From: an uncultured Gammaproteobacteria bacterium
GTDB lineage: Bacteria; Pseudomonadota; Gammaproteobacteria; GCA-001735895
Length of the DNA stretch: 36,972 bases
Reading direction: 5' to 3'
NCBI GenBank assembly: GCA_937936805.1
Contig: CALDDP010000249.1
Coordinates: forward strand, 1-36,972
The notes under the pieces were generated by a model. The model made no database searches. It had not been told where the DNA came from and saw only the letters and a program-made list of their open reading frames with translations. Made by a program: the position numbers and the translations under genes. This document shows, one piece after another, positions 1-36,972 of this stretch. The first letter of the stretch is position 1, and each line of letters begins with the position of its first letter.

Positions 1-315
1 CAGCGCGTACAGGTTGCCGGCGCGTTGCTGATAACCTATGGCGCCGGCGCGGTGACCGGGCCGATCCTGGCAGGCCAGTTCATGAACCTGCTCGGACCGC
101 AGGGATTGTTTTTCTACTTTGCGCTGATCTGCCTGTTGCTGTCCGCATTTGCAATTACGACGCGGCGGCGGCGCGCCGGCAGCCCCGACAAGCGCAAGCC
201 TTTTGTCGCCGTTCCGGCATCGCAATCTACCTCCAACCAGCTTTATCTTTCTGCGCATGACGAAGCACCGGAACATGTCACCTTGATCGATATCGACGAA
301 GACGACGATAAGTAG
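1..315 (+). CDS. MFS transporter, C-terminal fragment (gene begins before the window)
   Basis: Frame 1 is open from base 1 (QRVQVAGALLITYGAGAVTGPILAGQFMNLLGPQGLFFYFALICLLLSAF...), hydrophobic TM segments with an MFS-like GAVTGP motif and an acidic tail; stop at 313-315. Confidence 0.75.
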   Translation, partial: QRVQVAGALLITYGAGAVTGPILAGQFMNLLGPQGLFFYFALICLLLSAFAITTRRRRAGSPDKRKPFVAVPASQSTSNQLYLSAHDEAPEHVTLIDIDEDDDK

Positions 316-322
316 CCCTGCA

Positions 323-1678
323 GTGGCAATTGAAATGAATCAGCCGCCGGGCGCGTTGAGCATAACGCATCGCAAGGTCTGGATGCTGGCCGGACCGATC
401 ATTCTCTCCAATATCTCGGTGCCGCTCGTGGGTGCGGTCGATACCGCCGTGGTGGGGCATTTACCCGAGCCCCATTCGATCGGTGCGGTTGCACTGGGTG
501 CGCTGATATTCAGTTTCCTTTACTGGGGGTTCGGTTTTTTGCGCATGGGCACCACCGGATTTGTCGCGCAGGCCTACGGTGCCGGCGACTGGCGCAGATT
601 ATCGGATACGTTATTGCGGGTGTTATTCCTCGCGCTTGCACTTGGCCTCGCCACCATTATCATTGGCTGGCCCCTGATCGATTTTGTCCTTTACCTGATC
701 GACAGCAGTGCGACCGTGGAAGGGCTTGCCAGCGACTATGCGCAGGTCAGAATCTGGAGCGCCCCCGCGGTGCTTTGCGTTTACGCCTTCACCGGGATCT
801 TTATCGGCATGCATAATACCCGTGCCGCTTTCGTCTTGCAGCTGATACTCAATATAACCAATGTGCTGCTCGATGTTTTGTTCGTGCTCGGATTCGACTG
901 GGGTGTCGAGGGCGTTGCGCTGGCGTCGGTGATCGCCGAATACCTGGCCATGTTTTGTGGCTTTTACCTGCTGCGCATCCCGATTCGAAATGCGTTCGCA
1001 CATTTCAATCGGGCCCGGCTACTCGAGCCTGCCGCTCTTGGCAGCCTGCTTAAAGCGAATACCAATATCTTCATCCGCACGCTATGTCTGTTGTTCGCCT
1101 TCAGTTACTTCACCGCCAGGAGTGCGAGCCAGGGTGAAGTTATTCTCGCGGCGAATGCAATCCTGCTGCACCTGCAAAGCATCATGGCATACGGGCTGGA
1201 CGGTTTCGCCCATGCGGTCGAGGCTCTGGCCGGCAGCGCTTACGGTGCAGGCAGGAAGCGAGAATTTCGTCGTGCGGTTGCACTCACCACTTTCTGGGGC
1301 GCGATTATTGCGTTCCTCGCTGGCGCCATCTACTTCCTGTTTGGCGCTGCGATAATAAATCTGTTCACCGGTATCGACGACGTTGCGGACACCGCGTTGC
1401 GCTACCTGCCATGGATGATTGTTGCCCCGATCCTGTCAGTATGGAGCTTCCAGCTGGACGGTATCTTCATCGGTACCGGGCACACCCGGGAAATGCGCAA
1501 CGCCATGCTGATTTCGATGCTGGTTTATGTCGCGCTATTGCAATTGACCATTCCGCTGTTCGGCAATCATGGCTTGTTTCTCGGTCTGGCGTTTTTCATG
1601 TTGCTCCGCGCCGTATCGCTGCTATTCTATTTCCCCGCAATCGAAGCCGCGATAAAAGCCTCCGACGGGACCGATTAA
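323..1678 (+). CDS. MATE family efflux transporter (DinF-like)
   Basis: 451 aa polytopic protein, MATE-like N-terminus (WMLAGPIILSNISVPLVGAVDTAVVGHL), G-MGTTGFVAQAYGAGD motif. GTG start; ATG at 335 possible. Confidence 0.92.
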   Translation: MAIEMNQPPGALSITHRKVWMLAGPIILSNISVPLVGAVDTAVVGHLPEPHSIGAVALGALIFSFLYWGFGFLRMGTTGFVAQAYGAGDWRRLSDTLLRVLFLALALGLATIIIGWPLIDFVLYLIDSSATVEGLASDYAQVRIWSAPAVLCVYAFTGIFIGMHNTRAAFVLQLILNITNVLLDVLFVLGFDWGVEGVALASVIAEYLAMFCGFYLLRIPIRNAFAHFNRARLLEPAALGSLLKANTNIFIRTLCLLFAFSYFTARSASQGEVILAANAILLHLQSIMAYGLDGFAHAVEALAGSAYGAGRKREFRRAVALTTFWGAIIAFLAGAIYFLFGAAIINLFTGIDDVADTALRYLPWMIVAPILSVWSFQLDGIFIGTGHTREMRNAMLISMLVYVALLQLTIPLFGNHGLFLGLAFFMLLRAVSLLFYFPAIEAAIKASDGTD

Positions 1679-2445
1679 TGCATACCATCATTATTCTCTG
1701 GGCTCATCCCAGGTCGATGTCGACCGCAATCGAGCGCATTATGCGTGAGCGCGGTGATTTTGATTGTCTGCACGAACCATTCCTGCACTACTATTATCTC
1801 GAGCGTAGCGGCGGTAAGCCGTTGCCACATTTCGATACCGAACAGGACCATCCGCAGAGCTATGCAGACACGCGCGACCTGATTCTGCAACGCGCCGAGA
1901 AAGCGCCGCTTTTCGCCAAGGATATGAGCTACTACGTGATGCCTGAAATACTTCGGGACGAAAAATTCTGCCGGCGGGTACGCCATTGTTTTTTAATCCG
2001 CAATCCGCTGCACTCGATCCTGTCTTATTACAAGCTTGACAGCGATGTCGGACTGGATGAGATTGGGCTCGAAGCGCAGTGGCGGCAGCTGCAGGGTTTA
2101 CAAAAAATAGGGATAAGCAACAGCGTCGTACTCGAAGCTGAAGCGGTGCAAACCGATACTGAGCATACAATGCGCCTGTTCTGGAATGCTCTCGACCTGG
2201 ACTACGAAGAACAGGCGCTGAGCTGGAAACAGGAATCTACCCCGCAGGACTGGCAATACGTGCAGGGTTGGCATCGTAGCGTCAGCGGTTCACGGGGGAT
2301 TCGTCAGCCATCGGCCAGGGCAACACAACAGGCACAGACCGAGTTTGATCAACTCAGCGAGCAGGAACCGAGATTAAGGGAATACCTGCTTCATCACCTG
2401 CCGTTCTATGAGCGTCTGCGGGAACATAGCGTGACACAAAAGTGA
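1678..2445 (+). CDS. Sulfotransferase-like family protein
   Basis: TAATG overlap with the upstream gene; PAPS-loop-like WAHPRSMSTAIERIM at the N-terminus and FLIRNPLHSILSYY; the ORF track start (1411) is an upstream extension into the MATE gene. Confidence 0.72.
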   Translation: MHTIIILWAHPRSMSTAIERIMRERGDFDCLHEPFLHYYYLERSGGKPLPHFDTEQDHPQSYADTRDLILQRAEKAPLFAKDMSYYVMPEILRDEKFCRRVRHCFLIRNPLHSILSYYKLDSDVGLDEIGLEAQWRQLQGLQKIGISNSVVLEAEAVQTDTEHTMRLFWNALDLDYEEQALSWKQESTPQDWQYVQGWHRSVSGSRGIRQPSARATQQAQTEFDQLSEQEPRLREYLLHHLPFYERLREHSVTQK

Positions 2446-3674
2446 AGCCGACCGGGGGGGACAGCAAACACCGCTTTTTACTGGGCGCGCTGTTTATGGG
2501 CCACCTGAGCAATGACTGGGTGGCGGGAACCCTGTGGTTACTGGCGCCCGCGATTGCCGCCAGTATGGGGCTGGGGCCGGCCGAAGTCGGTTTGATCCTG
2601 ACTATCAACGGCATCGGTGCCGGTTTGGCTTATATACCCGCGGGCGTAATATCAGATCGTTCGAGCCGACCGGGGTTCCTGATGTTGCTCAGTTTCTGGT
2701 GGGTTGCGATCGGCTATTTGAGCGCGACCCTGGTGCCCGGATTCTGGGCGATTACGCTGTTGCTCGCGTTTGGCGTCATGGGAGATGCTTTCTGGCACCC
2801 GATTGCAACCGGGGTCCTGGTCAAGGAGATGCCGCAACGTCGTGCGCAGGCGCTGGGTATTCACGCGGTTGGTGGCAGTATCGGGGCCGAGGTGCTGGGA
2901 CCGCTCAGTACCGGTTTTTTACTCGGTTACTTCGACTGGCAAACCACCTTGCAAATCCTGGTAATACCGGCGGTAATCATGGGATTGCTATTCATTCCGG
3001 TCGCCACCAGGATCACCCGCGACAGTCCGGGGCAGATTACCCATATCGACTTCAGGGGCCTTGCCCGTCAGTGGTTCAAGCCCACGGGCCTGGTATTGAT
3101 GCTGGTAATGATTCTTTACAACATGGCGCTGGTGGCGCAGTTGGCGATGGCACCGCTATATTTTCAGAATCAACACGGGCTATCACCTTTTCATGCCGGC
3201 CTGATTTTCGCCGCGATCTTGATGATCGGTTCTATTTGCCAGCCATTTTTCGGCAAGTACACCGATAGCAGAGGGCGCAAACCGATGATCCTGCTGGTAT
3301 TATTTGGTGCCAGTTTTTTCGCCCTGTTTGCCGGTCTGAGTGATAGCCTCTACTGGGTAGTCCTGGGCTTGCTGCCGGCGGTGGCGATCCTGACCGCGGT
3401 GCGGCCGGTGATACTCGCGGCGGCGGTTGAGTATACCGGTAAATCGGAGGCGACAACGCTTGGTATCGTATTTACCGTGCTCGACGGGGTAGGCATGTTC
3501 GGCGCGTTGCTGGCGGGCCTGATAGGCGAGTTCGAATTACGCTACGCCTTTATCATGGCTGCGGCGATGGCGCTCGCCGCCGCAGTACTTTGCCTGTTTC
3601 TGAATTTCGGCAAAAGTTCAACAGACCCCGACCACGTGGTGGTTTCGCAGGTCGCTAGTCCAGCTGATCCTTGA
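2442..3674 (+). CDS. MFS transporter
   Basis: 410 aa, 12-TM-like; motif A-like DSRGRKPMI and N-terminal MGHLSNDWVAGTLWLLAPAIAASMGL; GTG start overlapping the previous stop. Confidence 0.88.
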   Translation: MKPTGGDSKHRFLLGALFMGHLSNDWVAGTLWLLAPAIAASMGLGPAEVGLILTINGIGAGLAYIPAGVISDRSSRPGFLMLLSFWWVAIGYLSATLVPGFWAITLLLAFGVMGDAFWHPIATGVLVKEMPQRRAQALGIHAVGGSIGAEVLGPLSTGFLLGYFDWQTTLQILVIPAVIMGLLFIPVATRITRDSPGQITHIDFRGLARQWFKPTGLVLMLVMILYNMALVAQLAMAPLYFQNQHGLSPFHAGLIFAAILMIGSICQPFFGKYTDSRGRKPMILLVLFGASFFALFAGLSDSLYWVVLGLLPAVAILTAVRPVILAAAVEYTGKSEATTLGIVFTVLDGVGMFGALLAGLIGEFELRYAFIMAAAMALAAAVLCLFLNFGKSSTDPDHVVVSQVASPADP

Positions 3675-4218
3675 TAATAGCGTACAGCTCGGGACGATTT
3701 GCCGCGACTTCTTCAATGCTCAACCCCTCCAGCGAGTGTGGATATTTAAGCCAGCGGTCAGTTTGGTGCAGGTAGTAATCCGGCACCCGTTCAGTCCGTT
3801 TGCGGGTCGGCTTGAAGTAGGGCACCGCAACACGAATATCATGCGGTGTGTTCAGCCTGGCTTTGTTGTGTAAATGAGTAATTACGGCGTCGATCGTCAA
3901 GCCGGTGTCAAACACGTCATCGACGATCAGCAGGCTATCTTCCCGGGTACAGTTCTTGACCAGGTAATTCATACCGTGGATTCTAATCTCGTCCGCCTGC
4001 CCGTCGATACCGCTATACGAAGATGTACGTATAGCGATGTGGTCGGTCTCGATGCCATACCATGCCAGCAATTCCTGCACAGCGATGCCCATGGGGACGC
4101 CGCCACGCCAGATGGCGATTATGATGGTGGGGCGAAATCCATCCTTGATGATTTCGGCGCCGAGCCGAAATGAATCCTCGAGCAACTGCTGGGCTGATAA
4201 ATATTGTTTTTCACTCAT
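3655..4218 (-). CDS. Phosphoribosyltransferase (xanthine/hypoxanthine PRT-like)
   Basis: PRPP-binding motif LLIVDDVFDTGLT; IAIWRGGVPMG. Start placed at ATG 4218 (MSEKQYLSAQQLLEDSFRL), which aligns with the neighbouring paralog; ORF extends to 4242 via GTG. Confidence 0.87.
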   Translation of the reverse strand: MSEKQYLSAQQLLEDSFRLGAEIIKDGFRPTIIIAIWRGGVPMGIAVQELLAWYGIETDHIAIRTSSYSGIDGQADEIRIHGMNYLVKNCTREDSLLIVDDVFDTGLTIDAVITHLHNKARLNTPHDIRVAVPYFKPTRKRTERVPDYYLHQTDRWLKYPHSLEGLSIEEVAANRPELYAIIKDQLD

Positions 4219-4292
4219 CTCGCGTGCATTAATCCGGGTCACTTGTTAGGCTGCGCAAGAATATCATATGAACCTGGAAGGACACGGTTTCG

Positions 4293-4883
4293 ATGCAAAA
4301 GCGCTTTATCGGGGAACAGGAACTACTTGAAGATTCCTATCGGCTGGCGGTGCAGATCAAGCAAAGCGGTTTTCGCCCCGATTTTATCGTCGGGGTATGG
4401 CGCGGTGGTTCCACGGTCGGTATTTACGTGCAGGAATGTCTGCAATACCTCGGAATTGAAACCGATCATATCGCTATCCGTACCTCGTATCAGGGCCGGG
4501 ATGATTATTTTCGCCAACTCGAACAGGGCAGTTCGATACGGGCTCACGGTCTGCAGTACCTGTTTGAAAACCTGAACGCCGATGATGCGCTGCTAATAGT
4601 GGATGACGTTTACAGTACCGGACGCAACGTGCATGCCGTCATCGAACGCCTGCAACAGAAAAACAAGCGCAACATGCCAGCCGAGGTGCGGATTGCAGCA
4701 CCTTATTACCGCGTCGATGCCGGCAAATTGAATCCACCGCCTGATTATTTCCTGCAGCAAACCAGCGACTGGCTGGTATTGCCCTATGAATTGACCGGTA
4801 TCAACCGGGCTGAGCTCGAACAACACAAGCCCTGGATTGTGCCGCTTCTCGATGAATTGAAACCTGGCTGGCAACAGACATGA
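4293..4883 (+). CDS. Phosphoribosyltransferase, divergent paralog of the neighbouring gene
   Basis: LLIVDDVYSTGRN PRPP motif; GIETDHIAIRTS segment is identical to the neighbour. Confidence 0.87.
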   Translation: MQKRFIGEQELLEDSYRLAVQIKQSGFRPDFIVGVWRGGSTVGIYVQECLQYLGIETDHIAIRTSYQGRDDYFRQLEQGSSIRAHGLQYLFENLNADDALLIVDDVYSTGRNVHAVIERLQQKNKRNMPAEVRIAAPYYRVDAGKLNPPPDYFLQQTSDWLVLPYELTGINRAELEQHKPWIVPLLDELKPGWQQT

Positions 4884-6055
4884 AATTTTCTTCACTGACC
4901 GACAGGGTCAAGGGTGGTGCCGCCGACGTATGGGATATGCACTACCTGGCCAGGCAGGCCAAAGACCGCGGTGAAGACGTAATCGTGCTCAGCGTGGGTG
5001 ACCCTGACTTCCCCACGCCGGACGCCGTGATCGATAAAGCCCTGCAGGCAATGCGCGAGGGTGATACTCATTACACCTCGATCCTCGGCCACGATGAACT
5101 GCGTGAGTCGATTGCGCGACAGCATCGCAGCAGCAGTGGACAGGTGATCGAGGCGAGCAACATCATTACCACTTCGGGTGCACAAAATGCGTTGTTTGCC
5201 TGCTCGTTATGCCTGCTCGACCCGGGTGACGAAGCGATTGTGCTGCAGCCCATGTATGTAACCTACGAGGCGACGGTACAGGCACCGGGTGCAACCCTGG
5301 TGCCGGTAGTGCTGGATGCCGAGAATGGTTTTCGACTGGACCGTGAGAGGCTGAGCAACGCGATTAGCGAACGTACGCGGGTGATATTTTACGCCTCACC
5401 GAGCAATCCAACCGGTATCGCGCTCGACCGGGAAGAGCTCGAGTTCATCGCGCAGCTCGCGCGACAGAACGATCTGTGGGTAATTGCCGACGAAGTTTAT
5501 GGCAACTTTGTATTCGATGGAGAGTTTAACCATATATCCTCTTTGCCAGGCATGTCTGAACGCACCGTCACCATCGGTAGCATGTCAAAGTCATACGCAA
5601 TGTCGGGCTGGCGCGTGGGCTGGGTGATTGCGCCACACGAACTTATCGCCAACCTCGAAAAACTGGCCTTATGCATGCTTTATGGATTACCCGGGTTCAT
5701 CCAGCAGGCAGCTGCATACGCCCTGCAAAACTGTGCACCTGACCTGCAGCATATGCGTGAAATCTATCATCGCCGCCGTGATTACCTGTTCGACGCGTTT
5801 TCCGAAATGCCCGGCTTGCAGCCATTATTGCCGGATGCAGGCATGTTTATGATGTTAAATGTGCTCGGAACGGGCATGAATTCTGCCGAATTTGTCAGGG
5901 CCCTGTATTCAGCCACGGGTGTATCGGTGCTGGACGCTACCGCCTTCGGCGCCAGCGCTGCCGGTTACGTGCGTGTCTCGTACACCGTAAGCGACACCGA
6001 GCTGGAGGAAGCCTGTCGGCGCATCAAGGCATTTGTGGAACACACCAATGGCTGA
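4880..6055 (+). CDS. PLP-dependent class I/II aminotransferase (arginine:pyruvate transaminase AruH-like)
   Basis: SVGDPDFPTPDAVIDKAL..., NPTG, SMSKSYAMSGWRVGW lysine motif; strong resemblance to remembered AruH sequence. Confidence 0.88.
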   Translation: MKFSSLTDRVKGGAADVWDMHYLARQAKDRGEDVIVLSVGDPDFPTPDAVIDKALQAMREGDTHYTSILGHDELRESIARQHRSSSGQVIEASNIITTSGAQNALFACSLCLLDPGDEAIVLQPMYVTYEATVQAPGATLVPVVLDAENGFRLDRERLSNAISERTRVIFYASPSNPTGIALDREELEFIAQLARQNDLWVIADEVYGNFVFDGEFNHISSLPGMSERTVTIGSMSKSYAMSGWRVGWVIAPHELIANLEKLALCMLYGLPGFIQQAAAYALQNCAPDLQHMREIYHRRRDYLFDAFSEMPGLQPLLPDAGMFMMLNVLGTGMNSAEFVRALYSATGVSVLDATAFGASAAGYVRVSYTVSDTELEEACRRIKAFVEHTNG

Positions 6056-6623
6056 ACCCGGCAAAACCCGTTGCTGGTGGTGCGGTGACGACGAACTATA
6101 CCAGGACTACCATGATTCGGAGTGGGGCGTGCCGGTACACGATGATCGCCTGTTGTTCGAGTTTCTCTGCCTGGAAGGAGCGCAGGCGGGATTGAGCTGG
6201 ATTACCATATTACGCAAACGGGAAAACTATCGCCGCGTCTTCGATAATTTCGATGCCGGCAAAATTGCGCGCTACGAGGATAAAAAGATAGCCGCTTTAC
6301 TACAGGATCCCGGCATCGTACGCAATCGACTCAAGGTGAATGGTTTCGTCAAGAATGCACGCGCGCTGCTCGAATTGCAGGAGCAGGGTATGTCACTGGA
6401 TGAATACCTGTGGAATTTTGTCGATGGTGAGCCGCTGCAAACCGATCGCAAAACAATAGAACAGGTTCCATCCAATACGGCCGTTTCGGACGCGATGTCG
6501 AAGGATTTGAAAAAGCGAGGCTTTACATTTGTCGGCAGCACCATATGTTATGCCTTTATGCAGGCTGCCGGGCTGGTCAACGATCATACGCTCGATTGTT
6601 TCCGCCACCCAGAATTGAAGTGA
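6048..6623 (+). CDS. tag: DNA-3-methyladenine glycosylase I
   Basis: RCWWCGDDELYQDYHDSEWGVPVHDDRLLFEFLCLEGAQAGLSW and VGSTICYAFMQAAGLVNDH signatures. ATG 6048 chosen; overlaps the upstream stop. Confidence 0.95.
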   Translation: MAEPGKTRCWWCGDDELYQDYHDSEWGVPVHDDRLLFEFLCLEGAQAGLSWITILRKRENYRRVFDNFDAGKIARYEDKKIAALLQDPGIVRNRLKVNGFVKNARALLELQEQGMSLDEYLWNFVDGEPLQTDRKTIEQVPSNTAVSDAMSKDLKKRGFTFVGSTICYAFMQAAGLVNDHTLDCFRHPELK

Positions 6624-6630
6624 GGTTGAT

Positions 6631-7452
6631 ATGTCATTGCAGGCGCAGGTTGAATTTTTAGCCGGGAGATCGGAGCGACCCATTTATTATGCGTCCAGTG
6701 CGGGGCGCAACGCGGCCCATGAAATCGACCAACCGATGAGTATTGTCTCTGTTGAGGTCGAGGATGCCAGGCTGCGAGTGGATAACGATTTAAAAGATGA
6801 ATTTGGACTGCATCCATCGGGTTTCAGTCTGCATAAGTTCCCCACCCGGGTACAGAATTTTCTCGACCAGTCCGAGATCGACTCGGTTTATGCGACAGAA
6901 ATCGAAGACTTCCTCAAGGCGAATACCGGATGCTACCGCGTCCATATCTTCGATTACACGGTCCGCGCCTCCGACCCGGAGCTGCGCGAGCTCAAGCAGG
7001 TGCGTGAACCGGCTTACCTGGTTCACAATGACTACACTTCGAACTCCGGTTTTGTCTGCCTGCAGGAAAGCCTGGGCGATGAAGCCGATAATCTCGCTCA
7101 GGGCAGGTTTCAGATTATTAATATCTGGCGTCCGCTGGTCGATCCGGTTGAAGATTTTCCACTTGCGCTATGTGACACACGCAGCCTGACAACAGCCGAC
7201 CTGGTCGACACCGAACGTCGCGCGGCCAATCACACCGGCGAAATTCAGCTTGCGCTGCACCGGGATGAGCAACGCTGGTTTTACTTTTCGAAAATGCGCC
7301 CTGACGAGGTGTTATTGTTTAAGACCTTCGATTCGATCGATGGCGGGGTTGATCCCTGCAGTATTCACAGCGCGATTCGACTGCCCGATGCCCCAGCAGA
7401 TGCGAAACCTCGCGAGAGTGTCGAGGCGCGTGCACTGGTATTTTATCGCTAA
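6631..7452 (+). CDS. CmcJ/NvfI-type oxidoreductase/hydroxylase family protein
   Basis: VHNDYTSNSG... and INIWRPLVDPVEDFPLALCDTRSL motifs typical of the CmcJ/NvfI/AsaB family; SD-like GAGGT upstream. Confidence 0.8.
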   Translation: MSLQAQVEFLAGRSERPIYYASSAGRNAAHEIDQPMSIVSVEVEDARLRVDNDLKDEFGLHPSGFSLHKFPTRVQNFLDQSEIDSVYATEIEDFLKANTGCYRVHIFDYTVRASDPELRELKQVREPAYLVHNDYTSNSGFVCLQESLGDEADNLAQGRFQIINIWRPLVDPVEDFPLALCDTRSLTTADLVDTERRAANHTGEIQLALHRDEQRWFYFSKMRPDEVLLFKTFDSIDGGVDPCSIHSAIRLPDAPADAKPRESVEARALVFYR

Positions 7453-7462
7453 GCTGCTGTGC

Positions 7463-7984
7463 TCAAACCAGGTCGATACTAACCGGTACTTCCCGACACA
7501 AGGTATGTCCTACCGGTGAGGTCCCGACGACCTTTTCGTGCAGCGCCTTAATGTCTTCTGCCGTTGCATCACTATCAATTTTAACTTTTACCGATATATT
7601 GTCGTAGCCGGCATTGCCGCTAGCCAGACCCAGGAAGGTATGCAGATCGAGATCGCCTTCAAGTTCGATGCTGAGATCCCTGAGTTCGATTCCCGCAGCG
7701 GTCGCATTGGCGGCGTAACCAACGGCAAGACAATTGCCAAGTGCGGCCAGCACCTGCTCGACCGGATTAGGCCCCGAATCGGTGCCGCCAAGCGCATCAG
7801 GCTCGTCAGAGGTCAGCGGTTCAAAGTCACGAATCGTAGCCTCGGAACGGAAACCGCCTTTCCAGTTTACTTTGGCATTCCATTTGGTCGCGGCTACTTC
7901 GGGTTCCTGCTGAATCTTGCCAGCGAGGCCGGCAACGGCATCGATGTTGACATCATTCAGAGTAGTGGTTACAGATGCAGTCAT
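7463..7984 (-). CDS. OsmC family protein
   Basis: GPNPVEQVLAALGNCLAVGYAANATAAGIELRDLSIELEGDLDL; ATG 7984 (MTASVTTTLND) is preceded by GGGAGAAATTGTA, better than the longer ORF start at 8074. Confidence 0.88.
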   Translation of the reverse strand: MTASVTTTLNDVNIDAVAGLAGKIQQEPEVAATKWNAKVNWKGGFRSEATIRDFEPLTSDEPDALGGTDSGPNPVEQVLAALGNCLAVGYAANATAAGIELRDLSIELEGDLDLHTFLGLASGNAGYDNISVKVKIDSDATAEDIKALHEKVVGTSPVGHTLCREVPVSIDLV

Positions 7985-8145
7985 TACAATTTCTCCCGCG
8001 CGATAATCCTGGATTGGGCTGACATCATAATCCCTTACCGGGTATACAACAAATTCTGCAATAATATCCGCCACTGTCTTGCCTGCGTCTTGTTTTTATT
8101 ACGTTTTCACGACACAGTATTGCAACGTTGATTTTGGGAAATCGA

Positions 8146-9279
8146 ATGGTCAGATCAGACCCTGGAAATGCAGCGATAAATCATATCTGGAATGCGGCGG
8201 TTACGTCCGTTTCCGGATACCAGGCGGTTGCCAACGCGCTCAGTGCAGACAGCGATTTCTATCCTGACCTGGTACTCGCGGTTGGCAAGGCGGCGGCAGG
8301 CATGTGCGAGGGAGCACTGGATAATCTGCCAACCTGCGATGCGCTGGTGGTGACCAAGTATGGTCACGCCGATGCGGATATCCTGTCCCGTGACCGGGTC
8401 ACGGTCATCGAGGCAGCGCATCCGATTCCGGATCAGCAGTCACTCGAGGCGGGGCGGGTGTTGCTCGAGCGAATGCGTTCGATGCCTGCCGATGCCCGTG
8501 TATTGTTGCTGGTGTCAGGGGGGGCTTCGGCGCTTGCCGAAAGTTTACCCGAAGGTATGTTACTGGCGGATTTACAGGCAATCGCTGATGAAATGATTGC
8601 CGGAGGCAAGACGATCGGGCAGATCAATGCGCGGCGCAAACAGACCTCGCTAATCAAGGACGGCAAGCTCGTGGAAGCTTTCCATGGCGCTGAAATTCGC
8701 GTGTACGCCATTTCAGATGTCGAGGGCGATGGTATTGAGACCATCGGTTCCGGGCTTGGCGATTGTCATCGCGCCAGAACAGTCGCAAGTTCCAGGATCG
8801 TCGCTTCAAATCAGATCGCGCGGGATCAGGCTGAGCAAAAAGCAGTCGAACTGGGTTTCACGGTGCGTATCAACGAAGAGTCGCTCTACGGGGATGTGTT
8901 CGAGTTGGCCCCCGTGATCGGTAAGCAGCTGCAGCGAGCTGAACCCGGGGTATATATCTGGGGTGGCGAACCCACTGTGATTTTACCGGATGATCCGGGC
9001 AGGGGTGGGCGCAATCAGAGTCTGGCATTAGCGCTTGCCGAATATATAGCAGAACGGGAAAACGTAAGCCTGCTGGTCGCAGGTACCGACGGTACGGACG
9101 GGCCGACCACCGCTGCCGGCGGGCTGGTCGATGGCCGGACCTGGAGCGATCCCGATGCTGCCCGCCAGGCTCTGCAAGAAGCGGATGCGGGCAATTATCT
9201 CGAGCAGCATGACAGCCTGTTTGTGACCGGCCCGACCAATACCAATGTTATGGACCTGGTTATCGCTATCGTGGACTAA
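8146..9279 (+). CDS. Glycerate 2-kinase, DUF4147/TtuD-GckA type
   Basis: AVGKAAAGM..., HPIPDQQSLEAG, LVSGGASAL, GGEPTV.L..PGRGGRNQ.LAL, AGTDGTDGPTTAAGG. ATG 8146 preferred over upstream TTG 8128. Confidence 0.92.
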   Translation: MVRSDPGNAAINHIWNAAVTSVSGYQAVANALSADSDFYPDLVLAVGKAAAGMCEGALDNLPTCDALVVTKYGHADADILSRDRVTVIEAAHPIPDQQSLEAGRVLLERMRSMPADARVLLLVSGGASALAESLPEGMLLADLQAIADEMIAGGKTIGQINARRKQTSLIKDGKLVEAFHGAEIRVYAISDVEGDGIETIGSGLGDCHRARTVASSRIVASNQIARDQAEQKAVELGFTVRINEESLYGDVFELAPVIGKQLQRAEPGVYIWGGEPTVILPDDPGRGGRNQSLALALAEYIAERENVSLLVAGTDGTDGPTTAAGGLVDGRTWSDPDAARQALQEADAGNYLEQHDSLFVTGPTNTNVMDLVIAIVD

Positions 9280-11144
9280 AGCAATACCTTGATTTCATCG
9301 AGTGCGGCCGGGTCTTCGATCGTCGAAGGTACCACGTAGTCGTCTCCATCGACCATCGCACGCAGGGTTTTACGCAGGATCTTGCCGGAGCGTGTCTTGG
9401 GCAGACGTCCAACCACCAGAGCCTCTTTAAATGCGGCAACCGCGCCGATGTCCTGGCGCACCAGGGCGACCAGTTCCTGCACGATTTCATCGGGTTTTAC
9501 GCCCTCGGTGTCCTTCAGCACGACGAAGCCCATCGGCAACTGGCCCTTGAGTTCGTCACGGCGGCCGATGACGGCGCATTCGGCCACCATCGGGTGCTTA
9601 CCGACGATTTCTTCCATTTCGCCGGTGGACAGTCGATGTCCGGCAACATTAATGACATCATCGACGCGACCCATGATGAACAGGTAACCATCCTCATCGA
9701 AATAGCCGCCATCACCGGTGGTGAAATAACCGGGGTAGGTTTCCAGATAGTTTGATTTGAAGCGCTCGACATCACCCCAGATAGTGGTCAGGCAACTGGG
9801 CGGCAAAGGTAGTTTAATCGCGATAAAACCCTGCTCGTCGGACGGCAACTGATGGCCCGCTTCATCGAGGATCTGCACATTGAATCCCGGCACCGGCATC
9901 GTCGATGAACCCGATTTAACCGGCATGGATTCAAGGCCGTGCAGGTTCGCTGCAATCGCCCAACCAGTCTCGGTTTGCCACCAGTGATCGAGAACCGGTA
10001 CCTTGAAAGTTTCTGCCAGCCATTCGTAAGTTGGCGGATCAAGACGTTCACCGGCGGCAAAGATAGTCTGCAGGCATGACAGGTCGTATTGCCGGGCGAG
10101 CAATGCTTCCGGGTCTTCTTTCTTGATGGCACGAAAGGCGGTCGGTGCAGTAAACAACGCTTTCACGCCGTGCTCGGATATGACGCGCCAGAAAGCACCA
10201 GCATCCGGCGTCATAATGGGTTTACCTTCGTAAAGTACCGTTGTGCAACCGTGAATAAGGGGACCATAGACGATGTAGGAATGACCGACTACCCAACCGA
10301 CATCTGACGCAGCCCAGTACACTTCGCCGGGTTCGATGTCATAAATTGCGCTCATACTGTACTTCATCGCTACTGCGTGGCCGCCGTTTTCACGCACCAC
10401 ACCCTTGGGTTTGCCGGTCGTGCCCGAGGTGTAAAGTATGTAGAGCGGATCGGTTCCCCTGACTGCAACGCATGCGGCAGGCTCCGCGTCGGCAATAGCC
10501 TGTTCCCAGTCCAGATCTTGCCCCGTCTGCATACTCGCTGTTGCCTGTGACCGTTGCAGTACTATGCAACGACCGGGCTTATGCTCTGCCATCTCGATTG
10601 CTTTATCGACAATGGGTTTGTATTCGATAACACGGTTTATTTCGATGCCACAGGAAGCAGTTAGCAAAACCTTCGGCGTCGCGTCGTCGAGACGCACCGC
10701 GAGCTCAGGCGGTGCGAAGCCGCCAAAAACAACCGAGTGCACCGCACCCAGACGGGCACAGGCCAACATTGAAATTAACGCCTCGGGAATCATCGGCAGG
10801 TAAATGACGACGCGATCACCTTTCTCGACCCCCTGGGCCTTGAGCATACCGGCACATAACGCGACTTCATCACGCAATTCACGGTAGCTAAATTTCTTTT
10901 GCTGGTTGGTGACCGGTGAATCATAGATTAGCGCGATCTGATCGGCACGACCATTGTCGACATGATAATCGAGTGCCAGATGGCAAGTGTTCAACTCGCC
11001 GTCGGCAAACCAGCGATGGATACCATGTTCGTCGACGCTGAGCACGTTGGTGGGAGGTTTGTACCAGTCGATCTGTCTGGCTTTTTCCGCCCAGAAAGTG
11101 GCGGGATCATTTATCGATGCCTGATACTCGTCTTGATATGACAT
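9276..11144 (-). CDS. prpE: Propionate--CoA ligase / acetyl-CoA synthetase-like enzyme
   Basis: 622 aa; YILYTSGTTGKPKGVVRENGGHAVAMKYSM, DHWWQTETGWAIAANL, KTRSGKILRKTLR; the VVRENGGHAVA block resembles PrpE rather than AcsA. Confidence 0.9.
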   Translation of the reverse strand: MSYQDEYQASINDPATFWAEKARQIDWYKPPTNVLSVDEHGIHRWFADGELNTCHLALDYHVDNGRADQIALIYDSPVTNQQKKFSYRELRDEVALCAGMLKAQGVEKGDRVVIYLPMIPEALISMLACARLGAVHSVVFGGFAPPELAVRLDDATPKVLLTASCGIEINRVIEYKPIVDKAIEMAEHKPGRCIVLQRSQATASMQTGQDLDWEQAIADAEPAACVAVRGTDPLYILYTSGTTGKPKGVVRENGGHAVAMKYSMSAIYDIEPGEVYWAASDVGWVVGHSYIVYGPLIHGCTTVLYEGKPIMTPDAGAFWRVISEHGVKALFTAPTAFRAIKKEDPEALLARQYDLSCLQTIFAAGERLDPPTYEWLAETFKVPVLDHWWQTETGWAIAANLHGLESMPVKSGSSTMPVPGFNVQILDEAGHQLPSDEQGFIAIKLPLPPSCLTTIWGDVERFKSNYLETYPGYFTTGDGGYFDEDGYLFIMGRVDDVINVAGHRLSTGEMEEIVGKHPMVAECAVIGRRDELKGQLPMGFVVLKDTEGVKPDEIVQELVALVRQDIGAVAAFKEALVVGRLPKTRSGKILRKTLRAMVDGDDYVVPSTIEDPAALDEIKVLL

Positions 11145-11211
11145 TGCTTACCCCTTATGCGAACGCTTTTACTATTTTTAAGACATTTGACACATCATAT
11201 TACGAGCGCCA

Positions 11212-11223
11212 ATTGTAGACAAT
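11212..11223. promoter_or_regulatory. Palindromic operator-like element ATTGTAGACAAT (site 1)
   Basis: 12-bp near-perfect palindrome upstream of prpE; second copy at 11275-11286. Confidence 0.5.
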
Positions 11224-11274
11224 GCAGGTTTCTCAATGCCGTATATTAGGATTAATAATCATGTATCGGCGTGA

Positions 11275-11286
11275 ATTGTCGACAAT
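11275..11286. promoter_or_regulatory. Palindromic operator-like element ATTGTCGACAAT (site 2)
   Basis: Perfect 12-bp palindrome; centre lies 63 bp from that of site 1. Confidence 0.55.
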
Positions 11287-11305
11287 CTATCTGATATTAA
11301 AATTG

Positions 11306-12229
11306 TTACTCACTGTCACTTCGATCAAAGCACTCGTTCATGATTTCGATGAAACGCTTGGATGGCGCGGACAGGAATTTGCCCTTGCGGGTGACGATGC
11401 CATAGCTGCGCTTCGGAAAATACTGGTCTACTGGAATAACGCTCATTCTGGCGCGGTCTTCTTCAGTGATGCAAACGTCGGTGACAATGGAAATTCCCTG
11501 GCCGAGGCTGACGTATCGTTTGATTACTTCCCAGCCACCGGCTTCAAGCGTGACGCGAAAATTAACGTTGTGCTGGGCAAACACCATTTTCACGATATGC
11601 CATGTGCTCAGGTGTCGCGGCGGCAGAATCATCCCGTACTTGCCGATGTCACCCAGGGTAATCCTGTCCATCTGCGCCAGTGGATGATCGAGTGGCGTGA
11701 TCACCACCGGGTTGTAAGTGACGATCGGGTCGTATACGAGGTCATCCGGCACCTCAAGCATCGATCCGATAGCAAAATCGACCGAATCGGTGCGCAACAT
11801 TTCCATACCGTTGCGACCGGTCTCATTGGCGAGCCGCAGTTTAATCGCAGGGTACTGCCTGGAAAACTTACCAACCGGTCCCGGCAGAACATATAGAATT
11901 GTCGATTCACCAGCGGCAATATTAAGCTCACCCGAGGTCAGGTTGCCGCAGTGGGCATCGAAGGTTTCCTTGAGCCGGTCGATCCCCTGGACGTGCGGCA
12001 GGCATAAATCATAAAGGATGCTGCCTTCGGTGGTCAGGCTTAACCTGGGACCGCTGCGTTCGAACAGGATGGTATCCATTTCTTCTTCGAGCGCATGAAT
12101 TTGTAATGAAATAGTTGGCTGGCTGGCAAACAGGGACTCGGCCGCTTTGGTCATGCTACCTAGCCTGGCGGTCTGGCAGAATGCACGCAGCTTCTTCAGA
12201 TGGTTCTGCTTGTAGTAGGAATTAGCCAT
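11306..12229 (-). CDS. LysR family transcriptional regulator (CysB-like)
   Basis: HTH LRAFCQTARLGSMTKAAESLFASQPTISLQIHALEEEMDTILFERSGPRLSLTTEG. Start chosen at ATG 12229 (MANSYYKQNHLKKL). Confidence 0.92.
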   Translation of the reverse strand: MANSYYKQNHLKKLRAFCQTARLGSMTKAAESLFASQPTISLQIHALEEEMDTILFERSGPRLSLTTEGSILYDLCLPHVQGIDRLKETFDAHCGNLTSGELNIAAGESTILYVLPGPVGKFSRQYPAIKLRLANETGRNGMEMLRTDSVDFAIGSMLEVPDDLVYDPIVTYNPVVITPLDHPLAQMDRITLGDIGKYGMILPPRHLSTWHIVKMVFAQHNVNFRVTLEAGGWEVIKRYVSLGQGISIVTDVCITEEDRARMSVIPVDQYFPKRSYGIVTRKGKFLSAPSKRFIEIMNECFDRSDSE

Positions 12230-12357
12230 GGTATTGCTCGTGAGCCGCATTATTGGATAACTCAATGCGGAAATCAAACATAATTCGTTTATTTAATCAT
12301 GCTGCCCGGCTTTAAACGTGAAGCAGCGAATCACTAGCATTCAAACTGCTTGCAGAT

Positions 12358-13326
12358 CTATTCCGCAGAAGTAATCAAATCGTACAGGTAAGTTGTCATC
12401 TCTTCGCTCAGCTTATCCTTCGCCCGTTGGGCCACCATACCCTTGTCGGTTGCGGATACCTTGAGTGGCCACCTTTTACTGGCTATTGCCTCACCCTGAT
12501 AAACCAGGCTAAGTTCCGTCGAGCCGCGTAACCAGTACCAGCCCTGCTTCTGCTGTACCGGTTCGGTATCCATCGTGGCCGTTAGCCGGTAAGGCGCATT
12601 CTTATCCAGCGTGATACCCAGCGCGGCAATTGCGCTTTCCACGCTCTGGTGCAGCTGCGCTGAGTCTGCCTCGACGTTAAAATGCAAAATAACAAGCGCG
12701 TTACGCAGAAGTTTTTCCAGGCTGGCCCGATCATAATACCCTTTGATGCCTTTGCCGCTGACGATACTCAGATTACGGTTCAGGTTGCTGCGCTGATGTT
12801 CGATTTTTCTGGCCTGCTCCAGCGCCGCCAGTGCCACCACGGCATTTGGCGCCTGTTGACTGGCATACCTTACCCGATCTTCAATTTGTCGGTCAGCGCT
12901 GCGCACACCCTCACGAAAGCGCCGCTCTGCCGGGGCTTTTTCCAATACAGCGAGGGCGTAGGATTTCCCATCTTCGGCTTGCCAGTTTTCCACCAGTTGC
13001 GCACCTTCGAGAACCTGCCTGGCCTCGGTGCTCACGTAACGCGAGGTCGCCTGGGTATTGCTGACGGAACGTTGTGACTGGTCACTAGTCACCTGGGCCT
13101 GGGAAAAGTCCAGCGAGCTATCCTTGATCGCGACTTCAAATATTTTTGCCAGGTTCGCCAGCGCCCGGCCATCCGCGGTGTTGCGATCATCTGCCTCACC
13201 GACGGCGCTGAGATAGCGCTGTTGGGGATATTGTTCTGCGGGTTTATCCAGCCAGTCGGGCTGCGTTGAGCCGCAGGCCGTTAATACAAATCCCAGAATA
13301 AGGGTTGTGCCAATTTTAATCTTCAT
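12358..13326 (-). CDS. LPP20 family lipoprotein
   Basis: Lipobox VLTAC; PDWLDKPAEQYPQQRYLSAVGEADDRNTADGRALANLAKIFEV is typical of LPP20-like proteins. Confidence 0.78.
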   Translation of the reverse strand: MKIKIGTTLILGFVLTACGSTQPDWLDKPAEQYPQQRYLSAVGEADDRNTADGRALANLAKIFEVAIKDSSLDFSQAQVTSDQSQRSVSNTQATSRYVSTEARQVLEGAQLVENWQAEDGKSYALAVLEKAPAERRFREGVRSADRQIEDRVRYASQQAPNAVVALAALEQARKIEHQRSNLNRNLSIVSGKGIKGYYDRASLEKLLRNALVILHFNVEADSAQLHQSVESAIAALGITLDKNAPYRLTATMDTEPVQQKQGWYWLRGSTELSLVYQGEAIASKRWPLKVSATDKGMVAQRAKDKLSEEMTTYLYDLITSAE

Positions 13327-13355
13327 AGATTTTCATCCTTATGGACCATTTAACT

Positions 13356-14675
13356 TTACAGCCTCGATTCCCTTGCTGCCGGTTTGTATGGTGAAACCTG
13401 GGTATAGGAAAATATTTTCCGGCTAACGGCCGGTACAAATAGTACGATTTTTTCGCCCCCACTAACAGTTAGCTTCGTCTCTGCAGGTCCTGCCTGCGGT
13501 GATCCTGGATAATGCGGAAAAGGTAGCGAGTACTTGCCCGCAGGCAGCGTAAAGCGGGCAAACTGAACGGTCGATGGCAACATGTTCCAGCTGCGGGTAT
13601 CGGCCACTTCGCTCAACATGGTGAAAATATTGACGAATAAACCAAGGCTGTCATTCTGGCTCCCGGCACTTTTTACTATTCCATATTTGCTTATCATGCG
13701 CGTCAGTGTCATGGCATGGATTGCCGCTGATTCATCTTGCAGATCTTCTCTTGAAAGCGCCTCAATGTCTTCAATTGTTTCGGTGCGATGGAGTTCTCCG
13801 GCCATGCTCAGTACGAGAGGGTTTTCTACATAATTCGACGGCGGGTAATAAGGCAGAGCCAGGGATACTGCCTGGCCCAGGGAAGGCACCCACACGCTGG
13901 TGGAATTACCCCGTTTAGCGGTCACTACACCGTCCCAGTAGATCACGATAATTTCTGCTGCGTTCCATGCGGGCGGTTTGACAGCTGAGGTGAACTGCTC
14001 GCGGTACTTCCTATACTCTTCATCCAGTCCCAGCCGCTGAGTGAGATCAAGCAGGCTTTTTTCAAGGGCCGGGGGAGGTGACATATCGCGTAGGGCCATT
14101 ATTTTCGCCGCCTTGCGATAACTGATCATCGCGTCATCGAGCTCACCACCTAATTCGTAAACCAGGCCCGCAATATAATGTGCGCTGGCCAGTTGACCGA
14201 TGGGCTTGTCTTCCTGGGCCAGCTCTTTCATTACTACATCCGCCTGTAAAACCTCGACTCTGGCAGCATCCAGATCGTCAAGCATCAGGTAGTTGATCGC
14301 CAATAACAGGTGCAGTAGCACCCGCTCGCTGGCGCTACCGTCATAACTACGCAGGGTTTCATTGACTATGGAGGCACCCAGGTTTTCACTGACGCTGATC
14401 GCCTGCAGGCTGTTAAGGATTAGTTTAGCGCTCTGCAGGTCGTGATTAGCGCCTTCGAAGTCACCGGTTATACTTTTCAGCAGGCCGCTGTTAAGCAGGT
14501 ACTGCGCACGATCACGCTCGGGGGCGTCGATTGACTGCAGGGATAGCAGGATCGCCTCGGGTGTCGAACGCTCAAGCTGCTCGGCGAGAGAATTCACCTC
14601 CTTTTGATGCGCTGCACAGGCCGGTAATAAAACAGGCAGCAGAGCGGTTAATACGGTTTTTCTTATGGATAGCAT
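13356..14675 (-). CDS. COG3014-like lipoprotein (TPR-like helical N-terminal part)
   Basis: Lipobox LLPAC; RDRAQYLLNSGLLKSITGDFEGANHDLQSA and LLLAINYLMLDDLDAARVEVLQAD repeats. Confidence 0.72.
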   Translation of the reverse strand: MLSIRKTVLTALLPVLLPACAAHQKEVNSLAEQLERSTPEAILLSLQSIDAPERDRAQYLLNSGLLKSITGDFEGANHDLQSAKLILNSLQAISVSENLGASIVNETLRSYDGSASERVLLHLLLAINYLMLDDLDAARVEVLQADVVMKELAQEDKPIGQLASAHYIAGLVYELGGELDDAMISYRKAAKIMALRDMSPPPALEKSLLDLTQRLGLDEEYRKYREQFTSAVKPPAWNAAEIIVIYWDGVVTAKRGNSTSVWVPSLGQAVSLALPYYPPSNYVENPLVLSMAGELHRTETIEDIEALSREDLQDESAAIHAMTLTRMISKYGIVKSAGSQNDSLGLFVNIFTMLSEVADTRSWNMLPSTVQFARFTLPAGKYSLPFPHYPGSPQAGPAETKLTVSGGEKIVLFVPAVSRKIFSYTQVSPYKPAARESRL

Positions 14676-14714
14676 TCAGTCGGTCAGCGAGCAACGATCG
14701 AAACACGCAACTCA

Positions 14715-15305
14715 CTAATAACGCACCGAGGCATTTTCAATCAGTTTCTTGATTTTCTTCTGACCTAGCCATACCTTGCGATTATCGGCGAGGCTGATCA
14801 TGGTTAAATCCACCTGGTAATAACGGACCTGCTGATCACCCTCCACATCAACAATCGTATTTATCTGGCCTTTTAGCATGAAGTCCGCGCCAGTCTCCTG
14901 GCCTGCTTCGTTGCGTGTTTCCTCGCTGGCATTCAAATCCTGATCGGTTCTTTCCTCGCGAATTTCACCGCGCTCGTCGCTGGATGCAACAAACTCGACC
15001 CGGCCTGAATTGACCAGAGCACGTTCCATATCGGCAACAAAGGTATTCATATTGATATGCTCGTGACTGAAATTGCGCACGGTACCGACAATAACCGCCG
15101 GAGCACGACCGCGCTGGCCGGCGAAGTTTGAAGTCCAGGGGTGTGAGAGCGCGTCAGCGATCATTTCCTCTGCCACCAGGCGCGAGTCGGTATCGTTCCA
15201 GGCCCCGCTGAGATCGACTGTTTCATCCACATCTATGCGGGTGACCTTCGTACCGCAGCCTGCCACGAGTAAACTCGTCAATATTACAGCCCAGTAGATT
15301 TTCAT
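14715..15305 (-). CDS. lpoB: Penicillin-binding protein activator LpoB-like lipoprotein
   Basis: Lipobox LVAGC; DVDETVDLSGAWNDTDSRLVAEEMI, GTVRNFSHEHINMNTFVADMERALVNSGRVEFV, ADFMLKGQINTIVD. Confidence 0.82.
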   Translation of the reverse strand: MKIYWAVILTSLLVAGCGTKVTRIDVDETVDLSGAWNDTDSRLVAEEMIADALSHPWTSNFAGQRGRAPAVIVGTVRNFSHEHINMNTFVADMERALVNSGRVEFVASSDERGEIREERTDQDLNASEETRNEAGQETGADFMLKGQINTIVDVEGDQQVRYYQVDLTMISLADNRKVWLGQKKIKKLIENASVRY

Positions 15306-15307
15306 TG

Positions 15308-15853
15308 TTACTCAGTCTCCATGAAACGTTCAAAATTAGCAGAGGCGTTTTCTTTGTAGTGGCCCTTGAAGGCTTCACTCAGAGAGGTCGCTGTTGCCAG
15401 CGATTTATCGACGGCCTCCATATCAAGTTCCGCGAAAGCATAGACGTTTTCGGTATCTTCATCCTTCCAGTGACCCAGTATACGCGCACCACTTAAAGCC
15501 AACTGGGTCGTGCTGCGAATTTCACGCTCGACGCTCTGGTCGGCTGTACTACCGGTGCTGGCGGTGTAATCTCTAATTACCGCGTCCACATAGGTGGAAA
15601 GCACGCGCGCGATTTCAGCGCGGGCGCGGTTGTCGGCAGTGGCTTTTTGCAGGGAAACATCTCCCATAGCCGGCGCCATTCCAACACCGTGGATCAAACG
15701 GCCATCATCATCACTAACCGCCTGCGTGCCTTCGTTGACCCAGTCGGGGGCATCGCTGAGACCCATGTCACTTTCAATAACGGTTTTATCGGAACAGGCG
15801 CCGAGCAACAGCGCCAGAAACAATACACTCAGGGTATTTTTTAATTTTGTCAT
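15308..15853 (-). CDS. LPP20 family lipoprotein (second, shorter)
   Basis: Lipobox LLGAC; PDWVNEG...LIHGVGMAPAMGDVSLQKATADNRARAEIARVLSTYV. Confidence 0.75.
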   Translation of the reverse strand: MTKLKNTLSVLFLALLLGACSDKTVIESDMGLSDAPDWVNEGTQAVSDDDGRLIHGVGMAPAMGDVSLQKATADNRARAEIARVLSTYVDAVIRDYTASTGSTADQSVEREIRSTTQLALSGARILGHWKDEDTENVYAFAELDMEAVDKSLATATSLSEAFKGHYKENASANFERFMETE

Positions 15854-16146
15854 TTATCGTGCTCCTTGATAAAAATTATCGGTATTACCTATTTAAGCAT
15901 ACTTTACGAGCTGCCTGCAGAGGACACCGCGAATCAATGCCGAAGCCACCATCGGATTGACAGTGCGGCACAGGCTGCGAGGAACTTCCCGGATCGGTAA
16001 ACAGGACTTCACGAGGCACTTTATAGCTCAAAATCGAGCAAGAATAACTTCGCCAGGAGACTGTGACTACTGGCGAAACAAGTTGAGCCGCGGAAATTAA
16101 GCATTTATACTGGCCGCTTAAGTAATGTGTATCCAATGGCAACACA

Positions 16147-16359
16147 ATGGCAAAAACAGCGGCCCTGCGAATTCGAATTGAACCTGGATTGCATAAACAA
16201 TTTCTTGATACCTGTAAAGCGCATGACATATCGGCCTCGCAAGTATTGCGAGAGTACATGAAGCAGTATGTATCGGCGCATGAACAAACTACACAGCAGG
16301 ACTTTTATCAACAGGCCACTTTTTTCATGCCCACACTAATTGAAAATAACCCAGGCTAG
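16147..16359 (+). CDS. Small ribbon-helix-helix (MetJ/Arc-fold) putative DNA-binding protein
   Basis: 70 aa; beta strand ALRIRIEP followed by helices LHKQFLDTCKAHDI and SASQVLREYMKQYV; ends 5 bp before the kinase start codon. Confidence 0.6.
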   Translation: MAKTAALRIRIEPGLHKQFLDTCKAHDISASQVLREYMKQYVSAHEQTTQQDFYQQATFFMPTLIENNPG

Positions 16360-16364
16360 GCAGC

Positions 16365-17618
16365 ATGGGAGACATGCCGCAAAAGATAGGGAAATACGAA
16401 ATCAGAGCGTCGCTGGGTGAAGGGGGAACTGGCGTCGTTTACGAAGGATTTGATCCTGACATCCAACGCCGCGTAGCGATTAAATCCCTGCATCCGCATC
16501 TGATGAGCGGCAAGGTGGGTGAAGAACTGTTAACGCGGTTCAAACGGGAGGCAGTCTCGGCAGCAAGATGCATCCACCCCAACGTGGTCAGCATTCTTGA
16601 GTACGGGGAAGACGGCAACAGGCCATTCATCATCATGGAATATGTCGACGGGGTCTCACTGCACAGGCTTATCAAGCACAGGCTCAAGCATGGGCGCGGC
16701 ATCAGCCTGAGGCGCAGTATTGCCATCATATCGCAGTTACTCAAGGCACTGCATACAGCACACGGATTAAATATTATTCATCGCGATGTCAAGGCTTCCA
16801 ATGTCTTGCTTGTAAACAAGAGTGGCAAGATCAAGCTGGCCGATTTCGGTATGGCCAGGATCACCGAGAATTCCGACCTGACAATGATCGGGAGCTTCAT
16901 GGGTACGCCTCGATACATGGCACCTGAGCTGAGACTTGGATTAGAGGCCGATTCTCGTGCCGATGTCTTCTCGGCGGCGCGATTACTTCTCGAGTTGCTC
17001 AAAATGATGCCGGATAGCTCCCTGGTGCATTGCTCCCACCTAACCGAAATTGTCAATATGCCACCTGGAAACCGTATTGACTACTCGGCGGTTTACCCGA
17101 CCGCGCTTATTCCTGTTGTGACCAAAGGTCTCGAGGTCGATCGCAAGAAAAGGTATCAAACAGTGCTGGAGTTCATGCACGATATAAAACAGGCTCTGCC
17201 CAGGCTCCAGCAGAAGTCGTCGACACCGGCAGAGCGGCTAGCCCCGCTCAAACAGAAATCAGCACGGGATTTTGTGCCAAGCGAAGATGAGCTGGATTCG
17301 ATGACAACCCTGCTGGCCGATTTCATAGGCCCGGTTGCGAAATTCATCATGGAAGAGCATGAAACCAAAAGTACATCGGCAAACAATCTGGCGGCAGAGA
17401 TTTCAAAAGAAATTCCGGAGCAGGAAAAGCAGGCCGAATTTCTCAGGCGCTGGAATATGATGAGCGTATCCAGGCGAACGCTGATCAACAAGAAGAGATC
17501 CGATGTCCCCCCGGAAACAACGGGCCCGCAACCGCTGCCCGGGCAGGTGCTGAATAAAGCCGGCAATGATTTGGTGCACTATATAGGTACAATCGCAAAA
17601 TCATTTCTGCGCCACTAG
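16365..17618 (+). CDS. Serine/threonine protein kinase (Hanks type) with C-terminal extension
   Basis: GEGGTGVVYEG P-loop, VAIKSLHP lysine, IIHRDVKASNVLL catalytic loop, ADFGMAR, GTPRYMAPE. Confidence 0.93.
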   Translation: MGDMPQKIGKYEIRASLGEGGTGVVYEGFDPDIQRRVAIKSLHPHLMSGKVGEELLTRFKREAVSAARCIHPNVVSILEYGEDGNRPFIIMEYVDGVSLHRLIKHRLKHGRGISLRRSIAIISQLLKALHTAHGLNIIHRDVKASNVLLVNKSGKIKLADFGMARITENSDLTMIGSFMGTPRYMAPELRLGLEADSRADVFSAARLLLELLKMMPDSSLVHCSHLTEIVNMPPGNRIDYSAVYPTALIPVVTKGLEVDRKKRYQTVLEFMHDIKQALPRLQQKSSTPAERLAPLKQKSARDFVPSEDELDSMTTLLADFIGPVAKFIMEEHETKSTSANNLAAEISKEIPEQEKQAEFLRRWNMMSVSRRTLINKKRSDVPPETTGPQPLPGQVLNKAGNDLVHYIGTIAKSFLRH

Positions 17619-17730
17619 CACCGTACAAACGTCAGCAAAGACAAAAAGTGCCCTCGATGGCTGTGGATCAAATCGTTAAAGGAGACCGGAAGGTCTGTTT
17701 AAGGAAGATTATCCCGCCATCGCGATCGCT

Positions 17731-18903
17731 TTAGAAATCACTCGCCAGATAATCAAGGGCGGCGTTTATACCACCCCTGGTAAAGGGTATTCCAGCGGCG
17801 ATCAATCCCATTTCAACGCCGGACAGCGTACCCGCCAGCATCAGGTCGTTAAAATCACCCAGATGGCCAATCCGGAATACCCGACCCTGTACTTTGGCGA
17901 GTCCGGTACCGAGCGACATGTTGAAACGATCAAGAATCACCTTACGCAAATAATCGGCATCGTGATCTTGCGGCACCATTATCGCGGTCAGGGCAGCGCT
18001 GTACTCGTCGGGATTCAGGCAGAGGATTTCTAGGCCCCATGCACGCACCGCGCGGCGGGTTGCCTCAGCATGGCGGTTATGCCTGGCAAACACATTTTCC
18101 AGTCCTTCATCGTGTAGCATCTGCAGTGATTCGCGCAGCGCGTAAAGCAGGTTGGTAGCCGGGGTGTATGGAAAGTAACCGTTTTTGATGGCGTTGATCA
18201 TCGGCTGCCAGCGCCAGTATGCAGCCGGCAGGGTTGCCGTTTCGGCGGCCCGCAGCGCTTTGCCGCTAATCGCATTGAAACTGAGACCCGGCGGCAACAT
18301 CAACCCTTTCTGTGAGCCGGCAACGGTGACATCAACCCCCCATTCATCGTGGCGATAGTCGATCGAACCCAGCGACGAGATAACATCAACCATGAACAGG
18401 GCGGGGTGCGCAGCGCTATCGATGGCTTTCCTGATGTCTGCGATACGGCTGGTGACGCCGGTCGAGGTTTCATTGTGAACCACCATCACCGCCTTGATCT
18501 GACGATTTTTATCGGCCTGCAGCCTGGCTTCAACTTCGTCAGGGTCCACACCATGGCGCCAGTCGCCCGCAACAAATTCGACATCCAGGCCAAGGTCGCT
18601 GGCGATACCGCGCCACAGGGTAGCGAAATGTCCGGTTTCGAACATCAATACCTTATCACCCGCGGACAGCGTGTTAACCAGTGCCGCTTCCCATGCCCCG
18701 GTACCCGAGGAGGGATAAATGACCACTTCGGCCGAGGTCTTGAAGACCGCTTTCAGATCTTGCAGAATCTGCAGCGTGAGTTGCGCAAACTCCGGGCCAC
18801 GATGGTCTATGGTCGGCATATCCATCGCGCGCAGTACCCGATCGGGAACATTGCTTGGTCCGGGAATCTGAAGAAAGTGGCGCCCTGCAGGTATCGACAT
18901 CAA
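17731..18903 (-). CDS. Serine--glyoxylate / alanine--glyoxylate aminotransferase (class V)
   Basis: LQIPGPSNVPDRVLRAM, IDHRGPEF, VHNETSTGV, VDVISSLGS, AGSQKGLMLPPGL. Confidence 0.9.
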   Translation of the reverse strand: MMSIPAGRHFLQIPGPSNVPDRVLRAMDMPTIDHRGPEFAQLTLQILQDLKAVFKTSAEVVIYPSSGTGAWEAALVNTLSAGDKVLMFETGHFATLWRGIASDLGLDVEFVAGDWRHGVDPDEVEARLQADKNRQIKAVMVVHNETSTGVTSRIADIRKAIDSAAHPALFMVDVISSLGSIDYRHDEWGVDVTVAGSQKGLMLPPGLSFNAISGKALRAAETATLPAAYWRWQPMINAIKNGYFPYTPATNLLYALRESLQMLHDEGLENVFARHNRHAEATRRAVRAWGLEILCLNPDEYSAALTAIMVPQDHDADYLRKVILDRFNMSLGTGLAKVQGRVFRIGHLGDFNDLMLAGTLSGVEMGLIAAGIPFTRGGINAALDYLASDF

Positions 18904-19022
18904 TTACTCTCCTGGTGTACTAATGAGCGGATAGAGTGGCTCAAGGTGTTTGTTATATCTGTTGCTTTGGGCGACAATCCTGCCTTACCTGAATTTGTTG
19001 CGCAAGCTCCACTGTTCAGGGC

Positions 19023-21968
19023 TTGTTAACAGGTATTTCGTTGTCCACAAACTACATACTTTCAAAAAAAACGGCAGCCAGTATTGGTGACAGTGGTCTG
19101 GCGGCGAGACTGCGACACGAACTGGAAGGCGAAGTTATTTTTGATGCCTTCAGCCGCGGTCGCTACAGTACAGATGCCTCTATTTACCAAATTGAGCCGA
19201 TTGGTATCGTGGTGCCACGCAACGAACAGGACATACTGCGTGCCATTCAAATTGCAGCTGACGCCGACGTTCCGATCCTGCCGCGCGGTGGCGGCACGTC
19301 ACAAATTGGACAAACTGTGGGAACCGCGCTGGTTATGGATACGAGCAAGTATCTGAACCAGGTGATCGAGTTTGATCCCGGGGTTAGCAGCATCTGCGTT
19401 GCTCCGGGTATGGTGCTGGATCAGCTCAACAAACAGCTGAAACCGCACGGACTGTTTTATCCGGTCGACGTCTCTACCGGAAATCGGGCGACTCTCGGCG
19501 GTATGGCGGGTAACAACAGCTGCGGGGCGCGCTCTATTCGTTACGGCAATATGGTGCACAATGTCCAGGCCATTGATGCCTTGCTGGCCGACGGCAGCAA
19601 TATCCATTTTGCCGATCAAGCCCATACCACCCGGAATGAATCCAGTGCTGAATTAATACGCAAACTGGTAGCGCTGGGCCAACGCGAAGCGACTGAGATT
19701 GCACGCCGGTTCCCGCAGCTATTGCGGCGGGTCGGGGGATACAACATCAATGAAGTAACCAGTGCAGATGATGCAAACTTCGCGCGTTTACTGGTAGGTT
19801 CGGAGGGGACGCTGGCGTTTTTTACTCGTTTGCACCTGGAATTGCAACCCATTCCCGCGCATAAAGTGCTGGGGGTTTGTCATTTCCCGACTTTCCACCA
19901 GGCGATGGATTCAGCCCAGCATATCGTCAAACTGGACCCGAGCGCGGTTGAACTGGTGGACCGCACGATGATTGATTTATCGCGTGAAATTCCAATGTTT
20001 CGTGCTACCGTCGACCGCTTCGTCCGGGGCGAACCGGACGCGCTGCTGCTGGTGGAATTTGCCGGTGATAATCGTGACCAGCAATTGAGCAAGCTTCGTC
20101 AACTGGTGGAACTGATGGCTGATCTCGGCTTTTCCGATGCCGTAGTCGAGGCGCTTGACGCGGAGTTCCAGGCCGCGGTATGGGAAGTCCGCAAATCCGG
20201 ACTCAATATCATGATGTCGATGAAAGGCGAAGGCAAACCGGTGTCGTTTATCGAAGACTGCGCGGTACAGCTGGAAGACCTTGCCGAGTACACCGATCGG
20301 CTGACACGGGTGTTTGAAAAATACGGCACCACCGGCACCTGGTACGCCCATGCCTCGGTGGGCTGCCTGCATGTGCGCCCGATCCTCAATATGAAGGAAC
20401 CCGACGGTGCGCGGAAAATGCGCGCTATCATGGAGGAAACGCTGGATATTGTGCAGGAGTACAAGGGTTCGCATTCCGGCGAGCACGGTGACGGGCTGGC
20501 GCGTTCGGAGTTTCATCAACGTATGTTCGGCTCACGTATGCAGCGTGCATTCGAAGAAGTAAAAGATAGTTTCGACCCTGCGGGATTATTCAATCCGGGC
20601 AAGATAGTCGGTGCGCCCAAAATGGATGATCGCGACCTGTTTCGCTATGCGCCAGGTTACCAGGTGACGGCCCTGCAAACCGCGCTGGACTGGTCGGAGT
20701 GGGGCGGGTTCGGACCCGCCGTCGAGATGTGTAATAACAATGGTGCCTGTCGCAAGGCGGATGTCGGCGTAATGTGCCCTTCCTATCGCGTCACCCGGGA
20801 TGAACAGCACCTGACCCGCGGGCGAGCGAATACCCTGCGCCTGGCGATCAGCGGACAGCTGGGTGACGATGCGCTGGTTTCGGCTGAGATGTACGACACC
20901 ATGGATCTGTGCGTCGGATGCAAAGGTTGCCGGCGCGAGTGCCCCACCGGGGTTGACATGGCAAAGATGAAAGTGGAATTCCTGTATCATTACCGCAAAC
21001 ATCATCGCCTGCCACTAAAGGACCGGCTGATTGCCCATTTACCGCGTTACGCGCCCGTTGCCGCGCGCTTGAATTACATCATGAATCTGCGAGATTCAAT
21101 TCCGGGGCTGGCATGGCTGAGCGAAAAGCTCCTCGGTCTGAGCGCCGCGCGCAGACTGCCGCGGTGGCGCGCGGATTACTTCGACGACCGCCATGAAGCG
21201 ACTGCCTCGATGCAGGCGAACGGTCGAGAAGTAGTGTTACTGGTAGATACTTTCGAACGCTATTTTGAGCCTGAAAATGCGCGCGCTGCAAAGACCGTGC
21301 TCGAGGCGGCAGGCTACCGGGTACATCTGCCACAACCGGCCGACGCAAGGCACCCCCTGTGCAGTGGTCGTACCTTCCTTGCGGTGGGACTGGTAGAAGA
21401 TGCTCGGAATGAAGCCCGACGCCTGCTCGCAGCGCTTAAGCCTTATATTTTACGCGGAGTTCCGGTAATCGGCCTGGAACCCTCCTGCCTGTTAACCCTG
21501 CGCGATGAGTTTAAAAGCATGCTGCCCGGTGAGGAAACCACCGCGCTGGCCGAATCCGCCCTGTTGCTGGAAGAATTTCTCGCGCAGCAACATCAGGCGG
21601 GGGAACTGCCGCTTAAGTTCAGGCCCCTGACAGCCAGGCGAGCGCTCGTGCACGGACATTGCCACCAGAAGGCGTTTGCTACGATGACCGCGATGCAACA
21701 GACCCTGGCCCTCATACCCGAACTCGAGGTTGAAGTCATCGATTCCGGTTGTTGCGGTATGGCCGGGGCCTTCGGTTATGAAGCCAGTCATTATGACGTA
21801 TCGATGAAAATGGCCGAACTCAGTTTACTGCCAACGATACGAGCATCCAGCAATGACACGCTGCTGATTGCCAATGGTACCAGTTGTCGACATCAGATTC
21901 GTGACGGTGCAAAACGCGAAAGCCGCCATATCGCCTGCGTTTTACAGGAGGCATTGCAGGCAAGCTGA
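19023..21968 (+). CDS. FAD-binding and Fe-S-binding fused dehydrogenase (glycolate/D-lactate/D-2-hydroxyglutarate oxidase, YdiJ-like)
   Basis: PCMH-like FAD domain (PRGGGTSQIGQTVG; TLGGMAGNNSCG; HSGEHGDGLARSEF), 4Fe-4S motif CVGCKGCRRECP and CCG-type motifs (HGHCHQKA, DSGCCGMAGAFG). Start codon uncertain (ORF opens on TTG; TTG 19041 is another option). Confidence 0.9.
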   Translation: MLTGISLSTNYILSKKTAASIGDSGLAARLRHELEGEVIFDAFSRGRYSTDASIYQIEPIGIVVPRNEQDILRAIQIAADADVPILPRGGGTSQIGQTVGTALVMDTSKYLNQVIEFDPGVSSICVAPGMVLDQLNKQLKPHGLFYPVDVSTGNRATLGGMAGNNSCGARSIRYGNMVHNVQAIDALLADGSNIHFADQAHTTRNESSAELIRKLVALGQREATEIARRFPQLLRRVGGYNINEVTSADDANFARLLVGSEGTLAFFTRLHLELQPIPAHKVLGVCHFPTFHQAMDSAQHIVKLDPSAVELVDRTMIDLSREIPMFRATVDRFVRGEPDALLLVEFAGDNRDQQLSKLRQLVELMADLGFSDAVVEALDAEFQAAVWEVRKSGLNIMMSMKGEGKPVSFIEDCAVQLEDLAEYTDRLTRVFEKYGTTGTWYAHASVGCLHVRPILNMKEPDGARKMRAIMEETLDIVQEYKGSHSGEHGDGLARSEFHQRMFGSRMQRAFEEVKDSFDPAGLFNPGKIVGAPKMDDRDLFRYAPGYQVTALQTALDWSEWGGFGPAVEMCNNNGACRKADVGVMCPSYRVTRDEQHLTRGRANTLRLAISGQLGDDALVSAEMYDTMDLCVGCKGCRRECPTGVDMAKMKVEFLYHYRKHHRLPLKDRLIAHLPRYAPVAARLNYIMNLRDSIPGLAWLSEKLLGLSAARRLPRWRADYFDDRHEATASMQANGREVVLLVDTFERYFEPENARAAKTVLEAAGYRVHLPQPADARHPLCSGRTFLAVGLVEDARNEARRLLAALKPYILRGVPVIGLEPSCLLTLRDEFKSMLPGEETTALAESALLLEEFLAQQHQAGELPLKFRPLTARRALVHGHCHQKAFATMTAMQQTLALIPELEVEVIDSGCCGMAGAFGYEASHYDVSMKMAELSLLPTIRASSNDTLLIANGTSCRHQIRDGAKRESRHIACVLQEALQAS

Positions 21969-22057
21969 TCCTTTTCGGCAGGGCGACGGGTTACTGGACA
22001 AGAGCGGCGAATGGCGTTTTAGCGGATACGATTTGATATACACAAATGAGACTCGAT

Positions 22058-22537
22058 ATGAACTTCAAAACTGCAGATTTGAGTGATGAAAACAAGGGCA
22101 GGGTACAGGCTGTATTGCCCGGGTTACGTAATTTTGGAGGCAATGCCCGTTTTTACGGTGAAATGGTTACGATTAAATCCTCTGGCGACTTTTCGCTGGT
22201 GCGTGATCAGGTCAGAACTTCCGGTGGCGGCAGGGTGCTGGTCGTCGATAACAATGCATTGATGGATGGCGCCATACTGGGCGATTTGCTTGCGGCGGCG
22301 GCGCGGGATAATGCCTGGCAGGGAGTAGTTATCAATGGTTGTATCCGTGACTCTGCCGATATTGCTTTGATGACTATCGGCGTCAAGGCGCTGGCAACCA
22401 CACCGACACGCGGCAGCAGCGAGGGCAAGGGTGAGTTAAATGTAGAGGTCGAGTTTCTCGGTGCTGTTTTCAGACCCGGCGAGTACCTGTACAGCGATGA
22501 AGATGGAATCCTGCTCTGCGCTGAGGCGTTGTTTTGA
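22058..22537 (+). CDS. RraA family protein / 4-hydroxy-4-methyl-2-oxoglutarate aldolase-like
   Basis: FGGNARFYGEMVTIK, GRVLVVDN, GAILGDLLAAAARDNAWQGVVINGCIRD; in-frame ATG 22058 preferred. Confidence 0.87.
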   Translation: MNFKTADLSDENKGRVQAVLPGLRNFGGNARFYGEMVTIKSSGDFSLVRDQVRTSGGGRVLVVDNNALMDGAILGDLLAAAARDNAWQGVVINGCIRDSADIALMTIGVKALATTPTRGSSEGKGELNVEVEFLGAVFRPGEYLYSDEDGILLCAEALF

Positions 22538-22538
22538 G

Positions 22539-24359
22539 TCAACGCGCAAAACGGAGTTTTTGCGCATAGGGGAAAACGTCCTCGTAAATTCCGACCGCGA
22601 TGTTTTCCTGCTTCTGCACCCAGAAATCGGCTTCGAGTAAATCGCGATGGTGTTTCATGAACGCCTGGCGTAGCCGATTATTGGCAAACAGGAAAGTAGC
22701 GAATTGCTCGGGAAAAACATCGTTGGCCGCCACGCTATACCAGGGTTCTGCAGCGAATTCATCTTCCGGGTAAAGTGGCTCGGGTATCTTGCGAAAGTTG
22801 CATTCGGTCAGGTAACAGATTTCATCGTAATCGTAAAACACGACACGGCCCAGGCCTTGCCCGGTAACGCCGAAATTTTTCATCAGCAAATCCCCCGGGA
22901 AGATATTCGCCGCAGCCAGTTCCTTGATCGCATCGCCGTAACCTTTCATCAGGTGGCCGAGATAATGGTCGTCGGCCCGCTGTGCAGCCAGGTTTAACGG
23001 TGTCATTCGACGTTCGATGTAAAGGTGCTTGATGACTATCTGGTTACCTTCCTCAGAAACGCTATCAGCGCAGGTTTCGTATAGCTCTTCGAGTAAATCC
23101 CCGGCAAAACGCGCGCGCGGCAGCGCAACATGGGAATACTCGAGTACATCCGACATACGCCCGACCCGGTCGTGCATCTTGACCAGGCGGTAAGTGTCCA
23201 GCACTTCCTGGCGCGTCGTTTTTTTGGGCGGTGGGAAGCGATCACGTATTACCTTGAACACGTATGGATAGGAGGGTAACGTGAACACCGCCATCACCAT
23301 GCCCTTGATACCGGGGGCAAATATCAGCTCGTCTTCCGAGTGTTTTAGATGATGCAAAAAATCACGGTAGAAAACTGTTTTGCCCTGTTTGTGAAAACCA
23401 ATCGCCGAGTAAAATGATTCCTTGCTGCGCATTGGCATCAGGCGACGCAGGAAGGTAACAATCGAGGACGGCACCGGGTGGTCAACCATGAAATAGACAT
23501 AGGAGAATTCGAATAACCGGGTCAAACCCTGCCTGCCGATGATAATTGCATCGCAATAAACTGAAGCCTTCCCGCTATGCAAAATTGGAATTGCGAAAGG
23601 CACCTCAAGATTCGAGTTTATCGCCCGCCCGACGATATAAGCAGCCTTGTTACGGTAGAAGATGCTGCTGATTACCTGGAACTGAAAATTCAAATGCGCC
23701 CGCCGTGGCCGTGGAAAGGTATGTTTGATCAGCGCCTGGGCAATGTTGCGCACATCGCGATCGATGTTTTCGAAGGGCAGATTGAATCCACTGTCGAGCA
23801 GGACCTGTTTGATCGACGACCGAAACCCGCGCTTGGCAGGATAATAAACGTGGTAGGAGGGTTTTTCAGAGTCGATAAATTCGGTCGAAACCACGCTGCG
23901 AACGAAGATGTAGTCGTTGCCGAAGTAGTCTCGATGAAACAGTGCACAGAACACCGAGTTGTAGAAGGTCTCTGCCAGCTCGGGTTGCAGATGGTTGCTG
24001 ATTAACTGTACGTAATCACGTTTGACGTCAAACCAGAGCTGGCTGTCAAAAGGTTCGAGATCGAACAACTGCCGCAGCTCGGCAATCGCATCCTTGACGC
24101 GAATGTCGTAAAACATGATTCGTTCACGCGCGGCTACTCGCTCTGCCTCCCAGTCAGCGTTCTCGAAACGCTGCTTGGCGCCCTTCGTAATTTCACTGAA
24201 AATGGTGAAATGTCGATCGAAACCGTTGAGAATTGTGCTTGCGATCTGGGTCGACAGTCCTTTATCCGTGTTATTCAATTGAAGCTCCAGGAGGTCGCAT
24301 ATACCCCCGGCGTAAGTGGGTAGATCGGCGGATGACCAGGCAGTTGTTGCAGAATCCAT
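22539..24359 (-). CDS. aceK: Isocitrate dehydrogenase kinase/phosphatase
   Basis: 606 aa; APGIKGMVMAVFTLPSYPYVFKVIRDRFPPPKKTTRQEV, GDLLMKNFGVTGQGLGRVVFYDYDEICYL, signature AceK blocks. Confidence 0.96.
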   Translation of the reverse strand: MDSATTAWSSADLPTYAGGICDLLELQLNNTDKGLSTQIASTILNGFDRHFTIFSEITKGAKQRFENADWEAERVAARERIMFYDIRVKDAIAELRQLFDLEPFDSQLWFDVKRDYVQLISNHLQPELAETFYNSVFCALFHRDYFGNDYIFVRSVVSTEFIDSEKPSYHVYYPAKRGFRSSIKQVLLDSGFNLPFENIDRDVRNIAQALIKHTFPRPRRAHLNFQFQVISSIFYRNKAAYIVGRAINSNLEVPFAIPILHSGKASVYCDAIIIGRQGLTRLFEFSYVYFMVDHPVPSSIVTFLRRLMPMRSKESFYSAIGFHKQGKTVFYRDFLHHLKHSEDELIFAPGIKGMVMAVFTLPSYPYVFKVIRDRFPPPKKTTRQEVLDTYRLVKMHDRVGRMSDVLEYSHVALPRARFAGDLLEELYETCADSVSEEGNQIVIKHLYIERRMTPLNLAAQRADDHYLGHLMKGYGDAIKELAAANIFPGDLLMKNFGVTGQGLGRVVFYDYDEICYLTECNFRKIPEPLYPEDEFAAEPWYSVAANDVFPEQFATFLFANNRLRQAFMKHHRDLLEADFWVQKQENIAVGIYEDVFPYAQKLRFAR

Positions 24360-24529
24360 CTACATTCGTCTGCAGTTGCAAAGACGAAAGCAGTCCGAAA
24401 GCAGGTTTTCCGACCGCTAACAGCAGCCACGGCTCAAACAGCATTCCTGCGCGAGGTGCCCCGGTTACTGAAAATTGGAACCGAGTGTCACTTATCGCGA
24501 TGTCGAGGTCAATGAGATTGAAAAATCGG

Positions 24530-24543
24530 TTGATTTGGATCAA
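24530..24543. promoter_or_regulatory. FNR/Anr-type box TTGATTTGGATCAA
   Basis: Perfect TTGAT-N4-ATCAA match in the divergent aceK/acsA intergenic region, about 120 bp upstream of the acsA ATG. Confidence 0.62.
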
Positions 24544-24661
24544 ATTTGTTCATCCTTTTAGCCGAAAGTGATCGAGTGAACATCTTGTCGCATGCGAGGG
24601 TTTATGTAAGCATACCCTTGCCCGAGAGAAAACCTGATAATTAAATCCCGAGGAAGGCACC

Positions 24662-26608
24662 ATGTCCGAAAACAGTATCTATCCAGTTCCTGCTGAATTT
24701 GCTGCGCAGGCGAATATCACTGCGGCCCAATATGATGAAATGTACCAACAGTCTGTAGAAGATCCCGAAGGCTTCTGGTCGGAACAGGCTGAAAATTACC
24801 TCTCCTGGTTTAAACCATGGAATTCAGTCTGTGACTGGAGTTTTGATGCCGACGATCTGCACATAAAGTGGTTCGAGGGCGCCGAACTCAATGTCTCGTA
24901 CAACTGTATCGATCGTCATCTGGATACCCGCGCAGACCAGGTTGCCATCATATGGGAAGGGGATGACCCTGGCGAAGATCGCAAAATTACCTATGCCGAA
25001 CTGCATGAGGAAGTCTGTAAATTCGCCAATGTATTAAAAGCGCGAGGCGTCGGCAGGGGCGATCGCGTTTCGATTTACATGCCGATGATTCCCGAGGCAG
25101 CGGTCGCAATGCTGGCCTGCACTCGGATCGGAGCAGTGCACTCGGTTGTGTTTGGAGGTTTCTCCCCTGACGCGTTGCGTGATCGTATTCAGGATTCGGA
25201 TTGCCAGGTGGTGATTACCGCAGACCAGTCCGTACGCGGTGGCAAACTGGTGCCTTTAAAGGCCAATGCCGACAAGGCGGTCAGCGCCTGTCCCAGCGTG
25301 AATAGTGTGATCGTGGTGCAACGCGGTGGCGATCCGGTCGACTGGACCAGTGGCCGTGACGTCTGGTATCACGAGGCCATGGCCGAGGCTTCTGTGGAGT
25401 GCGAACCCGAGATGATGGGTGCCGAAGATCCGTTGTTTATCCTGTATACATCGGGCTCGACCGGTACGCCGAAGGGCGTCTTGCACACCACCGGCGGTTA
25501 TCTGTTGCAGGCGGCAATGACTCATAAACTGGTGTTTGATTATAAAGATGGTGAAATTTACTGGTGTACGGCCGATGTCGGCTGGGTAACCGGACACACC
25601 TATATCGTCTATGGGCCACTTGCCAACGGCGCCACCACGTTAATGTTTGAAGGTATCCCCACTTATCCCGATATTTCACGCTTCTGGCAGGTTTGTGACA
25701 AACACGACGTCTCAATTTTCTATACCGCGCCAACCGCGATTAGAGCGTTAATGGGCGCCGGTGACGAACCGGTCAAAAAGACCTCGCGCAAATCGCTGCG
25801 TTTACTCGGCACCGTGGGCGAACCGATCAACCCCGAGGCATGGTTGTGGTATCACAACATCATCGGTGATGGCCGTTGCCCGATAGTTGATACCTGGTGG
25901 CAGACCGAAACCGGGGCACATATGATGACGCCGCTGCCCGGAGCGACCGCTACCAAGCCGGGTTCCGCGACCTTCCCGTTTTTTGGTGCACAACCGGTTC
26001 TGCTCGACGACCAGGGCAATGAAATCGACGGCAACCCGGCGGAGGGAAATCTTGCGATGCGCGCGCCCTGGCCCTCGATGATGCGCTCTGTATATGGTGA
26101 TCACAAGCGCTTCTACGAAACCTATTTTGCCATGTTCAAAGGCTATTATTTCACCGGTGACGGGGCACGCCGCGACGAAGACGGGTATTACTGGATTACT
26201 GGACGAGTGGACGATGTACTCAATGTTTCCGGGCATCGCCTGGGTACCGCAGAAATTGAATCCGCACTGGTGAAACATGCAAAAGTCGCCGAATCCGCGG
26301 TGGTCGGTTATCCGCACGACATAACCGGGCAGGGTATCTACGCCTATGTCACCCTGATGGGCGGCGAAGAGGGCAGCGATGCTTTGAAAGATGAACTGGT
26401 GAAACTGGTGCGCGCTGAAATAGGGCCCATTGCCAAGGTTAATATCATCCAGTGGGCACCCGGGCTACCGAAAACCCGTTCCGGTAAAATAATGCGCCGC
26501 ATACTGCGCAAGGTAGCCGCCAACGAACTCGATAATCTTGGTGATACTTCAACCCTGGCTGATCCCGGCGTGGTAGATAACCTGATCGACAACCGCATTA
26601 ATCGATAA
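24662..26608 (+). CDS. acsA: Acetyl-CoA synthetase
   Basis: 648 aa; [82 protein letters not shown] upstream. Confidence 0.96.
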
Positions 26609-26627
26609 AGCCTGACTAACTGTAGTT

Positions 26628-26654
26628 AAAGCCCCGCACAATGCGGGGCTTTTA
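26628..26654 (+). terminator. Intrinsic terminator downstream of acsA
   Basis: AAAGCCCCGCA-CAA-TGCGGGGCTTT: perfect 11-bp stem, 3-nt loop, running into a T-rich 3' flank. Confidence 0.88.
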
Positions 26655-26704
26655 TTCGAAGAAGTAAATTATACTCCGGCTTTTAATTTCCGGTAGCAAC
26701 AGGC

Positions 26705-28186
26705 GTGTCAGTTTTACCCCAGTTGAAGGTGCAAACCCGGGTTAGTCGCTTACCCGATAGTTTCTATCGTCGGGTCGACCCTCAGCCACTGAACAATCCA
26801 TACCTGGTCGCATTCAGCCCCACGGTAGCGGACCTGCTCGATATCGACCCGTTGCTGTTTCAGGACCAGCAACTGGTCAATCTGTTGAGTGGCAGTGAAA
26901 TCAGCGCCGACAGCGATCCGATCGCGATGCTCTACGCGGGCCATCAGTTCGGGCATTTCGTACCTCAGCTGGGTGACGGACGCGCCCTGATGATCGGTGA
27001 AATCACCGACTCAGGTGGTTCAGACTGGGAAATTCAGCTCAAGGGTTCGGGACTGACTCCATTTTCAAGAATGGGCGACGGGCGCGCGGTGTTGCGCTCT
27101 ACTATTCGTGAATATCTCTGCAGTGAAGCTATCGCCGCGCTGGGGATTCCTACCACACGCGCTCTGTGTATTACCGGCAGCAATGACGCGGTTTATCGCG
27201 AACGTCCCGAAACCGCTGCGGTTTTGACCCGGCTCGCGCCGAGCCATCTGCGTTTTGGCAACTTCGAGGTATTTTTTTACCGACAGCAGTATGCAGAACT
27301 GAAGATCCTGGCTGATTTCATAATCGAACATTTTTATCCGGATTGCAGCACCGCCGAAAATCCATACTCAGAAATGCTACGCCAGGTTATCGAGCGCACC
27401 GCCAGGCTGGTTGCGCAATGGCAACTGGTCGGCTTTACCCATGGCGTACTGAACTCAGATAATATGTCGATGCTGGGATTAACCATCGATTATGGTCCGT
27501 ATGGATTTCTCGATACCTACCAGTCCGCATTCGTCTGCAATCATTCCGACGAACTGGGTCGCTATGCCTATGATCAACAACCACGCATCGGCCTGTTCAA
27601 CCTGTCCTGCCTGGCGCAGGCGATGCTGCCATTACTTGATGAGGATAGTGGTGAACAGGCAGCCGAGCACGCAAAACAACTACTCGCGGACTATCAACCG
27701 GCTTACCTGGCACATTACTACCGGGGCATGGCTGCGAAACTTGGGCTGCAGTCTTTTCGTGAAGGTGACGAGGTTTTGATTTCATCGCTATTCGAATTGA
27801 TGGAACAGGCGGTTGATTTCACCAATTTTTTTCGTCGCCTGAGTAACACCGACCTGGCGGAAGATAATGATAGCCGGATGCGGGACATGTTCATCGACCG
27901 TGAAGGTTTTACAGCCTGGCAACAGGATTACCTGGCTCGTTTGGAGGCGGATGCAACGGATCAGGAAACGAGGCGACGGCAAATGCTCGCAGTCAATCCC
28001 CGGTTCGTCCTGCGTAACTATCTCGCACAGCAGGCCATCGAGCGTGCCGAAGAGGGGGATTTTAGCGAGGTGGAGATTTTGCACGACCTGTTGCAGCACC
28101 CGTTTGACGAGCAACCCGAGCGCGAAGAGTATGCGGCCGAACCTCCTGACTGGGCACGCCATATAGATTTAAGTTGTTCCTCCTAA
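26705..28186 (+). CDS. selO: Protein adenylyltransferase SelO (YdiU/UPF0061 family)
   Basis: NPYLVAFSPTVADLL, YAGHQFGHFVPQLGDGRALMIGEI, LKGSGLTPFSRMGDGRAVLRSTIREYLCSEAIAALGIPTTRAL, GVLNSDNMSMLGLTIDYGPYGFLD; GTG start. Confidence 0.95.
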   Translation: MSVLPQLKVQTRVSRLPDSFYRRVDPQPLNNPYLVAFSPTVADLLDIDPLLFQDQQLVNLLSGSEISADSDPIAMLYAGHQFGHFVPQLGDGRALMIGEITDSGGSDWEIQLKGSGLTPFSRMGDGRAVLRSTIREYLCSEAIAALGIPTTRALCITGSNDAVYRERPETAAVLTRLAPSHLRFGNFEVFFYRQQYAELKILADFIIEHFYPDCSTAENPYSEMLRQVIERTARLVAQWQLVGFTHGVLNSDNMSMLGLTIDYGPYGFLDTYQSAFVCNHSDELGRYAYDQQPRIGLFNLSCLAQAMLPLLDEDSGEQAAEHAKQLLADYQPAYLAHYYRGMAAKLGLQSFREGDEVLISSLFELMEQAVDFTNFFRRLSNTDLAEDNDSRMRDMFIDREGFTAWQQDYLARLEADATDQETRRRQMLAVNPRFVLRNYLAQQAIERAEEGDFSEVEILHDLLQHPFDEQPEREEYAAEPPDWARHIDLSCSS

Positions 28187-28194
28187 CTGTTGCA

Positions 28195-28240
28195 TCTTCT
28201 CATTTTATTCTCTAAACTGACTGAGAATAAAACGAGAAGA
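28195..28240. promoter_or_regulatory. Large inverted repeat in the lexA promoter (putative non-canonical LexA operator)
   Basis: TCTTCTCATTTTATTCTC - TAAACTGACT - GAGAATAAAACGAGAAGA; arms pair at 17 of 18 positions. Confidence 0.7.
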
Positions 28241-28250
28241 GTTACGACAA

Positions 28251-28850
28251 ATGCTAACTTCACAGGAACAAAAGACACTCCAGTTCATCCGCAATTACCT
28301 CGCCCAATACGGCTATGCACCGAAATTCAAGGAGATCGGCATGGCCATCGGCGTATCGTCGCACGGGACTATCCATCGCTATGTGCAGTCGCTCGAAGAC
28401 AAGGGTTACATCGACCGGGTCAAGGGCAATTCGCGCGGCATGAGCCTCGTGGATTTGCCCCTGGTAAGCCCACCGACAATTCCCCTTGCCGGCAAAATAG
28501 CGGCCGGCTTCCCGATCGAAGCGATCGAGGATCAGCAGGAATTGAATCTTGCCGAAATGTTCATGGGCCCTGAATTGTTCGCCTTGCGCGTTACCGGAGA
28601 TTCGATGATGGACGCCGGTATTCTCGATGAAGACTATGTGATCATTAAAAAACAGCCCGTTGCCAATGATGGGGATATAGTCGTGGCGATGATCGACAAG
28701 GCCGAGGCCACGTTAAAACGCTTTAAGCGCAGGGGTGAGGCTCAAATCGCGTTAATTCCGGAAAACCAGGACATGGAGCCGATGATATACCCCGCTGAAC
28801 GAGTCAGTATTCATGGGGTTCTGGTAGGGCAACTGAGGAACTACAGGTAG
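28251..28850 (+). CDS. lexA: LexA repressor (SOS regulator), divergent DNA-binding helix
   Basis: 199 aa; Ala-Gly cleavage site KIAAGFP, catalytic Ser in VTGDSMMDAGI, catalytic Lys in ATLKRFKRRG, LIPENQDMEPM. Confidence 0.92.
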   Translation: MLTSQEQKTLQFIRNYLAQYGYAPKFKEIGMAIGVSSHGTIHRYVQSLEDKGYIDRVKGNSRGMSLVDLPLVSPPTIPLAGKIAAGFPIEAIEDQQELNLAEMFMGPELFALRVTGDSMMDAGILDEDYVIIKKQPVANDGDIVVAMIDKAEATLKRFKRRGEAQIALIPENQDMEPMIYPAERVSIHGVLVGQLRNYR

Positions 28851-28889
28851 AGTTATCGGCGCAACGCCAGGCTTTACGGGAAAGTTCGA

Positions 28890-29678
28890 CTACGCTTTAA
28901 TCTGCGACTGTATGACACGCAGCATATCAGTAATAATGCGTGGGTTGCCGACGACGATTTGCCCGTTTTCGAGGAAAAGTCCGTCACCACTGTAGTCGGT
29001 AACTAGGCCGCCGGCTTCTCGAACAATTAAAGCGCCAGCTGCCACATCCCAGGCATTCAGGCCGGATTCCCAGAAACCATCCAGCCGACCCGCGGCAACA
29101 TAGGCCATATCCAGGGCCGCTGAGCCGGCGCGTCGGATATCGCTAACCGAGGAGAAAAAGGCATTGAATAGCCGCAGGAACTCATCGAGATTTTCGGGGT
29201 TCTTGAACGGGAAACCGGTTGCGATCAACGCAGCGTCGATTGTCCTCAGGTTGCCAACACGAATTCGTCTATTGTTCAGGGTAGCGCCATCTCCGCGACT
29301 GGCGGCGAACAGTTCCTGCTTGATCGGATCATAGATCACACCCTGAGTCAGTTTGCCGAGATGTTGACAGGCAATTGAAACGGCGTAATGGGGAAAACCA
29401 TGCAAATAATTGGTGGTACCATCGAGCGGATCAATGATCCAGCGATATTCAGCGTCAGCTTCGATGACACCCGATTCTTCCGCGACAATGCCATGACCTG
29501 GGTAGGCCTTCAGCAATTCCTCGATAATGATCGCTTCAGCCTGCCGATCGACTTCGCTGACATAATCGTTTTGTGCTTTTACTTCGATCTTTAAGTCGGG
29601 TATTTTGTTGATTTTACGAACTATAAAATCGCCAGCACGGTGGGCCGCTCGAATCGCGATGTTGAGCATTGGTTGCAT
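28890..29678 (-). CDS. suhB: Inositol-1-monophosphatase SuhB
   Basis: WIIDPLDGTTNYLHGFPHYAVSIA and GLNAWDVAAGALIVREAGG motifs; divergent from trmJ as in many gammaproteobacteria. Confidence 0.94.
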   Translation of the reverse strand: MQPMLNIAIRAAHRAGDFIVRKINKIPDLKIEVKAQNDYVSEVDRQAEAIIIEELLKAYPGHGIVAEESGVIEADAEYRWIIDPLDGTTNYLHGFPHYAVSIACQHLGKLTQGVIYDPIKQELFAASRGDGATLNNRRIRVGNLRTIDAALIATGFPFKNPENLDEFLRLFNAFFSSVSDIRRAGSAALDMAYVAAGRLDGFWESGLNAWDVAAGALIVREAGGLVTDYSGDGLFLENGQIVVGNPRIITDMLRVIQSQIKA

Positions 29679-29779
29679 CGGTGGGAATTCGTCGCACTGA
29701 GAAAGGCGCGCAGTCTATCAAACGGTCTTGAATTAAACCAGAAGTAAACCGATCCGACGATTCGGCGGGACAGCAGGCA

Positions 29780-30505
29780 ATGAAGTTACAGAATATCAAG
29801 ATAGTCATGGTGGGAACGACCCACCCGGGAAACATCGGTGCCGCGGCAAGAGCCATGAGTAATATGTGTTTCACCCATCTGACCCTGGTCGATCCACAAT
29901 GCCCGGTGGGTGAAATCGCCTATGCCCGGGCCTCTGGTGCCAATGCCATCCTTGACCAACGCGAAACCTGCACGGATCTTGCGCAGGCGCTCGCGGATTG
30001 TAGCTGGGTAGTCGCCGCCACTGCGCGACGGCGTTCCCTGGCCTGGCCGGAACTCACTCCGCCGGACCTGGCCGCCAGGCTTACCGGGATGGATAACACG
30101 ACCCGAACGGCGCTGGTGTTCGGACGCGAGCATTCGGGTTTGACTAACGAGGAAATACAACTTTGCAATTACATGGTATGCATACCGACCAACCCCGATT
30201 TCAGCTCGCTCAATGTCGCCTCGGCGATCCAGGTGCTGTGTTATGAAATCTTTCAGCGCCAGGCTGCGGCGCCAACGACAGTCCGTTCGCCCGAGACAAA
30301 TGATTTGCCGGTCCCGCATACCGAACTTGAAGGCTATTTCGAGCATCTGGAAAGTATTCTGCAGATGACCGGTTACCTGGACCCGCAGCAGCCAGGAATG
30401 ATTATGCAACGATTACGGCGGCTTTATCTGCGCAGCGAGGTAACGCGCAACGAGATAAACATTTTACGTGGCATGCTGAGTGCAATCGAAAAACAACGGC
30501 GCTAG
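29780..30505 (+). CDS. trmJ: tRNA (cytidine/uridine-2'-O-)-methyltransferase TrmJ
   Basis: VGTTHPGNIGAAARAMSNM, ALVFGREHSGLTNEEIQLCNYMVCIPTNPDFSSLNVASAIQVLCYE (SPOUT knot). Confidence 0.94.
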   Translation: MKLQNIKIVMVGTTHPGNIGAAARAMSNMCFTHLTLVDPQCPVGEIAYARASGANAILDQRETCTDLAQALADCSWVVAATARRRSLAWPELTPPDLAARLTGMDNTTRTALVFGREHSGLTNEEIQLCNYMVCIPTNPDFSSLNVASAIQVLCYEIFQRQAAAPTTVRSPETNDLPVPHTELEGYFEHLESILQMTGYLDPQQPGMIMQRLRRLYLRSEVTRNEINILRGMLSAIEKQRR

Positions 30506-30515
30506 CGAGCAGGCT

Positions 30516-30540
30516 GTTACAAACTGTTACAAATCGTTAC
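30516..30540. promoter_or_regulatory. Triple direct repeat GTTAC-N5-GTTAC-N5-GTTAC (CpxR-box-like array)
   Basis: GTTAC at 30516, 30526 and 30536; on the minus strand GTAAC-N5-GTAAC-N5-GTAAC. An inverted GTAAC follows at 30557. Confidence 0.6.
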
Positions 30541-30613
30541 GCTGCTGAAAAGCTTTGTAACGCACAACTGACTAGAATTCTTCTCCGTAAACAACCAACT
30601 ACGGAGATTATTG

Positions 30614-31072
30614 ATGAAACTTTCGAAGCGTATAATTGCTGCCGCTTTACTTATCGTTGGCAGTTCCGGTGCAGTATATGCATTCAGCAAACATAACGAC
30701 TGGGGTATGTCCCCCGAGGAAAAGGTCGAGTTCGTGACCGATCGGGTCACCAGCAAGCTGGACCTTGACAGTAAGCAACAGCAAAATTTTGCCGAACTGG
30801 CCACTACCGTTGCCCGAATCATGCAGGATGCCAGGATTACAAAGGCTCAGGACCTTACTGAAATTGAGAGCCTGTTACAGCAGCCCAGTTTCAACCAGGC
30901 CCGGGCGCTTGAACTGGTGCAGCAGAAAACCAGTATGATCAACGAAAAGGCCCCTCTCGTTATTGCGTCACTGGCGGTGTTTCTCGACTCGTTGAGCGCA
31001 GAGCAAAAGCAGCAACTGGAGAAGTTTTTGCAGCATCGGCACAAACACTCCCGCCATGGCGACAGTGATTAA
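30614..31072 (+). CDS. Spy/CpxP-like periplasmic protein
   Basis: Signal peptide MKLSKRIIAAALLIVGSSGAVYA; helical body, LSAEQKQQLEKFLQHRHKH C-terminal LTxxQ-like segment; directly upstream of an OmpR-type two-component pair. Confidence 0.72.
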   Translation: MKLSKRIIAAALLIVGSSGAVYAFSKHNDWGMSPEEKVEFVTDRVTSKLDLDSKQQQNFAELATTVARIMQDARITKAQDLTEIESLLQQPSFNQARALELVQQKTSMINEKAPLVIASLAVFLDSLSAEQKQQLEKFLQHRHKHSRHGDSD

Positions 31073-31088
31073 ACCCGAGCATTACCCG

Positions 31089-31119
31089 CAACGCGACTTC
31101 TCAAGCAGGAGTCGCGTTG
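31089..31119 (+). other. Intercistronic stem-loop between the Spy/CpxP-like gene and the response regulator
   Basis: CAACGCGACT ... AGTCGCGTTG, perfect 10-bp inverted repeat, extendable inward to about 13 bp (one G-U) with loop CAAGC. Confidence 0.72.
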
Positions 31120-31152
31120 TACAATGCAGGTTTAAATCACTCGGGCAACCGA

Positions 31153-31818
31153 ATGCGTAAATTATTACTAATAGATGACGACGAACGACTAGCTGAATCA
31201 CTGCGGCAGTATTTCGCCAAATTCGAATTGGAGCTAGATAATGAAACTCACCCCCTCAAGGCGATTGAACTCATCAAGCTGCATAGCTTTGACCTGATTG
31301 TTCTCGATGTGATGTTGCCTGAAATCGATGGCTTCGAGACCTGCCGCCGGATCCGGCAATTTAGCGAAATTCCGATTGTAATGTTGACCGCGCGTGGCGA
31401 AGTTATGGATCGGGTGGTTGGACTGGAGCTTGGTGCGGATGACTACCTGCCCAAACCCTTCGAACCACGCGAACTGGTGGTACGCATCCAGAATATCTTC
31501 AAGCGCGCCAGCACGGTAAATACGAACAGCGTTTACCGTCTGGGCGAGTTACGGCTGGATGTTGCCCGCAAGCAGCTAAAGCGTAATGACGTCGAAGTGG
31601 CCACTACCGCAGCCGAGTTTGGCCTGCTGTGTTTACTGGCACAAAATCAGGATCGCGTGTTATCGCGGGACGAAATTATGCAGGCTTTGCGCGGTCTGGA
31701 TGCGGATATTTACAGTCGCGCAATCGATGTACTGGTAAGCCGGCTCAGGCATAAGTTGCAGCAACCTGAATTGATTCGCACGGTGCGAGGACAGGGATAT
31801 CAGCTGGTGAATCGATAA
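31153..31818 (+). CDS. OmpR-family response regulator (CpxR-like)
   Basis: LLLIDDDERLAESL, LIVLDVMLPEIDGFETCRRIR, GADDYLPKPFEPRELVVRI, C-terminal winged helix (DIYSRAIDVLVSRLRHKLQ). ATG 31153 preferred. Confidence 0.93.
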   Translation: MRKLLLIDDDERLAESLRQYFAKFELELDNETHPLKAIELIKLHSFDLIVLDVMLPEIDGFETCRRIRQFSEIPIVMLTARGEVMDRVVGLELGADDYLPKPFEPRELVVRIQNIFKRASTVNTNSVYRLGELRLDVARKQLKRNDVEVATTAAEFGLLCLLAQNQDRVLSRDEIMQALRGLDADIYSRAIDVLVSRLRHKLQQPELIRTVRGQGYQLVNR

Positions 31819-33122
31819 TGTGGGATTACTTGCAAGCCAGGTGGCAAAGCCTGATCTTCAGGTTACTGTTTTATTTTTTGATTTCGAGCCTGGCGCTGGC
31901 AGTGATACTCGCCACCAGTTTTGCACAGCGTTTGAAACCGCATGTACATAACGAAATCCTGCCTAATGTCGCGCGCTATATCGACTACCTAATCGATGAT
32001 ATCGGCAACCCACCAGACCTGCCGACAGCCCGGAAACTGGCGAATGAGTTGCCGTTTGAAATCAGAATCGAGGGCAGGGGAGTAGACTGGGCCTCCAGCC
32101 CGAAACTGAAGGCGATCGACAGTTATGATTTCAAACCTGCACCCCGTCCTTACGATGACGTCTACTTCAGCCATCATAGAAGGGATCAATACCTGTTGAT
32201 CCAGGAACAGGGATACCGGTATTTATTTGCCGTCGATAACAGTTTTCGCCAGGGTGCCGAGCGTCGCCATTGGGTGTTATTTGTAGCGCTCGGTTCGGTT
32301 CTGTTTTTGCTTTACCTGGCGATCAGAAGAATGTTCAGACCGATTGCTGCGATCTCCAGCCAGGTAAAAAAGATAGGCGAGGGGGATCTTACGCAAACAG
32401 TCCAACTGCAGGGCAAAGGGGAACTGGCATTGCTAGCTACCGGAATCAACCGAATGGCGGCACAGATCAAGGCAATGCTGGAGAGTAAATCCGGTTTGCT
32501 GCTGGCGATAAGTCATGAACTGCGCTCACCAATGACGCGGATGCGCGTCAACCTCGAGCTACTCGAGGAGAGCGAAATTCAACAAAAGCTGATCGACGAT
32601 ATCCGTGAGATGGAAACGCTTGTCGCGGCCATACTGGAATCTGAAAAGCTAAACAGCAGCCATGCACCGTTAAACTTGAGTCGTTGCGAACTGCTCAACC
32701 TTATCGAGGAAGTCGTGCAGCACCATCCATGTCGTGATCGCATCAAGACCAGCATGTCTCCGATTGAACTCGATGTGGATCAGTTACGCATTAAACTACT
32801 GATAAAAAATCTGCTTGATAACGCCTGCCATTATTCTGGCGACGAGCAGAACCTGGTTGATGTCAGCCTGCGCCATGACCAGAAATTTGCCCTGATCGAG
32901 GTCCAGGACAGGGGCATTGGAATCGCGGCGGAGGATATACCGCGGCTAACCGAAGCATTTTATCGATCGGATCACGCAAGGCAGCGGGATACGGGGGGTT
33001 ATGGTCTCGGCTTGTATTTGTGCAAGCTTGTTGTCGAGGCTCATGGTGGACATATTATCATCGATAGTGAACCCGGCAGGGGTACCAGAATAAGCGTCAA
33101 ACTTCCGTTTGATAATAGTTGA
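31818..33122 (+). CDS. Sensor histidine kinase (CpxA-like: TM-periplasmic-TM-HAMP-HisKA-HATPase)
   Basis: TAATG coupling to the regulator; SHELRSPMTRMRVNLELL H-box, NLLDNACHYS N-box, DRGIGIAAEDIPRLTEAFYRSD and GGYGLGLYLCK G-boxes. Confidence 0.93.
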   Translation: MWDYLQARWQSLIFRLLFYFLISSLALAVILATSFAQRLKPHVHNEILPNVARYIDYLIDDIGNPPDLPTARKLANELPFEIRIEGRGVDWASSPKLKAIDSYDFKPAPRPYDDVYFSHHRRDQYLLIQEQGYRYLFAVDNSFRQGAERRHWVLFVALGSVLFLLYLAIRRMFRPIAAISSQVKKIGEGDLTQTVQLQGKGELALLATGINRMAAQIKAMLESKSGLLLAISHELRSPMTRMRVNLELLEESEIQQKLIDDIREMETLVAAILESEKLNSSHAPLNLSRCELLNLIEEVVQHHPCRDRIKTSMSPIELDVDQLRIKLLIKNLLDNACHYSGDEQNLVDVSLRHDQKFALIEVQDRGIGIAAEDIPRLTEAFYRSDHARQRDTGGYGLGLYLCKLVVEAHGGHIIIDSEPGRGTRISVKLPFDNS

Positions 33123-33139
33123 CCATTTTAGTCAGGATT
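33115..33139. promoter_or_regulatory. IscR type-1-like operator overlapping the iscR promoter
   Basis: ATAGTTGACCATTTTAGTCAGGATT matches 22 of 25 positions of the remembered E. coli type-1 consensus ATASYYGACTRWWWYAGTCRRSTAT; overlaps -35 TTGACC (33119-33124), spacer 16 bp, -10 TATACT (33141-33146). Confidence 0.65.
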
Positions 33140-33175
33140 GTATACTGATGCGGTTTGACGTTAACCTCATTTACG

Positions 33176-33634
33176 ATGCGACTATCCACTAAAAGCCGTT
33201 ATGCAGTGACATCACTGCTCGACCTGGTAATGCATTCCGACCATGGTCCTGTCTCGCTCGCCGACATTTCCATCCGGCAGGGCATTTCACTCTCGTACCT
33301 GGAACAGTTGTTTGCCAAAATGCGGCGCAACAAGCTGGTAGTGAGCACCCGTGGCCCGGGTGGCGGTTACAGCCTGGGCGAGTCACCTGACCAGGTCTGC
33401 ATTGCGGATGTGATCAACGCGGTCGATGAGGAAATGCAGGTCGCCGACAAGGATGTAAGCAACGGCTCTCCGAGTTACGAGCCCTGTTTGACCGAGCAGT
33501 TGTGGCAGGAGCTGAGCACTGAAATTGAAAATTATCTGACCACGATTTCGCTCGCCGATATGATGCGTAATAACGAAGTACAGGAACTTTCCCGTGCGCA
33601 TGATTTGCGCCAGAAGCAACCCAAGCTTATTTAA
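33176..33634 (+). CDS. iscR: Rrf2-family regulator IscR, lacking most Fe-S ligands
   Basis: MRLSTKSRYAVTSLLDLV, LADISIRQGISLSYLEQLFAKMRRNKLV, STRGPGGGYSLG; position immediately upstream of iscS. Confidence 0.93.
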   Translation: MRLSTKSRYAVTSLLDLVMHSDHGPVSLADISIRQGISLSYLEQLFAKMRRNKLVVSTRGPGGGYSLGESPDQVCIADVINAVDEEMQVADKDVSNGSPSYEPCLTEQLWQELSTEIENYLTTISLADMMRNNEVQELSRAHDLRQKQPKLI

Positions 33635-33638
33635 ACCG

Positions 33639-34787
33639 ATGCCCGTTTACCTCGACCATAACGCTACTTCACCGATGCACCCGGAAGTCGTGGATGCCAT
33701 GTTGCCGTTCCTGCAGAATCCGACCGGCAATCCATCGAGCCTGCACAGCTATGGTCGTATGGCGCGCTCAGCAATTGAATCGGCGCGCGCGGAAGTCGCA
33801 GTCCTGTTGGGCTGCTCGAGCCAGGCCGTGATTTTCACCTCGGGCGGAACCGAGGCGAATAACCTGCTGTTAAAAGGATATGTCGATAGCAGCATCGGTC
33901 GACCCATTGTCAGTACTGAAATAGAACATCCCAGCATTCTCGAGCCACTCAGGCAGCTGCAGGCTGAAGGGCAGGCCGTGGTTTTACTGAAACCTGATCA
34001 CGACGGGCGTATCGACCTGCAGTCGGCCAGCCCGGTTCTGGCCAGTGCCAATGCGCAATTGTTATCGATTATTTATGCCAATAACGAAACCGGTGTAATC
34101 CAGCCGGTTGCCGAGCTTGCAGCGATGGTCGATCGCGATTCCTGCCTCGTGCATAGTGATGCCACCCAGGCCGTAGGTAAAATACCGCTCGACATGGCGC
34201 AGCTGGATATCGATTCCCTCAGTTTCTCGGCCCACAAGCTACGCGGACCACAGGGTGTGGGGGCACTGATTGTCAATCGCAAACCGAGGAATATTCTGAT
34301 CAGCGGTGGGCACCAGGAAAATAATCTTCGCGGCGGTACCGAGAATGTCGCCGGGATTGTGGGATTAGGTAAGGCGGCGCGACTTGCACGACTTGAAATG
34401 GAGCAGAAAAAACACCACCTTACTGAACTGCGAGATCTTTTTGAAATCAGGCTGGCCGCCATTCCGGGCAGCGTCGTTTTCGGCCAGCAGGCACCACGAC
34501 TACCGAACACGACCTATTTTTCGTTGCCCTATTATCATGGCGAAACCCTGTTGATGGAGCTGGATCGGGCTGGTTTCGCTCTTTCCAGCGGATCGGCCTG
34601 TCAAAGCGCCGTGACCGCTCCCAGCCACGTACTCAAGGCAATGGACGTCGACGACAATCTCGCTTTAAACGCAGTTAGAGTAAGTTTTGGCATGAATAAC
34701 AGCCTGCAGGAAGTCGAAATGTTAGCTACGAAACTTCAGCAATTAGTAAACAAGTTGCCCACGGTAATCCGCCAGGCAGCGGTGTAG
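33639..34787 (+). CDS. iscS: Cysteine desulfurase (NifS/IscS-like)
   Basis: [46 protein letters not shown] (PLP Lys), [22 protein letters not shown] (active-site Cys). ATG 33639 preferred. Confidence 0.93.
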
Positions 34788-34797
34788 AGAGATACAA

Positions 34798-35121
34798 ATG
34801 GCAATCCATCTTAGCGATATTGCAGCATCCCGAGTGCAGCATTTTTTAGCCAACCGCGGCAAAGGCCTCGGCTTGCGTCTAGGTGTCAAAACTACCGGCT
34901 GCTCCGGGCTCGCCTATGTCATCGAATTTGTCGATGAGGTTCAGGATGACGATGAAGTGTTCGAGACCAAGGGAGTCAAGGTTGTGGTTGACAGGAAGAG
35001 CCTTGTTTTTCTAGATGGTACCGAGGTCGATTTTGCCAAGGTCGGGCTCAATGAAGGATTTCAGTTCAAGAATCCCAATGCCAAGGATGCCTGTGGCTGC
35101 GGCGAAAGCTTTACCATCTAA
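34798..35121 (+). CDS. iscA: Iron-sulfur cluster assembly protein IscA
   Basis: 107 aa A-type carrier: [17 protein letters not shown] and C-terminal CGCGESFTI. Confidence 0.95.
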
Positions 35122-35139
35122 ATTCCAGACATCACTTCT

Positions 35140-35679
35140 ATGCAGTCCCCGGACCTTAGCCAGACTTATTTCGAGCTATTTGGAATAAACCCTGCTTTCG
35201 ATATCGATTGCAGCCGTTTACATGCCGAACAGCAGCGCCTGCAGGCTGCCTATCATCCCGACCGATACGTCAGCGCCAGTGAACACGATAAACGGGTTTC
35301 GGTGCAGGTAGCATCCTGGGTTAACCAGGCCTATGAAACGCTGCAGGATCCGGTAAAGCGTTCTCGTTATCTGCTGGAAATCAGTGGGGCCGATATTCCT
35401 GATGATTCGACGACAACCTCCGATACTGAATTTTTAATGGAGCAAATCGAATTGCGGGAGCAGGTCGAGTCCTGCCGGCATGGAGAAGGTGGTCTGCAGC
35501 GAAGTTACCAGATCGAAACACAGCTGGCGCACCGAGCAGACGAACTGGCCAGGGAATTCACTTCTCACTTTACAGCTGCCGAGCTTGACAAGGCCGTCGC
35601 CAGCAGCCGAAAAATGCAGTTCCTGCAGCGTATCCAGCAACAGTTATCCGAGCTTCAGTTCGAACTGGAGGAATCCTGA
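35140..35679 (+). CDS. hscB: Fe-S cluster co-chaperone HscB
   Basis: J-domain with HPD ([48 protein letters not shown]) and C-terminal helical domain. Confidence 0.95.
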
Positions 35680-36972
35680 TGGCCCTGCTGCAGATATCTG
35701 AACCGGGTGAAGCAACCGCCCCCCATGCGCATCGCCACTCAGCGGGAATCGATCTCGGCACGACCAACTCGTTAGTGGCGACGCTGCGCAGTGGCGAGGC
35801 AGTTTGTTTACCCGATGAAAATGGGCGCAGTTTGTTGCCATCGATAGTCAACTTCGGTGACGCGCAAACCCTGGTGGGATACGAGGCGCAGGCGCTGCAA
35901 ATCAGCGATCCGCTGAACAGCATCGCTTCGATCAAGCGACTGATGGGTAGGGCCCGGGAAGACGTGATTCAACTTGGTGATGCCGTCCCCTATGAATTTG
36001 TTACCAGCGAAGGAAGCAACGTGCCGAGAATCCGTACTCGTAAGGGTGATCTGAGTGCGGTGGAAATATCTGCCGAAATTCTCAAAACATTGGCCTATCG
36101 CGCTACTCAAAGTATTGGCGGTGACCTGGACGGCGTCGTCATCACGGTACCGGCTTACTTTGACGATGCGCAACGCCAGGCAACACGCGACGCGGCGACC
36201 CTGGCCGGGTTAAATCTATTCCGCCTGTTGAATGAGCCCACCGCGGCTGCTGTCGCATACGGCCTCGACCGGGACACTGATGACCTGATTGCCGTTTATG
36301 ATCTCGGTGGTGGTACCTTCGACATCTCGATTCTGCGGCTTAACAGGGGCGTGTTTGAAGTCCTGGCAACCGGGGGAGATTCATCGCTGGGTGGCGATGA
36401 TATGGATCATGCGCTGGCAGAGTGGATCATCAGGCAGGGCGGGTTTGCCGATATCGATGCCAGAATGGCGCGCAATATCCTGCTGGCTGCTCGGCAGGCC
36501 AAGGAAAACCTCACTACGACCGCATCGGCCGATATTCTGATCGACTATCAGCAACAGCAGTGGAGTGGAACTATCGATCGACACCAGTTCGACGAATTAG
36601 TACGCCCACTGATCCAGAAAACCCTGACTGCCTGCAGGCGAGCTTTGCGAGATGCCGGAATCTCTAAAAACGATATCGGCCAGGTGGTCATGGTCGGAGG
36701 TTCGACCCGCGTACCTCTGGTGCAGTCGACCATAGCCGAGTTTTTCGAACGTGAACCCATGTGCGATCTTGATCCCGATAAGGTAGTCGCGATCGGCGCC
36801 GCGATACAGGCGGATATCCTGGCTGGAAACAAGCCAGACAGCGACATGCTCCTGCTCGACGTGCTGCCGTTATCGCTCGGCATAGAAACCATGGGTGGAT
36901 TGAGCGAAAAGATCATCAACCGGAATACCGCCATTCCGGTGGCCAGGGGGCAGGACTTCACCACCTTCAAGG
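35679..36972 (+). CDS. hscA: Fe-S cluster assembly Hsp70 chaperone HscA, N-terminal part (continues past the window)
   Basis: ATGA overlap with hsc[43 protein letters not shown]..., [63 protein letters not shown]; frame open to the last base, so absent from the ORF track. Confidence 0.95.

Follow-up and report, generated by a model that had tools for sequence, protein, structure and literature searches.

The question raised by this locus is what recognises the long inverted repeat in front of a lexA gene, and which other genes the same regulator controls. The window, which is the whole stretch of DNA that was analysed (36,972 bp), contains an inverted repeat at 28195-28240 that ends 10 bp upstream of lexA. 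Its arms, TCTTCTCATTTTATTCTC (28195-28212) and GAGAATAAAACGAGAAGA (28223-28240), are complementary at 17 of 18 positions and are separated by a 10-nt loop, as an earlier sequence-only reading of the region had described. The repeat is unique in the window when 18-nt arms with at most one mismatch and loops of 3-40 nt are searched. Its upstream neighbour, a homologue of selO, is encoded on the same strand as lexA. The repeat is very probably the lexA autoregulatory operator, composed of two inverted direct-repeat LexA boxes, with the same LexA controlling recA, umuDC and at least one integron integrase in the family of the host. The features of the locus are listed below.

28190-28195, plus strand: -35 hexamer TTGCAT of the putative promoter, read from the sequence
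28196-28212, plus strand: putative LexA box 1, CTTCTCATTTTATTCTC; direct repeat with half-sites TTCTC at 28197-28201 and 28208-28212, 11-bp phase
28213-28218, plus strand: -10 hexamer TAAACT of the same putative promoter, read from the sequence
28213-28222, no strand: gap between the boxes, 10 bp in the window and 7-18 bp in relatives
28223-28239, minus strand: putative LexA box 2, CTTCTCGTTTTATTCTC on the minus strand; inverted relative to box 1, with GAGAA at 28223-28227 and 28234-28238
28234-28241, plus strand: probable Shine-Dalgarno sequence GAGAAGAG, inside box 2 and 9 nt from the ATG
28251-28850, plus strand: lexA, 199 aa; LexA DNA-binding domain and S24 peptidase, recognition-helix region SSHGTIHRYVQSLEDKGYI

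The product of the gene scores 177.9 bits against TIGR00498, above the cut-off of 110.95, and is classed as a LexA repressor on this basis. It contains the domains PF01726 (LexA_DNA_bind) and PF00717 (Peptidase_S24), and the solved structures nearest to it are LexA repressors. Residues A84-A85-G86, S118 and K156 are invariant in the LexA alignment; the Ala-Gly cleavage site (A85-G86) and the Ser/Lys dyad are thus present.

Box 1 (17 bp) exactly fills the 17-bp spacer between the -35 and -10 hexamers. The sequence-only reading had placed TTGCAT at 28190-28195, TAAACT at 28213-28218 and half-sites starting at 28197, 28208, 28223 and 28234, and all of these positions are correct. Similar hexamers surround box 1 in most relatives. 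In the genus of the host, box 1 is exactly 17 bp between TTGCAW and TAAACT-like hexamers. Across the host's family, TTGCAA or TTGCAT occupies the -35 place in 20 of 29 operators and TAAACT the -10 place in 13 of 29. Other genera of the family keep the box without TTGCAW at the -35 place, which indicates that the box is conserved and not the promoter register. Outside the family, box 1 is flanked by TTGAAA or TTGATC and by TATAGT- or TACTAT-like hexamers.

All 20 half-site bases are found with no mismatches upstream of lexA in the host genome and in 17 of the 23 congeners scanned, several of the remainder being without a complete lexA locus; reversed-pattern controls gave no match. Box 2 is degenerate in one congener (L126). 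No CTGT-N8-ACAG sequence with at most one mismatch is found near lexA, around 28190-28250, in agreement with the earlier reading, and an E. coli-type box was rejected for this locus. The earlier proposal of a lexA operator that is unlike that of E. coli and that covers the promoter is supported.

The unit within the repeat can be read from spacing. In the window, TTCTC-N6-TTCTC has two exact matches, both inside the lexA operator, and TTCTC pairs at all remaining spacings between 0 and 12 together yield a single exact match. In a survey of 56 related lexA operators, made with no spacing presupposed, the TTCTC-to-TTCTC distance in the left arm is 11 bp in 46 and the GAGAA-to-GAGAA distance in the right arm is 11 bp in 52. 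The TTCTC-to-GAGAA distance across the centre spreads over many values, and the gap between the arms in relatives is 7, 8, 9, 10, 11 or 12 bp, or 18 bp in one lineage. Because the phase within each arm is nearly invariant while the distance between the boxes varies, the unit is the direct repeat and not TTCTC-N10-GAGAA. The lexA operator is best read as two candidate 17-bp LexA boxes that face each other, each of the form TTCTC-N6-TTCTC. In relatives, the box takes the form GTTCTC-N5-GTTCTC with the same 11-bp phase. The half-sites of the window read CTTC and ATTC, in which the 11-bp phase is kept and the first G of GTTC is lost.

It is very unlikely that the repeat is one extended palindromic site, in which a dimer would read TTCTC-N10-GAGAA across the centre and the outer half-sites would be accessory contacts. 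Palindromes make up the majority of LexA boxes, and the inner TTCTC/GAGAA pair is a perfect inverted repeat with a single occurrence in the 3.35-Mb host genome. However, the variation of the inner gap from 7 to 12 and 18 bp, set against an arm phase that is steady at 11 bp, led to the rejection of this recognition unit, and the sites at recA, umuDC and intI (described below) are single arms without an inverted partner. The sequence-only reading had allowed for two LexA dimers or one extended site. Two LexA sites are retained, but the TTCTC-N10-GAGAA unit is not, since the centre drifts and the other sites are single-armed. As a pattern for scanning genomes, TTCTC-N10-GAGAA is likewise replaced by GTTCTC-N5-GTTCTC, which fits.

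Wherever the recA promoter of a congener could be read (19 of 19), the gene is preceded by the direct repeat GTTCTCTTTATGTTCTC, which lies ahead of a TGTGATAAT-like -10 element. The variants GTTCTCTTTGTGTTCTC and GTTCGCTTTATGTTCTC, which differ by one base, are present in one genome each. The box is found in none of the ten other families whose recA promoters were read. In the genus scan (31 genomes, two or fewer mismatches), there are 80 matches versus 16 for the reversed control. Sixteen of the 80 lie just before umuD in 16 congeners, as determined by comparing box coordinates with umuD coordinates, and a weight-matrix check was carried out. One box, GTTCTCATAATGTTCTC, is located 47 bp before the start of an integron integrase gene (TIGR02249; L238:190-237, G011:C6). 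In this congener, the integron would probably be under SOS control through the new box type. No box is found before dinB in the congeners, and several of their two-mismatch matches, which lie near transposases, within genes or off promoters, are regarded as chance or left undecided. The sequence-only reading had named as a test whether recA and further SOS genes are preceded by a similar motif, and in relatives this is the case (recA, umuDC and intI).

In two congeners (L236 and L237; G005:C25 and G010:C89), boxes of the sequence GTTCTCATAATGTTCTC also immediately precede divergent transposase-like genes. The boxes may mark SOS-linked mobile elements or may be part of the element end.

The host assembly (3.35 Mb, 348 contigs) is 87% complete, and its close relatives with names are uncultured Gammaproteobacteria MAGs. 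Of recA, no more than a 3' fragment is present, and umuD is not found in this 87% complete assembly. Further boxes in the host genome do not rise above chance, with seven matches versus seven in the control at three or fewer mismatches. Since the assembly is without the recA promoter and umuDC, the regulon is deduced from congeners, and the lexA operator is the only part seen in the host itself.

The host genome encodes two LexAs, and an E. coli-type (canonical) LexA is not detected in it. The second LexA (G000:C29:5330-5926; L230) is 31% identical to the window LexA and heads a lexA2-imuA-imuB-dnaE2-like cassette, the genes of which were named by position and sequence. The presence of this second LexA, together with the fact that binding of LexA to the operator is predicted from sequence, could be taken to favour a regulator other than the window LexA as the owner of the operator, but this is highly improbable. 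Ahead of the lexA2 operon lies a conserved palindrome of another kind, ATAACACTGTTGCATACAACGGTGTTAT, with the core GTTG-N4-CAAC. Exact boxes are present at the lexA of the window LexA clade in 15 of 24 sampled genomes outside the genus, near-exact boxes in others, and the whole family has them. The targets are those of the SOS core (lexA, recA, umuDC and intI).

It is extremely improbable that the repeat acts at the RNA level, as a hairpin of the lexA leader that masks the Shine-Dalgarno sequence and controls translation. RNA transcribed from the region is predicted to form a stable fold (-20.4 kcal/mol, z = -5.1), and the Shine-Dalgarno sequence is inside the right arm. With a transcription start a few nucleotides past the -10 hexamer, however, the left arm would be absent from the RNA. 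The complementarity of the spacers does not exceed that of shuffled pairings, either in the family (0.705 versus 0.705) or outside it (0.552 versus 0.522), and before recA and umuDC the half-sites reappear as single arms that have no partner. Spacer positions that do not covary and half-sites that are essentially invariant fit protein-DNA half-sites and not a selected stem, and the hairpin was rejected despite its strong fold. A selO terminator was also rejected, as the repeat is followed by GTTACGACAA rather than a T run and sits on the lexA promoter.

The LexA tree, which is read without a root, contains 92 sequences and has some joins on long branches. The window LexA falls in a clade composed of the host's family, outer genomes and Granulosicoccus (support 100/97), within which the host's family alone has support of 100/98. 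The canonical gammaproteobacterial LexAs group together at 99/97, and the window clade lies across a 96/89 branch from them. The alphaproteobacterial LexAs, a putative label taken from the LexA type (the source genomes belong to the same phylum and another class), are a separate clade (100/99) that shares its side of this branch with the window clade. The window LexA groups neither with these nor with the E. coli-type LexAs. Its recognition-helix region reads SSHGTIHRYVQSLEDKG, and that of outer clade relatives reads S[KR]GT[VI]HRYV[QK][SA]L.

A convergent pair of the form GTTCTC-N5-GTTCTC ... GAGAAC-N5-GAGAAC precedes LexA in Thiohalophilus thiocyanatoxydans and in Chromatiales and Ectothiorhodospiraceae MAGs. 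In Granulosicoccus, the convergent pair is located before the clade lexA and is often degenerate. Most sampled genomes outside Granulosicoccus and the host's family have exact boxes at lexA and almost nowhere else, and the recA promoters of clade members outside the host's family contain no box. The Granulosicoccus genomes have a second, canonical LexA alongside the clade LexA, and in three of them recA is preceded by an E. coli-like site, CTGAAAATATTTACAG or CTGTAACTGTTTACAG. The outer clade therefore keeps the double operator with a recA that has no box, which suggests a takeover of the regulon.

Two further arrangements were observed in these genomes. In Thiohalophilus thiocyanatoxydans (L157:6001-7887), the gene immediately downstream of lexA encodes a Y-family DNA polymerase (PolIV-like), which gives a candidate autoregulated repressor-polymerase pair. 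Similar downstream genes are present in L146, L147, L151, L155, L159 and L162. In three Ectothiorhodospiraceae-like genomes (L282, L286 and L301), recA and a gene that encodes a WYL-domain regulator (PF13280) are oriented divergently. A ACATAGGTGGTAAAA...GTATCACCTA arrangement, with no LexA box, is conserved between the two genes, which suggests that recA control may be independent of LexA in these genomes.

The alphaproteobacterial SOS box is GTTC-N7-GTTC, for example in Caulobacter crescentus (PMC9578287, PMC8565304). The window system resembles it in the direct repeat, the 11-bp phase and the GTTC core (GTTCTC-N5-GTTCTC in relatives), in the S..[GT][IV]HR pattern of the recognition-helix region (SKSGIHRLITALEERG in the alphaproteobacterial LexAs sampled) and in its targets, which are lexA, recA and error-prone polymerases. 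All 16 of the alphaproteobacterial lexA genes sampled have a perfect direct-repeat GAAC/GTTC box upstream. The window system differs in its gammaproteobacterial host, its extended half-site GTTCTC and the separate position of its clade in the LexA tree. The boxes at the window lexA are convergent, whereas the sampled alphaproteobacterial lexA genes have one perfect box and in some cases a second, divergent and mostly degenerate one. The similar helix and similar box would fit shared or convergent recognition. A description of the box as unlike every known LexA box was rejected because it matches GTTC-N7-GTTC with extended half-sites. Searches of the open-access literature turned up no account of direct-repeat LexA boxes in Gammaproteobacteria. 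With caution, what is new here is an alphaproteobacterial-style direct-repeat SOS box in a separate gammaproteobacterial LexA lineage, with a convergent pair at lexA.

The lexA gene of E. coli also has two LexA operators (PMC9210283). Putative double autoregulation at the lexA promoter is thus a shared design with a different site, and the cleavage site and Ser/Lys dyad are conserved. The window LexA belongs to another clade, its half-site differs, and each of its boxes is a direct and not an inverted repeat. The recognition helix of canonical gammaproteobacterial LexA, SPNAAEEHLKAL, is unlike that of the window LexA. Pseudomonas putida and Xanthomonas contain dual LexA systems with separate LexAs and boxes (PMC9578287, PMC3901139). 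The host resembles them in its second LexA, which has its own cassette and palindrome. In contrast to these systems, its main LexA is the non-canonical one that belongs to the direct-repeat type, and a canonical LexA was not found.

The proposed model of binding, dimer geometry, repression and damage induction is built on the boxes, their phase, conservation and positions, the gene context and the LexA domains, all of which were read from sequence. One LexA dimer would occupy each box with both DNA-binding domains pointing the same way, as has been inferred for alphaproteobacterial LexA. Box 1 would lie between the -35 and -10 elements and box 2 over the start region and the Shine-Dalgarno sequence, so that bound LexA would block RNA polymerase. 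After DNA damage, RecA-stimulated self-cleavage at the conserved Ala-Gly would release LexA. At single boxes, the same LexA would act on recA, umuDC and at least one integron integrase in the host's family.

According to a published hypothesis, motifs diverge after lexA duplication, and once the primary lexA has been lost a diverged LexA may regain control of the SOS network (PMC8565304). The contrast between the host's family and the outer clade is best viewed in the light of this scheme. The clade LexA of Granulosicoccus coexists with a canonical LexA and leaves recA unmarked, and the host's family is without a canonical LexA and its recA carries the new box. The recA box may have been gained in the host's family or lost elsewhere. 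A fuller history is offered tentatively and falls somewhat short of probable. A previously undescribed LexA lineage of Gammaproteobacteria would have begun as an autoregulated repressor, in many cases sharing an operon with a Y-family polymerase, and would have had convergent direct-repeat boxes only at its own gene. It would have taken over recA, umuDC and the integron integrase in one marine family after loss of the canonical LexA, and would have reached the alphaproteobacterial-style box independently.

SOS boxes are usually regarded as typical of bacterial classes. In the present case, a gammaproteobacterial lineage has a direct-repeat box of the alphaproteobacterial kind and a LexA clade of its own. 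The clade ranges from a LexA that marks only itself, through one that coexists with a canonical LexA, to one that marks recA, umuDC and intI in a single family. Across this range, takeover of the SOS network by a diverged LexA can be tested directly, and the cultured Thiohalophilus thiocyanatoxydans is among the organisms that allow it. The combination of a fixed 11-bp phase with a gap of varying length between the boxes provides a natural experiment on direct-repeat reading by LexA. In a group of marine Gammaproteobacteria, a little-known LexA lineage seems to govern the response to DNA damage.

Follow-up and report, generated by a model that had tools for sequence, protein, structure and literature searches.

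The window analysed here is a stretch of 36,972 nucleotides, contig CALDDP010000249.1 of an uncultured gammaproteobacterial genome (G000) that comprises 348 contigs and is 87% complete. The genus to which it belongs consists of uncultured Gammaproteobacteria, the Olavius algarvensis Gamma 3 endosymbiont among them. The locus reads lexA/suhB/trmJ, a Spy-like gene, a response regulator, a histidine kinase, iscR2, iscS2, iscA, hscB, hscA and fdx, the last of these known from relatives, and it lacks an iscS-iscU pair. In the genus, trmJ and iscR2 are separated by the Spy/LTXXQ-like gene, the response regulator and the histidine kinase (30611-33122), and the iscR2 operator overlaps the end of the histidine kinase gene. 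With a type-1 operator ahead of it, iscR2 opens an isc operon that has no canonical iscS and iscU. The features are listed in Table 1.

Table 1. Features of the iscR2 locus, in coordinates of the window
Feature	Position	Strand	Basis
Type-1 IscR operator ATAGTTGACCATTTTAGTCAGGATT, predicted, 22/25 to the E. coli consensus, over the -35	33116..33140	+	Motif match; conservation in 30 promoters
Promoter TTGACC-16 bp-TATACT	33119..33146	+	Read from the sequence; -10 inside the conserved block
iscR2, IscR/Rrf2 regulator of 152 aa (ATG start to stop), without ligands C92, C98 and H107	33176..33634	+	ORF, profile matches, phmmer alignment
Former cluster loop (E. coli residues 86-104)	33431..33487	+	Column table; AlphaFold2 pLDDT
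Position 92, codon AAG, Lys; Lys/Arg in 39/39 orthologues	33449..33451	+	Bases and alignment columns
Position 98, codon TCT, Ser; small residue in every orthologue	33467..33469	+	Bases and alignment columns
Cys104, codon TGT; sole retained ligand, invariant	33485..33487	+	Bases and alignment columns
Position 107, codon GAG, Glu; Glu in 39/39 IscR2, His in all ligand-complete IscRs	33494..33496	+	Bases and alignment columns
iscS2, second, NifS-like cysteine desulfurase	33639..34787	+	Profile match
iscA	34798..35121	+	Profile match over the IscA cut-off
hscB	35140..35679	+	Profile match
hscA, truncated by the contig end; fdx next in relatives	35679..36971	+	Profile match; gene order of relatives

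The initial annotation had described an IscR that has lost three of its four [2Fe-2S] ligands while keeping a conserved DNA-binding part, and both observations were borne out. E. coli IscR (4hf1) is aligned with IscR2 by phmmer at E=1.8e-39 and without gaps across the ligand region, and the alignment and the codons agree that the canonical set C92/C98/C104/H107 is replaced by K, S, C and E, C104 alone being kept. The recognition helix residues S40, E43 and Q44 and the wing residue R59 are present in invariant columns, and the dimerisation helix is retained in the sequence. The window protein also has Cys75, where related genera have Ser or Asn. IscR2 scores 121.6 bits with the Rrf2 superfamily profile PF02082 (cut-off 30) and 168.5 bits with the IscR equivalog profile TIGR02010, under the cut-off of 207.55; the ligand-complete IscR of the same genome, at 201.1 bits, also stays slightly under the latter cut-off. 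The nearest structural matches of the fold predicted by AlphaFold2 are apo-IscR structures. In the monomer model the loop is disordered, with pLDDT <50 at residues 87-94, and loop confidence is marginally below that of the complete copy, a difference too small to use. Since three of the four ligands are absent and the C92A exchange alone abolishes the cluster of E. coli IscR (PMC12594620), a canonical [2Fe-2S] site in IscR2 appears very unlikely.

The ligand loss is common to 39 distinct orthologous sequences from one genus and relatives of its family, which rules out a sequencing error or a one-off odd gene. All 39 have K or R at position 92, one of S, A, G, P or T at position 98, C at 104 and E at 107. 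Whether the loss forms a clade had been posed as a check, and it does: in a tree built without the loop columns the 39 ligand-poor proteins are one clade with support of 100/99. The shared residues place the loss of three of the four ligands before the divergence of this clade. Its specific fixed changes include G7S, A13S, A18V, L49M, K103P and H107E, with a further fixed substitution at position 71. Pairwise dN/dS has a median of 0.06 over the whole gene, 0.27 within the former loop and 0 for residues 102-115. The former loop varies among the 39 orthologues, save for K/R92, G97, Y/F101, E102, P103 and C104. Judged by these codon comparisons, iscR2 is under strong purifying selection.

A second IscR of the same genome (IscR1) is encoded on contig C9 (L001 1286-1759, minus strand) and carries the full ligand set KCGGKGNCSQGEKCLTH; canonical IscS is encoded directly after it. 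Ligand loss without a substitute IscR in the genome is ruled out by this complete copy. At least two IscR matches were found in 27 of the 31 other genomes of the genus. Throughout the genus and family the isc genes occur in two halves, iscR2-iscS2-iscA-hscB-hscA(-fdx) at the window locus versus iscR1-iscS(-iscU) elsewhere, and in better-assembled relatives the second locus reads sdhCDAB-sdhE-ygfX-DUF1249-iscR1-iscS-iscU. Other families have the unsplit order suhB-trmJ-...-iscR-iscS2-iscS-iscU-iscA-hscB-hscA-fdx (L053; L056 up to its contig end). Since each half has its own iscR at its head and the unsplit order exists in other families, the isc operon was split. The iscS2 gene, which directly follows iscR in the window, lies between iscR and canonical iscS in the unsplit operons (L053, L056, L055). 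No iscU was found in G000; this is most likely an assembly gap, since contig C9 (2831 bp) ends right after iscS, where relatives carry iscU. The initial annotation had treated IscR2 as the regulator of its operon. This holds only in part: IscR2 heads the isc genes of the window, but a ligand-complete IscR, which the annotation itself had listed as a possible refutation, is present on C9, and the operon is divided between both. The question thereby shifts from how this operon senses Fe-S to how two IscRs share the task. From the genomic sequences compared, the loss of the cluster site in one of two IscR paralogues is real, selected and lineage-wide.

The operator that had been proposed at 33115-33139 was confirmed; the type-1 match is 25 bp long and covers 33116-33140. 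Apart from its three W positions, the block AATAGTTGACCA(www)TAGTCAGGATTGTATACT does not vary among 30 orthologous iscR2 promoters. Operator and -10 are thus near-invariant, while the flanks past the immediately adjacent bases are 38-54% identical. The iscR1 promoter has a palindromic type-1 site ATTCCTGACTAAATTAGTCAGGAAT right after its -10, so that a predicted type-1 IscR site is present at both promoters. In six genomes of the genus, zero-mismatch matches to the core were found only at the iscR1 and iscR2 promoters, two of the six having only the iscR2 site. The idea of a wider regulon was dropped, as one-mismatch matches to the 17-base core were about as numerous as those of a reversed-pattern control, and no further type-1 targets are claimed. 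The C at position 10 of the operator (TTGACC) was considered as a mark specific to IscR2 and discarded, because the -35 of the iscR1 promoter is TTGACC too; it may be a mere promoter preference. Related genera (L102, L104, L106, L107) have two tandem type-1-like sites upstream of iscR2, and the genus of the window has one.

The classical target of apo-IscR, in its role as an activator, is SUF. SUF was not found in 24 of the 25 genus genomes searched, so that this role has no target there, and the candidate reading of IscR2 as an apo-type IscR serving suf as in E. coli was rejected. Residue E43 of E. coli IscR reportedly disfavours type-1 binding by the apo form. By the E. coli scheme, a protein that resembles apo-IscR and has E43 would not be expected to bind a type-1 site such as the one upstream of iscR2. 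Type-1 sites of E. coli are bound by [2Fe-2S]-IscR only (PMC12594620; PMC5411485), and the clusterless variant IscR(C92A) recognises type-2 sites and leaves the type-1 promoter PiscR unrepressed (PMC12594620).

To survey the distribution of ligand-less copies, 196 class-level genomes were sampled evenly; an IscR-like match at E<=1e-20 was obtained in 136 of them. From the genomes with at least two IscR-like matches, 41 were re-listed and 40 stretches taken, mostly around lower-scoring copies. A copy without the ligand set is held by 39 of the 40 stretches (the exception, L189, is complete), a proportion that the choice of low scorers biases towards ligand loss and that is not an estimate of frequency. 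Ligand-less IscR-like copies thus occur in 38 further gammaproteobacterial genomes, and 36 of the 38 also hold a ligand-complete IscR by sequence. One copy that fails a strict ligand pattern (L218) is complete on reading, RCSGANNCHDGEQCLAH, and in G212 the contig breaks off within the second IscR copy, past the first Cys. A ligand-complete IscR was not found in G116, unlike the 36 genomes. Only ligand-poor IscR-like copies were found in G116 (L186/L195) and in G228 (L198), which are exceptions to the rule of a complete plus a ligand-less copy.

Seven of the ligand-less copies, from several gammaproteobacterial families, adjoin an iscU-like gene (L162, L166, L167, L168, L176, L182, L187), and others adjoin DUF1249. 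Family f2 (L057 3814-4296; L154) shows the reciprocal layout, with the complete IscR at the suhB-trmJ locus and the ligand-less copy by the DUF1249 gene. In G192 a ligand-less iscR stands alone after suhB-trmJ-cysE (L174 2941-3393), with no isc genes behind it and a convergent ispG-like gene next; this genome holds a complete IscR elsewhere (L190). The tree, with moderate support of 90/81, suggests two old IscR lineages, A (trmJ/isc operon) and B (DUF1249/iscU). IscR2 of the window groups with A and the IscR1 of the same genome with B; most sampled genomes show the opposite, a complete A copy and a ligand-less B copy. A single origin of all ligand-less copies was rejected (p-AU 0.012; single branches are weak, with about 112 columns). 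One clade of the IscR1 and IscR2 of the same family was not rejected (p-AU 0.145), but the best tree disfavours sisterhood; membership of either clade rests on about 115 columns. By these comparisons, ligand-less IscR paralogues are widespread in Gammaproteobacteria, occur nearly always beside a complete copy and have more than one origin.

On balance, IscR2 is probably a working paralogue of IscR with DNA binding that a canonical [2Fe-2S] cluster no longer gates, Fe-S feedback being provided by IscR1 in trans. [2Fe-2S]-IscR1 would exert this feedback on both half-operons through the type-1 sites, and IscR2 would be the always-on, cluster-independent partner. IscR2 might sit on its own operator, or compete for it, or else form mixed dimers with IscR1; either arrangement would set a floor or a ceiling on how far the transfer and chaperone half of the pathway is expressed. 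Two former ligand positions hold the invariant residues K/R92 and Glu107, which could conceivably form a salt bridge in place of the cluster. Counting against a clusterless IscR2 is R. sphaeroides IscR, which has no canonical ligands and yet shows an Fe-S chromophore that depends on a single Cys elsewhere in the protein (PMC4618611). A broader reading is offered more tentatively, as something that could well turn out otherwise: Gammaproteobacteria would repeatedly divide IscR into a sensing and a cluster-independent copy, and this family would have swapped the two, the suhB-trmJ copy having lost the cluster site and the DUF1249/iscU copy having kept it. The two might cooperate, for example as mixed dimers, one signal being read differently by the two half-operons.

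The main rival to a cluster-independent IscR2, which is regarded as possible but rather unlikely, is a sensor based on Cys104, either a single-Cys Fe-S cluster or a thiol switch, through which the redox or Fe-S state would still control the operon. Cys104 is present in all 39 IscR2 proteins and lost by most other ligand-less IscR copies, which suggests that the thiol has a job, and the residues Y/F101-E102-P103-C104 and E107 are fixed. All ligand-complete IscRs, however, also have C104, where the dimerisation helix begins, so that its role may be structural. Precedents exist for both forms of sensing, as the Fe-S chromophore of R. sphaeroides IscR needs one Cys (PMC4618611) and S. aureus CymR is inactivated when a surface thiol is oxidised (PMC9338935), but the R. 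sphaeroides Cys aligns with no canonical ligand, hence its site differs from Cys104.

It is improbable, though conceivable, that IscR2 mimics the holo form, K/R92, E107 and the helix 1 changes G7S and A13S locking the cluster-bound shape, and acts as a constitutive type-1 repressor of its own operon. E43, which is said to disfavour type-1 binding by E. coli apo-IscR, is unchanged in IscR2, and the AlphaFold2 model is that of a monomer whose pLDDT falls below 50 at residues 87-94. In line with such a lock are the fixed substitutions at 7, 13, 18, 49, 71, 103 and 107, the conserved basic residue at 92, the autogenous placement of iscR2 behind a near-invariant type-1 operator, and the contact of residue 8 of the partner subunit with the cluster in ScNsrR (PMC5411485). 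That IscR2 is a decaying relic, held by its place at the operon head and no longer a regulator, is a highly improbable reading already contradicted by the selection data from these sequences, for although the rate in the former loop is about four times that of the protein as a whole (0.27 versus 0.06), the whole-gene dN/dS is low, each of the 39 orthologues from the genus and its related genera has an open ORF, and the recognition residues are invariant.

IscR is the textbook sensor of Fe-S homeostasis, and studies of clusterless IscR have dealt with engineered mutants and with Rhodobacteraceae. Natural, selected ligand-less paralogues beside a complete IscR are a ready-made test of the solo role of apo-IscR, and also of whether reading a type-1 site requires a cluster. 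The open-access papers searched held no description of a complete IscR paired with a ligand-less one; the paired names IscR1/IscR2 lead there to ISCR mobile elements, not to IscR paralogues. The 38 further genomes with ligand-less copies point to a layer of Fe-S regulation that is common and apparently undescribed.

Among known systems, E. coli IscR (TIGR02010 family) resembles IscR2 in its ungapped alignment at 48% identity and in its recognition residues, wing and fold. The probable clusterless state of IscR2 has its likeness in engineered E. coli proteins, namely C92A and the Cys-to-Ala/Ser triple mutants 4HF0, 4HF1 and 4CHU. In contrast to E. coli IscR, IscR2 had C92, C98 and H107 replaced by evolution, scores under the equivalog cut-off and coexists with a ligand-complete paralogue, and SUF is missing from nearly all members of the genus. 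In a phylogeny of 641 Rrf2 members the three Cys are kept by most homologues (PMC9973013). CymR of B. subtilis and S. aureus is likewise an Rrf2 regulator and a structural match, and is without an Fe-S cluster (PMC9338935), but it regulates cysteine metabolism, has a different Cys and is a much lower match, its NCBIfam profile giving 87.7 bits with IscR2 against a cut-off of 195. The IscR of Rhodobacteraceae (R. sphaeroides; D. shibae 7ZPN) is, like IscR2, a natural protein without the Cys3His set whose gene leads an Fe-S biogenesis operon. R. sphaeroides IscR has no canonical ligands and needs the single Cys142 for its Fe-S chromophore (PMC4618611), and in the D. shibae 7ZPN chain, unlike in IscR2, C104 and H107 correspond to Ser and Asn. 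The Rhodobacteraceae protein is the IscR of its operon and has its sole Cys at the non-canonical position 142, whereas IscR2 has a complete paralogue and, instead of a single C-terminal Cys outside the canonical positions, the canonical C104 together with Cys75. R. sphaeroides IscR is the nearest precedent for IscR2, but with its Cys at a different position.
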